The notes beneath the pieces are model-generated. The model ran no database searches. It was given only the letters and a program-made list of their open reading frames with translations, and was not told where the DNA came from. Below, piece after piece: positions 1 to 64,000 of a stretch of DNA of 64,000 nt. Each line of letters starts with the position of its first letter. Position 1 is the stretch's first letter. Position numbers and translations under genes: made by a program. This stretch comes from Limnephilus marmoratus (Eukaryota; Arthropoda; Insecta; Trichoptera; Limnephilidae): contig OU862917.1 of the NCBI GenBank assembly GCA_917880885.1, forward strand, positions 51,258,727 through 51,322,726, in the 5' to 3' direction.

Positions 1-215
1 ATTAGCTGGGGAAGTCAATCCCTCAACCATTCTTTCCCGATTCGGTCTGCCATGAAGTTGATGGGCGGACGCATCCGCCGCCAAGACCCAGAAGAACCTC
101 ACCCCATAAACCCGGGCACCTCTGCTAAGTCACCAAACGTAGCAAACCACTTGGGGTGTCCTATGGCAGAGGTGTTGGTTATCCAATAAATGGTTCCCGT
201 ACCCATACCCACCTC
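1..215 (+). repeat. Interspersed repeat family A, copy 1 (cut by window start)
   Basis: The same sequence recurs in inverted orientation at 475-622 and 63690-64000, and in this orientation at 40815-41155. Shared landmarks are a 'taagtcaccaaacgtagc' block and a terminal 'tacccatacccacctcc' block. No coding domain was recognised. It could be a SINE or the untranslated end of a larger element. The 5' end lies outside the window. Confidence 0.7.
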
Positions 216-474
216 CAAACGAAGGCAAATATAATTTTGATTCCAACAAATAAACGCTGCAAAAAGGCCCTTCAAGGATTCGTGGATAATTATGTTTTCA
301 TCCGTATGACATTTTGGAAGAAGTATATTATCTTTGAATCAATATGGATATAATTTGTTGTGCAATTACGAAAAACGTTTTTTAGAAAGATGTTTTGGTT
401 AAGGAATACCTACCAATCTAACCAAACTGAGTTATTAAAAATTAAGATATACCTATACCCAGATATACCTACTC

Positions 475-622
475 GTACCCGTCTCCTAAATTATAAAAGA
501 ATTTATAATTTGGGAGGCGGGTATGGGTACTGCCGCCCGCGGAACCATTTAGTGGATAATCAAAACCTCTGCCATAGAGGTTCGCTACGTTTGGTGACTT
601 ACGAGGCGTGCCTCGCCAACAA
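475..622 (-). repeat. Interspersed repeat family A, copy 2
   Basis: A shortened reverse-complement version of family A. It contains the 'gggaggcgggtatgggtac' end and the 'gcgaacctctatggcagagg' centre. It stops just before the target duplication of the Penelope-like element that follows. Confidence 0.65.
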
Positions 623-741
623 ACAAATATACTTAACATATTATTTGTAAAAAGCATTAACTTTGTGGCTCGCCATAATTTACAATAAAAAACACAAATA
701 AATTTGTTAGAGACCACTTTTATTTTATACACACTCTACCG

Positions 742-768
742 GTTTCGGAAGCACCCTTCCTTCGTCAG
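742..768 (-). ncRNA. Hammerhead ribozyme core (PLE-1, left arm)
   Basis: On the minus strand the sequence reads CTGACGA, then a GGAAG...CTTCC stem II, then GAAAC followed by CCGG. This fits the CUGANGA...GAAA hammerhead core. Penelope-like elements are known to carry such ribozymes in their terminal repeats. Stems I and III are short and were not fully resolved. Confidence 0.8.
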
Positions 769-879
769 GAGAATATTATAACTAAACTATGATACAGAAT
801 GTGATAGACATACATATTTTAGGTGTTTGAGTGGGTGGTAGGCAAAGGGGTGGGGGTAATTGGGGGATTTCCGGAAAGA

Positions 880-1501
880 ACAGAGCGGTTAATTGAAAAA
901 ATATTTAGAATGAGACTGAAAGATAAATTAATTTGGTTATTCAAAATACTAGCATTATTATTTAGGGATTTTCTCTAATTTTTTTCTTTTATTATTACGG
1001 TGAAGAATTTTAACCCCTGTGTCCTTATTAAAAGTGTGATCTGTGGAAATTAGGTGATTAGCAAACTCTGAAAAATTATAATTATTTAAGCATCTTAAAT
1101 GTTCTGTGATTCTGATATTTATATTTCTAGTTGTCTTACCTATGTAGAACGAAGGACAATCATTGCAACATAGTTGGTAAATGCCTGAGTGGCTTAATTT
1201 ATGATCTCTATCTTTAGTGTTTTTTTAGTAATTTACCTAAATTGTTATGAGTATAGAACGCGGGCTTAATGTGGGCAGGCAAGTTTTTTGTACTAAGTGA
1301 AGAAAAGTTGGATATATATAAGATTCTGCGCCATTGAGCGGGATTTATTTCTTTATTATTATTTTCAGGCGTACCAAATAAAAATGTATTAGTTGAGATG
1401 AGTTTTAGTTTCTTACTAAGGATTTTATCAATTAAATCTGCGGAATAACCATAATTTAGAGCAATTTGTTTAATTTTTGAAAGTTCAATCGCGAAATTTA
1501 T
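880..1501 (-). pseudogene. PLE-1 RT C-terminus plus GIY-YIG endonuclease (left arm, broken)
   Basis: Minus-strand translation gives the linker downstream of a Penelope RT, then the GIY-YIG block with CNDCPSFYIGKTTRN and EHLRCLNN, then a basic 'FANHLISTDHTF' segment. GIY-YIG is the nuclease of Penelope-like elements and makes the target nick. The piece begins inside the RT/endonuclease linker and has a frame slip in the run of Ts near 1221. It is therefore dead. No other family has this RT-to-GIY-YIG order. Confidence 0.8.
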
Positions 1502-1809
1502 AACATTTAAGATGCTTAAATAATAATAATTTTTCAGAGTTTGCTAATCACCTAATTTCCACAGATCACACTTTTAATAAGGACACAGGGGTTAAAATTC
1601 TTCACCGTAATAATAAAAGCAAAAAATTAGATAATTTAGAAGCACTAGAAATCATAAAATCCCAAAATAATAATGCTAGTATTTTGAATAACCAAATTAA
1701 TTTATCTTTAAGTCCCATTCTAAATATTTTTCCAATTAACCGCTCTGTACTTTCCGGAAATCCCCCAATTACCCCCACCCCTTTGCCTACCACCCATTCA
1801 AACACCTAA
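1502..1809 (+). pseudogene. GIY-YIG endonuclease C-terminal part (right arm of PLE-1)
   Basis: An open frame without an ATG runs from EHLRCLNNNNFSEFAN through the 'TGVKILHRNN' motif to a TAA at 1807-1809, about 100 codons with no internal stop. It duplicates the C-terminal half of the left arm in inverted orientation and lacks the catalytic GIY-YIG start. The hammerhead core follows about 55 bp downstream. Confidence 0.8.
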
Positions 1810-1863
1810 AATATGTATCTATGTCTATCACATTCTGTATCATAGTTTAGTTATAATATTCTC

Positions 1864-1890
1864 CTGACGAAGGAAGGGTGCTTCCGAAAC
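1864..1890 (+). ncRNA. Hammerhead ribozyme core (PLE-1, right arm)
   Basis: CTGACGA, stem II GGAAG-GGTG-CTTCC, then GAAAC and CCGGT. It is the mirror of the copy at 742-768, with an identical core. Confidence 0.82.
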
Positions 1891-1964
1891 CGGTAGAGTG
1901 TGTATAAAATAAAAGTGGTCTCTAACAAATTTATATGTGTTTTTTATTGTAAATATACTTAACA

Positions 1965-2580
1965 CTACAAATAAAATCCGCAAATCTATATACTTTTTCA
2001 AACAAACGCGCAATTTCCTTAACCTACAACTTTTAAAAACAGTGCATTACTCACTGTGCCAATCTCACATCGAATACGGAATTTTAGCTTGGGATAACAC
2101 TTATTCTAATGCCCTCGACCCCATCATTAAAGCACAAAAACTAATAATAAAAATAATTCTTAAACTTCCTCTCACTACCAGCACCGATACGATCTTCAAT
2201 ACTTTCAACGTTATGGACATTAAACAGCTCTACGCAAAATCCATCTTAGTTTATTTACATAAAAACAACAAAATCCTATACAAACCAACACAAATGATAC
2301 ACAATACCCGATCCAAAAATAAAGAACTTCTCCAAACTCCCTTTTCTAAAACCACCTTTGGACAAAAACACTTTAAATACCTACATAGCTTGCAAACTAC
2401 ACAATACACTACCAGCTACGATTAGACAAACTGAATCAATGACCATATTCAAACAAGATATAAAGAAATGGATTATAAATATTGGACGTCACACTACTGC
2501 TAACATCTGTAAAATAGATTACAAATACACTGAATTACCATCTCACGTATGTCCTTACCCTTATCAAAGAAATTAAAATA
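1965..2580 (+). pseudogene. LINE ORF2 C-terminal region
   Basis: The protein has the post-RT C-terminus of Jockey/CR1-like non-LTR elements: 'YFFKQTRNF', 'HYSLCQSHIEYGILAWDN', 'AQKLIIKIILKLPL', then 'IKQLYAKSILVYLHKN'. The frame shifts once near 2395 and continues as 'CKLHNTLPATIRQTESMTIF' to a stop near 2574. The RT catalytic part is missing (5' truncation). The 3' UTR runs on to about 3425 and is interrupted by the hAT MITE at 2833. Confidence 0.8.
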
Positions 2581-2832
2581 GTAAAATCCTATATGTATAA
2601 TATAACTCCCTATTTAGATTCGACAGGATTTACTACTTTATTCATCTCTTCCTTCACCTATATAATGCTCTCTTTATGGTATTTACCCTCAATTTAAATC
2701 ATCTTTCTGTTTGAATTGTATAAATCAGTATGTATCTTACCTTAAATATTCTTATGTTATAATTAAATATTCTTATGTATGACACTCATTTATGTACCTC
2801 TACGCCTGTCTCAACACAGGTATACCCTAGTG

Positions 2833-3353
2833 CATGGGTTCCCAACCCTGTGCCCGCGGGCGCCATGGCGCCCGCGGAGCGATTCGCATGCGCCCGCCAC
2901 TGTTCGACAGAGACAGAGTTTTTGAACTCCGAGGCGCCAAACAAAACACACGGCACGCGACTCAGTGAAAGCAATGAGCCCGCGGGCGCCGCGGCCGACA
3001 GCCAAACTAACAATAGTCACGTGCTCGTAGTGCTCGTACCGTCCCGATTGCTTCGGCGATCATCGGCTTACTTCGGGTTTTCGTGGAGAAAGTAGATTTG
3101 TGTTTTTTGTTTACTATGTTTTACGACGTTTACGTTTTGTAACTCTGTGAGTATGCAATTTGAATAATATTTTATTATTTTGAAACATTTTTTTTTTTTA
3201 GACATCTGCCCTGATGATGGACACTGTAACGCTGTCCGAAACGTTAATAATATCAGTTATGGAAGAAGTTTGTCGGTTAAAAAGAGGTGGCGCCCGCCAC
3301 CCTACCGATATTTTAGAATGTGCTCTAGAGTACAAAAACGTTGGGAACCCCTG
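2833..3353. mobile_element. Non-autonomous hAT element (MITE), 521 bp, perfect 8-bp TSD
   Basis: The termini read CATGGGTTCCCAAC and GTTGGGAACCCCTG, an imperfect inverted repeat of hAT type. Direct copies of CCCTAGTG flank it at 2825-2832 and 3354-3361. The interior has no transposase. It holds GC-rich palindromic tracts (gcgggcgccatggcgcccgc at about 2856) and a hammerhead core at 3211. It sits in the LINE 3' UTR that starts upstream and resumes at 3362. Confidence 0.88.
3211..3242 (+). ncRNA. Hammerhead ribozyme core inside the hAT MITE
   Basis: CTGATGA, then stem II GGACA...TGTCC, then GAAACGTT. The surrounding 'acatctgccctgatgatggac' text is shared with the minus-strand copy at 18585-18619, so the segment is a mobile ribozyme sequence. 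Its position inside a DNA transposon is unusual. Confidence 0.75.
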
Positions 3354-3361
3354 CCCTAGTG

Positions 3362-3425
3362 AGATAGGCATCGAATTATGTAATGTAAACATACTTATAT
3401 AGATAAATAAATAATTAAATAAAAC
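3362..3425 (+). repeat. LINE 3' terminus after the MITE, A-rich tail
   Basis: This continues the LINE 3' UTR across the MITE ('gagataggcatcgaattatg...gtaaacatactta') and ends in an (AAAT)-type tail near 3405-3422. Related 3' ends occur at 4143-4208 (minus) and 27150-27240 (plus). Confidence 0.6.
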
Positions 3426-3730
3426 TTTTTGATAATACTTTTATTTTAAAATGAAAAATAAATTATTTTACATAACTTTGTCAGTAATTAAATAAAGTGA
3501 TATAAACTAAGTTATTTGTCATTTTAATAAAATCCGCGATTGTTAAACAAACCGGAGGACGCGAGAAGACATAACAACGCCATTAGAAACGCTAGATCTC
3601 GCGGTCAAGAACATATTCAATAAGCAACTACAATTATTATTTTATTATTTATTATCTTTACTTTATAATAATAATTAAATACAGCAAATTAGCCTTTAAT
3701 TTACTGTCTAAATAAAGGCTATTATTATTA
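3426..3730. other. No feature recognised
   Basis: AT-rich sequence with an ATT/TAA microsatellite stretch at the right end (3640-3730). No frame or repeat terminus was identified. Confidence 0.5.
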
Positions 3731-4139
3731 TTAGCTTTTGCCCTCGGCTTCGCACGGGCCATTCGCTCCCCCGCCCCCTTTCAAGCAGCTCGCGTGCCAC
3801 CTATTAAAACGTAACAATCAAACACGCGCAGTAAATTTTAACTGTCAATGGGATCAAAATAGTAACCTAAACAAATAACAAAATGACAACGCACGTCAAA
3901 CATTTATTTAGCAAATCTTTGCTTTTCGTCTGGACAATAAACGTATAATAAATAATTTCATAACGCCAGAGCTTACCAATACATATAGCCTATAGTAGGT
4001 ACTCGCAAATAATGTAGCTTTCTATTAGTGAAAGAATTTTAAAAATCAATTCAGTAGTTTTTGCGTGAAAGAGTTACAAATACAATTTCCAGACATCCAT
4101 ACATCCATATAAACTTTTGCCTTTATAATATTAAAAGGA
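3731..4139 (-). mobile_element. Short non-autonomous Helitron, 409 bp
   Basis: On the minus strand it starts with TC followed by an AT-rich 'TTTTAATATTATAAA' start and ends '...gcgaagccgagggcaaaagCTAA'. The flanks are A before TC and T after CTAA, the Helitron A|T target. No coding capacity. The wording is a very common insect Helitron type. Confidence 0.7.
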
Positions 4140-4142
4140 TAA

Positions 4143-4208
4143 GGTATGTTTACATTAGGTTTTTCGATGCCTATCTCACGAAGATATAACTGTGTCGCGA
4201 CAGGCTTA
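4143..4208 (-). repeat. LINE 3' end fragment
   Basis: The reverse complement carries 'gtgagataggcatcga' and 'taatgtaaacata', matching the LINE 3' end at 3362-3400. Confidence 0.55.
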
Positions 4209-4392
4209 GAGAATTGGTGAATAGATTGTGACGAATCGTCTTTGCAAATTTTACCAAATATATCTCAGAACAAGGTGAAGTGAAGTTAAAACTAGAACCC
4301 TATTGTTCCATACCTGACCACGCGGTTTACCAAACCGCGCGGTTTCCGCCACAATCGCCCCTCGGAAACAGGTTAGGTTAGGTGTACGCTGC

Positions 4393-4445
4393 TGAATCGC
4401 GCTGCTGAATCACGCTGCTAAATCGTGCTACGAAGTCGCCAATGT
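4393..4445 (+). repeat. 13-bp tandem repeat, about four units
   Basis: Units cgctgctgaatcg, cgctgctgaatca, cgctgctaaatcg and a degenerate fourth. The rest of 4209-4822 shows no recognisable gene. Confidence 0.7.
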
Positions 4446-4822
4446 GAAACTGGCCTTATTCTCTGGATTCATAACAATTTAATTAGACAGACGGCCATTC
4501 TTTATTGAATGTGACTGGTGATTGGTTCATCGCTGCACGAATGCCCACTTGGCTTACTCTAAATTCCTCCTGGAAGGGGAAGAATCCCCATTAACTTCTG
4601 GAGGAGACCAATCACCAACATCTGTGTTCTTATCTTTAATTTTTCCATTTGCTCTTAGCACGCGGACCTTACGTTATCTCCCAACAATCATGGTTTCAAG
4701 TTACTCGTTAACTTTTTTAATTTCAACGATAGGTATAGCAATGCATTATTATTATTATTATAGTCCAGGAAAAAATCGAAACGGAATTCACGCCTCTTTA
4801 AGGGAGGAGTTTAAAAATACTT

Positions 4823-5275
4823 GAGAAAAAGCTTTTGGAAAGGATGGTAAAGGTATTTAAGAATTCTTTTTACAGGTTGATTTCGTAAAAACCTGTAAAA
4901 AACATTAACTCCTTTTTTACGCATTGTTTATAGTAATAAAACGGAATTTTAAAATTGATTTCACGAAATCAAGCGACGCAGAGCCTAACGTCTGTTCCCC
5001 GCTACGGCCGGGGGAGGTCTGACTGAAAATGGGTGTGGCGTATTCAGTAGTTCTTCGGTGGACGGCATATGGTTCACATTGAAAAAAAAACAAATTCGTC
5101 GACTAGTGGCCGTATTATAAAATAACAACGCGAAAATGCATATTTTAATTTGGGAAGTTTGGGCGTAAATATCATTTTTTGCGATTATTATAAAAGCAAC
5201 AGAATTTGCCACATTATACAACAAAACCATATACGAAAAGGGGTTTGTAAATAGGAGAGTTTGGACTTAAAAGTG
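4823..5275 (+). repeat. Interspersed repeat family B, copy 1 (unclassified)
   Basis: The segment recurs inverted at 45170-45655, with long matching blocks such as 'cctaacgtctgttccccgct' and 'gtccaaactctcctatttat'. The copies diverge by point changes and small indels. There is no TIR, tail or coding domain, so the class is unknown. Confidence 0.75.
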
Positions 5276-5794
5276 TTTTTTATAGACCTTATACTTTATT
5301 TTTTTATAGGCTTAGATATTAAAAGACTATGATTTTGCATAATTCAGTATGGCTTCATCTTAAAAGTAGTTAACTTTTCAAAATCAATGTAGCGGCGTGT
5401 GGCAGCTTATGGATTATTTACTGTATAAAATATTAGGTACCTATTTATGTAAGTATATTCAATGACTTTATAGTATATTATAATAAATTAATCTTTTTAA
5501 TTAAGTAACACAATATTTTTTTAAATATTGTCTTTGTTTATGAATTCCTACCCATTTGAATTCAATCCTGAAGATTATCACATTTAGTTAATAAATTTGA
5601 TTTAGGTACCTTCAGTATTTCAATAACAATGTCGTAAAACAAAACATGTTTTATGTAACCGACTTCAACACGCTTTGGCTTCGAATTCTCAATTGAAATA
5701 ATTATTAATTATTTTTTTTAAAAGCCTAAAACGAAACACGCTGTATGAAAGTTTTGCATCTGTGTGAGTAGGTACTGTGATGAAGCCAACTTAA
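5276..5794. other. No feature recognised
   Basis: AT-rich, low-complexity DNA on both strands; only short reading frames. Confidence 0.5.
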
Positions 5795-5850
5795 CTTGCG
5801 AGACCTTACCCCAGTAAGGACACATTTTTCTCTGAACAGATAAATATAAT
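5795..5850 (+). repeat. LINE 3' tail fragment
   Basis: The words 'accttaccccagtaaggaca' and 'ttttctctgaa' resemble the 3' UTR end of the LINE at 53622-55850 ('taccccagtaaggacaaatt'). Confidence 0.5.
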
Positions 5851-5853
5851 GTA

Positions 5854-6787
5854 GAGGAGATGTACCGAATATGGCATACGTTCCTAATATGAGATGGTGG
5901 TGTTTCCAAAAATTTAAGTAAGAACAGCCTCTGTAACCCAGCCTTCCCGATTACCCACCGACCGACCTTGAATATTCACACTCACCACACCACCACACCA
6001 CACTCACCTATGAGAGAGTGATTAAGTTTTTGTGACTCACCGATTATATATTTACGCAAGTTTCACTTAATTTTTTCTCCAAAATTTTCTCCACAAAATT
6101 GTTAATCTTTCACAGATAGACAATATTATTATTTAAATTTTATGTTTTCATAATAATTTGAAGTTAAATTCAAGTAGATTTTATTCTACGAATATATTTG
6201 TATTGATCTTGTTCCTAATATGGGATTTCTTGATGACCCTAATATGGAATACTATCTCATATTAGGAAGGGTTTCCAAAATGGAATTCTAGTAGAACTGA
6301 ATTTCTTTTTGCTATTCCAGGTTGTATTTTGGCCTGTCGTAGTCGAAACAGTGTGAAACGATGTCGTAGAAGAAACAGCGGAAGACGTGGAAAAAAAAAT
6401 AAAAGTCATGGAAGCTCTAAAATCGAAGACCGTGAGATATCAGAGGCGAAGAGTGGACCTAATGTTTAGCCTGCTGCCATTGATGCCATTTTGAGTGTTC
6501 GGGAACCGATATATTGTTTTTTTGTGATTATTTCATGCAAAATTAAAAATAAATCAGTGTACCTATCCTATAATAGGAGCACTTTTATTGATATCAGTTT
6601 TTTTATTGCTTTACCTTTAGTTTAAAATGAAGACGTTTGTGTGTTTCTTTTCATATTTTGTTGACATTTTAAGTTCCGTAACTATATTTCCAAAGATTTT
6701 AATGTATAGGTAATACATAATAAATGATTCAATTATAATTAATTAGATTTTTTTACCTAAGCTATTCCATATTCGGTACATCTCCTC
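5854..6787. mobile_element. TA-flanked TIR element, non-autonomous, 934 bp
   Basis: The ends are inverted copies of GAGGAGATGTACCGAATATGG (5854 inward, 6787 inward) with TA on each outer side (5852-5853, 6788-6789). The TA duplication suggests the Tc1/mariner/pogo group, but the TIR sequence is not one I know. The interior repeats the word 'cctaatatgggat' several times, partly inverted (5880-5893, 6214-6275). No transposase was seen. Confidence 0.75.
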
Positions 6788-6851
6788 TATATATTTAATA
6801 TGAAGGCGTTCATAGCAAAGTACTACCTACATGCGGAAGTTCTAATCATTC

Positions 6852-7076
6852 CAAGGGCGGATCCAGGGGGGGGGGGGGGGCATGGGGGTCATGACCCCCC
6901 CTGGGGTGGGTCCAGGACCTATGTGAACCACTAATACCCTACTTTTTACTTGTATCTATTAGGTATTATCAAAATTAAATTATTAATTCTTGTGACTTGA
7001 TCACGACTATGTGACCCCCCCACCCTGGCGCTATGTGACCCCTCTCCCCCTGGTGCCAAAGCTGGATCCGCCCTTG
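6852..7076. mobile_element. hAT MITE, 225 bp, perfect 8-bp TSD
   Basis: The termini CAAGGGCGGATCCAG and CTGGATCCGCCCTTG are perfect inverted repeats. AATCATTC flanks both sides (6844-6851, 7077-7084). The interior is rich in G or C runs and has no coding capacity. A related MITE lies at 33983-34235. Confidence 0.92.
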
Positions 7077-7179
7077 AATCATTCCGCCATGCGGCGGTGA
7101 TGGTACATAAGTAGTAGGGAATGCGCACACAAAGCATACATATTATTATGTAGTAGGGTTTGCCAGTTGAGCTTTTATA

Positions 7180-7290
7180 GGCTCTCCACACGACACTGCC
7201 CGCAGAGGGCATGGGTTTGAGCGAACTAGCGCTGTCTCGTTTGTTAAAGGGCCGCTAGAACGAGACGCATGCAGTGTCGTGAGGAGAGCC
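7180..7290. mobile_element. Tiny TIR element (about 111 bp), Harbinger-like candidate
   Basis: GGCTCTCCACACGACACTGC at the left is mirrored at the right with one mismatch. The flanks (tata / ctatt) allow a 2-3 bp target duplication. It lies just upstream of the MADF remnant at 7583, which fits a PIF/Harbinger neighbourhood, but that link is inference. Confidence 0.5.
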
Positions 7291-7582
7291 CTATTGCAGG
7301 TCCACACTATTCGCGAAGTTGAACGAGGTTAGCCGAATACGATAGTGCGGAGGGGCACTTCGTCTTACTTCGTCTATTTTCGTCCAACCTTGGCTCGTCT
7401 CGGGCGACCTCCAGTTTTTGTCGGTTTTTGTGCCCGAGTCAAAGGACTCGAGGTTGCACGAAGTGCCTACACGAAGTGCCTTTCTTCACTACTCGGTTAA
7501 CTTCAGTTTGCTTCAATACGTCGTCGTGAATAGACGTGCGCGCTAGTAATTATTTTTTATTAGTATTGTCATACGGCACGAT

Positions 7583-7730
7583 TATGAGTGGAATACAGTG
7601 GTCGCAGGAGCAAATTCTGTTGCTCCTGCGACCAGGGCATGTTAGAATTACCCGTAGACGAATTAAAGAAAAATAAGGATTCGCTTTTTGCTATGTACAG
7701 GAGCTACCGTAGACAAAAAGATGCGTCAAT
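7583..7730 (+). pseudogene. MADF-domain protein remnant, internally deleted
   Basis: A first frame starts at the ATG near 7584 and reads MSGIQWSQEQILLLL, the start of a MADF (Myb/SANT-like) domain. A second frame gives 'LELPVDELKKNKDSLFAMYR', its conserved end. The middle of the domain is missing. The break coincides with the perfect palindrome at 7599-7634. MADF proteins bind DNA and occur both as host regulators and as Harbinger partner proteins. The piece ends in an AAT repeat and is not functional. Confidence 0.6.
7599..7634. repeat. Perfect 15-bp hairpin, 6-nt loop
   Basis: TGGTCGCAGGAGCAA, loop attctg, then its exact reverse complement. It sits at the deletion junction of the MADF remnant. 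Confidence 0.9.
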
Positions 7731-8134
7731 AAATAATAATAATAATAATGGTTTATTGTCTTCATTTCTTAGTAACAAGTAGAGATAATGATATCCCCAC
7801 TCGGATCTCCCGTGCTGAGGATTTCACTTACATATTATAATTTAATTATAAGAAATTAATATGAAATAGACATAACATATATCATGTAGCATATATTTTT
7901 TTAAATAATCAATATATATTATAAAAGAAAGTCCAAAAAAGCGTGCGGAACGCAAAAAATCAGAAACGAGTGCCGGTACGATCAAGAGAGTTATATAGTA
8001 TGGAAGACCTTTATCCCCCCTAGGGAATAAGGGTATTCGTTTTTAACTAAAGGTCTTGCTTTTGAAGATATAAGGGCTGGAAGTTCTAAGAAGACTCTAG
8101 AAATTTCAAGAAGAGTCTAGAAGATTCGAGTCTA

Positions 8135-8162
8135 GAAGATTCCGGAAACTTCTAGAAAATTC
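8135..8162. promoter_or_regulatory. Six-unit perfect heat-shock element
   Basis: Six alternating GAA/TTC units, each separated by 2 bp, with no mismatch. Confidence 0.75.
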
Positions 8163-8215
8163 GATAAAACTCTGGAATGTTCTGGAAGAAGTGGAGGAGT
8201 ATGTCAGCAAGTCTA

Positions 8216-8243
8216 GAAGGTTCCGGAAAGTTCTAGAAGGTTC
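8216..8243. promoter_or_regulatory. Six-unit perfect heat-shock element
   Basis: GAA-gg-TTC-cg-GAA, then ag-TTC-ta-GAA-gg-TTC: six contiguous units in phase. Confidence 0.75.
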
Positions 8244-8715
8244 GATAAAGCTGTAGAAAGTTCTGAAAGGTGTGGCGTAGTATGTCAGTGACTCTAGAAG
8301 GATCTGATGGTTCCAAATGCTTTAGAAAATTGTGGATGGAGAAAGTTCTAGAAGCTTTCCGAAATAATTGGTGGTGAGTCTAGAAGATTCCGAAAGCTCT
8401 AGAAGGTTCGATAGAGCTATACAAAGTTCTGAAAGAAGTGGAGGAGTGTGTCGGTGGGTCTAGAAGGTTCAATAAAGCTGTAGAATGTTGTGGAAGGTGT
8501 GGCGGAATATGTCGGTAAGTCTAGAAGGTGCCGGAAAGTTCTAGAAGGTTTGATAAAGCTGTTGGAAGTTCTAGAAGGTTCGATAGGGCTGTACAAAGTT
8601 CTGGAAGGAGTGGCGGAGTACGTCGGTGAGTCTAAAGGGTTCCGGAAACTTCTAGAAGGTTCCATAAGGCTGTAAAAAGTTCTGAAAGGAGTAGAGAAGT
8701 GTGTTGATGTGTCTA

Positions 8716-8743
8716 GAAGGTTCCGGAAAATTCTAGAAGATTC
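8716..8743. promoter_or_regulatory. Six-unit perfect heat-shock element
   Basis: Six contiguous GAA/TTC units in exact 5-bp phase. A five-unit variant follows at 8857-8879. Confidence 0.75.
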
Positions 8744-9915
8744 CACAATGCTGTAAGAAGTTCTAGAAGGTTCGATAAAGCTGCACAAAGTTCTGGAAGA
8801 TTCCACAAGTCTGTAGAAAGTTCTGAAAAGAGTGGAGGAGTGTGTCGGTGTGTCTAGAAGTTTCCGGAAAATTCTAGAAGATTTCACAAAGCTGTAAGAA
8901 GTTCTAGAAGGTTCGATAAAGCTGTACAAAGTTCTGGAAGGTGTGGCGTAGTATGTCAGTGAGTCTAGAAGGATATGATGGTTCAAAATGCTTTAGAAAA
9001 TTGTGGATGGAGAAAGTTCTAGAAGCTTTCCTTAATAATTGGCGGTGAGTCTAGAAGACTCCGAAAGCTCTAGAAGGTTCGATAGAGCTATACAAAGTTC
9101 TGAAAGGAGTGGAGGAGTGTGTCGGTGGGTCTAGAAGGTTCAATAAAGCTGTAGATGTTCTGGAAGGTGTGACGGAGTATGTCGGTAAGTCTAGAAGGTT
9201 CCGAAAAGTTCTAGAAGGTTTGATAAAGCTGTAGGAAGATCTAGAAGGTTCGATAGGGCTGTACAAAGTTCTGGAAGGAGTGGCGGAGTATGTCGGTGAG
9301 TCTAAAGGGTTCCGGAAACTTCTAGAAGGTTCCATAAGGCTGTAAAAAGTTCTGAAAGGAGTAGAGAAGTGTGTTGATGTGTCTAGAAGGTTCCGGAAAA
9401 TTCTAGAAGATTTCACAAAGCTGTAAGAAGTTCTAGAAGGTTCGATAAAGCTGTACAAAGTTCTGGAAGGTGTGGCGTAGTATGTCAGTGAGTCTAGAAG
9501 GATATGATGGTTCACAAATGCTTTAGAAAATTGTGGATGGAGAAAGTTCTAGAAGCTTTCCTTAATAATTGGCGGTGAGTCTAGAAGACTCCGAAAGCTC
9601 TAGAAGATTCGATAGAGCTATACAAAGTTCTGAAAGGAGTGGAGGAGTGTGTCGGTGGGTCTAGAAGGTTCAATAAAGCTGTAGATGTTCTGGAAGGTGT
9701 GACGGAGTATGTCGGTAAGTCTAGAAGGTTCCGAAAAGTTCTAGAAGGTTTGATAAAGCTGTAGGAAGATCTAGAAGGTTCGATAGGGCTGTACAAAGTT
9801 CTGGAAGGAGTGGCGGAGTATGTCGGTGAGTCTAAAGGGTTCCGGAAACTTCTAGAAGGTTCCATAAGGGTGTAAAAAGTTCAGAAAGGAGTAGAGAAGT
9901 GTGTTGGTGTGTCTA

Positions 9916-9943
9916 GAAGGTTCCGGAAAATTCTAGAAGATTC
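9916..9943. promoter_or_regulatory. Six-unit perfect heat-shock element
   Basis: Identical in layout to 8716-8743, one higher-order repeat further on. Further 3-5 unit elements lie between (for example near 9310 and 9387). Confidence 0.75.
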
Positions 9944-10697
9944 CACAAAGCTGTAAGAAGTTCTAGAAGGTTCGATAAAGCTGTAAAAAGTTCTAGAAGG
10001 AGTGGCGGAGTATGTCGGTGAGTATAGAAGGTTCAATAAAGCTGTAGAAAGTTCTGGAAGGTGTGGCGGAGTATGTCGGTAAGTCTAAAAGGTTCCGGAA
10101 ACATCTAGAAGGTTCGATAAAGCTGTAGAAAGTTCTAGAAGGATCTATAAGAGTTCTGAAAGGAGTGGAAAAGTGTGTTGGTGTGTCTCGGAAAATTCTA
10201 GATCGTTCCATAAAGCTGTAAGAAGTTCTAGAAGGTTTGATAGGGCTGTACAAAGTTCTGGAAGGAGTGACAGAGTATGTCAGTGAGTATAGAAGGTTCA
10301 ATAAAGCTGTAGAAAGTTCTGAAAGCTGTGGCGGAGTATGTCGGTAAGTCTAAAAGGTTCCGGAAAGTTCTAGAAGGTGTGATAATGCTGTAGAAAGTTC
10401 TAGAAGGATCTATAAGGCTGTAAAAAGTTCTGAAAGGAGTGGAGGAGTGTGTCGGTGTGTCTAGAAGGTCCCGGAAAATTCGAGAAGGTTTGCTAAAGCT
10501 GTAGGAAGTTCTAGAAGGTTCGATAGGGCTGTACAAAGTTCTGGAAGGAGTGGCGGAGTACATCGCTGAGTCTAGAAGGTTCTGGATGGTTCGCAAATGA
10601 TTTAGAAAATTGTGGAAGGAGAAAGCTCTAGAACCTTTCTAGAAGCTCTAGAAATAAGTAGCGATGTGTGTCGGTGAGTATCAATATATATTGACTG

Positions 10698-10992
10698 GAA
10701 AGGACAAAGGACAAACAGTATTTATCCCCAGAATACCACTGATCTCTACTGAACTGCCATTCCAATTTAAAAGACTGCAATTTCCAATCAAATTAGGCTA
10801 TACATAGTTTTACAATTATCAAAACGCAAGGAGAAACTTTAAAACATTGCGGCATCAACCTCAAAGATAACTGCTTTTCTCACGGTCAGCTAGCTATACG
10901 TAGCTTGCTCTCGAGTAGGAAATTCAAAAAATTTGTGCATATATACCCCGGATAATAAAACGAAAAATATTGTTTATAAACAAGTATTGTAA
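10698..10992 (+). pseudogene. Helitron helicase C-terminus (broken)
   Basis: Translation gives '[20 protein letters not shown]' and 'QFPIKLGYT', then 'CGINLKDNCFSHGQ', then after a 4-nt duplication (gcta at about 10890) 'QLYVACSRVGNSKNLCIYTP' and 'TKNIVYKQVL' to a TAA at 10990. These are the last motifs of the Pif1-type helicase of Helitron RepHel proteins, including the motif VI 'YVACSRVG'. There is an in-frame TAG near 10805 and part of motif V is eroded. Everything N-terminal is gone, replaced by the minisatellite. Confidence 0.8.
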
Positions 10993-11090
10993 ATAGTTGA
11001 ATATGTTTACAATAAAAAAATTATCTCTTATATTTTCAAGTTTATCCTTTATTCAAACTACCATACAATCTGATATCAACTCCCTGAGCG

Positions 11091-11262
11091 AAGCCGGGTA
11101 TCCCAGCTAGAGTGTTTGAGAGCATTCCACAACATTCCAGAACATCCCGAAACATTCTGGAAAATTGTTGAATGTTCGGGAATAGGGAATCGGAACATAT
11201 ATGTGAAACATTCCAGAACACTCTCGAATGTTGTCCCGAGCGAAGCCGGGTAACCCAGCTAG
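11091..11262 (+). other. Tandem Helitron 3' termini
   Basis: Two copies of the terminal text gcgaagccgggta..cccagctag end at 11110 and 11262. The 150 bp between holds more GAA/TTC words ('attccagaacatcccgaaac'), so it resembles a second short Helitron tail. Confidence 0.7.
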
Positions 11263-11284
11263 TTATAAATAAAATAAGATAGTG

Positions 11285-11505
11285 TTTTCTTTATTATTCA
11301 GTTCACTGGATTTGGTTTTAGTCTATTTGATATCAGTATATTTTCTATTTCTGATCTCCCTATATTTAGTATCCAGCTTTTTATTTGAAAATTAAATGTT
11401 ATAATGTTGAGGTTTTTGAGTGAGAGTGGTATTTTATTGTAGAGTTTAATGCCATAATATAAGAAGCTTTTTGCCCAAATATTGTGTTAGTAGTTCCTTC
11501 TTTTA
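11285..11505 (-). pseudogene. LINE ORF2 C-terminal tail fragment
   Basis: Minus-strand translation reads 'IFGQKASYYGIKLYNKIPLS', then 'FNFQIKSWILNIG'. This is the same terminal motif as the LINEs at 2400-2576 and 55490-55640. It probably belongs with the RT fragment at 12105-12690. Confidence 0.7.
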
Positions 11506-11539
11506 TTTTTATATTTCTTCGTTTGATAAATATGTACAT

Positions 11540-12100
11540 AATAAGCGAGCGTGCACATTGCAACGGCAGCTGCTACTTGAGCGTCCATGACGTGCGAGCC
11601 GTGCCGGCACCACCGCGCGAATGAGCTTCTCGCGAAGTTGAACGAGAGTGTAGCAACGTACTTCGAACTTCGGTCAACTTTCCCGAATATTTCGTCGAGG
11701 AACTTCGCGAGCAGTGTAGAGGTAGAGTTAGAGCTTTCTCCCTTGGGGAGAGGGGCGGTGACTTGTTAGGGCATTAGGGTGGAGGGCGGGGCTGGTTCGA
11801 TGATAGGTGGTGGTTGGTCGGTCCTGCGGGTTGGCTAATGGAAAAACCTGATGTGTGCGGCCAGGCTGTGGGGTCTCAACGTTTTACACCATTGGTATTG
11901 GTTGTGGTGTCTGGTTTGTTGGGGTGCGTGGCGTGAGATGGGGCGGGCGAAGCAGCCTTTGTAATTGTCTCTACAGTCTACACAGGTATACCAATATAAG
12001 TCAAACTCCTCTTCCTCCGACCTTTAATTCACTTGGCCCGTTTTTTCATCGATATTTGAGGTCTTAAGGCTTCGACCAGGTATTATCAACAACCAGGTCA
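11540..12100. other. GC-richer block, function unknown
   Basis: Holds the phrase 'tcgcgaagttgaacgag' also found at 7312-7328, and an inverted 'cttcgcga' context, suggesting a degraded Harbinger-like MITE. The 60-70 codon frames here show no recognisable domain. It separates two pieces of what looks like one minus-strand LINE. Confidence 0.35.
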
Positions 12101-12104
12101 CTTG

Positions 12105-12690
12105 AACGAAGAATTCTAGAAGTTTAAAGGCCCTTTCATACATGGAATTTATATGTGAGCGAAAAGACATTTCGGAATCCATTATTATTCCTTACTTACC
12201 TAATTAGAATTAGATATTAGTTCTACGTCAAAGCTGTTAGTGCTTTTGGCGAAGGATATTGAGTTACATTTTTTCAGGTTAAGGAACACTAGGTTGTTCG
12301 CACAACATATTCCAAACCTATTAATATCTATTAATTATAGGATGTCATTAATATTGGTGACTTTTTTTATAAATTTTAGTGTCATCTGTAAAAAAACGAG
12401 TTTTTAAAATAAATAATTTAAATAAATAATTGCCTTTTTCATCGATATAGGTACTAAATAAACAAAAGAGGTCCGAGATGTGTGATCCTTGTGGAATTCC
12501 TGATGATATATATTAAAGACTCATGAAGAGAAACCCTCAGCTTTGACTGCTTGACCTCTGTTTGTGACATGATTTAATGTACCTACGTCATAAGGTCTTC
12601 ATTAATCCCGATTTTTAACAGTTTCTTTGTAAGCAGTATGTTGATTTTATCAAAGACTTTTTGAAAAATATGTATTTATAAGTGTAGGTA
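12105..12690 (-). pseudogene. LINE reverse transcriptase remnant
   Basis: Minus strand contains the RT motif B block 'GSHLGPLLFI' (about 12480), then a degenerate palm and a 'FGICCANNLVFLNLKKCNSI' segment, then 'DSEMSFRSHINSMYERAFKT', the thumb region. Many stops and frameshifts; the YADD box is not intact. Confidence 0.7.
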
Positions 12691-13370
12691 TTATATTTTC
12701 ACTACCCAAGAACTTAATTTTAAAATTTGTGTACCTATTTGTGTTTGTCTCGACCGACCGTTTCCTGAAAATGCCGTGATGATTTTTTGTGCTGCTGGAA
12801 AAAGTTGATAAATAACTAAGATCATATACATATTGATATTTATCTACAACAGACTTGCGATACTTACAAGAACTACATGCAATATTATCAAATGTGTATT
12901 TCTAGAAAAAAGAAACGGCGATACCTATATGTCAAGTATGGAAAAGTATCAGTACCTTTACCTCCCCGGCTATTTACAAATATGTTATGTTTCAAACAAC
13001 AAACCGCTAATAGCTGCCATTGTGCAATCTCACTTTATTCAGCCTTTTATATGTTACCTTCCGGTAGTTCCCTACCATATTTACTTACCATATTTGTGTT
13101 ATCGAATTACAGACTAGTTACACATATTACTATAACTAATAAATTATTAATGTAATATCTTATTTATTATTTATTTATTTGGTGCAATATATTTACATTT
13201 TATACACAATTCAGTGATGTTGCCGATGTTGGCCCCACTGGGTGGTTTACCCGTGCTGAGGCCTCCATTTCATATGCACTTATGCTATTATGTATATCGT
13301 GTGTAAATACTCGTAGATCAAATTTGATTTTAGAAATATTAAAATTTTTAATGCACACCTAAAAAAGTTT
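12691..13370. other. No gene recognised; possible LINE 3' tail
   Basis: The stretch around 13158-13280 has an (AAAT)-type run followed by 'ttacccgtgctgaggcc', which resembles a second copy at 7808-7826 ('tctcccgtgctgaggat'). It may be the 3' end of a minus-strand LINE. Confidence 0.35.
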
Positions 13371-13507
13371 TAATTAAGTAACCCCCAATACAAAAAAGAA
13401 CTGATGACCTTTAAACACCTGCACAGATTTTCATGAATTGTAGCTAAGAACCATTTCGATCGCTTTCAAACAAAAAAAAGCATCATAATCGGTCCATTCG
13501 TTTAGGA

Positions 13508-14545
13508 CAGTGGTGGGCAAACTTTCTTCATGGGGGGCCAGAAAGTTTTAAGAAATTTCTGAGGAGGGCTAGGAGTATAGCCAAAATGCATTCTGTTTTA
13601 AAATCTATATTTTAATTATAAAACTTTACACCCAAACGCTAATATAACTTACATATTACAATTATTTAACTTTTATTCTAAGGCCCTGCGCTATGATAGG
13701 TGTGTGAGATATATGAAATTGTTTTTGATTGGCTATGATGTCTTCAAATGCAGGTTTGAGCTGCGACGAAGTAACCTTTAGCGGCGAAAAAGGTGCTCAT
13801 CAGTTAATCGATTTCTGACTGAGTTTTTCCGCAATTTCATGGTCGAAAAGTCGACGACCCAAACATCGCTATTATTTTCTGGGCATGGTCAATTATCTTT
13901 GGATATTCAGTTTTCGGCAGTGTTCTATAAAAGTATAATTTTTCAGAATTTAAGAACAATTGTTTTAAATGGGGGCTGCACTACATTTCAACAATTTCTA
14001 ACTGCAATTCTGCAGGGACATTCTCCGTGTCCACATTGAAAAAACATCAAGCGATGACTGAATATTCTAAAAATCTTAAAACCTAGTTTCAAATTCTGTG
14101 TGAAGATTCTTCAACGCCTGACTGAATTCTTTCAGTTTGTTCTCGCTTACTGGTGCCACGGATTCTAAGCTCGGAAAGTGAGTTAAATTCTTCTCAATGT
14201 AGTTATAAAACAGAAAGATTTTTAAATGATTTCAGACAACACCAAGTCTCATCTAAAAATTGGTTTATTCCTTGCAATCTTTTATTTAATTTATTATAGT
14301 GTTCGAGCAAATCGGTAGAAATGCAAAATCGGTACGCCAATCTTTGTTTTCCAAGTTCTGGAATTCAGACCATTTCTCTGTTCTGGCTATATTAGCCCGC
14401 GATAATTATATTTTGACGCCGACGATCCTTCGAAATTAATAGTATATAATAGGTATACTTATAATTTCGAAAGATCGTCGGCGGGCCGGATGAAATCCTT
14501 TTGCGGGTCGGAGCTGGCCCGCGGGCCGTACTTTGCCCATCACTG
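13508..14545. mobile_element. hAT transposon remnant, 1038 bp, perfect 8-bp TSD
   Basis: The ends CAGTGGTGGGCAAACTTT and AGTACTTTGCCCATCACTG-type form a TIR, and GTTTAGGA flanks both sides (13500-13507, 14546-14553). GC-rich subterminal tracts ('gcgggccgtactttgccc') are typical of this hAT group. Internally deleted relative to an autonomous copy. Confidence 0.88.
13880..14290 (-). pseudogene. hAT (ZBED/GTF2IRD2-like) transposase fragment
   Basis: Minus-strand reading gives 'ESVAPVSENKLKEFSQALKN' then 'LHTEFETRF', a segment of the central insertion region of ZBED-type hAT transposases. It is followed by decayed sequence with stops. Neither the DDE catalytic residues nor the C-terminal dimerisation motif remain. 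Confidence 0.6.
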
Positions 14546-14842
14546 GTTTAGGAGCTACGATGCCACAGATACACAGACACGTCAAACTTATAACACCCGT
14601 CCGTTTTGTGTCGGTGGTTAAAAAAAGCTAACCTTACGTTTTTTCTTACTAAACTTAGTAGGTAATAACGAAAACAAATAAAAATACACATTTTATTAGA
14701 CAAATTAATGTACCTATTGCAAACATTATCGTCAACTCACTTTTTTGTGGTTTCATGTAAGAATAATTAATTATTATTTTTTTAATTGATAAACTAACGT
14801 TTAAGACAAGATTTTTACGCATAGCACAAAGGGTAACAATTA

Positions 14843-15160
14843 TTATCAGGCTGATAATTATCAGCCTGAAACACTCATTCACATTGAAAAAATCTTCCGA
14901 GAAAAGATACATAACGCCAACGGGACTTGAGTAAAAGTGGTTTCAGGTAGAATAATGTAATAAGCAGTAATTGTTGAATGAAACACTAGTATTCATTGAA
15001 TTATTTGGCGGGTATTAGATAAGCCGACATAGCTCAGTGGTAGAGCACCTGACCGGCAATCAGAAGGATACGGGTTCAAGTCTCGTTGGTGGCATGTATC
15101 TTTTCTCGGAAGATTTTTTTCAATGTAGATGAGTGTTTCAGGCTGATAATTATCTATATA
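14843..15160 (+). mobile_element. tRNA-like gene inside an inverted-repeat element
   Basis: The left part (14855-14930, 'cagcctgaaacactcat...gggacttgag') is the reverse complement of the right part (15067-15145). Between them lie a unique 'agtaattgttgaatgaaaca' block and a tRNA-like sequence. An element with the same flanks lies inverted at 57193-57375. It is a tRNA-derived repeat; whether it moves as a SINE or as a TIR element is unclear. Confidence 0.65.
15023..15094 (+). tRNA. tRNA-like sequence (probably pseudo), loop GGC
   Basis: A D-arm TAGCTCAGTGGTAGAGC (A box) and a T-arm GGGTTCAAGTC (B box) are intact. The acceptor arm pairs with one mismatch and one G-U. The anticodon arm has loop CCGGCAA, which would give GGC (Ala), but it lacks the usual U33. 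The repeat context argues for a tRNA-derived element rather than a working gene. Confidence 0.6.
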
Positions 15161-15480
15161 TATAAAAATTTAGGTTCCGTATGTTTGCGTTCGCTAATCT
15201 CGGAAAGTAATCGATGGATTGACTCAAATTTTTTACAGAACATTGCATTTTAGCAGAAGAGCGTTTTTACATACTTTTTATTTGGAAGTTCCAAAGGAAA
15301 AGGATAATTTTATGCGTTTTAAATTGACTCATAATTTGTCATAGTAAACAACGAAATGACAGTTCTAGACAGGTTGCCATTTTATTAATTTTATTAAAAG
15401 TTACAAAAATTTATGATACCTACAATTAGGAATTAAAAGAATTTAATCGGATTTAAATGTAGAATTATGTCTAACAAATT
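15151..15480 (+). mobile_element. Helitron 5' end
   Basis: Begins after an A with TC and then 'tatatatataaaaattta', followed by 'cgctaatctcggaaagtaat', common Helitron 5' wording. No matching CTAG end was located, so the right limit is a guess. Confidence 0.5.
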
Positions 15481-16165
15481 ATGTTACTATTTTCACTCAT
15501 TTGTTTTCTCTGTGCGTTTTAAATTTACTCATAATTGTACTGAATGTCAGTTTGTAACTTTGCAAAACCTACAAAAAATCAGATTAACAAATCGAATTAT
15601 ATATGACAAATTTTCAAAGGGTCAAAAAGTGTAACTGTGACCAGTTTTTATTCAGAAATTATCGTCGAAAAAACTTACACATCAATATGTGTAAGTTTTT
15701 TCAAAGTTGATCACCATTCGTGGGATGCCTCGCTCACGTTCAAACATAGTAATAATATATCTAACCATCATATTAAGGGAAACACAAAGATTTCTATGAG
15801 ACCTATGCGAGTTGTTCCGAAAAGCGAACAAATTGGCTTGTGAAAGCAGAGAAACGAATCTACTGCCGTTTGGCTCTGTCTAGCCGCTTATCTATGAATC
15901 TTTATATTTGAAATTCGATTAGTTTTCTTGGAAAAAGAAGTGGAAATTATTATTGTTACAATTTTTTTTACACAGCAGAGCTTGTTTAAAAATAAACTGT
16001 TTTTATTAATTTTATAATAATATTATTGATTATATAATATAAAAATTAAAATGGAATTATACAAATTAAACTTGTAACAATAAATAAATAAATGTTATAA
16101 TTTTTTGAGATAGGTATGATTTTAGTTTTTCACGGCCAGGAGGAGGTAGCGGTGGGTGGTTTGGT
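15481..16165. other. No gene recognised; contains a perfect hairpin
   Basis: At 15667-15702 GAAAAAACTTACACAT is followed by a 4-nt loop and its exact complement (16-bp stem). The rest is AT-rich with only short frames. Confidence 0.6.
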
Positions 16166-16169
16166 ATAT

Positions 16170-16703
16170 TTATGAGGTAGCGCAACTCGACATAACACCC
16201 CAAAAACAAATAACCACGTTAAAATTTCTTGTCCATAAATATTGAAATTGTTTTTCGACCTTGAGTTCCCTTATTTTCTTCATTAAAAGTTTGTTAGAAG
16301 GCGTGAGGTGGTCGTTGAGAAATATGCGGCTTGCCACTCCTGGAAGGCCGATGTCTGCTGAGGTCAGGGACCGGTAGCGACCACCAGCTGTCAACAGAAC
16401 ATCTTTGCAATCTCGCCGAAGAAGACATGTGATGATATTGGGCATAAGTGTGGATGTGGAAGCAACTTTAGAAGTTGCTTTTGGCCATCGCTGTACTCTT
16501 TGAATAAAATCTATGTCACCTTTTTGTATTTGAAATCCAATCATCTGGGAAATTGGGACTCCCTGAATTTCAGCATTACAAAATCTGTCAAGTTGTTCAC
16601 GTTGATTAATTTTAGTATTCATTTCCTTTATAACTTCCTTCAAATGAATAACTTCGCTTTCTAGAAAATCAATCTTAGCGGTTTTATTGCTCACAACTAA
16701 CAT
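16170..16703 (-). pseudogene. LINE ORF1 / FP-domain protein, C-terminal part
   Basis: A 177-codon open frame. Residues about 5-35 form a coiled coil ('FLESEVIHLKEVIKEMNTKI'). The middle has 'AEIQGVPISQ', an RRM-like start, and 'VQRWPKATSKVAS'. The end has 'LTSADIGLPGVASRIFLNDH' and 'LTPSNKLLMKKIREL', the C-terminal domain shared by insect LINE ORF1 proteins and the FP family. ORF1 proteins bind element RNA. Zinc fingers and ORF2 are not next to it. The last residues run into the 'gcgcaactcgacataacac' repeat edge that is also the outer edge of the palindrome at 18528-18728, so the true stop is replaced. Confidence 0.65.
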
Positions 16704-17211
16704 TTTATTGTTTAATAATTAAAATTGCGCAGATAAAAATTACACCGATTTTATAACAGGCTCTAGTTGATCCGTAAAGTCTTTTAAACTTGCGACTAGC
16801 TTACTTACAATATATTATACTTCAATGATCAATGAATACCGGAAGAATTTAAACGTTCGTAAGGGTGCTGCCATGCAGTGACGGTATTTCGCCATACTTT
16901 GTCTCAAAATGTGCCAAAAATCTTTCATACCCTTTGTTTGTTCCAGAATGCGATTTATCCATTTCGCTTTAAGTAAAATAATTATACTCAAACAGAAACT
17001 AAATGCACGGTCAAAGTCCATAGTCAGTAATAAAATGTACAGGTAAAGTAACACGAGAAGGTTCACGACTTAAAATTAATTTTATTAAACAAAATGTTTT
17101 TACTATCTTCGGGACTGAATTCAAGTGTCTTTAAGTCTGAATTTAAGGATTAAATAAAATGCATAGGTATTTAAAAATACCTACAAGTGATCCGGTAACT
17201 CATATTACATA
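16704..17211. other. No feature recognised
   Basis: AT-rich; an 83-codon minus-strand frame at 16815-17066 resembles nothing I know. Confidence 0.45.
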
Positions 17212-17213
17212 TA

Positions 17214-17582
17214 CCGGTGTAACAGGACATACCCGAGGGATTTTCGCCATGGATTCCTGACATTATTTGGAGTAAAAAATGTTAATAAAATTTTGGTCTC
17301 CGGTGATATTTTTGATGTTTTATTTATTTATTTTTTCTACAAAAACATAAAAAAATGGTTGGTGTTGGACGGTTGGAGGCGGGTTGAGGGGTTGATCGGT
17401 TACTCGGCTGAGTGACCAATGATAACAAGCGGAAGATTTTTTTTGCTTGAATTTGAAAAAAAAAATTTTAAAAATGTCATCAAAAAATTCACCGGAGACA
17501 AAAATTTCATTTACATTTTTTACTCTAAATATGCTCAGGAATCGCTGGTTAAAATCCCTCGGGTGCGTCCTGTTACACCCTG
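17214..17582. mobile_element. Foldback/TIR element, 369 bp, about 90-bp TIRs, TA flanks
   Basis: The left arm (17214 to about 17305) and the right arm (about 17490-17582) are inverted copies beginning C(C/A)GGTGTAACAGGAC, with TA outside each. Shared blocks include 'acccgagggatttt' and 'tttggtctccggtga'. The centre has no coding capacity. The TA duplication suggests a mariner-like origin. Confidence 0.75.
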
Positions 17583-17820
17583 TATATTTCAGAACCAAGA
17601 AAATTCTTAAACAGGTTTTATCTGATACTAATTAATAAAGCGGTAACCAATTTATATACATTTAAATTTGAATACTACTTGGTTTTTACCCCCCGGCTGG
17701 GATTTTACATATTTATTTTTTAAAGACAAAAAACACTTAAATGTGCACATCAACATAAAACAACATACTTTTTACAATACAATATATGTACATGTAACAT
17801 CGGTAAATTTTTATTTGTAA

Positions 17821-18110
17821 CTAGCTGCCCCGGCCACGCGTTTCTGTGGCTAACGAAACACAACGCCATATACCGCCATCTGTTAATTTGCATACAAATC
17901 AAATCCACACTGACCGCTGCCGACCCGCTCGTTCACCACATGTAGACATTCTCCTTTATATATTATATATTTCAACCAATTTACACAAAACCTTGACAAA
18001 TTATAAACCTAAATCTTCCTCATGAAACTATCTATTGGTGAAAACCGCATGAAAATCCGTTCAGTAGATTTTTTTAATTTATCAGAGATTAAAAAAATAC
18101 ATTTTACAGT
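17821..18110 (-). mobile_element. Helitron 3' part
   Basis: On the minus strand the element ends '...ggccggggcagCTAG' at 17821 with T outside. The interior contains 'cattcagtagattt...gcatgaaaatccg' wording common in insect Helitrons. The 5' end was not found. Confidence 0.5.
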
Positions 18111-18527
18111 TAACGGAAAACATGTAGAATAACAAACTTAAGATTGATGCAAAAAAATTGGTTAATTAATTGTAAAAACCTATAGCTAAATATTTCAACA
18201 CGTAGGTAAAACACGAAATAGATGATTGCTCCTAGGTTAAACACATTCCTTTAACAAAAATATGAATCAAACAAATAATTGAAATTTCACACATCATTCT
18301 CGTCACTTCCCATATCTGAGTAATTGTCACGTGTCTTTTTGATGAAATCCTTATTTTGGAGTCGTTCTGCATGAATTACACAATTTTTCCGATCCTCAAT
18401 AGAAACCATATCTATAGCAGCATGCACAAGGTTTTCGATAACCTTGTTTCACTGATAATAGATTACACAATATGTAATTACAGTCACACCGATTAAATAA
18501 ACGGAGTCAAAATGACAGTAATAAAGT
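18111..18527. other. No feature recognised
   Basis: AT-rich sequence without recognisable frames or repeat ends. Confidence 0.45.
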
Positions 18528-18728
18528 ATTTTCGTTATTTGTTTTGGGGTGTTACGCCGTGTTGCGCTACCTCCTTCTTTAGCCAACGTTTCGGACATCG
18601 TTGCAGTGTCCATCATCAGGGCAGATCCGGTAGATGTGACATCTATCTATGCAACGATGTCAGAAACGTTGGCTAAAGAAGGAGGTAGCGCAACACGGCA
18701 TAACACACCAAAAACAAATAACGAAAAT
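18528..18728. mobile_element. Palindromic hammerhead element, 201 bp
   Basis: The left arm 18528-18606 and the right arm 18650-18728 are inverted copies with few mismatches (outer ends ATTTTCGTTATTTGTTTT and its mirror). The left arm carries a full hammerhead on the minus strand. The right arm keeps only the GAAAC half ('gatgtcagaaacgtt'). No coding sequence. Its ribozyme is the same type as in the MITE at 3211. Confidence 0.8.
18585..18619 (-). ncRNA. Hammerhead ribozyme core
   Basis: Minus strand: CTGATGA, stem II GGACA...TGTCC, GAAACGTT. The upstream text 'gatctgccCTGATGATGG' is shared with 3203-3220. Confidence 0.78.
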
Positions 18729-20240
18729 GCTTTTGGCCGTAAAAATCTTAAAACTTATCAGTAATAAAGTAGATTTAATCCAAAACAAAGTAATGGATTG
18801 GTTTTTGTTTTTGATCTTATGAAAACACTACTAATTATTATTACTAAATTAACGAAATTAATTACTGATTATTATTATTACTTACATTAATTAATTAATT
18901 GTTTGCTGTTATAGTATGATATTAACAACAATGGAATTTCCAAAGGATTTAGTCGCCTAATTAGCGGGAATAACCGCCATTGGAATTTCTAAATTTTGTT
19001 TCGCAGCGTATAATTAGGAATCGTCTGAAATATTGTTTTTAGAATCCAGTTTTATGTTATTCCGAAAATCGGATTTTAGAGGGTCGAATAAGTTATAAAA
19101 TATAAATATTAATAATATAATGGAAGAGTGTCTTTCGAGTTTGGGTTTTTCGAAGATTTTACTGTACGTTAATCCCCGTGTGAAATTTTGGGAGTGCACT
19201 TGGTATCTGTTCGACTATAGTCGTATCATTCGTGTTGTTTTAGTCATTTTAGTTAAACGTATTTTGTCCTCTGCAAATAAAATTCTCCCTTGGGTTTTTC
19301 AAGTAAGCTCCCAACCTTTAGAAATAAATGTATTCGGCCTGATATTATATGGGGATATTCCTTTACCGATAAGGAACAAAAGGTTAATTTCTTAAATTGT
19401 TTATTTTTAAGTAGTTATGTATACCTGTACATTGCAAATAGAACCCATAGAAAGGGTTTGCTGGCGGCTCTTTTATGACCCGAACTAAATGAACTTAATC
19501 TCTTAGTTTTAAGTACCTTAACATTAAGTTAGTTTGTACCTAATGGTGTGCCCGTTTTGGCAAACTTTTAAAAGTAATTTTATTGTTTTATTGGGGGTTA
19601 AATTTAAGAATTTGAGATCTGGGAATTTTTAATGTTAGTCGCCACCATTTCTCCATTTCAGTATTGTATGATGTACTTTTATTGGTGGCCCTTTTTGCCG
19701 ACTCTAGGCAATTGTTTTATTGCGGGATTTTAAAATTCAGTTTAGGAGCCGCTCAAATATTGTGTCCCACCATTTTTATACCTTTTGTGTTAGTGTATTT
19801 TTGCTTTAAATATGGTGATTTTTAGAACAGAGAGTTAGTCTTGCTGTTAGAGGGAAGTAGTGTGGTTGTTGCGGTGGAACTGGAAGACACACGAGGTGTA
19901 TCTTCAGTTGCGCAGAAGGAAGATAGGCCCTTTGCGTTAGTCTCGCTAGTAGAGTGAAGCTAGAAGGTACACGCTGTGTGCCTTTACTTGTGTAATTATA
20001 CTGAAGCAGGGAGGTACGAGTTCAGTATTGGAAAACTGACAATAGAGAGATCGAAGAAGAGACTTCGATATTTGTCAGTGTGGTGTGGTCGTGGACCACC
20101 CGAGTGAGGGTAAATAGACCCTCTTGTAATAATTGTATTTATTGCATTAAATAAATTGTGCTGAAGAAGAAGAAGAAAAAGAAGTGTTTTCATGCCAACT
20201 CCATTCTGTTGTGTTCTCGTACCACGATAGTAGAAATACC
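18729..20240. other. Unassigned; possible LTR-like or LINE-end material
   Basis: A reading at 19260-19478 ('NVFGLILYG', 'SFTDKEQKVNFLN') could be the C-terminus of a decayed element but I cannot place it. Around 20130-20200 a 'gcattaaataaattg' polyadenylation-like stretch precedes a GAAGAA run and 'tgttgtgttctcgtaccacg', which may be an LTR edge. Low confidence throughout. Confidence 0.25.
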
Positions 20241-20249
20241 CTTTAACTA

Positions 20250-21200
20250 ACATATTTTTAGTGTCACTAAAAGAAGGAAAATTTCCCACAAATTTAAAGA
20301 AGCAATTATAATCCCCATTCATAAAACAGGTTCTAAAAGCAACATTGGAAATTACCACCCAATCTCAATACTCACGGTATTTAGCAAACTATTTGAGCGC
20401 ATTATCTATGATCAAATTTATACTACAATTGTTCGCAACATTCAAAACCAAAAACACGGATTTTTACAAAAAAAGATCGGTAGGTACTAACAAATTTGGT
20501 AAATTTTACCGATTATTTATCGAGCAATACCGACAATAGAAACCAAATAGATGTGATCTATAATGACTACTCAAAGGCCTCCGATAAGGTAAACTATTTA
20601 ATTTTAATTAAAAAATTAAATCAATTAGGCATTCATGGTGACTTACCTACTCCGATGGCTCACTTCATATCTTTCGAGTAGACTCCAATGCGTCTCAGTT
20701 GAGGGATCAAAGTCCAGCTTCTTTTCCGTGCCCTCCGGCGTACCTCAAGGTTCTCATCTAGGCCCATTATTATTTAATGTGTATATTTATGATATTCACA
20801 AATGTTTTTTACACTCTAATTATCTAGCATACGCAGATGTTAAAAAAATATTCCTAGTTGTCAAATCAATCGAAGACTGCATTAAACTTCAAGAGGATCT
20901 CAATCGTCTTTTTGTCTACTGTGAATTGAATAAACTAGTCATGTCATAAATATCTCAAAATGTAATAAAATATCATTTACACGTAATAAAAATAAAATTT
21001 CATTTGATTATACACTAAACGGGACACTTATCAACGAAGTTGAATCTATCAGGGACCTTGGGGTAACACTTGATTCTAAATTAAACTTTATCCAACACAC
21101 TATTGAAGCCATCAACAAAGCCAACAAATTGTTTCACAGCGTAGACATTTTTAATTTAAACCTTCAGAAGTATCTAATAGCAGTAACGCGTGCGATATTG
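20250..21200 (+). pseudogene. LINE reverse transcriptase, 5'-truncated and inactive
   Basis: The RT order is preserved across three frames: fingers 'NYHPISILTVFSKLFERI', motif A eroded to 'YNDYSKASDKV', motif B 'SGVPQGSHLGPLLF', motif C reduced to 'YADVKK' (second Asp lost), then 'VESIRDLGVTLDSKLNF'. Loss of catalytic Asp residues shows it is dead. Related to the two LINEs at 21423 and 49622. Confidence 0.85.
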
Positions 21201-21422
21201 GATTGATACGGGGTGTGGAAGGTATCGAGAGCATCTCATATCCTTATCCTATATTCTTCCTCCCCTCCCCCTCCTCTCCCCTTCCTCTCCCCTTTCTAAG
21301 CCTAAAATTTAGTTTAAGGTAAATTAAAACTCCATCTCCAAACAATATGGCTTTTGTTCAAATAAATCTACACTGACCAATTTACTAATATACGAAAACT
21401 TCATATCTTAATCTTTAGCCAA

Positions 21423-22735
21423 CAGGTGCCAGGTTGACTCAATATACACAGATTTTAGCAAGGCCTTTGACAAGGTGTGTCACAAAATACTAATCAATAA
21501 ATTGGCGAAACTTGGGATTTATGGTAGCTTATTAAATTGGCTTGTTAGTTATTTGTCCAAAAAAATGGCACAGAGTCTTACAAATTTATAGCAACAAGTG
21601 GAGTGCCGCAAGGCTCCCATTTAGGGCCCATTTTGTTTATTATATTTATAAATGATATTGTTGATATATTTACTGACATAAATGTGCTACTGTTTGCCGA
21701 TGACATGAAACTATATAAAGAGATTAACCACATTAATGATTGTATTATACTTCAAACTAACTTGATATATCTTTTTGAATGGTGCTCTATCAACAAACTA
21801 GGATTAAATATAAATAAATGTCAGTTCATTCATTTTGCCAAAATAAATAATCCTATTATTTTTCAGTATTCTTTAAATGATGAAAATTTAAATTGTGTTA
21901 GTGAAATTATGGATCTAGGCATTATGTTCGACAGTAAACTCACCTTTGTATGTCATATTAATAATATTATCAACAAAGCCCTAAAGACTCTTGGTTTTGT
22001 TTTGAGAGCTGCAAAAGATTTCAATGATTTAGACACATTTATTATGTTATATAAAACCCTTGTCAGATGCCAACTTGAATACGTTATGGTCTCCCTTTTA
22101 CAACATTCATTCAGACAACATTGAAAAGATTCAACGGAAGTTTCTAAGGTTTATAAACTATAAATTGCATATTCCTATACTAAACATTGATTACAATTAT
22201 CTCCTGGATAAAACGTCTCTATTGAAACTTTCAGAAAGAAGAATAAGCACAGATTTAATACTATTACATAAAATACTGTATTACAAAACTGACTGTTCTG
22301 AATTACTTCAATTTATCAATATCCATGTTCCCCAAAAAACATGTCGAAATTTATTACCCTTCTACTTCAATAACACCAGGACACTAGCTTATCAAAATTC
22401 TCCGTTTCCGAGACTTCACAGTCTCGGAAATAAATATTCTAATCTAGGTGATATATTTCATCTTAAAACTATTCAGTATAAACGTTGTATATTCTATCAC
22501 TTTTATTCTTCTAGGCACAAATAGATTTACATAATTTCTTCAATTTTTGTTTATATTGAATATGAGACTTCTTATCATTTTTACATAATATGTATTTTTA
22601 GTTTATTATTTGTTTGGTTGTTACACTGTTGTGTATTTTCTTTCCTCATTGTATTATATTTTCTTCATTGTTTGTTACTCAACTTATAAATTATAATGTA
22701 AAAGCCCATCAGGGCGTGTAATAAATAAATATTAG
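21423..22735 (+). pseudogene. LINE RT and C-terminus with 3' tail, 5'-truncated
   Basis: Motif A 'IYTDFSKAFDKV' (about 21450), motif B 'SGVPQGSHLGPILF', motif C 'LFADDMKLY' (intact Asp pair) and thumb 'IMDLGIMFDSKL' are present. One frameshift near 21570 and one near 22085 break the frame. The C-terminus continues 'NIHSDNIEKIQRKFLRFINY' to a stop at 22522. The 3' end holds the hairpin-like 'aagcccatcagggcgtg' and a TAAATAAAT tail at about 22697-22732. The same tail signature ends the LINE at 49622-52105. Confidence 0.87.
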
Positions 22736-23216
22736 CAAAAGAAACTCTTTTGGCTTCACTGTAGTTCACATGTATATTTATCTGTCTATTATATGTATAG
22801 GTATACCTAAGCTGTTTGTTTCTTACAAATAAAATAAATAAAAATAAAACAATGTTTTTTTTCCATTTCCTTAAGCCTGTCGTCAAAGGTTTTTGAAAAT
22901 TAATCGAGGATTGTATTTGTGGCATTATCGTCAGCACTTTGTTTATTTGCCCTCGTATTATTTTTAATTTTGTGGTTAAGTTGCAACGTCACTTTATATT
23001 GAGAGATATTAATAGTCAATGCGACCGGTTTTAAATTCAAACACCCTATGACAGCGCGGCTGGTGATTTGTTTACCAAAGTGCGAGATCTTCACGGTGAT
23101 GAAAATATTACTCACTTCACCGTTATTCAAAAAGGATTTATTAGATTTTTATTTTGTTATTATTGTGTATTTTAGCGCTTGTTGATCGGATATAATAACT
23201 TCACTTTATAAATTTA
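22736..23216. other. No feature recognised
   Basis: AT-rich DNA; the 76-90 codon minus-strand frames have no recognisable domain. Confidence 0.45.
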
Positions 23217-23600
23217 CTAGCTGGTATGCATGCATTGCTATGCCATTTAATAAAGGAATTGTTTCTCCCTACGTGTCCTTTCCCATTCGTCCCGTTACCC
23301 TTCCACCTCCCTTCCCTTTCCCGCATCCCCTTCCCCTCTCGCGTTCCCACTCCGCCTCCTCCACCTTCCCTCTCCCCACTCCACGACCCCCCTTCCCCCG
23401 TCCCGCGAACCCCCCTGCCGAGTTCTCCACCCCTCTTTTAGGTTCCCCCCACTCTCCCGCGAACCCCCTACCCGACTTCCGCTCCCTCCTCCCGCATTCT
23501 ATATATTCAGTCCCTGTAGGTACCTACATTCATTTTTCAAACAACTCGCATGCCGCCGGTTGCAATTTTTTTTTTATATAAATTTAATAATGCCAGAGCT
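23217..23600 (-). mobile_element. Helitron-like element, pyrimidine-rich centre
   Basis: The minus strand ends '...gcatgcataccagCTAG' at 23217, with T outside. The plus strand between 23268 and 23500 is strongly C/T-rich ('cccgttacccttccacctcc'). The same type of sequence occurs at 26140-26260 and, inverted, at 63250-63480. The long frames here are artefacts of base composition. Confidence 0.5.
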
Positions 23601-23754
23601 CACCAGTAGTTTTATACAAACCTTGTCGTGACAAAAACGAACAAAAAAAAGAATATATTTTTGAATGTAGCTATTACTTTGTGGTTATCCATTATAGAAA
23701 AATTAAATAATTTAACTTTGTATAAACCACTTATTTGATGCGCAAATCCGACCG

Positions 23755-23781
23755 GTTTCGGAACAAACGTTCCTTCGTCAG
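23755..23781 (-). ncRNA. Hammerhead ribozyme core (PLE-2, left arm)
   Basis: Minus strand: CTGACGA, stem II GGAAC-GTTT-GTTCC, GAAAC, then CGGTC. Confidence 0.82.
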
Positions 23782-23877
23782 GGAAAGCTTATACTAATTT
23801 GACAGTTTCGAACAATGTTTTATTATGGTAGGGGTGGAGCTGTTGCTAGATAATAATGTAGATTGGGTAGGTAGGTA

Positions 23878-24326
23878 TTAGTGTAGAGTGGGTGGGTAGG
23901 GGAACAAATCCATGATTGGGCTATATGACAATATTTTTTGTTTGTTAATAATAGATTCATTATTTTTAAGGGATTTTTTAATTTCCAAGGCTTCTAAGTT
24001 ATCTAAACGTTTTCCTTTATTATTAATATGAAGAATATTTATCCCTGTATTTTTTTCAAAACTATGGTTATTTTCAATGATATGGTTAGCAAACTCAGAG
24101 AAATTATTATTATTAAGACATCTTAAATGTTCTTTGATTCTGATTTCAAAATTACGAGTGGTTTTTCCAATATAAAATGAGGGACAATCATTGCATTTGA
24201 GTTTATATATTCCGGAATTAGTCAATTTATGGTCTTTATCTTTAGTATTTCTCAAAAAATTACCGATATTATTTCTTGTATAAAACGCTGGTTTAATATT
24301 AGAAGGAAGATTTTTGCAACATTGAA
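23878..24326 (-). pseudogene. GIY-YIG endonuclease of PLE-2 (left arm)
   Basis: The frame is open from 'NLPSNIKPAFYTRNN' through 'LKCNDCPSFYIGKTTRNF' (the GIY-YIG core; first block IYKLK, second YIGKT), 'RIKEHLRCLNNNNFSEFANH', 'TGINILHINNK', to a stop at 23878. It includes the whole nuclease domain and linker but not the RT. It is uninterrupted, about 149 codons, so only the missing RT makes it non-autonomous. Confidence 0.85.
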
Positions 24327-24330
24327 CTGA

Positions 24331-24635
24331 AAAAATTTTATATTGGAAAAACCACTCGTAATTTTGAAATCAGAATCAAAGAACATTTAAGATGTCTTAA
24401 TAATAATAATTTCTCTGAGTTTGCTAACCATATCATTGAAAATAACCATAGTTTTGAAAAAAATACAGGGATAAATATTCTTCATATTAATAATAAAGGA
24501 AAACGTTTAGATAACTTAGAAGCCTTGGAAATTAAAAAATCCCTTAAAAATAATGAATCTATTATTAACAAACAAAAAATATTGTCATATAGCCCAATCA
24601 TGGATTTGTTCCCCTACCCACCCACTCTACACTAA
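24331..24635 (+). pseudogene. GIY-YIG endonuclease of PLE-2 (right arm, N-truncated)
   Basis: Opens at FYIGKTTRNF without an ATG and stays open to the TAA at 24633-24635. Apart from the lost start it repeats the left arm's protein almost exactly, in the opposite direction. The break falls inside the GIY-YIG core. Confidence 0.82.
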
Positions 24636-24731
24636 TACCTACCTACCCAATCTACATTATTATCTAGCAACAGCTCCACCCCTACCATAATAAAACATTG
24701 TTCGAAACTGTCAAATTAGTATAAGCTTTCC

Positions 24732-24758
24732 CTGACGAAGGAACGTTTGTTCCGAAAC
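24732..24758 (+). ncRNA. Hammerhead ribozyme core (PLE-2, right arm)
   Basis: CTGACGA, stem II GGAAC-GTTT-GTTCC, GAAACCGG. Mirror of 23755-23781. Confidence 0.82.
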
Positions 24759-24840
24759 CGGTCGGATTTGCGCATCAAATAAGTGGTTTATACAAAGTTA
24801 AATTATTTAATTTTTCTAAAAAAAAGAATAATCCATTTGG

Positions 24841-26031
24841 GGCAATCTTTCGGAAGTTATGCGCGTACCTACATTTCGGCGATTCATTTTTATTTATAAA
24901 GTTTACATTTAACTGTATCGATTAATTACCCGAGTTTTAGATTCACATTAATTTCTTGATAATCCGAATAATCACAGAGAGCCAAATTTATCAACTGTGA
25001 AACGGTAGATAGGTAGAAGGTAATTATATTTTCGGAATTATTAATATTATAAAAAAAATGTATGTATAACAATTAGTTTGATAAACGAATTTATAATTTT
25101 CAAGCGGCTACAACATCAGATAATCATTTTCAAAGTTATGACTTTTTAAACTTTCAAACAGCTCTCCTGAACATTTAGCATAATGGCGCTTTAGCCATTT
25201 ATCCTTTCCAGCGTCGATATATATTTTCAAGAGCTATAAAACTTACAGTATTTAAGGAAAATATATGTGGTAAATCGGTAGAAATGTGGAAGCCAGACCT
25301 TTATCACACCATTCATTATTAATTAAGATAGTCAAATGACTTTTTGCGGTTTAACACAACGGATATTCTTTCTCATACAGATATTATTGTTGGGCGACCA
25401 AAAAAGATTCCTTGTGTGAAATTAAAACGTTATTTGTTTATTAGCAGCTTACAGTCACGCATCTTCCTGATTATGCAATGAAATACATTTTATATTATTA
25501 TACAGTTAATTTTTATAATTATTCGTGAAATCAGTCTTATCGGGTCAAATACTAATTTTTCGCAATTAATTTCCTTACACACTTTTGTTCTTCTTACCGA
25601 AATAACCGGATTTAACAAAATAATATAACACTGTTTATCTCTGTGACAATCGATATCCTGGGAATGACGTAGCACCAATGACTCCGGTAGTTGGTACACC
25701 AATTATTTTTAAACTATTACATTCATTAAAAGTTTATCAAGCAAATATGCAATACTTCACAGCATGACTGTCGCAATATTTGCACAGTTGAATAGTGACG
25801 TCAATAGACATTATCAAACCAAATGCTTTCATGAAGGTATTTAACAAACTAATAATCTTTTACAAATATTTTTAAGAAAGTTTGAAAGGGAGATATGTAC
25901 ATAAGAACGTCAGAGGAAGCCCATTGATATTTATAAATACAACGTTATTTATTAATTTGAAAAAAAAACAATTTTAATTAATATCTAAGCGTGAGCGAAA
26001 ATATTTAACAAAGCATGATTTATACAAAATA
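24841..26031. other. No feature recognised
   Basis: About 1.2 kb of AT-rich DNA without recognised repeats, tails or domains on either strand. This is one of the longest blank stretches and may be ancestral intergenic DNA. Confidence 0.5.
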
Positions 26032-26524
26032 CTAGCTGATCCGGCGAACTTCGTACCGCCTCAGAATCAAAAACTGTTTTCAACTTATTAGCTGAATTGA
26101 TCTAAATTGTTTCTCCCTGCGTATACCATACCTTGATCTAAATTATTTCTCCCTGCGTATCCTTTCCCCTCTCGCGTTCCCTCTCCCTCTCCCCACTCCA
26201 CTTCTCCCCTTCCCCCGTCCCGCTAACCCCCCTTCCTGAGTTCCTTTCCCCCCTCCCCCCTCCACCGGTTCACAGTTCAATATTATACCCCTTACAATAT
26301 TGCTGCAGTTCTTTCAAAATAGGAGAATTCGTTCCATACAAAATGTATGTGGAAAATAATTTTCTTCGGAGTGGAACACCCTTTACTTTTAGGGGTATGA
26401 AAAATAGATGTTGGTCGATTCTCAGACCTACCAGATAAGCACACAAAATTTCATCAAAATTGGTCCAGCCGTTTCGGAGGAGTATGGTAATAAACACCGT
26501 GACACGAGAATTTTATATATTAGA
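26032..26524 (-). mobile_element. Non-autonomous Helitron, 493 bp
   Basis: On the minus strand it starts TC-TAATATATAAAATTCTCG (5' end at 26524) and ends '...cgccggatcagCTAG' (26032). Flanking bases are A and T as expected. The words 'gtttcggaggagtatgg' and 'ctacc...ttcatcaaaattggt' are standard for this insect family. Confidence 0.75.
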
Positions 26525-27149
26525 TTATATTGTAGCAAAAATCTATCCAATGTCATACCATTTAATAAGTCAGGTAACGCTTCATACGTCATTCATAGGA
26601 TGTCTGGTATTGTTATATTATCGTGAAAACAAGCTTATGGGTCCGAGTGGTTAAAGAAACTCTGTGAATTTTTTTATACATCACATGTTAAATATCAGAT
26701 AACCAGAAGTGTTTTTTATATATTTTCGAAGCACGCTTTGCGATTTTTCCATCGAGGGAATTTTTTTTCCTTGGAAGTATGTTTAAATTGACAGTAATTT
26801 GGAATGCGCGGTAAATACGGAGCCACATTTATTTATTTAATTAATTATAATGTATTACAAAAAACATGGTAAGTAGATAACACATTATTCCCAATGAGTT
26901 AAGAAGAAACTCATTACGGGAAGGACAGACACATATGTATAAGTACATTTTACACGAAAATTACACGTTTTTAAAAAAAATACAACATATTGAAAAAAAA
27001 AGATGCTTTGTCAAGAATTTTAGAAATACTGAGAGACATTTAACAGTTTACTCAGAGGTGATGAAATGGGTTGTATTTATGTACTTAACTTAAATAACTA
27101 TTGACGTGTGATCAAAGTAAATAACAAATAAACTTCTATGGGTGAGCTG
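26525..27149. other. No gene recognised
   Basis: AT-rich; around 26822-26950 the text 'atttatttatttaattaatt' followed by 'taagaagaaactcattacgg' may be the 3' end of a minus-strand LINE. Confidence 0.35.
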
Positions 27150-27240
27150 GATCTAAAAAGGAATGTACCTCAACACAGGCCTAGTCCTAGTGAGGTTAAT
27201 TTTGTTTTGTATGTAAACATAAACATAAACTTTAAATATA
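27150..27240 (+). repeat. LINE 3' end fragment
   Basis: 'gtacctcaacacaggcctag', 'cctagtgaggtt' and 'tatgtaaacataaacat' match the LINE 3' terminus at 2790-3400. Confidence 0.5.
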
Positions 27241-28062
27241 TTTAATAACCTTGTTTAGCGTCTATTAGTTAATATAAGAATGTAACACTTTATACGTATT
27301 GTGTCATTGCTATTTATAAATTGTCTTGATCAATGAACTCAGGCGGCATGAAGGTGCGCAGTTCTTTTCGTCTGGGTTATAGTTCATTCCAAATATTTTC
27401 ATGCTGACTAACGCTTTTGACTGACTAACTCATTTCTGCTATATTTATATAGTAATTGTTTCGTGTTTATTTTTTTATAATGTTTAATGCCGTCTTGGTT
27501 TATCGATCAGTGAACCACGGAGACAATGGATGAAATTGCGATGCTTTTCCCGTCAGAATTTTCAAAGTAACTTTCAAGGTAACTACTTACAAACGCGCAA
27601 TGTAATTTCGAAAAGCAGCAACGGAATTTTTAAAATTAAATTGTCAAACGGTTGGTATTGTAAGATGTGCTAATTTGGAGAGGTTGAGATATCTTCATAA
27701 TGATCATTTAATAAAATATATCACAAATGGGTTTTCTCTTTTTGGGATGCTTCACTCACAAATATGTAAAAGAAACGTATCTATTCACATTTTTGTTATA
27801 ATTTTTGAAAAATGTAGTAATAATGTTCACACGTTCAAATGACATCAGTAAAAGATTTAACAAAATTCGCATAAATCATTAATAACAGATTTAATTTGCT
27901 TAATTTCCCCGAAGAATTCGAAGGAGCATGCACTATTGTTTAATCTCTATTCCAACTATGTCTTTAAAAGAGCCCTAAGTAATACTGAGAAGGGTCTGAA
28001 GATCAGCGGAGTTGTCATTAATAACTACAGGGGCCTAACTACAAAAATTGGTGTTTTGAGTT
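27241..28062. other. No feature recognised
   Basis: AT-rich flank of the long-TIR element; short frames only. Confidence 0.45.
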
Positions 28063-31000
28063 ATACTCCAGTCAAGATGTACATCCGTGCTTGCAAAAGG
28101 TCCGGTCATTCTGAATTTTTTATATGTTGTTAGGACTTAAACCAGTAATAAAAAAAAATTTTTGCAACTTCGAAAATGCTGTGCGAGCGGCGGTGGACCC
28201 AAAAAACCAGAAAATTTTCGGATTTTTTTCAGTTTTTGCTCAATATCTCAGTGAAGGAAGGGTCTGACCGGTATAATCAGTATACATACTTTTAAAGTAG
28301 ACTAAATTTGCTACAATTTGAGACCAAAGCAAGCTATATACAGTTATTGGTTTCCAAGATACAGTTCTTCGAAAATAGGCCATTTTTTCTAAAAGGTGAA
28401 ATTTTTTCAAAATGTTCACTTATTTTGTAAAATATTTTCTAAAACACGCATCCCTGGTCAAATATTATATGAAATAAAGTTGTAGTAAATTTAATTAACT
28501 TTCATTTAAGACTAAATTGATATCTGTAGACCTAACGGTTCTCTCAAGAACGCCAGATAACCAAAAATAGTCATAAGTGGGTTTTGGGGGAAATGCAAAT
28601 AAATTGTTCTCACGTCTTTTTATGGTTTTATTGTGCTGTGAAGTAAATCCATGAGACTAATCCATGAGACCATTTATTGTGTTGTGAAGTAAATCCATGA
28701 TGCGATCCATGAAAACCTATGGTGGGTTGACCCAAGAAAGGGGAATCTCCGACAGTGTTCTAGCAAGGTGGACTGCAGGAATGGTGTTTATGTTGAACAT
28801 TTGTGAAGAACTGGAAAGTTTTTGCAACATCTCATGTCCTACTGGAGAGCAGCATGTAAACATGAGACCTCCTCGAATCATCCAAGATAATTGTGATGTG
28901 GAAAAACTAAAAAACTGGTTTGCTCTCCACCCTCCATTTCCCAAAACTGACAGTTTGATTTCTATCAGTAGTGGCTTACTGGCAGGTCCTGAAATTAATT
29001 GCCACACAGCCCAGAGAGTTGGAACGGAGGGAGTGATGAAAATTGTTGGGCAAATGTACGAGAAGGGAGTAATAAAACGGAAAAATAAAGTTACCACGCT
29101 GGCATCGATCACCTCAACCGTTAAACTGCCGGACAAAAATAGAAGAGTGGCTGTGGATCCGCTCACAATTTTCCAGCGAGTGTGTATTGCAAAGCAATCT
29201 GAACAGGATTTATAGGATGACTTCAAGTTTGAATTGGCCCCGTTCCCGATGTCTCTGGTCAATGAACAAGGGATGCGCAAGGGCACAAAATCTACTCTGT
29301 ACTCTGCTTTCACTCCTCTTTCCAGCCACACGCCGATAGATTGGTGCCAGCACTCACGTCATTTTGGATGGTGGATACCTCTTGCACAAGGTCGTGTGGC
29401 AGCGGAAGAGCACGGTTCGAGCACTTTTGGCGCGTTATACCACCTACGTCCAAAACCACTTTGGGAAGAACATCTCCATCGTTTTTTATGGCTACCCCGA
29501 AGATGTTACAAAAAAAACACCAAAACAGCGGAACGACTCCGGCGCTACACAGCTCATTCCAGCTTATAACTCTTCTCTGTGACGCCTTTCAGAAGGAGTT
29601 TCTACTCCCAGAAGTGGCTGTTGCCGAAGAAGATGCGAATCGAGAGATCGTCATGATGGCGCTTTCAAAAAGAGCAGTAGCCGATCGGGTCGTCATAGTG
29701 GGAGAAGACGTCGACCTGCTCATTCTTCTCTCAATGGTTTAGGCGCTGAAGAGACAAATGTCTATCTCCAGAAGAGCACGAAGGGTGAAGCTGGTTGCTG
29801 TCACTACTCTACGACCTCCTACAACCACCAGGGCTCCCGGCAATTACCAGGAATGGCACTATTCACCCACGTGTTTACCGGGTGCGATACCACCTCAGCA
29901 CCGTTTGGCCAAGGAAAGGCCAAAATCACCACACTTCTGAGCAAGAAAGAACCACTTGCTGAGCAAGTGGAGGCATTCCTTCAGCCAGACTCCACCCCAC
30001 AAGCCGTGAGTGAAGCGGGCATCAAGTGCTTTGTGGCTCTATATGGGGGTGAGATCGCGAGGGATACTTTGGATTTCCTGAGGTATAAGACGTTTGTCAC
30101 TTCAACAAACATAAACCTCGCCCATTTGCCACCGACGGAAGATGCCGCAGGCCACCATGCAGCAAGGTGCTACCTCCAAGTGCAGAAGTGGCGGGGCATC
30201 AACTTAAATCCCACTGAATGGGGGTAGAAGCTGTCTTCTCAAGGACTCACCCCCATCCTCACCACGATGGATCCCGCACCTCCTGCCCTTCTGCGAAAAA
30301 TTTCATGTAAATGCAAGAAAGGATGCTCTGGGAGCTGCTCGTGCAGAGAGGCTGGGCTCCATTGCTCAGTCCTCTGTCAGTCATGCGGTGACAAATTGTG
30401 CATTAAAATCCCGGATGTGGAGCTGAAATGCTCGGACGATGAAGATGACCCGACTACAGACTGGGCGCCTCTCTCAGCGTCCATCACAGATATCGAGACA
30501 CCTTCTTCGTGCGAGCCTAAGCCCGGGCCATCTAAGATAAAAAGAAAGACATGATTTGGCAACCAAGACACAATACCTACATGATTTGTATTAGTTTAAT
30601 TTTTTGTTTACATGTAATTTGTCCTTATAGTAGGTACCATGATGTTTGTACAAGCATTTTAGTATGTAGATATATAAAACAATGTTTGAAGATGACGTAA
30701 TTCCCGAGAGATTTATTATCTTTTCTTTTTTTCATCAAAAATTTGTTAACAAAAACAAAAAAAATTGTAACTATTTGATAAATAAAACCATAAAAAGACG
30801 TGAGAACAGTGTATTTGCATTTCTCCCCAAAACCCACTTATGACGGTTTTTGGTTATCTGGCGTTCTTGAGAGAACCGTTAGGTCTACAGATAACAATCT
30901 AGTCTTAAATGAAATCAAATTAAATTTACTACAACTCTATTTCATATAATATTTGACGTGGGATGCGTGTTTTAGAAAATATTTTACAAAATAAGTGACC

Positions 31001-31358
31001 ATTTTGAAAAAAATTTCATTTTTTGGAAAAAATGGCCTATTTTCGAAGAACTGTATCTTGGAAACCAATGACTGTATATAGCTTTCTTTGGTCTCAAATT
31101 GTAGCAAATTTAGTCTACTTGAAAACTGTGTATACTGATTATACCGGTCAGACCCTTCCTTCACTGAGATATTGAGCAAAAACTGAAAAAAATCCGAAAA
31201 TTTCCTGGTTTTTTGGGTCCACCGCCGCTCGCACAGCACTTTCGAAGTTGTAAAAAATTTTTTTTAATACTGGTTTAGATCCTAACAACATATAAAAAAT
31301 TCAGAATGACCGGACCTTTTGCAAGCACGACCCCCTTTTCATGTTTAACTTGACTGGA
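28063..31358. mobile_element. DNA element with about 570-bp terminal inverted repeats
   Basis: 28063-28632 and 30780-31358 are inverted copies about 570-580 bp long, with scattered substitutions. The outer match includes 'gcttgcaaaaggtccggtca' and 'ccagtcaag', the inner 'aagacgtgagaac' and 'tggttttat'. The interior holds one broken plus-strand gene (28697-30554). No clear target duplication was found, so the outer limits are approximate. Very long TIRs are known in several DNA transposon groups. The cargo here (FEN1-like nuclease plus CXC) does not match the DDE transposases I know. Confidence 0.75.
28697..30554 (+). pseudogene. FEN1/XPG-like nuclease with C-terminal CXC domain (broken)
   Basis: The order seen is: 'DSVLARWTAGMVFMLNICEE' and 'QHVNMRPPRI' (unknown N-terminal region), 'LAPFPMSLVNEQGMRKGTKS', 'ILDGGYLLHKVVW' (29355), 'ISIVFYGYPEDVTK', 'EEDANREIV', 'VIVGEDVDLLILL' (29695), 'FTGCDTTSAPFGQGKAKIT' (29870), 'LAHLPPTEDAAGHHAARCYL', and a CXC block CKCKKGCSGSCSCREAGLHC (30300-30370) before an acidic tail. 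The D-G-G-Y start, VFDG-like, EDVD and GCD...GxK blocks parallel the N, I and helix-hairpin regions of FEN1/XPG nucleases; CXC is a zinc-binding DNA motif. TAG codons at 29213 and 30225 and at least two frameshifts (about 29330-29350, 29510-29570) kill it, and the VFDG Asp is Tyr. Many insect genomes hold similar multi-copy proteins. The nuclease reading is inference. Confidence 0.7.
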
Positions 31359-32059
31359 CTATTAAGCTTGGTTTCGGTATGTCATAATCATATCTATTAG
31401 TGACACGAAGCTCTATCTCGAATATACAGCCGTTTAAGAGATAATGATGAGCAAATCTAGAAATTTAGACATAAAATTAGAAGCACAAGGGCATATCGCC
31501 TGTTATGCCTTTGTGACATTAAACAAAAATCGTGTTACCAGCGTCAAACTGACCTAACACGTGTTATTCATGGAAGAACAAAACGTTAATTGGCTGATTA
31601 TCAAATAGTTTCAATAGGTACCGAAAAGATAATCCACACATGATCGATTTTTCATATAATTTTGATGAAGCATTCAGAATCCTTCTATGAATTGGAAGAA
31701 CTTTACCCTTTTTCTTTCTTTTTTAAAAAGAAAGACAAATATTTCTGGTTTACGAATAAACTGACAATATTTTTAAAGACTCCCACTACCATCACAGTAA
31801 TGGGAAAGTATTGCCTGTGTCGTGATGGAGGACTTCGCCGAGGAATTGAACTTACTACTCATGGATGGGATCCAGAAATCCAGACAAAATGCCAACTCAG
31901 CCACTGACCGGTCAATATAATGCTCCAATACCATTTACAGTGTAAAATATTAAAGATTTGAAGGATTTTTGAACAGTGGGTATTATTCTTCAAATGTAAG
32001 TTATCTTCCCAATAAGCTTTCCATTGATATGCTTTGTGTTATTCTAAATGACTAGCTAA
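31359..32059. other. No feature recognised
   Basis: AT-rich. An 81-codon frame at 31662-31907 has no recognisable domain. Confidence 0.45.
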
Positions 32060-32593
32060 GGAACGGCGGCTACATCGAAGCCAGAGTCAAGTTAGCCTCT
32101 CAGAAACAGGGCGTACTGTACAGGGCCAGCAAATACTGCGGATAATACACAAATTCTAACTATGTACGAATAACCCCACAGTTGAATTTGGAAGCCACCT
32201 TTGGTCTGGAGCCTTAAAATACCTGAAAAAATCTTGACTGTGCAGAAAAGGGTGGTGCATTTGATAGAATCCCCTGTATTTACAAACGGATTGCAATCTG
32301 TAGAGCAGTGTTTTTCAATCTTTTTGAATACGCGACCCCTTTGCAGGTTGAAAAATTCTGGCGACCCCCTTTGGCCATAGATACAGACAAAAAGTAAGTA
32401 CGTTAAATACGTTTATTATTTTCTCTATTTTGGTACCTATATTCATTATTACGGCCTACACTCTGCAAGGAAGCCACGAGAGCTTTTAAAGTAAGGACGA
32501 TGTAAGTTGGTAAGGCTGCGTGCGACTTTGACTTGGACGCTCCAGCTTGCGTGGGCCTGATTTTGCAGCATAGGTGGATTTTAAAACCCTTTC

Positions 32594-33080
32594 TTGGATA
32601 AATCAATAGAACTGACTGATCTCACCACAAATATGAAAGAAAATCTTATAGATTTAGCTGCTGACGGCATGCTTAAAATGGCATTTCATGCTCAAAGTGT
32701 TGACGTGTTTTGGATGAAAAGAAAAGAAGAGTGTCCAGAGCTGGCAAGATCATCTAAAAATATTAGTGCTATTTACCACTTCATACTTATGTGAACTGAC
32801 ATTCTCTTCAATGGTGGACATTCTAACTAAAATTATTAGTGCCCATACTTATGTGAACTGACATTCTCTTCAATGGTGGACATTCTAACTAAAAGTATTA
32901 GTGCCATTTGCCACTTTATACTTATGTGAACTGACATTCTCTTCAATGGTGGACATTCTAACAAAAATTATTAGTGCCATTTGCCACTTCATACTTATGT
33001 GAACTGACATTTTCTTCATTGGTGGACATTCAAACTAAAAAGAGAAACAGACTTAGGACGAATTTTGTTTTCGAAAAATT
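32594..33080 (+). pseudogene. hAT transposase C-terminal fragment (ZBED type)
   Basis: 'LTDLTTNMKENLIDLAADGM', 'FHAQSVDVFWMKRKEECPEL' and finally 'MPFATSYLCELTFSSLVDIQ', 'TKKRNRLRT' form the end of the hAT domain, including the dimerisation motif YLCE.TFS. The last exon-like stretch is expanded into four tandem copies (see next entry), which breaks the frame. The DDE part is not present. Confidence 0.78.
32785..33010 (+). repeat. Tandem amplification of the hAT dimerisation-motif coding segment
   Basis: 'cttatgtgaactgacattct' starts at 32785, 32848, 32921 and 32993 (spacing 63, 73, 72 bp). Each unit codes for the YLCELTFSS.VDI motif. Confidence 0.85.
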
Positions 33081-33092
33081 TGACAAATTCAT

Positions 33093-33320
33093 CAAATATT
33101 TGCAGTTAATTTTCACGTGCTTCACACTTCTCTGGATGTCTCATCACATGTCCAAGATATTGAAGTTTTCGGATTTTTATAGTTTTAATTACTTCCTTTT
33201 CTTTATTCATCCGAACCATAACATCTTCGTTTGTAACCCTGTCCATCCAGCTTATTTTAAGTATTCTTCTATAGATCCACATCTCGTATGCTTCAAGTCG
33301 CCTAATTAGTTCTTCAGTAA
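33093..33320 (-). pseudogene. LINE ORF2 C-terminal fragment
   Basis: 'TEELIRRLEAYEMWIYRRIL', 'SWMDRVTNEDVM' and 'IKIRKLQYLGHVMRHPEK' are the post-RT region of the same LINE type as 37006-37700 and 38699-39814. The fragment begins exactly where the LTR-like block starts. Confidence 0.8.
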
Positions 33321-33530
33321 CATATTGTAGCGCTTGGTAATCGGTCCGACGCACGGATCCGAATACTTTCTCCCTCACGCATAGCGCCGTCTCGCTCGGC
33401 AACTTTCGCCTCGCCACCCGGACGCGAAGACACCCCATTGGCTGAGCTACCCCCTCCCCTCCATCGCCAGCTGGCACTACCCTGCCCTAAGGGGTATATA
33501 ATACAGTGCAGGCCTATATGAAATCAGTCT

Positions 33531-33970
33531 AGCCGGACTCCTGGTTGAACTAAGCTACAGTATCCTAGTGGTCACTACTCAGTTAACAAAACCAATACCA
33601 AGTCGAGAGAGCCCTCTAGGTCCTCCTTGGGAATTGAGTAGCTGGTCTCCTGGTTAAACTAAGCAACAGCATCCTAGTGGTCAGTGCTCGGTTAACTAAA
33701 CCAGTACCAAGTCGAGAGATCCCTCTGGGTCCCCTTGGGAATTAGAGTTGCCGGTCTCCTGGTTAAACTAAGCAACAGCATCCTACTGGTCAGTGCTCGG
33801 TTAACTAAACCAGTACCAAGTCGAGAGAGCCCTCTGGGTCCTCCTTGGGAATTAGAGTAGCCGGTCTCCTGGTTAAACTAAGCCACAGCATCCTAGTGGT
33901 CAGTGCTCGGTTAACTAAACCAGTACCAAGTCGAGAGAGTCCTCTGGGTCCTCCTTGGGAATTCAAGTAA
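33531..33970 (+). repeat. 110-bp tandem repeat, four units
   Basis: Units start at about 33531, 33641, 33751 and 33861, each with 'ggtctcctggttaaactaag' and 'accaagtcgagagagccctc'. They lie just downstream of the TATA box and would be transcribed from it. Confidence 0.88.
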
Positions 33971-33982
33971 CAGCGCCTTAGT

Positions 33983-34235
33983 CAAGGGCGGATTCAGGAT
34001 TTTTTTCTGGAGGGGGTACAAGGGGCGGACGGGCAAAAAAATCAACAATTACTGATAGGATTTTTTCCTGAGGGAGGGTACAAGGGGCGGACGGGTAAAA
34101 AAATCAACAATTACTGTTAGCATTTTTTACTGGGGGGGGGGGGGGGCACAAGGCGCGGAAGAGCAAAACAATCCCTCAAAATATCCCCCAATCATCAAAA
34201 ACAAGTACCCCCCCCCCCTTCTAAATCTACCCTTG
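33983..34235. mobile_element. hAT MITE, 253 bp
   Basis: Termini CAAGGGCGGATTCAG / CTAAATCTACCCTTG. The target duplication is GCCTTAGT (33975-33982) and GCCCTAGT (34236-34243), one mismatch. An internal 'aaggggcggacgggcaaaaa' unit is tandemly repeated. Related to 6852-7076. Confidence 0.82.
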
Positions 34236-34383
34236 GCCCTAGTGGACATTACTTGCCGGGAAACCTTAACCCAACTAAGAGACCGCGGGGGTATGTTGGG
34301 GACCTATGTTGGGGGGTATTACGCTAAGTGTTTAGCGAGGACAATAGTGAACATTGTTTAAACTCTAACAGCCTTACTAAAAA

Positions 34384-35700
34384 AAAACTCAGCACGCCCG
34401 ATAACCCGCGTTGCTGCAGCAACATGAATAAAACAAAAATACACTAGAACATGAAATATTACTAATAAGGTTTGTTCTTAAAATGTATTTTAAATCTGGC
34501 GACAATGTAATTTTTCATAGTGTAAGCACTAAATTGTTTGTTTTCCTTCATAACCGCCAGATGGCGGCACCTGCGCATTCGTCGGTCGGGCTGAAAGCGC
34601 AAAAAAAAATCACTCCTTGGATGTGTGTGTAATATTACAAATATTATTATCAAATGTGATCGTAATTTCTAATAATATGACTAATTCACCATTATATTCG
34701 TATAATTGATATATTTACCGTGTTTTTGTGGTTTTTAATAAGTTTTAGTCAAGTTATAATAAAAATAATCATACTTTGAAAATTGAAATGTCAAAAAGTA
34801 TTTTATATAAAACATGAAAATTTAAATTTACATTTAAAGGATTTTATTTTTTGAGAATTTCATAAAAGTGGTGTTTTTTTTTTAAATATTAATATCTAAT
34901 ACATGTGTTCCTAAACGTATCAAAAAATTAACGTCTTTAGAGATGCAAGAAATCTGTTATAAAAGTCGGTTTAATTTTTTGGTTAGTTTTTTGGCATTAA
35001 AAAAAGTTTGAAATTTTTTATTATTTTTTTTATTTTATGCATGAGGAAACAGTGAGGTCACAGTTTGGTTCCAAATTCATTATATAAAAGGTCTGTATTT
35101 TTAAAATTTTGTTTTTTTGTAAATTTCTGTACACTTTCATCAAATATGTTTTGGTAAAATAAAAATTCCATTTTTTTCGCGTTTGAATCTTAATATATGG
35201 CAGTTTTTTAAAACTAAATCGTATTTCAATTACACAAATCTAAAAGGTAATTTTATCTAGTTTTCATAAATGGTATTTGTTTTTACGACACCTTCAAAAA
35301 TAAGAAATATATAGAACATTCAAAATACTTAAAAATTACATAAAAATACATTAAAAATTTCAAATTTCGTTCAGACATCATTACTAAAACAGAGATAAAC
35401 TACCCTCTCAGACTCTGTAATCCAAGTGTATTTTTTTCCATGAACAATTTTTTAATTAGTAATGTTTTCACATTCGAGGCCGTTTGTCAATTGAATAAAA
35501 TTTTCACTGGGTTTTTTAGTAAGGCTGAATGTAACTTTACTGTGTGTTAAAACGGTTCTGTACTCTGTTTTTACTATAAGCTGTGAACCCTATATAAGAG
35601 AAATAAACTGAACAACGCCTAAAGACTATTTTCTTATATAAATACCCTGCCACAATATCAAATATATCACCACGATTTGAAATATTTTTGAAAAATAAAC
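34384..35700. other. No gene recognised inside the large hAT
   Basis: Very AT-rich; probably decayed hAT interior. No domain seen in any frame. Confidence 0.45.
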
Positions 35701-36140
35701 AAGCCCAGCCTTCTCACTGAAATAGTGTTTTTATTGTAGTTAGAACCTCGCATTTTTTCCTTTTGCCCGCGACCCCCCGAGTAATGCTTCGCGACCCCCC
35801 TGGGGGTCGCGACCCACAGATTGAAAAACACTGCTTTAGAGCAAAGGTGTCAAGTGGGAATTCTTTCCTTGATATACCGATATTTTGATGGAAGATGCTC
35901 CAAGGAACTATCGTCATCGTTCACTTCGGCACCAGTGCACAGTTGGGAAACACGCCAAAACATGTGTACACAGTTGACCTTAATCACTTGAGAGCGGGTC
36001 GTTTCTACGACTCTTGAGTTCTTGAGTTCCCGACTGTGGAATGATTTGCCGACTTCTGTGTTTCATCCCCAAAGATGACACAGGTCCTGAGGGAAAATAT
36101 TTGCCTCATGTGTGAAGATAACGTAAGAGGGAAATAAAAT

Positions 36141-36185
36141 AGCTCTGCCCTAGAAAATACTGATAGTATTTTCTAGGGCAGAGCT
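36141..36185. repeat. Perfect 20-bp hairpin, 5-nt loop
   Basis: AGCTCTGCCCTAGAAAATAC, loop tgata, then its exact reverse complement. It sits just past the 3' end of the split LINE. Confidence 0.92.
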
Positions 36186-36469
36186 ATCTGATAGTTCATA
36201 GATTTTGTTAAAAGTATGATATTTATGTTATTTCTCTATTCATAAATAGAAATCAAGAGGAGTTTATGTTTGTAAATAATAATAATGGCTAAATATATAG
36301 GTAGGGTATATCTAGGTATATCTCAATAAATAGATATATAGATAGGTATATCTCAATAAATGTATTTAATTGTACCGGGCCTAAGATAATTATTATAAAA
36401 AGTATTTTTTATGCAGTGTGCTGGACTGATAGATGCTATATTTTCTGAGTTTGATAGCATCTAAAATCT

Positions 36470-37005
36470 TCATCTCAAAACTCTGTTTTTGTAGAAAGGC
36501 CCCTGTGATCTAAATCACCCCTTGTTAAAGTATTGCTGAATATTAAGGAACACAAAGGCAATCCGTCAATTTTTATAATTTTATATTTTTAGTTGTCAAT
36601 TTTTTTTTGTGTAAAATATGTAATTTATAAAATGTGACGATTAGTTTATTAAAAAAAAAATTATTACACTTAAGTAAGTAAATGTGTTTAAATTTCGGAA
36701 TTTCAAAGTATCAAAACTGTAGATATGCCCCTGTGATCCTTAACTCTCTTGTCAAGTATTGCTGTATAGTTAGGAACACAAAGGCATATCTCAGTCGTTT
36801 TTCACAAATATATTTTTTTAATCATCACAAATCTTTAATAATTACTTAAAAATATGTCTTTCAAAGAGTTTGATAATATATTCGTTGACAAATATTTTTT
36901 GTTTACTAAAATGCCTTTTATTTTCAGAGTTTCAAAGCATTCAAAACTTTAATTGCGTTTATCTCAAAACTGTGTTTTGGTAGATAGGCCCCTGTGATCC
37001 TAAAC
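36470..37005 (+). repeat. Tandem repeat of about 240-255 bp, about 2.3 units
   Basis: The phrase 'aggcccctgtgatc' with 'tcaaaactgt' before it recurs at about 36475, 36713 and 36962. Between are 'ttgctg..ta..aaggaacacaaaggc' segments. Units are diverged. No coding content. Confidence 0.7.
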
Positions 37006-37700
37006 CCCCGAAACATAAGATACGTAGATGATACTGTATTACTAGCTGACTGTATCGATGACCTCCAAGACCTATTAAATCTTGATAATAATGCTGGTGA
37101 GCAACTGGGCCTAACAATCAACATCAATAAAACTAAATGGATGATATTTGGGCGACTAGATCACTTTGAATCAGTGATACAGTTAAATGGTTGTAATGTC
37201 GAAAAGGAGAAAAAATTAGATACCTCGGCAGTATTCTCACGGAGACTCTTGACCCAGATGTAGAGGTTAGGTGCAGAATTGAAGCAGCAAGGGCTACGTT
37301 CATTAAAATGAAATCCCTCTTCTGCAATGACAATATCAGCTTAAAACTATGGCAGAGAATGCTAAAATGTTATGTGTGGTCGGTCTTGCTGTATGGATGT
37401 GAAACTGGACCTTGAAAGTAAATACCATGAACAGGTTAGAGGCTTTTGAAATGTGGCTTCACCGGAGAATGCTCAAGGTTCCACGGACCGACATGATCAC
37501 CAACACAGAAATTCTCAGGCAGGCTAGAGCAGATAGAGAACTGCTATCATTAATAAAAATCAGGAAAATTTCATATCTGGGTCATGTACTTCGAGGGGAG
37601 AAGTATCACTTGCTCCATTTAATATTGAAAGGCAAGATAGAGGGTCACCGAGGGCCTGGTATATTTGGAGATGTCAGACTAATCAACTGGACGATCGATG
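37006..37700 (+). pseudogene. LINE RT palm/thumb and C-terminus, broken
   Basis: 'IRYVDDTVLLAD' carries motif C with YVDD. It is followed by 'LGLTININKTKWMIFG', then through frameshifts 'MNRLEAFEMWLHRRMLKV', 'TDMITNTEILRQARADRELL' and 'IKIRKISYLGHVLRGEKY'. The 5' half, including motifs A and B, is missing, replaced by the tandem repeat to its left. I do not assign the clade; the sequence resembles RTE/L1-like insect elements. Confidence 0.82.
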
Positions 37701-38637
37701 CATGAATGTCTACTTCCATAATAATATACCTGTGTTAGTCGTCTAAATACCTGCCTCAAACTGTAAAAACCACGGATATAACACAGCAAGCATTATACTT
37801 TTCATGTCGGACCAACAACTCAGCATTCAGTAGTTTCTTCCATTGTATTTTTATTATTATTATCAACCTACGTGTCGCTTTTCAACAGAGAAAAGTGCGC
37901 GAAAGCGTTCTTGACAACAACTGACACATCGGAAGAGTTCGGCTGCCCTCGGCGCACTTCGGCAAAGCTCGGAAAACCTCAGACAGCTTATCGGGCCGAT
38001 AAGCTGTCAGCTGGCACGCGCGATCAGCTGTGAGCCCCGTACGACGTACAGAGTCGCACACACGCGCAGTTATGACATACACGACTGTATTGTACTGAAT
38101 GTATAATTCTTTAGTGTCCGACCGAAACAGGACTTTCCACCGAAACCGAATCTTCGGCGTCTGTCTTCTTTAGACTTGTTAAAAATCGATTGTTTACTGT
38201 TATTTGGCTTATTTTTACACTTATTCAGACAGTTAACACGTGTTAAATTAAATAAATAAAAAAACGATGTTTGAAGTATGTGAAAAAACAATATTTATTT
38301 TAAAATTACTTCTATAAAACAAACAAAATTTATTAAAAAAAAAACCAAACATGTTAACTACTTCTTCACCTAGTCCTAAAACTTTTCTGTCTACGAGCAA
38401 CCAGGCGGGTTTCATAATTTCGATATTTGAAAATGACGGATCAATTTCAGGCAAGTATTAGGAGCTTTCTTTGGCACACGGACACGCCAACAACATACTG
38501 CTATCAATATTTACCTTTTCAGTGTAAAGAATGTAACCATTTGTAAATTCATTTTATGTCATTGAGAATACGAACGAAACTAAGGAAAAACAGTAGCAAA
38601 TAATCAGAATTTCATTGATGGATCCACTGTAGGTACT
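37701..38637. other. No gene recognised
   Basis: A GC-richer patch at 37870-38080 contains 'cagcttatcgggccgataagctg', a palindrome, and several 'cttcggc' words. The rest is AT-rich. It may be a degraded MITE. Confidence 0.35.
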
Positions 38638-38714
38638 GCTGATTATGTCATCAGCAGTAGTAATTGGTTTTTGGTAGGTACTGCTGATGACATAATCAGC
38701 ACCTACCAAAAACC
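38638..38714. repeat. Compound inverted repeat at a LINE 5' end
   Basis: 'GGTTTTTGGTAGGT' (38666) pairs with 38701-38714, and an inner GCTGAT/ATCAGC continues the stem. A 21-nt block at 38638-38658 also pairs with 38681-38701. The right arm's last bases are the first coding bases of the LINE that follows, so a piece of LINE sequence has been copied back inverted. Confidence 0.85.
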
Positions 38715-39814
38715 AAAACACATTCATCGCATTCATAGACCTGGAGAAGGCTTTCGACAAAGTTGAATGGAAAAGACTCTTCAAGATTCTGAAGAGAATT
38801 GACATCAAATATAGAGAGAGACGAATAATCCAGGCGCTATACAAGAATGAGGCCGCTATAATTAGATGTGACAATGATGCAAAAGAAGCCAGTATAAGAC
38901 AAGGGGTGAGACAGGGATGCTCTCTGTCACCTGTTCTTTTTAACGCTTATATACAAAGTGCGATTGATGACTTGAGAGAGAGAATGAGTCACAGAAAAGG
39001 TGTAAAGATACACGGGCAAAAGGTGGATAGGATAAGGTTTGCTGACGATATTGCTATGGTTGCTGAAAGCGAAGAAGAACTGCAAGAGGCCTTAACAATC
39101 ATGCAAAGCATTCTTCAAAACAATTACAACATGAAGATAAATAAAGACAAAACAAAGCTGCTTACTGTAGGCCGAACGCAACATCAGATGAGAGTAGAGA
39201 TGTCAAGAGTTCCACTAAAGAACACCAAGGAGTTTGTCTACCTCGTGAGCAAAATAACATGGGACGGTCGGTCTAAGAGCGAGGTCGACAGCCGTATACA
39301 CCAGGCTAGGCTTGCATTCAATAAAAGGTCGAAAATAATAGAATCGAATAATATAGACCTAAAACTGAGAATACTCCTCATCAAGACCTATGTATGGAGT
39401 ATCTTGATGTACGGCTGCGAAACATGGTGCTTATCCGAAAGAGATAAACGGAGACTAGAGGCTTTTGAGATGTGGTCCTATAGAAGACTATTAGGAATTT
39501 CCTGGAGAGACCACATCACAAATGAGGAGGTTCTCCAAAGAATCGAAGGAGGAAGGCACCTGCTCAGGACCTTGTCCGAAAGGCGCTCAAGATGGATCGG
39601 CCATGTAATAAGACAAGAAGGCCTCTTGCATGCCATAATGGAGGGTATGACCGAGGGGACAAACGCTAGGGGACGCCCACGCCGAGAGTACCTGGAGGAC
39701 CTGCTGGTGGACGTGCGCTGCTCATCATATGCAGATTTCAAAAGAGCCGCACAAGACAGGGAAGAGTGGAAGAAACGTATAGATGAAATTGCTGCAAACC
39801 AATCCCACGATTGA
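38699..39814 (+). CDS. LINE reverse transcriptase and C-terminal region, open frame, 5'-truncated
   Basis: One uninterrupted frame of about 370 codons, without its own start codon, opens with 'NTFIAFIDLEKAFDKV' (motif A with catalytic Asp) and runs through 'GVRQGCSLSPVLFNAYIQ' (motif B), 'IRFADDIAMVAES' (motif C, both Asp kept), 'NMKINKDKTKLL', thumb 'LIKTYVWSILMYGCETWCL' and C-terminal 'RRLEAFEMWSYRRLLGISW', 'RWIGHVIRQEGLLHAIMEGM', to a stop at 39812. The function would be target-primed reverse transcription, but endonuclease and fingers are missing, so this copy cannot move. The clean frame implies a recent insertion. An internal GTG at 38906 is not a start. Clade not assigned (RTE/L1-like). 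Confidence 0.88.
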   Translation, partial: APTKNQNTFIAFIDLEKAFDKVEWKRLFKILKRIDIKYRERRIIQALYKNEAAIIRCDNDAKEASIRQGVRQGCSLSPVLFNAYIQSAIDDLRERMSHRKGVKIHGQKVDRIRFADDIAMVAESEEELQEALTIMQSILQNNYNMKINKDKTKLLTVGRTQHQMRVEMSRVPLKNTKEFVYLVSKITWDGRSKSEVDSRIHQARLAFNKRSKIIESNNIDLKLRILLIKTYVWSILMYGCETWCLSERDKRRLEAFEMWSYRRLLGISWRDHITNEEVLQRIEGGRHLLRTLSERRSRWIGHVIRQEGLLHAIMEGMTEGTNARGRPRREYLEDLLVDVRCSSYADFKRAAQDREEWKKRIDEIAANQSHD

Positions 39815-40130
39815 AACCAGAGAGAGAGAGAACCTACAGTGGACTCTTCAGTCAACAGTTTTATTTGAACGATTCAATTTTTTTTATTTGAAAAAGTATT
39901 TGTGTACGCTTACGGATTATTAAAAGACCATTCCGCCATTTCCATTTTTGAATTAGATGACTTATGTGAACGAATAAAAAATAAGTGTCACAACACGGCT
40001 ACCGGATTTATTATTTTTGTTAATTGCTTGCGGTTAATGCGATAATTGCATTGCGATATCACAATTGTGACTCCTGACCCTTCAGACTATCGCATCCGGT
40101 CTGTTATCGGAAACGATGATTGATTTATTT
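39815..40130. other. No feature recognised
   Basis: Short (GA) run just after the LINE stop, then AT-rich DNA. Confidence 0.45.
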
Positions 40131-40540
40131 TTATTTTTTTTATATGAATACCGCACAAGAATCCCAACTGCTCCCGTCCGAAGCCAGTGAGACTATGGCA
40201 TCCCCAATTGGGGTATGTTTTGAGGCTGAAGGTAGTGGAGAGGGAAAGGAGATAGGGAAGAGGAAGGTCGGGAAGTACCTGGCTATTCAGATCTGGTCAC
40301 CAAACACGGCTAATGCCATTTCAAGCAACGTTTCAATTCTGAATGGTGGTCTTACACCAGGGCGATACTGATTGTATCTTCCACTCTGGAAAGTGCCGCA
40401 AATATACTATATTATTATTTTAAATTAATAAATTGTGAAATAAAACAAATTAATCAAATAAAATTTATTTGCCACGCCGGGATTCGATCCCGCGACCTTC
40501 GGTGTTCGAGTCAAGAGCCTTACCGCTGGACTACGCTGGC
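40131..40540 (-). mobile_element. tRNA-derived SINE, family S1
   Basis: On the minus strand the head is tRNA-like (40471-40540): 'GCCAGCGTAGTCCAGCGGTA' (A box), then 'GGGATCGAATCCCGG' (B box). The body includes 'taagaccaccattcagaatt' and 'gccgtgtttggtgaccaga', and the tail is A/T-rich near 40131. Copies also lie at 44148, 56297, 58700 and 61268, giving a consensus of about 430 bp. RNA polymerase III promoter boxes are present; no protein is encoded. Confidence 0.85.
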
Positions 40541-40676
40541 CAGAATTTGCTTCAAACTTAGCAAACTTATTTTGTGGCATCTTTTTAATTCAAAATTATT
40601 AACAGATTAGGTACTTAGTTTTAATGCTCACTTCACTTGGGTTTTACTTAAACCGAATTACAACAATAGACTTCTT

Positions 40677-40805
40677 TTTTTTACACGATTCCCACACAGG
40701 AGGCCCTGAGAAAAATATTTTCCCTCGGGCCCTATGTCATCTTTGGGGATGCTGCTTAGAGACAATTTTTAAGGAAAAAAACGAGTGGGGACGGAAAATG
40801 TTTGA
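40677..40805 (-). repeat. LINE family C 3' end, short copy
   Basis: Minus strand: 'agatgacatagggcccgagg', the 'cagggcctcctgtgtggg' hairpin arm and an A run. Same terminus as 61710-61795. Confidence 0.75.
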
Positions 40806-40814
40806 GGGATATGG

Positions 40815-41155
40815 GTAAGAATCGGGGGGTCAGCGTGTCCAGGAGTGACGGACGTATAAATCCATCCCTCCAACAGCGATGCAAGATGATGGGTCGAGAA
40901 AGTCTGACTGGTGAGGTCAAAAGTTCTCCCTCCACCGGCCTCTCTCTATCTGGCCCGCCACATAGTTGGTGGGCAGACGTATCGCTGCCAAGACCTAGAC
41001 AAATCTCACCCGCCAACCCGGGCGCCTCTGTTAAGTCACCAATCGTATCGAACCACTTGGGATATCTTAATATGTAAGATAACTATAAAGTTATTGGTTA
41101 TCCAACTTGGTTCACGGGGCGGTGTGACGGTACCCATAATAGCCTCCCAAATTAT
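40815..41155 (+). repeat. Interspersed repeat family A, copy 3 (longest)
   Basis: Starts 'gggggtcagcgtgtccagga' and ends in a 'gtacccataatagcctccca' block and an AT-rich tail. It lies next to the LINE 3' end on the left and the SINE head on the right. No coding domain. Confidence 0.7.
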
Positions 41156-41162
41156 TATAAAT

Positions 41163-41252
41163 ACAATGTAACTGTGACGGCCTCTTTGGTCGTGGGGTAA
41201 GGCTATCACCTAGCAATCCGACGGTCGCGGGTTCAAATCCCGGCGTGCTTAA
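41163..41252 (+). mobile_element. SINE S1 tRNA-like head, separated from its body by a LINE
   Basis: 'tctttggtcgtggggtaagg' gives the A-box side and 'cgcgggttcaaatcccggc' the B box. The body resumes at 44148 after the inserted LINE. The spacer 'taaattttatttatt' is the left target copy. Confidence 0.78.
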
Positions 41253-41439
41253 GTAAATTTTATTTATTTACTTATTTATTAACGGTATAAATATACCATA
41301 AATACATATTACATGTCACAAAATATTAGTTGTAGGTACATAAGAAATAATTATAAAAAAGAGTTAAGTTAATTGTGGCATTTGATTAAGAAATAACACA
41401 AAGGGCTACAATTACATTCAATACTATAGTATAAATAAA

Positions 41440-42040
41440 ATTAATATTGATTGAAGATATATGAGAGAATAGCCTTCTTGTACCTAGCTTCTGTGCAGTT
41501 AATTAGATCCGCCACATCTGCGTATTAAGTGTAATTACTAACTACATGTAATCTAGGTAAAAGCGAGTGTTTCATGTACTCAGTCCTGTTGTTGTTACAT
41601 TGAAATAAGATTTTGGAGCGAGTTGCTCTACTGGGTATTTGAAATTCGATGAGCTTAGTTAAATCAGGACTGTCTATTTTACCATTTACAATTTTGAACA
41701 CAAATATTAAGTGGGATATAATTCTTCGATCTGAGAGATTTAATAAATTTAATTCTTTTGTAGTAGTTATAATTTATGTTTTCGATGGGAATACCGAGTT
41801 TAAAATTTATATGCCTTAGGAATTTGTGTTGAATTTTTTCGATTGTATCTGAATGTAATTTAAAATGGGGGGACCAGATCGAGGCGTTATATTCGACTTG
41901 ACTACGTACAGTTTTTACAGTTGAAATATTCCTAAAACCTCTGGTATTTCGAAGAATGAAGCCAAGCATTTTTGTTCCTTTATTAGTGATTGTGTTTATA
42001 TGGGATATACCTAAAGTTTAATTTTGAGTCGAAAATTATG
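41440..42040 (-). pseudogene. LINE ORF2 C-terminal region after internal deletion
   Basis: 'MLGDLGIIFDSKLNF' (thumb start) joins directly to the sequence after the endonuclease linker. Then come 'LGFILRNTRGFRNISTVKTV', 'YNASIWSPHFKLHSDTIEKI' and 'QHKFLRHINFKLGIPIENIN', with a frameshift near 41750. It corresponds to 51300-51600 of the LINE at 49622. Confidence 0.82.
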
Positions 42041-42493
42041 CCCAGATCCCCTAGCATGGTCGATCGACATAGGTTTTATCGAAAATGTCGGTAACTTGCC
42101 ATCGCTCCCGAGCACGACTGCAGGCCGCTAACGAATTTTCGATTCCATTTATATAATTAAAATACGATATTTTTGACAGTTTTTTACATTGAGTTCTGTA
42201 GTTATGAAATATCTTATAGTCGTTAAGGAAGTTGGATTCTTTAAAGTTTTTGTGTGCAATTTTTTTACAGATAACTAGTTTAATTGGCTCTCCGCTGAAC
42301 CATTTCGGGAACTTTGCTTCTTTGAAGTGTGAAAGTGGTACATAGTTTTCAATGGCTCTGTTAATAATTGTGTAAAATATTTCAAGATTATAGTTGTGTT
42401 GTCTGGTGAGTTATTCGTCGTGATGGTTATGCTTAGAGCGGGGTGGTGGCAGTCTAGGGGGAGGAGCTCGTCAACTGATTTAACAATATGAAT

Positions 42494-43095
42494 TCAGAGA
42501 TCACTACAGAATACCAAATCTAGCAGCCTATTATAGTTATTGTAGACTTGATTGACTTGATGTAAAGAGAGTAAGTTCGTCATATCTATTATTTCGCGTG
42601 CGTTTTCTGGCAGGCTTAGGTTTTTATAAGAGTTTTTATTCATCCAATCAATGCTAGGGGTATTATAGTCACCAAATACAATTGTTCTGGCATCAGGGTA
42701 TTTGTTTTTGAAGGTTTCGAGGTCATCAATATGGTTTCTGTAGACTGTGATGTTGGATCCTGGAGGAATGTAGACACATCCCAGTAAAATTTTACTTGAT
42801 TTAGATTTCAGTAATACGAATACCTGTTCCACGTCTAGATGTTTGCAAATTAATCGAGTAGTTGGCAGTGATTTATTAACGGATATAAGAACTCCTCTTC
42901 CTCTGGTTTTATAGCTGGTGGCTGGATTTCTGTCAAGGCGGTAGGTGTTGTAAGATGTAAATCCAAGTTCCTCGGTGTGAATATCAGGATCGAGCCAGGT
43001 TTCAGTAAGAAGAAATACATCGATGTTTTGAAGTAACGGAATAGTAGTTTGCAACTCTAAGAGTTTGGTGCGGCAGCCCCGGATGTTTTGGCCGT
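42494..43095 (-). pseudogene. LINE ORF2 apurinic-type endonuclease domain
   Basis: Open frame starting before the ORF1 stop with 'QNIRGCRTKLLELQTT', then 'VFLLTETWLDPDI' (motif with catalytic Glu), 'RGRGVLISVNKSL', 'LLGCVYIPPGS', 'ARTIVFGDYNTPSIDW' (catalytic GDxN) and 'YNRLLDLVFCSDL'. All landmark EN residues I looked for are there. ORF2 overlaps the end of ORF1 in another frame, so translation would need coupling or reinitiation. The RT is missing downstream. Confidence 0.87.
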
Positions 43096-43791
43096 ATCCA
43101 TTGATGTCTTTGAGTTTTTTGGAGTTGACTTAACTATTGTTGGCTTGCTGTTGATATATTTAATAGTTAGCCCGACTTCACCTCCTTGAATCCGACTTTC
43201 CATTGTATGACGTAGGTCCAACGAGTATTTTCTTTGATTTGGTGTTTGGTCGGAAAAAATTTTGATCGGAGAGTTGTTCAGGTAAAAGTTTTCTTTCCGG
43301 AGGATAGTCATTGCTTCAGTCGAATTTCTTAAGATAACTTTAATGGGTCTCGATTTATCAGGCCTCAGTGCTCCAAGACGAAATGTGTTGATTGAGTTTG
43401 GTTCTAAGTTGTTATCTATTTTCTTTAAAATATTTGTTATTTGTAAATTGTCATCCTCGATTTTTTCTATTTGGTTAATTTTTGAGCTTTCGGGAACGTT
43501 AATACTTATGAGATTATTTGCTCTGACCTTTCTCTCTTCAAGCTCATCGGCCGCTTCACATGTAGTTTCTAGTGAGTTAGGTTTGGAGGTTAGTGTTTTA
43601 ATTCCTGTTAGCTCACCCTCGAGTGCTGCCATTTTTGCAGCCATTTGCGCTATAGTTCCAAGAATAGCGTTGGTTTTCGGAATCATTTTCACAATTTGAT
43701 CCTTGTTCAGTTTGCTACTTGGGTCTATTATAAATTCAGTTAGGGCCTCATCCGCTTCTCTCGCCAGACTGATGAATCCCTGTGAGTCCAT
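43057..43791 (-). CDS. LINE ORF1 protein, 244 codons
   Basis: Starts with ATG (MDSQGFISLAREADEALTEF) and is open to a TAG at 43057. Residues about 45-65 have an Ala-rich helix ('IAQMAAKMAALEGEL'), about 90-190 an RRM-like RNA-binding region ('RANNLISINVPESS', 'LRPDKSRPIKVILRNS', 'ILRKENFYLNNSPIKIFSDQ'), and the tail is Lys/Thr/Ser rich. ORF1 proteins of non-LTR elements bind their own RNA. No zinc knuckle was found. It is the only complete ORF1 in the window; the element is defective because ORF2 lost its RT. Confidence 0.85.
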   Translation of the reverse strand: MDSQGFISLAREADEALTEFIIDPSSKLNKDQIVKMIPKTNAILGTIAQMAAKMAALEGELTGIKTLTSKPNSLETTCEAADELEERKVRANNLISINVPESSKINQIEKIEDDNLQITNILKKIDNNLEPNSINTFRLGALRPDKSRPIKVILRNSTEAMTILRKENFYLNNSPIKIFSDQTPNQRKYSLDLRHTMESRIQGGEVGLTIKYINSKPTIVKSTPKNSKTSMDTAKTSGAAAPNS

Positions 43792-44147
43792 TTTATTAGT
43801 TTATTAAAAAAAAAAATTTTTTTTTGAAAAAATGGAAGATGGTTTATTCTGGATCTAAGGTGACTTGAATTACTTGCTACTGTCGGCCGGGTAGCGCGGT
43901 AATAACTTGGTAGTAACTTGGGTGTCACGCGGTAGTAACTTGGGTGACAATAATGCTTATTGTTTAGACTTTTAATAATATTGATAATGCTCACTTAGTT
44001 AGATATTAGAATCCTGCAGGTTTGCACTACACTTCCTTTAACTTGCAGTTACTCTGTGGCTTATTTTATTAGTAGTTTCACTGTTTAAAACAACTATAAA
44101 CTGTTAATTAGTATTGAGCGCAAAATTGAACGTGCTCCCAGTGTCAC

Positions 44148-44482
44148 TTGTAAATATGTTATTGATTGATTCGTGTTATTTCACAATGCATTAATTAAAA
44201 ATAATATATGCCTGGTATATTCACGGCACGTTCTAGAGCGGAAGACACTCTCAGTGTCGCCCTAGTGCAAGACCACCATTCAGAATTGAAACGTTGCTTG
44301 AAATGACTTTAGCCGTGTTTGGTCATCAGATCTGAATAGCCAGGTACTTCCCCACCTCCTTTTTCCCATTCCCTTCCCCTCACAACCACCTTCAGCTTTA
44401 CAACATACCCCAATCGGGGATGCCATAGTCTCACTGGCTCCAGGCGGGTGTAGTTGGGTATATTGTGTGATATTCACATAAA
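44148..44482 (+). mobile_element. SINE S1 body, continuation of 41163-41252
   Basis: Resumes at 'taaatatgttattgattgat', then the S1 signature 'gcaagaccaccattcagaat', 'tagccgtgtttggtcat' and 'gggatgccatagtctcactg'. It lacks its own tRNA head, explained by the LINE insertion. Confidence 0.8.
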
Positions 44483-45169
44483 AAGCTACTTGCCAACATA
44501 TCTAAAATCTTACCCATGAATTGCTATTTCTATGCTATGCTATTTCCGCGTGACAATTCGCAATAATTTAGCATTGAAATGTATTATTTGTACTGAAATT
44601 TAAAAGTTTTGTTAATGGAACGAAATTAATCGGTTTATTTCCTACGAGAGCGTATTATATATTGTTTCAATCAACAATTCGGATCTTCAGTTTGCAGGCA
44701 ATTCAACAACACAATAAAGATGTCGTCATTTGGAAGAAATGTCACCAAGCATGAAATGCGCGACTCAACGTCATAAGTCATAAAGCATGAAATGCGCAAG
44801 TTATAAATCTGATACGACCACTTTAATTACCATAAAAAGATATTTACAGACATTAGAATAAACAGATTTAAAATAACAGCAACAAAGCTATTGTGCTTCA
44901 TTTATGTTAAACACGTCGGTATTCGAAGTGATTCTATTTATAACCAGACAATCTCGACTGACATAACCATTAAGATGGAGCCATACTAAATAATGCAAAA
45001 TCACACAAAATCATATGTTTTTAATTTGAAAATTTGATCGCTTAGAAGTATTATAGATGCTTCAATTAAATACTGCGTGTAGAACATAAGTACCTTGGCC
45101 CCTAAAAATATCGGTCAAGTCTTTTAATAAGCTTATAAAAAAATAAAGTATCTATAAGGCTTATAAAAA
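44483..45169. other. No feature recognised
   Basis: AT-rich; a short duplicated phrase 'aagcatgaaatgcgc' occurs at about 44748 and 44783. Confidence 0.45.
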
Positions 45170-45655
45170 ACACTTTCATCTTTCAAGTCCAAACTCTCCT
45201 ATTTATAAACCCATTTTCGGATATGGTTTTATTATATAATGTGACAAATTCAGTTTCTTTTATAATAGTCGCAAAAAAAAATTATACTTACTTACGCCCG
45301 AAATTCTCAAATCAAAATATGCATTTTCGCGTTGTTATTTTACAATACGGCTGCTAGTCGACGAATTTTTTTTTTAAAGTGAACCCTATGACGTCCACCG
45401 AAGAACTACTGAATACGTCACACCCATTTTCAGTCAGACCTCCCCCGGCCGTAGCGGGGAACAGACGTTAGGCTCCGCGTAGCTTGATTTCGTAAAATCA
45501 ATTAAAAATTTCAGTTTTGTTACAATAAACAAACAATGCGTAAAAAACGAGAATGTTTTTTACAGGATTTACGAAATCAACTTTCAAAAAAATCTCAATT
45601 ACCTTTTCCAACCTTTCCAAAAGCTTTTTCTCAACTATTTTCAATCTCTGTAGTC
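45170..45655 (-). repeat. Interspersed repeat family B, copy 2
   Basis: Reverse-complement counterpart of 4823-5275. The shared region covers about 450 bp with indels in the A/T runs. Confidence 0.75.
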
Positions 45656-46309
45656 TAAACTTTTCAGAAAAATAACGACGTTATTCCATACCACGCGATA
45701 TGAGTACTTTTAGTGAAACCAAACGTCAACGAACCTAATTTCAGTCGAAAAAGGTTAAAAATTGCAAGCATCTACACGACAATGAACAAGTTTTTCGTAG
45801 TTAATAATTAATACGTTGGGGAAAGCATACAAAATAAAAAATGATATCAGGTTTCCATACAAAAAAACTGATTAATGTTCAACACATAGTACATTTTGTG
45901 TATTGTGCTGATCAATGCTGATTTGCCACCTATTTTTGATTACATCATTATGGCTGAAAATTCTATTTTTACTTCTTATTTTTATATTCTTTTTCCAACA
46001 TCCTGTGTCCGATGTGTGATCTCACTTAGTAGTGGTAGTGAGTGGTAGGTGATCAGTGGAGCCATGTGTCAAGTTTTATACATTTTTTGCAGGTGTGCAT
46101 ATTTGGTTTAGTTATATCTATCTATATTTAGCTATCATGCCCCAAGGAAATGATTTCTATGTCAGAGTGCCTCTTATTCATACCAGCTAAAAATAATGTA
46201 GACAATGAGTGCGGTATGGGTCATTTTGGTTTGGTCCGTAAGTACTTCCAATATAAAAAGAAAATCTATTTATAATTTGGTATTTAAACTTATTTCTTCT
46301 TATATATCC
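45656..46309. other. No feature recognised
   Basis: AT-rich DNA, no recognised repeat. Confidence 0.45.
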
Positions 46310-46870
46310 AAATCAATATTTGTTTGTTTATTTGTGTGTTTGTTTGTATGTTTGTTTATTTATTTGTATGTTATGCGCTGCCATACCGTTCATCCGATTG
46401 CGATGAATCTTGGGTGATTTGTTGTGCGCACACCCGGGAAGGTTATAGGCTATTTAGGTATAATGGTAAGCTCTGGCGGATGAAATTTGTACAAATGAAA
46501 ATGAGTGTATCTATATATAAAAAATTCAAAATATGTTTGTTTCTGGGTTTGTATTTACGAATATATACATATATATATATATATATATGTCTGCTGTGCG
46601 TTACTAAACCATTCATCCGATTGCGATGAAATTTTGGGGATTTGATGTGCGGATCACCTCGATTCTTTCTGTGTAAATTAGTGAGCTCTGCCATCATGAA
46701 ATTATGCATTGCTAAACCGTTCATCAGATTGCGATGAAACTTTGGGGTTTTGATGTGCGCTTGACGGCGATGATTTCTATATAAAATAGTGAGCTCTGGC
46801 ATCATGATATTATACATTGCCAAACCGTTCATACGATTGCGATGATACTTTGGGATTTGATGTGCGCATG
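46310..46870 (+). repeat. Irregular tandem repeat (about 120-240 bp units) with microsatellites
   Basis: The phrase 'accgttcatccgattgcgatga' and variants recurs at about 46386, 46608, 46713 and 46822, followed each time by 'ttgatgtgcg' wording. Microsatellites (TTTG)n at 46321 and (TA)n at 46565 lie in the array. 'tctatatataaaaaattcaa' at 46509 looks like a Helitron 5' end. The 173-codon minus-strand frame through it is composition-driven. Confidence 0.7.
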
Positions 46871-47320
46871 TATTTAAATTTGTATTTGTATTTAAAAATA
46901 AATAAATAAAAATTAGTTCGTACCAGAAAATCACATTATAACGCGATTTTTTCACACGGTTCATATTCTATATACCAGTTTTCGTTACGTGGTTCATATT
47001 CTATGCACACTTTTCGTCACAGGATTCATTTTCAATAGCATAAAATAATTAAGTTTATTTAATTTTCGATATTTGTTTTTTGGGGTGTTAAAAAAGTTTA
47101 TTTAAATTTGACAGCTAAGCATCACAAAATGATGTGAAAATTATGTACAGAGGATACGACGTTATTTTTATTATATTAATTTTGTATAATTTTTGCAAAG
47201 TAGGTACCTACATTTATTTGACCTTGAAGGATAGATACTTTTTTTTAACATTTCCAAGAGTGTAATTATTTACGTTATTTTCATTTATCTTTAGATTATT
47301 ACATTACCCAGACTTGCAGC
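46871..47320. other. No feature recognised
   Basis: AT-rich flank of the large hAT element. Confidence 0.45.
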
Positions 47321-47529
47321 CAGGGCCGTCTTAAACTAGGCTGGGGCCCTTGGGCACACAAGAATTTGGGGCCCTTTTGGAAAGTAAAAAAGTGAATTAT
47401 AATAACATTTTTTTAGTAAGTATGACCATTTATTAAAGGTAATCAAATACCTATAGTATGATATAATTTGTCATTAATGATGTTAGAATGCTGCTGGTTT
47501 TTTGGTTACGATTACGATAACGGTTTCTT

Positions 47530-47812
47530 TCGGGATTTCTGTTGAGCAAAATCTTCTATTATATCCTTAAAGTCATTTTTTTTAAGTAGGTATATCACTT
47601 TCTATGCACATAATTGACAAATTACTCAGTCGTTCTTGTAATATTGTTGTTCGCAATTCATTTTTTATTCTTTTAAGCTGCGAAAATGACCGCTCTCCAC
47701 TACAATTGGTAACCATTAGGCAAAGGAATATTCTTGTAGCAATTTCTACGTTTGGAAAAGTTTCTTCCAATTTATCTGATTTTATTAGTATTAAATGAAA
47801 GAACACACTTTG
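47530..47812 (-). pseudogene. hAT transposase C-terminus (dimerisation domain)
   Basis: 'LEETFPNVEIATRIFLCLMV', 'TNCSGERSFSQLKRIKNELR' and 'ILQERLSNLSIMCIES', then 'DFKDIIEDFAQQK' near the end: the standard hAT C-terminal block. The upstream catalytic region is cut by the Penelope insertion at about 47813. Confidence 0.85.
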
Positions 47813-47857
47813 TAAAACACCACTTTTTATTATAATTGATATTTAAAAGCCAACCAG

Positions 47858-47884
47858 GTTTCGCTCGATCTCGAGCTTCATCAG
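47858..47884 (-). ncRNA. Hammerhead ribozyme core (PLE-3)
   Basis: Minus strand: CTGATGA, stem II GCTCG-AGAT-CGAGC, GAAACCTGG. Clean core. Confidence 0.82.
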
Positions 47885-48089
47885 GGCTATTATAACAACT
47901 AAAGTTAATTATCTACAGACATACATATATAAAAGACATTAACAGGATGAGTGAAAGAGCTAGCAATATTATAGACAACACCCTATTGGTGCCAGAAAGT
48001 GAAGCAAATTGACAAGAGGGAGACAACAATAATTACAGGATGAGTAAGTAAAGGGGTGAGGGAGAGGGAAGGAGTTGTTTAAGAAGAGT

Positions 48090-48609
48090 TTAGCGGAATA
48101 AATTAAAAATGGGACTATGAGATAAATTGATTTGGTTATTAATAATATTTGATTTATTATTAACGGCTTTTTTTATTTCGAGGGCTTCTAGATTGTTTAA
48201 CCTAATTCCGATTCCATTTTTATGTAATATTTTAGTCCCGGAGGTTTTATCGAATGAGTGGTTAGTTTCTAGTAGATGGTTTGCAAATTCTGAAAAAGCA
48301 TTACTATTTAAACATCTTAGATGTTCTTTAATTCTTATGTTTACATTTCGGGCCGTTTTTCCAATGTAAAATGCAGAGCAATCATTACAACTTAGTTTAT
48401 ATACGCCAGAGTGGCTAAATTTATCATCAATATCTTTAGTGTTAATTAAATATTTACCTAAGTTGTTATTAGTGTAAAAGGCGGGTTTTATTTCCGGAGG
48501 GAATTTTTTTACGCTTAACGAAGAAAAGTTATTCGTAAACAGTACTTTACGCCATTGGAATTGGTGATTAGTATTTATATTATTATTAGGATTATTAAAA
48601 AGAAATTGT
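48090..48609 (-). pseudogene. PLE-3 linker and GIY-YIG endonuclease
   Basis: Open frame from 'NTNHQFQWRKVLFTNNFSSL' through 'IKPAFYTNNNLGKYL', 'VYKLSCNDCSAFYIGKTARN', 'EHLRCLNSNAFSEFANHLLE', 'TKILHKNGIGIRL' to a stop at 48090-48092. The complete nuclease domain is present; the RT is absent from this arm. About 170 codons without an internal stop. Confidence 0.83.
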
Positions 48610-48619
48610 TTGCTTCAAA

Positions 48620-49621
48620 GTGTTTGCTTCCTTCGATAAAATTTTATCGGCTAGTGCTGCCAATAAAGCAAAATATTATAAAAACTATTCCATTAAATAC
48701 AGACTTATGTGTTTAGATATATATTTTTACAAAGAGTGTTTAAAGTGCAAAGTGTTTCCGAACTATATTAATGTAAATTTTAATCGTGTCAAAAATAATA
48801 ATTTATCTAAACCCTCGATGTACCAAGCCAAAATAGCATGGCTAAAAGAAGATCTGAAAAATGCATACAAAAAACGGAACAATATTAAATTAAAACTTAA
48901 ACTCTTACATATTGAACTTGTTCATGAACTTCATGCGGTTGAATGGGACCTGTTCGATGATAAAATTAGAAACTTCGTTTCTATTAAAGCATTTAAAAAA
49001 CGTGAAACCTTAAACAAGAAACTAAAAAACTTGTGCATTCCTTACCAAACGCTAAATAATAGTAACCATATAAAACATACACATCAGTTTTTTGATCGTG
49101 TCAAAAATCTCTCTTCTGGACAATTTAACAATCAAGAAATCGACCTCTTAGCTAAAGGTCTTAAATATAACTTAAAATATAATAAAAATAACTTCAATAA
49201 TGCTATTCAAAATGTTGCAGTAGACATCGAAACTGCTCTGTTTAATAAACCAAAACCGTTTCTATACAAAAGTGCCGAAACCTTAAAAAAATTAATTCCA
49301 AAATTCAATCTTCACCTGAAAGCAGATCCCGAAGCTATCACCATGAAGAATATACGTAATAAGTTAAAAAACAACAATTTAATCTTGACGAAAGCTGACA
49401 AAGGCAACACTGTTATCATATTAAACAAAAGTGATTACAACTCAAAAATTGAAGATTTCATCAAAAATGATATGTTTAGTGTTTTACCAACTGACCCTAC
49501 CGTAAAATATTTAGATAATGTAAAATGTGCCCTAAAAAATTGTAAAAACTCTATTTTTCACGATGAGTCATATCACCAAACAAAGTTTCTCACAAAAAAT
49601 CCCAAACCACCAAAGTTTTGG
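48620..49621 (+). CDS. Penelope RT, N-terminal region, open frame, C-truncated
   Basis: An uninterrupted frame of about 334 codons (the ATG near 48620 may be internal) with the N-terminal extension typical of Penelope RTs: 'IKAFKKRETLNKKLKNL', the conserved 'LTKADKGNTVIILNKSDY' block at about residue 255, then 'HQTKFLTKNPKPPKF'. The next expected motif (YGLPKIHK) is missing because a LINE is joined here, adding a few foreign residues and a stop. The catalytic YxDD lies beyond the break, so no activity is possible. Confidence 0.85.
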
Positions 49622-52105
49622 ACCTGGTAAACTTTCTAAACTTTCACCAACATAATTTTATATATAATAATAACAATCGCTTATTAGACTTAGCTTTATC
49701 AAACTATCCTAAAATATCTGTAGAACTCTCAAATGACCCACTCCTACCAATAGATAATCACCACCCTCCCCTATACATTAAAATTAAATATTAAATGCGA
49801 TAATGAAAGAATACCTGTACAAAGAGTCCTAAACTTTAAACGAGCCGACTTCGACTCCATTAACAGCTATCTCTCAAATACAGACTGGTCTTTTTTATCC
49901 GATGAAAACATTGATGAATCTATAGACCAACTTTATTTAAACTTATCTAATACTATTGAATCCTATGTACCTTTTTATACACCGAGAAACTATACCTACC
50001 CGGTTTGGTTCTCACCAGAGCTTACTGCCTCTCTTCAGCAAAAAAAGAGTCAACACAAAAAATTCAAACACAGCAAATCCATAAGTGATTATATAATCTT
50101 TAGCGAAACCAGGAAAAATGTAAAAATCTTTCCAAAAAATGTTACAAAAAGTATATAACCTCTATCGAGGACACTGCCTTTAAATCCAAAAATCTTTGGA
50201 AATTTCTTAAAAAAATAAACAATGAAAACACAGAATACCCGCCAATAATGCAAATGAACGGAACCAGTGTAAACAATACACAGGACATTGTAAACCTTTT
50301 TTCGGATTTCTTCAAAAATGTTTATGATGAAGAAACCCCAGATGACAAAATACCTGATTACAAATTTAGCAAGACTACACACTTAACGCATTGCCATATC
50401 ACACAAAACACTGCGAATAGAATTACTTTCCTTAGACACTGACAAATCCACTGGCCCAGAGAACATTCCACCAATATTCCTCAAAAAATGCTCTAATACA
50501 TTATCTAAACCACTCACATTATTATTCAACCGTCTCTTGACCCTTGGACACTTTCCAGACCGCTGGAAATCTAGCTTCATTACACCTATCTACAAAAAAG
50601 GAGACGACACTAATATAGCCAATTATCGCCCCATTTGTATACAGTCAGTACTACCTAAGCTTTTTGAATCACTGGTCCTTGATGAAATCTATCCCAAATT
50701 AATAAAATTAATTGACCAAAAACAGCACGGTTTTATCAAAGGTAGATCTACCGCAACTAATTAAACAATATTTCAAAATTTCATAATACAATCTTTTGCA
50801 GAAAATAAACAAGTCGACAGTATATACAGACTTTTCGAAGGCATTTGACAAAGTATCCCATAAACTACTAATCCAAAAACTATTTGCTCTAGGAATAAGG
50901 GATAACATGCTAAAATGGTTTACTAGCTATTTATTAAATCGTAAACTGTTTGTGAAAATAAAATCATGGATGTCGAAAGCTTTCTGGGCTACTAGTGGCC
51001 TACCACAAGGTAGTCACCTTGGCCCGGTTTTGTTCCTCATTTTCATCAATGATATAACCAATTGCTTCAACGATGTCGAGGTATTGCTCTTTGCTGATGA
51101 CATCAAGCTATACAAGAAAATAACTGATGTAAATCATTGCCATATACTTCAGTCAAATATTAGTATGTTTAAAGATTGGTGCGTTCTAAATAATTTATTC
51201 TTAAATGTAGAAAAGTGCAAAACCTTGACTTTCTTCAGAAATAAAAATCCTGTTTTATTCGAATATTCCATCAATAACACAGCTTTAGAAAGAGTCACGG
51301 AAATGAGAGATCTTGGAATTATTTTGGATGAAAAACTAAGTTTCGCCAATCATATCCACCAAATTGTAAACAAAGGTATGAAAACACTAGGCTTCGTACT
51401 AAGAACAACCAAAAACTTTAATTCCATACAAGTCATTAAATTATTATATGTATCTCTAGTTAGAAGTCTAATGGAATATAACTCGGTAGTTTGGTCTCCA
51501 TCTTACAAAATTCACATTAATAACATTGAGCGAATACAAAAAAAAATTTCTGTGTTTTATAAATTTTAAATTAAATATCCCACTAGAAGACTTGAAATAT
51601 AATTTTTTATTAAATGTTTTAAAAATACACACACTAGAAGACAGACGTAAAATAAACGACTTAACATTTTTATTCAAAATACTTAACTCTAAATTTGACT
51701 GTTGCGAACTACTGCAACTCATAAACTTACGAATACCGACAGTAACTACACGACAAAATACACTATTCTACTGTAGCATTCATAAGCGGAACTACATTGC
51801 CCACTCTCCGATACAACGATTTCACACTATGGGAAATCAGTACTTAGGTGATATTGACATATTTGACATAAACTTGGCGAAATTTGTTGATCTTTTAAAA
51901 AACTTATTATTCCAAAACTATTCCTAAACCTATCTGTTTTTCTGAAAACTTATGAAATCGCTGTATTTTTGTATTTTTATAACTTGTGTGCTTTTTATCA
52001 AATTTTATTTTTATTATTCTGTATATGTTAAATAATCTGTCATGAATCATTTGTACTACCAAAATGTAAAAGCCCATTGGGCGTTAAATAAATAAATAAA
52101 ATAAA
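49622..52105 (+). pseudogene. Jockey/CR1-like LINE ORF2 with 3' tail
   Basis: Begins in the endonuclease end ('NNNNRLLDLALSNYPKIS') and proceeds through the linker, RT fingers 'NYRPICIQSVLPKLFESLVL', motif A 'TDFSKAFDKV' (50825), motif B 'SGLPQGSHLGPVLF', motif C 'LFADDIKLY' (51095), thumb 'MRDLGIILDEKLSF' and C-terminus 'NLRIPTVTTRQNTLFY' to a stop at 51925. Frameshifts near 49785, 50130, 50425 and 51540 and a stop at 50762 disable it, but all catalytic Asp codons survive. The tail is 'aagcccattgggcgtt' plus (AAAT)n, as at 22697. Confidence 0.88.
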
Positions 52106-52172
52106 AAGTAAAATATAATGAATAACTTATTACTTTGTATAAAACCACTATTTTTCAAAACAATATCAACAT

Positions 52173-52200
52173 GTTTCGACAACAATGTTGTCTTCATCAG
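52173..52200 (-). ncRNA. Hammerhead ribozyme core
   Basis: Minus strand: CTGATGA, stem II GACAAC-ATT-GTTGTC (nearly continuous), GAAACATG. Intact. Confidence 0.8.
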
Positions 52201-52211
52201 GATATGTTACT

Positions 52212-52239
52212 ATGATGAAGACAACATTGTTGTCGAAAC
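52212..52239 (+). ncRNA. Hammerhead core, mutated (C lost from CTGATGA)
   Basis: Mirror of the previous copy, but the core reads ATGATGA instead of CTGATGA, so it is probably inactive. Confidence 0.7.
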
Positions 52240-52293
52240 ATGTTGATATTGTTGTTAAAAATAGTGGTTTTATACAAAGTAATAAGTTATTCA

Positions 52294-52960
52294 TTATATG
52301 AAAAATGATGCCACAAAATAAATTTGCGAAGTTTGAAGAAAAAAAAAATGTTTCCAATCTTTATATCCATTAGGAGAATTTAAATTATGTCCAGTACCAG
52401 TAGTGGTATTAAATATACGGCAGCAATAACAGTATACAGATTTCTTTGCTGGTGAATAAAGGAGCCATTTTCTTCCTAAAGACTCACCATTCGTCAATTT
52501 ACGAATAAAAATATTTTTAGTCAAATATCTAGTTTTCGCTTTACCATTTTAATCTGGATAACTAGTAGAAGTTTCGGAGAAGTCGCTATTTTTATTTTGG
52601 AAAATCTCTGGCGCTTTTCGAATCCAAATATCACGGACTATCAAATATCCGGTAAAATGTTGTAAGTACCAGGGTCAGTAGACACAGATACATTCTCTAA
52701 GCTTGCAGTTATTAATTCACAGTAGCTTGAAGTCGATGGTTCAGCATCTAATATGTGTCATTTTCGTCACACGTAACCTCTTTTTCCTGGTGACATTCAG
52801 AGGTACTTTTGTCTTGCGGTGATGAGAATGAATAATCCCTCTGCTCATTTGTTTCTTCAACCGTAAAAAACGAAGTGAGCTTTGGAAGTTTTCCATTATT
52901 TCTTTTTGAGCTTTAACTATTTTTCTTTTTTGTGAACCACAATATGTTCTTTTCGACAAA
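52294..52960 (-). pseudogene. hAT transposase N-terminus and TTF-type zinc finger
   Basis: Minus strand: 'GSQKRKIVKAQKEIMEN' start, a frameshift to 'LTSFFTVEETNEQRDYSFSS' and 'CHQEKEVTCDENDTY', then 'IRKLTNGESLGRKWLLYSPA' and 'KKSVYCYCCRIFNT', the TTF-type zinc finger, then 'NGYKDWKHF'. This DNA-binding end belongs with the dimerisation end at 47530-47812. The two are about 4.5 kb apart because of insertions. Confidence 0.82.
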
Positions 52961-53621
52961 ATGAAATAATGTTTAAACGAACAAATCAAAATTTCTGCTT
53001 ATCTTACTCAATTTTGAATATCAAACCAAACAAAATACGCCACTCACTCCTATCAGACTGAAAGTTTAACCTGTCATGGGTCGGGCCTGAGGGTGCCTCC
53101 TTCCCTTCCCTTTCCCTAACAAAGCACCACTTTGAATTGAATGTTTTGTGGATTAATTTTGAGCTATCATATATTTTATAGATCGTAACACATTCGTAGA
53201 ACAATAAACTATGTACCAAAACAACATTATTTGCTTTAATTTGATAAATTGATAGGTTTTACGATGTTTCGTCAAGTATCACGCATCAGATTTGCGTCGC
53301 GGCAAATTTGACATTTCGATTCCAAAGATAAATTATTTAAAAATATTCTGGTGTTGCCTATATCATCAATGATGTTGGCGCAAGCGATTCTGACCTTGTT
53401 ATTCATACAAATTCTGTACACAGAAGGGTCAAAATCGCATTCAATTTTTTTTTCGAATTTTTTCCGCGCGCATGCGCACACACCGCCCGCATTTTCGCGT
53501 TTCGCGAGAGAAATTGTCGGTCCTTCGGGGCCCCCTGAGAATGGGGGCCCTGGGCACGGGCCCGTGTGCCCTTATGGTGAAGAAGGTACTGCTTGCAGCA
53601 CCCATAAAATACAAACTCCAC

Positions 53622-55850
53622 AAAAATGTAAAATAAAAAACCTTGGATTACTCAAGGACTTCTAAAAAGTATAAGAGTTAGGGATAAATTACACTTAAAA
53701 ACTAAAAAAAATCCACTTGATCTTTCGTTTCTAAATTTTTACAAACATTATAGAAACATGTGTTCCAAACTTATAAAATTTGCCAGAGGTAACTATTACA
53801 AACGTCAGATTCAAAACTGTAATAATGACCCTAAACTTGTCTGGAAAATTATTAAGGAGATGACATACACTGACAACAATAAAAGTAGTGATATTACCGA
53901 ACTTGATACACCAAATCAAAAATTAAATGTGAAAGAAAATCCAAAGGAAATAGTTCAATTTGTGAATGAATATTTCTCCAAGGTGGGTTCTAATTTAGAT
54001 AAAAAAATAATTAAACCTCCTTATACTGATAATGAGATTAACAACACACTTACTAATAATATCACCTTTAAATTAAATACAGTTACAGCAGATGACATTA
54101 AAAGCAGTATAGAGTCAATGAAACCAACACTAACTTCAGGATCAGATGGCATCTCAATGAGAATAATTAAATCAACTAGAGATGAAATAATTCAAACACT
54201 CCTCCATCTTGTGAACAGATGTATCATGGAGAGTATCTTTCCCGCAACGCTTAAAATGGGTTCTGTTATAACAATCTTTAAAACTGGCAATAAAGCGGAT
54301 ATAAATAACTATAGACCGATAACAATATTGAATAATCTTTCAAAAATAGTAGAGAAAGTTATAAAGAAGCAGCTCACTCAATATCTTGAAACAAACCTCA
54401 TACTATCTGAAAATCAATATGGATTTAGAAAAAATATAGGAACCTCCGATGCCATCGCCTATATTGTAAAAAGTATAAAACATAGTCTCGATAACGGAAA
54501 TAAGTGTATCGGAATATTTTTAGATCTAAGTAAAGCCTTCGATACAATTGATCACACATATCTTCTAGAAAAACTCAAAAAGATTGGAATCTCAGGACGT
54601 GAACTAAACCTCATTAAAAGCTACATGTCAGAAAGGTTACAGTTAGTCAGGATTCAAAATGAATCAAGTCAACCAATACAAATCCAATATGGAGTCCCGC
54701 AAGGCAGTGTCTTAGGCCCGATTTTATTCCTGATATATATATAAATGATTTATGTGAACTAAACTGTCACGGCTCAGTCATTAGTTTTGCAGATGACACA
54801 GTCCTTCTATTCCATGGAAAGTCATGGGAGACTGTATTTGAAAAAGCTGAAAAAGGGATGAATCGGGTAAAACAATGGCTTGATTCAAATTCACTAACAC
54901 TAAATGATACAAAAACTAAATATATTAAATTCAAAATCCACAACAAACAGACGGATAACCTCAATACAAACCTAAAAATAAAAATTCATAAAGACTGTAT
55001 AAACGTGAACCGAGAAACTCCTTGCAACTGTCCAAAATTTAATGAAATACAAACAATAAAATATCTTGGAATAATAATTGATCAGAACTTAAATTGGAAC
55101 TCCCAAGTGGAAAATGTGAGCAACAAATTAAAAAACTAACCTATTTTTTCAAAACAATAAGAAACATTTTAGATAAAGAACAGCTAATTAAAATCTATTA
55201 TGCCTTAGCCCAATCTCAACTACAATATGGTCTTATCGGATAGGGAAGCTCATGCGATTCCACTATAAAACCAGTCCTCATAGCACAAAGGGCAATTCTG
55301 AAAATTATACTTAGAGTACCCATCAGAACCCCTACAGACTATGTTTTTAAAGCGCTGAATTTAATGTCACTGAAACAATTATATACAAAAGATATTCTAA
55401 TGTACGCATTCAAAAATCAGGATAACTTTACACAGACAAACTCGGGCCGATTCACAAGATCTACATTACAACATACATTCTACCAACCTACAACTAAAAC
55501 GACTTTTGGACAAAGAAATATGGAATACTTCTCTGTAAAATTATTTAATTTACTCCCTCTTGCAATGAAAACCATAAAAAAAATAACCGCCTTCAAAAGA
55601 AGCATAAAAATATGGATTATGGACATGGGAAGGAAGAAAATAGATTCAATTTTGCAACCCAACAAACATTAATGCTTGTCTTGTACTTTCTTTTAGATCT
55701 AACTTAATAATTTTCCTTGGCAATATTCTAACATAGATTAGGTATTTACTTAAAATTTCAAATAATAAAACTTTTACAATGCGTCCTTAGAACGGGGTAC
55801 CCCAGTAAGGACAAATTTTATCTAAAAAACTGTAAAAAAAAAAATAATTA
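53622..55850 (+). pseudogene. LINE ORF2, RT and C-terminus, nearly intact
   Basis: The linker 'PWITQGLLKSIRVRDKLHLK' leads into an open RT frame: 'TSGSDGISMRIIKS', 'NNYRPITILNNLSKIVEKVI', 'YGFRKNIGTSDAI', motif A 'GIFLDLSKAFDTID' (54515), motif B 'YGVPQGSVLGPILF'. A TA-repeat slip at about 54738 shifts the frame; motif C 'ISFADDTVLLF' follows, then 'IKYLGIIIDQNLNW'. A second slip at about 55131 and one TAG at about 55243 (Trp codon) precede the C-terminus ending at 55670. Only three lesions are seen, so the copy is rather young. The endonuclease is missing. 3' UTR with 'taccccagtaaggaca' and an A run ends about 55850. Confidence 0.88.
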
Positions 55851-56296
55851 TATATAACGTCGACAAAATCCGTGCGAAATTCTCTTACGCGACATTGATG
55901 TTAATAAGTGTAACACAATTTTCAGTGTAGGTACATAGCCTACTACATGCCTACTAAAAACTAATATACCTAATACATGATTTTGCCCATTCAGTTCCCG
56001 CACAAACGTTTGAACAAACGCTGGCGTGGGATTGCTGAACAAATTTGTATTCACCTTTAGCCTTTAGCACATTGCTTACAGCGCAGCAAATAGTTAAGAC
56101 TGGTAGCATGTTAGTCGATGGAAAGGACGATTCGAAATATCGCTTATTTGTTTGCTAATTTTTTTTTCTTCAGCTTTAGTTTGCTTGGTAATTATTTTAA
56201 TTGCGTTGTTGTGCGAAGCATTTTCATCGTCATTTATAATAACTTGTATGTGCTTTTTTAAGGCTCAAAGTATGCATAAACGTATGAAGTATGTAT
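55851..56296. other. No feature recognised
   Basis: AT-rich DNA between the LINE tail and SINE S1; short frames only. Confidence 0.45.
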
Positions 56297-56740
56297 GACG
56301 ACCTCCGTAGTCCAGTGGGTTAAACTCTTGACTCACAATCCGGAGGTCGCGGGTTCGAACCCGGCATGCGCAAATAAATTTTATTTGATTAATTTGTGTT
56401 ATTTCACAATTAACATTTAAAATAATATATAGTATATTTGCGGCATGTTCCAGAGTGGAAGATACTATTAGTATCGCCCTGGTGTAAGACCACCATTCAG
56501 AATTAAAACATTGCTTGAAAATGGCTTTAGCCGTGTTTGGTGACCAGATCTGAATAGCCAGGTACTTCCCAACCTTCCTTTTCCCCACCTCCTTCCCCTC
56601 CCCACTACCTTCAGCCTCACAACATACCCTAATTGGGGATGCCATAGTCTCACTGGGTGGGTGGTTTGTATATTTATGCTCACTGGCTTCAGACGGGAGT
56701 AGTTGAGATTCTTGTGCGGTTATTCACTGTAAAAAAAAAA
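56297..56740 (+). mobile_element. SINE S1, full-length copy
   Basis: The head 'gacctccgtagtccagtggg' (A box) and 'cgcgggttcgaacccggc' (B box) is followed by the S1 body 'taagaccaccattcagaatt', 'ggctttagccgtgtttggtg' and 'gatgccatagtctcactgg', and ends in an A-run at about 56727-56740. The best reference copy of the family in this window. Confidence 0.88.
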
Positions 56741-56946
56741 ATAAACATGTTTATATCATCCTTAGTAAACAGGTCATAATTTTTTTTTCTCTTTCGTGAT
56801 ACATTCACGCCAATTTCGCGATACATTCATTCATGCCACTTTCTTACACTTGTTCTACAAAGCCCACGAAAAGTGCTTTTTTCTCCGACCAAGTTTTCAA
56901 TTAACAAAAACTGTTAAAATATGTGTTTAGTCGATCCTCTTCCGTT

Positions 56947-57100
56947 ATTTTCTAACAACATAACTAATGTAGGTATCTGTGCCACCTCGCCACCTGTATT
57001 TTCTAACAACATAACTAATGTAGGTATCTGTGCCACCTCGCCACCTGTATTTTCTAACAACATAACTAATGTAGGTATCTGTGCCACCTCGCCACCTGTA
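56947..57100 (+). repeat. 51-bp tandem repeat, three units
   Basis: Units start at 56947, 56998 and 57049 and are nearly identical ('attttctaacaacataacta...'). Because 51 is a multiple of 3, a 17-residue peptide repeats in frame; no sign that it is translated. Confidence 0.92.
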
Positions 57101-57192
57101 TCTATCTGGACAATTGATGTGAATACTATTTCTATCTATCTTATTTTCACAGACTTTTGTGGCTTCAATTGGTGTTACAATTATTATAAGCA

Positions 57193-57375
57193 ATAATTAT
57201 CAGCCTGAAACACTCATCTACATTGAAAAATCTTCCGAGAAAAGATACTTGCCGCCAACGGGACTTGAACCCGTGTGCTTCTGATTGCCGGTCAGTTGCT
57301 CTTGACCACGCTATGGCGGCTTATCAAATACTCGCCAAATAAATCAATATATACTAGTGTTTCATTCAACAATTA
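57193..57375 (-). mobile_element. tRNA-containing element, second copy
   Basis: Reverse complement of the 14940-15160 element: 'agtaattgttgaatgaaaca', then the tRNA-like sequence, then 'agtatcttttctcggaagat' and 'gagtgtttcaggctgataat'. Only one orientation is present here, unlike the inverted copy at 14843. Confidence 0.75.
57250..57320 (-). tRNA. tRNA-like sequence, loop GGC, altered D-arm
   Basis: The acceptor arm GCCGCCA/TGGCGGC pairs perfectly and the B box GGGTTCAAGTCCC is canonical. The D-arm reads TAGCGTGGTCAAGAGC, a rearranged A box. The anticodon loop is CCGGCAA, again without U33. Probably a tRNA-derived repeat. Confidence 0.6.
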
Positions 57376-57559
57376 CTGCTTATTATATTTAAATTTAAAA
57401 AAATTTTTAAAAATAATTATCAATTGGTGTTGTTCATATTTTCCGCTCTACGTTTTGTACCCGGCATACCCTTTCCCCAAGACTCTGATTCTGATTTTTT
57501 TAAATCTCCTGAAGAAATAAAATATCAGAATTCAGTGATAAAAAAAACATCCATATCAA

Positions 57560-57950
57560 TTTGAGGACTTCGCTCTCTACTTACTTAATTTAACCCATCA
57601 CGATATTAATATCTTGAAAGAATGGTTTGACGAAAATTTATTAACATTAAACATTGAAAAAAACCTATTATATACCTTTTAGTATAAATAACAAAAAATC
57701 TCCCCCTATCGCCATAAATATTAAAATTCATTCAAAAAAATGTACCACTAAAATATTAGCATGCCAAAATAATGACTGTCTATTCATAGCAAATAAAAAA
57801 GAAATAAAATATTTGGGTGTAATATTAGATAGTAACCTTAAGTGGAAGACTCAAATTACCAATACTATAAATAGATTAAGACCATTGTTTGCCGGCGACC
57901 AAACTCGATTTTCAATAATCTCATGTCTTTCGTTTGTCCCTTTCTAACGA
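57560..57950 (+). pseudogene. LINE RT thumb fragment
   Basis: 'NILKEWFDENLLTLNIEKT' (frame slip), 'YYIPFSINNKKSPPIAINIK', 'NKKEIKYLGVILDSNLKWKT' and 'ITNTINRLRPLFAG' represent the region after the RT catalytic box. The C-terminus may be the piece at 60720-61080. Confidence 0.78.
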
Positions 57951-58699
57951 AATATTGTATTTGGGGTGTGGAACGGGGAGGCGGGAATGGAAGATTTCTA
58001 TGTAGTGGTATTTAGCTGCAGCGCTAGCTAGCAACATAATGGTGTTATAGAGGTTTAAGGCCAAGTGTAATCATTTATTAATTTTAAATAATGATAATAT
58101 TATTACGCAAATCGATAAATATAAAGTTTTTAATATGAAAAATATTTTTTTTTAATTTTTAAAATTTACATAGGCTTAGCATTTATCAAAACCAAATCAG
58201 AAATAAGACCTTATTCTGACCGTTTTTTCGTAAACTTTACAAAATATTTTTAACTGCTGAATATCCTCAAAGTATACCTTTAGGGGTTTTATTTAAAACC
58301 TCGAAAAAAATTTTAAAATATATAGATAAATAAGTTTTTAGTTAAATTTTTTCATAAACACCAATTTTCGTGTTTTTTTAAACGCTGAATACAAAACTTT
58401 AAATTCGTTTATTTACCAAAACGTTACGAGATATTGTTGGTATTATATTTCTCCATTTTTTAAAGACAATTTTATAATTTTAATCTTCAAATTAAGAATG
58501 AAAAACAGGTTTTTTAATTACTAGCAAAAGCCCTCTGTCGTGTGGCGCCCATTTATCTTTCTCTACATGGTACAATTTTGAACTAAAACTCTTTTTCAAA
58601 ATTTTTCAAAAGATGGCAGTAATCAATCACGGTGAGAATCTAAGATATTTTATTACATTTATTTTTGGAAACGATGATACTTATATCATCTATCTACCT
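57951..58699. other. No gene recognised
   Basis: 'ggggtgtggaacggggaggc' at 57963 resembles 'cggggtgtggaaggtatcga' at 21209, perhaps a shared mobile edge. The rest is AT-rich. Confidence 0.35.
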
Positions 58700-59320
58700 A
58701 TGCCCGGTGGGTAAGAACTTGGCTATTCAGATCCGGTCACCCAACACGGCTGACGCCATTTCAAGCAACGTTACGATTCTTTTTTTAAATATATTTCTTA
58801 TCTATTTTTTTAAATAGATAGCACTAATAATCTAAACGAAATTATTTAAAAATGATATATTGTGGAATAACACAAATTAATCGCAAAAATGTTGATAGGT
58901 ACTTGCGCACGCCGGAATTTTAACTCGCGACCTCCGGATTCGTCTCCTCCTCCCCACTACCTTCAGCCTCACAACATACCCCGAAGAGGAAGGTGGGTAA
59001 GTACCTGGCTATTCAGATCCGGTCACCCAACACGGCTAAAGCCATTTCGCGCAACGTTCCGATTTATTTATTTTAAATATAAAATATGTAGTTACCTATT
59101 TTCAACTTTTGAAGGTTCTTCCTACCAATGTTTTATATCATTAAAAAAGAAGATAGCACTAATAATCTAAACGAAATTATTTAAAAATAATATATTGTGG
59201 AATAATACAAATAAATCGCATAAAATGTTGGTACTTGCGCACGCCGGAATTTTAACTCGTGACCTCCGGATTCGTAGCCAATGATCGTAACCGTTCAACC
59301 ACCGAGGTCTGGAATATCGA
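58700..59320 (-). mobile_element. Two SINE S1-like copies in tandem (minus strand)
   Basis: 'atttggtctggccgg'-type S1 body (read on plus as 'ctattcagatccggtcaccc') occurs at about 58717 and 59009. Each is followed by 'gcacgccggaattttaactc', the decayed B box of a tRNA head (58900-58940; 59235-59310). The second copy's head is nearly complete. The copies share diverged 3' parts, so this is a subfamily of S1. Confidence 0.7.
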
Positions 59321-60719
59321 TACGCTTTCAAATGTTCTAGTATTATTATTATTCGTGATTACGGTTGCTTACCCTTGGTCGGAAGTCTGCCACGTGTACA
59401 CATGTATACTTGTATCTTGTATGCAATATGTCTCAATGGAAACATCAAATGTTTTTATGGTCGTTTTTTATTAACATCGGTAAGTTGTACAGTAGCATCA
59501 TAACATGACAGTTTTTCTCTAAAACGATGTTCGTAAAATCTTTTGAATTTTTTTTCTTTATTATAATAATTTTGATAATAATTTTTTTTTTGAATTAGAC
59601 AATTCACCCTAAAAAGAGTGCTTTGTGCTGATAATAATAATTTTGTTTTATGTAATAGTAATATTATATTTCATTACAATATAATATTATTATGCGAACC
59701 TTACGTGTGAATATTTTCGTGATTTACACTTTTCGTTTATGTTTTCTTCTACTTTTATTTCAATAAATAAATATATATATAATTAAAACAGTATATATAT
59801 ATATATATAATTAAAAATATATATATAATTAACACACACTAAACTATATTATAATGACAACGGTTGGTGGTGAATGCGTTACCTCACCTATATTTGCATG
59901 TGTGTGTGTGAATTAACGTTGACAACGGCTGCGGTTAAATATTTTGGTAATAAACATAGCAAGTGATACAACCAACGATAGTTAAAATACATTTTTATTA
60001 ATAATTAAATTTATTACATAGCATAAATACAATTTATCCTAAGGTAAATTTATTTTTATATTTTAGACACTGTAAGATTATCGGTATGATTATTCTGTGA
60101 ACCGTCATTCATATTTGTTTTATTTTGGGGAAATCAATAGTTACATTATACGAGTACATTTAAAATGAAAAGTATTCACAAAAAGCCACAACTTATTCAT
60201 ATATTTCCTCATCAAACAGTAATAACTGAAGGGTAATTATTAATTATTACGTATGTTTTAATAAATAGCAGATACCTATTTTGTGATGTGACATAATAAT
60301 TTTAAATTATCATCTACATAGAAAAATTTCAGATAATAAAGGTAAGAGCAGCAACAGAAGTACAAGTTATACGAACAAGTAAGAAGCAGGATACTAACTG
60401 AGTGCTAATTAGTTAGAATCATGAAAGGATATTCTTATAAACCCGAGCTAGTTAGAGGATTATCTCAACCGGTTTATAAAGGACAATCCGCAATACAATA
60501 CATTACGGTTTATTTCCAAAATAATAATAACAGACATGATTTATTAATTTAAGTACCTATATACTTATTAATTTATAAAAAGGTACAAACAATTACAAAA
60601 ATCTAATCAGACAAATGATAAAATTATGTCAAATTTAAAATAGAAACGTTATAGATAGTATTAAAAAGCAATGTTATAGATAGTATATCTATATCATAAT
60701 ATTCAGTAGTAGTCTATAC
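59321..60719. other. No gene recognised
   Basis: AT-rich with a (TA)n tract at about 59768-59830 and direct words 'tataatattattatgcg'. No domain or repeat terminus identified. Confidence 0.45.
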
Positions 60720-61080
60720 ATAACAATTCAAAAAATATTAATAAAAATCATCCTAAAAAAGCCCTATTACTATCCAACTATAAATGTTTTTCAAGATTTC
60801 CCGGTTCCCCCACTTACAAAAATTTATGACAAAATTGCACTATTACAAAGATTACAAATTATTACAAATACATAAAGATTTCTTTAGTAAAAATAATTTA
60901 CCACAATTAAATATAAGCAAAAGAATAATATCTGTTGGAGGATTTACCGTGCCACTAGTACGAACCACAACAGCACAGCATCACTATACATTCAAGGGTA
61001 TAAAATTATTTAATAAATTACCCCTTGATATACGATCGGAAGAAAGCTACGAAAAATATTTAAAAAAAAATTAAAATATT
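60720..61080 (+). pseudogene. LINE ORF2 C-terminal fragment
   Basis: 'IQKILIKIILKKPYYYPTIN' then, after a frame slip near 60860, 'ISKRIISVGGFTVPLVRTTT' and 'YTFKGIKLFNKLPLDIRSEE' to a stop at 61072. It is the same C-terminal architecture as the Jockey/CR1-like elements above and may belong with 57560-57950. Confidence 0.72.
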
Positions 61081-61267
61081 CTAGTACCACCTCATAAATT
61101 AAACTTATTGTATATTATATTTAGAAATATGTACCTATTGCATTTTTTTTAACTTTTTTTTTAAATTTGAATCAATCACATATGTTGGTAAATTAGAGTT
61201 AAATTTATTTACATTTTCTCCTAATTTTATTTGCTTTGGTGTAATAAAAATAGTGATGAACGGGACG

Positions 61268-61880
61268 TAGTAGGTAGTTACTCTCATTATCGTCCTGGTG
61301 TAAGACCACCAAACACAATTATTGAAACTTTACTTGAAATAGTTTTAGCCGTGTTCGGTTACCAGAACTAAATCACTAAATCTTAACAGACGGATTGCAA
61401 TCTTTAGAGCACAGGCGTCGGGTGGGAATGCTATCCTTGTTCTACCGGTATTACAATGGAAGATGCTCCGAGGAACTAGCATCATTGATCCCTTCGGCAC
61501 CGGTGCATTGTCGGGAAACACGCCTAACGCGTGCCCAACATTTGTACACGGTTGACATTTGTCACATGAGAACGGGTCGTTTCTTCGACTCGTTCTTGTG
61601 TTCAACAGCTCGGCTGTGGAATGATTTGCCGGCCTCTGTGTTTCCTCCTTCCTACAACATGGGTCTCTTCAAGACCAATGTTCATTCCTTCCTCTCCTCA
61701 AAAAGACCCTCCACACAGCATCCCAGATGACATAGGCCCTGAGGGAAATTATTTTCCTCAGGGCCTCCTGTGTGGAGTTAATGTAAAAAAAAAAAAAAAG
61801 GTACTTCCCCGCCTTCCTTTTTCCCAACTCCTTCCCTTCCCCGTTACCTTCAGCCTCACAACATACCCCAATTACCAAAC
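61268..61880 (+). mobile_element. SINE S1 interrupted by a LINE insertion
   Basis: The left part 61268-61380 ('gtcctggtgtaagaccacca', 'agccgtgttcggttaccaga') and the right part 61796-61880 ('gtacttccccgccttccttt', 'cctcacaacataccccaatt') are consecutive in the S1 consensus. The tRNA head is missing. Confidence 0.8.
61384..61795 (+). pseudogene. LINE family C C-terminus with 3' end, inserted in SINE S1
   Basis: The open frame from about 61395 to 61728 reads 'QSLEHRRRVGMLSLFYRYYN', 'GRCSEELASLIPSAPVH', 'ARLWNDLPASVFPPSYNMGL', then a stop. This is the last conserved part of a non-LTR ORF2. The 3' UTR carries a strong hairpin, 'aggccctgagggaaa' with 'tttcctcagggcct', and a 15-A tail. It is heavily 5'-truncated but clean, so a relatively recent insertion. 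Copies at 32060/35842 and 40677 are older. Confidence 0.85.
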
Positions 61881-62677
61881 ACCCAACATACCAAAATATA
61901 CAACTATTATAATGACTTCAGCCATGCTTCAGGTAGTTTTTTTCTGAAAACCTTGCCTAGTGGACACGTGCGACGTGCGTGCATGGCACCCCTAGCCGGC
62001 CGTATTCCGAACAGCGACCAGATGCGACATTTTGAAATAAATTCACATAATATATATTTTTCTAGTGGCATCTTTCGGATTTTAACGAAACTTTTTGAAA
62101 ACAAAATAATCTCAAAATGAATGATAGAGACCGTTTTGTCCGCCAGATTGCTCTGATGCTATTTTGTACTAATATTATACCTATTCCTCATCGCGTTAAA
62201 GAAAAGGCCGCGTAATTATTATGTAACATCATTTTATCGGAGAATACGAGGAATGATCTTTTTGTTTAGCGCCTTGAAATTAACGGATATATTATATTGT
62301 TATAGGAGATACGGGAATCGGATGCATGACGTCAAATTGTAAATAAGTAAAATAGAGCGTTAAACAAAATAAGGCATTTATTTCCATGCTCGAATACTTG
62401 CACGAAGACGGTGAAATGCCCCTTTTGTTGAGTATAATATTTTTAGGAGACACCTATAAAATTGGAGACTCCCGACATATTTCGTAATGGTGTTAGTGTG
62501 TCCGGTGTCCGGTGTCCGGTGTTTACGACGTGTACACGCGAGAAACCACCGAAACGAAATTTTTATTTTATATGTCAATATATTTTCGTCAAGACGAGAA
62601 ATCACCCTTTTGCTTAGTTCATCCAATATTAGCTGAGACATGTATTGTTAGAAGTGCTCCGGAAATAATAATGATAA
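61881..62677. other. No gene recognised
   Basis: Contains a short 7-bp repeat (ggtgtcc, three times) at about 62497-62520; otherwise no recognised feature. Confidence 0.45.
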
Positions 62678-63358
62678 TCTAAGACACTATATAAAGAGGT
62701 AAGATTTGTTTGTTTGTTTGTTTGTTTGTTTGCATCGAATAGGCTCCGAAACTACTGAACCGATTTGAAAAATTCTTTCACTGGTAGGAAGCTACACTAT
62801 CTCCGGGTGACATAGGCTATATTATATTTTCAAAAATATTAGGAATCCTTACTAAAACTCTCATAATGTAACCCAAGGTGTAAAAAAACTACTTAAAATA
62901 TTCTTTGCATCGCGTGCGCTGCGAAAACTATTAATGATAGAATAAAATAATGTACTACGACTTTGCAGAAGATATCATTATTTACAAAAAGTGTCGCGAC
63001 AGCATATGTCTAACTATTATAGTTATGCCACAATAAGTGTTCTTTTATTTGAAAAGTTTAATTAAAATGTCGCCGCTTGAAAAGGATCTTTATTTGTATC
63101 TTGGTTTTAATCCTTACCAAAGTAAATTACTTCATAAACAAGACTGCTTTAATACCTTTATTTAACTTTTTGAATTATTCAATTCGGACATACCATTCGA
63201 AAGATATCGCGAGTTTAAAAGTGCAAGTATTAGATAATTTATAAAGTTAGCTAGGAAAGGGACGCGGGAGGGGAACGGGGACGCACGGGAAGGTGATTCC
63301 AGGAGAAAAAAATATTTATTTGAATATGGCATTGCAACGCATGCCGGGAACCAGCTAG
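62678..63358 (+). mobile_element. Non-autonomous Helitron, 681 bp
   Basis: Starts TC after an A (62677) with 'taagacactatataaagagg' and a TTTG microsatellite (62705-62733), then 'aaactactgaaccgatttg', a phrase typical of insect Helitrons. It ends 'gcatgccgggaaccagCTAG' at 63358 with T following. No coding sequence. Confidence 0.72.
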
Positions 63359-63689
63359 TATTATACAATTCTGCAAAGAATTCTATTAGGAAACATCTAT
63401 GTATAAAAATCAATGTATGTTTGTAACGGGACGAATGGGAAAGGACACGCAGGGAGAAACAATGTCTTTATTAAGCGCCATTGCAACGCATGCCGGGAAC
63501 TCGCCAGAAAGAAATAAAATATTGTACCTTTAGAAAACTTAAATTCAGAATAATAACAATTTAAATGCTCAGCGAGATAATTCCAAGGAAAAGTTTATCA
63601 ATATAATGTCGTCGAAGACGAAGAATATTTTTGGAATAAAAAAAAAACAGCAATAAAAACGCCTATTAAAATTTAGTGTTAATACTCAT
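63359..63689. other. Second, partial Helitron-like tail; no gene
   Basis: 'gcattgcaacgcatgccggg' at 63478-63497 repeats the Helitron tail seen at 63329, but without a CTAG end. The rest is AT-rich. Confidence 0.5.
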
Positions 63690-64000
63690 TTTGGGAGGCA
63701 GGTATGGGTGCCGCAGCCCAGGGAACCATTTATTGGATAACAAACACCTCTGCTACAGCTCACACTAAGTGGTTCGCTACGTTTAGTGACTTAGCAGGGG
63801 TGCCCGAGCTCATGGGATGAGGTTTGTCCGGGTCTTGGGGGTGGATGCGTCTGTCCACCAATTTCATGGCAGGCCAGATTGGGAGAGACGGGTTGAGGGA
63901 GACCTTTTGATTTCACGAGTAGGGCTCTCTCGGAACTTCGCCTTTCACCGCACGGGGAGGGATAGAATCATTCGTCCGTCACTCCTGGACACACTGACCT
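63690..64000 (-). repeat. Interspersed repeat family A, copy 4 (cut by window end)
   Basis: Reverse complement of copies 1 and 3, from the 'gggaggcaggtatgggtgcc' end to 'cactcctggacacactgac'. It extends beyond the window. Confidence 0.7.

Follow-up and report, generated by a model that had tools for sequence, protein, structure and literature searches.

The 64-kb window (the whole stretch of DNA analyzed here) contains a 3354-bp non-autonomous Helitron on the forward strand at 7909..11262, within which lies a dense array of heat-shock elements (HSEs; Table 1). Its ends are those of a canonical Helitron (5′ TC, 3′ CTRR, insertion between A and T), with an A before the TC and a T after the CTAG that closes at 11262. 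The first 182 bp aligned from base 1 with other copies, at 93–95% identity in three and 96–98% in two more, and a search with 7909–8300 gave 2316 first-look candidates, 40 of which were scored (the window included), all matching at 91–100% and 38 from end to end. An A stood directly before the TC at nine of nine 5′ ends inspected, that of the window among them, while the T after CTAG in other copies is not independent evidence because the 3′-end query demanded it. The GC-rich hairpin near the 3′ end typical of canonical Helitrons is present but weak, since its six pairs with one bulge, located 12 nt from the end, gave a DNA fold of −4.4 kcal/mol (z = −1.6) that was equalled by 14 of 200 shuffles. 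Joined flanks corresponding to an empty, pre-insertion site were not found among the genomic loci read.

Table 1 Features of the Helitron in the window.
Feature	Position	Strand	Remarks
5′ terminal region, TCAATATATATT...	7909..8090	+	common to autonomous copies
HSE minisatellite	8081..10675 (end approximate)	+	holds 27 of the 28 HSE runs; 30-bp and 51-bp modules
First HSE run, 3 units	8100..8112	+	offset 192 from 5′ end
Six-unit HSE without mismatch	8135..8162	+	exact-run scan
Six-unit HSE without mismatch	8216..8243	+	exact-run scan
Six-unit HSE without mismatch	8716..8743	+	exact-run scan
Six-unit HSE without mismatch	9916..9943	+	exact-run scan
Internal copy of 5′-terminal motif, ATCAATATATATT	10680..10692	+	at internal-deletion junction
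Helicase C-terminus remnant, frame broken	10692..10992	+	stop 10990-10992; pieces match C1 helicase end
Internal 3′-end-like sequence, CTAG-terminated	11083..11110	+	93% over 28 bp vs true 3′ end; in autonomous copy too
HSE run, 3 units, 3′ subterminal region	11170..11182	+	exact-run scan
3′ terminus	11235..11262	+	hairpin 11235-11250, then 12 nt ending CTAG

An exact-match scan of the window for GAA and TTC alternating at 5-bp steps detected 28 runs of at least three units, every one inside the element, where all 51 of the window's nGAAnnTTCnnGAAn sites also lie. The runs comprised 18 with three units, one with four, five with five and four with six. HSE density in the element reached up to 27 per kb. 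Module decomposition and autocorrelation resolved the array into 30-bp and 51-bp modules with a base period of 10 bp and longer repeats of ~530–670 bp. The initial annotation had proposed proper Helitron ends at an A/T target, a 2.6-kb minisatellite with GAA and TTC alternating every 5 bp, four perfect six-unit sites and many sites of 3–5 units; the ends recur in other copies, the array was recovered with every run of the window inside the element, the six-unit sites lie exactly where they had been placed, and the shorter runs are those just counted. Three-unit runs were expected at 0.11 per dinucleotide shuffle of the element (500 shuffles) and at 1.08 per whole-window shuffle (50 shuffles), figures that overstate the number of independent surprises, because the array is built of repeated modules and its sites are not independent events. 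As a control for post-hoc motif choice, 256 patterns (32 triplet pairs × 8 gaps) were compared, among which GAA/TTC with a gap of 2 ranked first with 28 runs, against four for the runner-up. The shuffles and this control together rule out a chance origin of the runs.

Two other identities for the repeat were discarded. STAT-type palindromes have the form TTCN3GAA, and the spacing in the array is 2, not 3. Long antisense frames of 191, 165, 118 and 136 amino acids occur in the element; a coding repeat was rejected on the 191-residue frame, the only one searched, for which none of 2328 candidates qualified as a relative at E ≤ 10.

In the genome (1.63 Gb, 67 contigs), the 24-nt 3′ end GCGAAGCCGGGTAACCCAGCTAGT occurred 890 times (464 + 426) without mismatch, in a query that included the following T, against none for the control; exact five-unit HSE sites numbered 10,755, against 16 for the control. 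HSE runs were present inside the element at each of 30 3′-end loci that were cut out, with 356 runs inside and 32 outside, the latter confined to four loci; density exceeded 10 per kb in 22 of the 30 copies, within the 1.5 kb read of each, and a run starting no more than 130 bp from the 3′ end, as in the window, recurred in 27 of 30 other copies. The first run was offset by 192, 192 and 193 bp from the 5′ end in three copies (L080, L081 and L083). Among 100 listed five-unit sites, 60 fell in the 5 kb reaching inward from an exact 3′ end, stretches that together make up 4.9% of the span, and 34 had no element assigned. Two copies (L060 and L062) were 99.8% identical and are therefore young. The HSEs are thus enriched over their surroundings and clustered at more than 10 per kb. 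The initial annotation had named an array occurring once in the genome and lacking from other copies as fatal to its view, and the sampled copies show the opposite; the association of HSEs with a Helitron is confirmed, to an extent exceeding that first described. The 3′-end pattern had no match in viral_contigs or genome_contigs, and no Rep locus in either was confirmed as a relative.

The array was family-specific in the comparison made. The commonest Rep family of the genome had no HSE run at any of 30 loci (1.5 kb on each side of the domain) nor in 19 kb around one of them, and was rejected as the autonomous partner on the lack of HSEs and of a matching 3′ end in the sequence read. Four other relatives, regarded as autonomous, all share the 5′ end of the window element together with a Rep domain. 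The only one read whole, C1, also contains a PIF1 helicase and the 3′ end of the window element (5′ and 3′ ends 96% and 95% identical, respectively), its domains scoring 180 bits for PF14214 and 214 bits for PF05970. C1 represents the autonomous partner of a canonical Helitron, with Rep, a PIF1-like helicase and matching ends. No intact autonomous copy was found among the four: in three the reading frame breaks soon after the start codon and in the fourth a TAA is reported in the Rep domain. Among the 120 of 2109 Rep relatives listed, the best-scoring named ones came from a spider, a pseudoscorpion, a hookworm, a fruit fly, a planthopper and a frog. Neither these nor the matches of a reverse-transcriptase frame in the window pointed decisively to one host order.

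The layout upstream of Rep is shared by the four autonomous copies. In all of them a conserved TATA box stands 202 bp ahead of the Rep ATG, and the stretch separating it from the 5′ end holds 15, 27, 24 and 26 HSE runs. The first of these lies at offset 192 in three copies and 193 in the fourth, and in every copy proximal runs stop 139 and 54 bp short of the TATA box. An initiator-like TCAGTT follows ~31–33 bp beyond TATAAA, and the transcript leader may resemble insect hsp70 leaders. HSEs thus lie upstream of the predicted transposase gene in all four copies. An array that precedes the core promoter of Rep is more plausibly promoter sequence belonging to the element itself, retained in the deleted derivative, than cargo.

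Alignment with C1 identifies the window element as an internally deleted derivative of a predicted autonomous Helitron. Positions 10671–10692 match C1 7687–7708, and from 10692 onward the element matches C1 from 12122 (reverse-complement coordinates), with 95% DNA identity over 10692–11262. The TATA box and most of Rep/Hel fall between the two C1 junction points and are missing from the window element, whose coding content is reduced to the helicase remnant.

We consider it probable that the window element is a deleted representative of a canonical Helitron family in which the autonomous copies have a promoter of the heat-shock type, driven by heat-shock factor (HSF). With the array placed immediately before the core promoter of the transposase gene, heat may turn on the element: under heat or proteotoxic stress, HSF trimers would bind the array cooperatively and drive Rep/Hel transcription, and the proteins could then mobilize their own element and, via common ends, the short non-autonomous copies, in which array and termini are preserved. 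Such transposition would spread heat-responsive HSF sites genome-wide, some of which may place neighboring genes under heat control. A bolder and distinctly tentative extension, which we regard as possible though doubtful, is that Helitrons have repeatedly captured the heat-shock response for selfish ends. A Helitron, probably of an arthropod, would have built an extended HSE promoter array for its Rep/Hel gene independently of Caenorhabditis, would mobilize on heat and would have seeded the genome with some ten thousand strong HSF sites, a load sufficient to compete for the factor and rewire the host heat response.

The HSF match might instead be incidental to a palindromic 10-bp minisatellite, grown by slippage or rolling-circle replication, in which TTCnnGAA is kept by repeat dynamics or by a role in replication or hairpin formation. 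The strong 10-bp period and the modular expansion would suit this explanation, as would the slight contrast between cores and spacers: HSE cores were somewhat less variable (p = 0.12, 0.07 and 0.0065, depending on which of three cut-offs was applied) and a non-HSE part of the module was about as conserved as the cores, so that purifying selection on the cores is not convincingly shown. Single GAA/TTC runs of 7–10 units also occur in nine IMG/VR viral contigs, most of them presumably from phages, which are without HSF; each of these loci, however, has one long run and not an array. Against this explanation stand the promoter position and fixed proximal HSEs of the four autonomous copies and the fact that GAA/TTC at gap 2 alone stood out in the pattern control. 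Moreover, HSF-1 does bind Caenorhabditis Helitrons with the same motif (PMC6927752). We hold this explanation to be unlikely.

Less probable still is a role directed chiefly at the host, with the arrays serving as enhancers that draw neighboring genes into heat regulation and the element's own expression no longer of consequence. The genome has at least 890 exact 3′ ends, and such effects are known in C. elegans (PMC6927752; fbxa-215, PMC12062965); a host role is nonetheless not needed to explain the promoter position in autonomous copies. The further suggestion of an HSF sink, or a source of stress-body RNA, gained no support and is very improbable. Human satellite III, associated with nuclear stress bodies, likewise consists of tandem repeats with HSF sites, and the HSE density of the window copy is high. 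The arrays read, however, are only 1–3 kb long and sit in copies of a dispersed mobile element, not in a large pericentric block of the satellite III type. An HSF1-bound pericentric satellite is mentioned in PMC11431837.

Other Helitrons offer further comparisons. Like a Drosophila montium-group Helitron, whose central tandem repeats expanded into a satellite (cited in the editorial PMC11431837), the present element holds a tandem array; the passage on that satellite mentions no HSF-site content. In Caenorhabditis, Helitron1_CE, HelitronY1_CE and HelitronY4_CE bear HSEs (Garrigues et al. 2019, PMC6927752; PMC6765114), and the 40-bp repeat of HelitronY4_CE is also a TTCnnGAA minisatellite (PMC4039745). 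The 2019 survey found Helitron–HSE enrichment in Caenorhabditis only and raised the possibility that the trait is confined to the genus (PMC6927752); the array-bearing Helitron described here, in a 1.63-Gb genome that is implausible for Caenorhabditis, would add a second case and show that the trait is no peculiarity of the genus. With the array abutting the TATA box in autonomous copies, the idea that HSEs first served stress mobilization of the transposon becomes directly testable, and ~10,755 five-unit sites in one genome would constitute a natural experiment in which a conserved transcription factor faces a flood of strong sites. The two systems differ in genome size (1.63 Gb here, 100.27 Mb in C. 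elegans) and in the 30/51-bp modules and TATA-type promoter with proximal HSEs of the present family. They share clustered tandem HSEs at more than 10 per kb, tied to autonomous copies and carried by many non-autonomous ones as well. In C. elegans, Helitron1_CE RNA rises with heat in an HSF-1-dependent manner (PMC6765114), and the best reading of the present family is that of a putatively HSF-driven, heat-inducible Helitron of the same kind.

With a run defined by exact GAA and TTC units that alternate every 5 bp, the window contains 28 runs of three units or more. All of them lie inside the Helitron at 7909-11262, and the four six-unit heat-shock elements (HSEs) that the initial annotation had reported were found at exactly 8135-8162, 8216-8243, 8716-8743 and 9916-9943. 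Dinucleotide shuffles of the element contained a mean of 0.11 three-unit runs. Because the motif had been picked post hoc, the same type of run was counted with each of 32 triplet pairs and eight gap lengths. In the window GAA/TTC at gap 2 gave 28 runs (runner-up, 4), and it gave 356 in 30 other copies (next, 21) and 15 between the 5' end and the TATA box of one autonomous copy (next, 2). Self-comparison of the array revealed a base period of 10 bp and modules of 30 bp (AAAGTTCTAGAAGGTTCGATAAAGCTGTA.) and 51 bp, longer repeats of which recur at about 8307, 8978, 9507 and 10586. The longest HSEs arise at junctions of the 51-bp with the 30-bp module and, with few duplicated modules as their source, the sites are not independent of each other. 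Further repeats of the window are listed together with the features of the Helitron.

Coordinates of features in the window and in the autonomous copy on contig C1 (the latter reverse-complemented)
Feature	Coordinates	Remarks
Window, internal 3'-end-like copy	11083-11110	also in C1 autonomous copy
Window, internal copy of 5'-terminal motif	10680-10692	also in C1 autonomous copy
C1 autonomous copy, 5' end	6326	
C1 autonomous copy, HSE runs	6517 to 7831	
C1 autonomous copy, Rep/helicase frames	~8100 to 12411	
C1 autonomous copy, 3' end	12684	
Window, hairpin	7600-7633	perfect 14-bp stem (GGTCGCAGGAGCAA...TTGCTCCTGCGACC), ~275 bp left of the Helitron
Window, repeated stretch	14954-15153 / 57193-57389	tRNA-like matches at 15023-15094 and 57250-57320; probably a tRNA-derived SINE
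Window, inverted repeats	23692-24178 / 24335-24821	487 bp, 99.8% identical; a very recent inverted duplication
Window, frame at 487-bp repeats	23878-24366 (minus)	single one tested; GIY-YIG domain (Penelope-like)
Window, inverted repeats	28086-28632 / 30781-31329	~549 bp, 94.5%; possibly a long-TIR DNA transposon
Window, frames between ~549-bp repeats	28688-30227	two tested, no Pfam match
Window, tandem array	32781-33042	73 bp; no HSE runs
Window, tandem array	33530-33963	109 bp; no HSE runs
Window, tandem array	46597-46869	108 bp; no HSE runs
Window, tandem array	56946-57101	51-bp unit, 3.1 copies at 100%; no HSE runs

The window maps to C12:51258727-51322726 of a 1.63-Gb assembly in 67 contigs, in which there are 5352 + 5403 occurrences of the five-unit pattern (reversed pattern, 8 + 8) and 464 + 426 of the 24-nt 3' end of the element (control, 0). 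The first 30 3'-end places among the matches listed, all on C1, were sampled and turned to element orientation. HSE runs were present in the 1.5 kb inside the 3' end at all 30 loci (356 runs in all), with at least one five-unit run at 29, and the 32 runs outside the 3' end were confined to four loci; two of these, L053 and L072, contribute 29, where a neighbouring element copy may be present. Another sampled locus, L056, has only about the 3'-terminal 30 bp in common with the family and contains HSE runs although the sequence before these 30 bp looks unrelated; it may belong to a separate subfamily or have exchanged its end. Among 100 listed five-unit sites (C1, 2.50-3.46 Mb; past 2.89 Mb, forward strand only), 60 fall in the 5-kb intervals interior of exact 3' ends, which together cover 4.9% of the span, and a further six come after a 5'-end copy, shares that describe one part of C1. 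These 100 sites occupy less than 1 Mb, roughly 16-fold denser than the average for the genome, and the initial 2.5 Mb of C1 has none of the listed matches.

Starting at base 1, the 5'-terminal 182 bp of the element align with three other copies (L080, L081 and L083) at 93-95% and with two C1 copies at 96 and 98%. An A precedes the TC in 9/9 five-prime ends. CTAG is followed by T in the window copy; in the remaining copies this T was required by the query and is not independent. A small hairpin 12 nt before the 3' end was equalled in 14 of 200 shuffles, only a modest excess. Two 3'-end loci, L060 and L062, show 99.8% identity across 1523 bp and lie in different flanking sequence, which suggests that element copies have moved recently. 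L080 and L083 have common sequence past the 3' end, as would result from segmental duplication or from insertion into the same kind of repeat.

At least 146 genome matches to Helitron_like_N (PF14214) were obtained, with 150 of 170 candidates scored. The commonest, top-scoring Rep family was rejected as the autonomous partner, none of its 30 best loci having an HSE run within 1.5 kb of either side of the domain and none being found in 19 kb around one copy. Its members (L018-L047, L078-L079) have near-identical Helitron_like_N scores as well as long open frames, many of 1400-1880 aa, and this family, without HSE runs in the parts read, may represent a further Helitron-like element with recent activity. 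A rarer, distinct Rep type was located on C1 at a distance of 3 kb from a 3' end, within a copy whose identity to the window element is 96% (5') and 95% (3') and whose pieces contain Helitron_like_N and PIF1 helicase domains. Three more autonomous copies (two on C24, one on C28) were chosen because their 5' ends lie 3.4-3.5 kb ahead of Rep matches, and the upstream parts of these three were read as L086-L088. No intact autonomous copy was found among the four read: three break shortly past the start codon, and the fourth, C24p, is in frame across the 40 codons printed, with a TAA reported in the Rep domain. The Rep relatives listed (P0002-P0121; 54-66% identity) come from spiders, a pseudoscorpion, hookworms, flies, aphids, frogs and lizards, and this scattered distribution suggests possible horizontal transfer.

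The HSE array occupies the space from the 5' end to a conserved GGGTATATAAA in all four autonomous copies, with 15, 27, 24 and 26 runs over approximately 1.6, 2.1, 2.5 and 2.2 kb, respectively. In each, the final two runs terminate 139 and 54 bp ahead of the TATA box, an initiator-like TCAGTT is located 31-33 bp to the 3' side of TATAAA, and an ATG (MPKRKRG...) lies 202 bp past the TATA box. The window element retains the array and both ends, its array end (10692) being joined straight to the helicase C-terminus, with the TATA sequence absent and most of Rep/Hel deleted. The earlier proposal of a Helitron carrying an HSE array was upheld by sequence, the same ends and arrays recurring in other copies, and the comparison establishes a Helitron family with HSE arrays upstream of the putative Rep core promoter in the four autonomous copies read. 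From this architecture and the Caenorhabditis precedent we infer that heat-shock factor (HSF) would drive Rep/Hel.

The strongest alternative is that the array is a palindromic minisatellite maintained by replication. Viral contigs hold single runs of 7-10 units, which suggests that HSF is not required for runs of this kind to form; a seven-unit, iteron-like TTCTAGAAAGTTCTGGAAAGTTCATGAAAGTTC run is common to three of these contigs (L001, L006 and, on the opposite strand, L008). Variability was compared among 210, 362 and 607 distinct module sequences at cut-offs of 7, 9 and 11 mismatches, and was lower in HSE cores than in spacers, at 0.131 vs 0.192 (column-permutation p 0.12), 0.171 vs 0.273 (p 0.07) and 0.196 vs 0.352 (p 0.0065), respectively; that of a non-HSE part of the module was 0.154, and selection on the HSE sites does not convincingly follow from these figures.

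As for precedents of a Helitron family under HSF control, a term search found heat shock absent from the main text of an insect Helitron paper (PMC6544945), and no arthropod Helitron with HSEs or TTCTAGAA was recognized by title or opening abstract among the matches listed, in a collection with few subscription journals. In C. elegans, HSF-1 is reported to bind Helitron HSEs, with Helitron-HSE enrichment in 27/27 Caenorhabditis genomes; of the UCSC genomes in which Helitrons are annotated, the three Caenorhabditis species were the only enriched ones (Garrigues et al. 2019, PMC6927752). The motif printed in the Results of that paper differs from that in its Methods (NGAANNTTCNNGAAN), probably a misprint. 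Helitron1_CE RNA is described as heat-raised and HSF-1-dependent (PMC6765114), and deletion of Helitrons upstream of fbxa-215 as giving a phenotype (PMC12062965). The 40-bp repeat of HelitronY4_CE, as reported, is likewise a TTCnnGAA minisatellite (PMC4039745).
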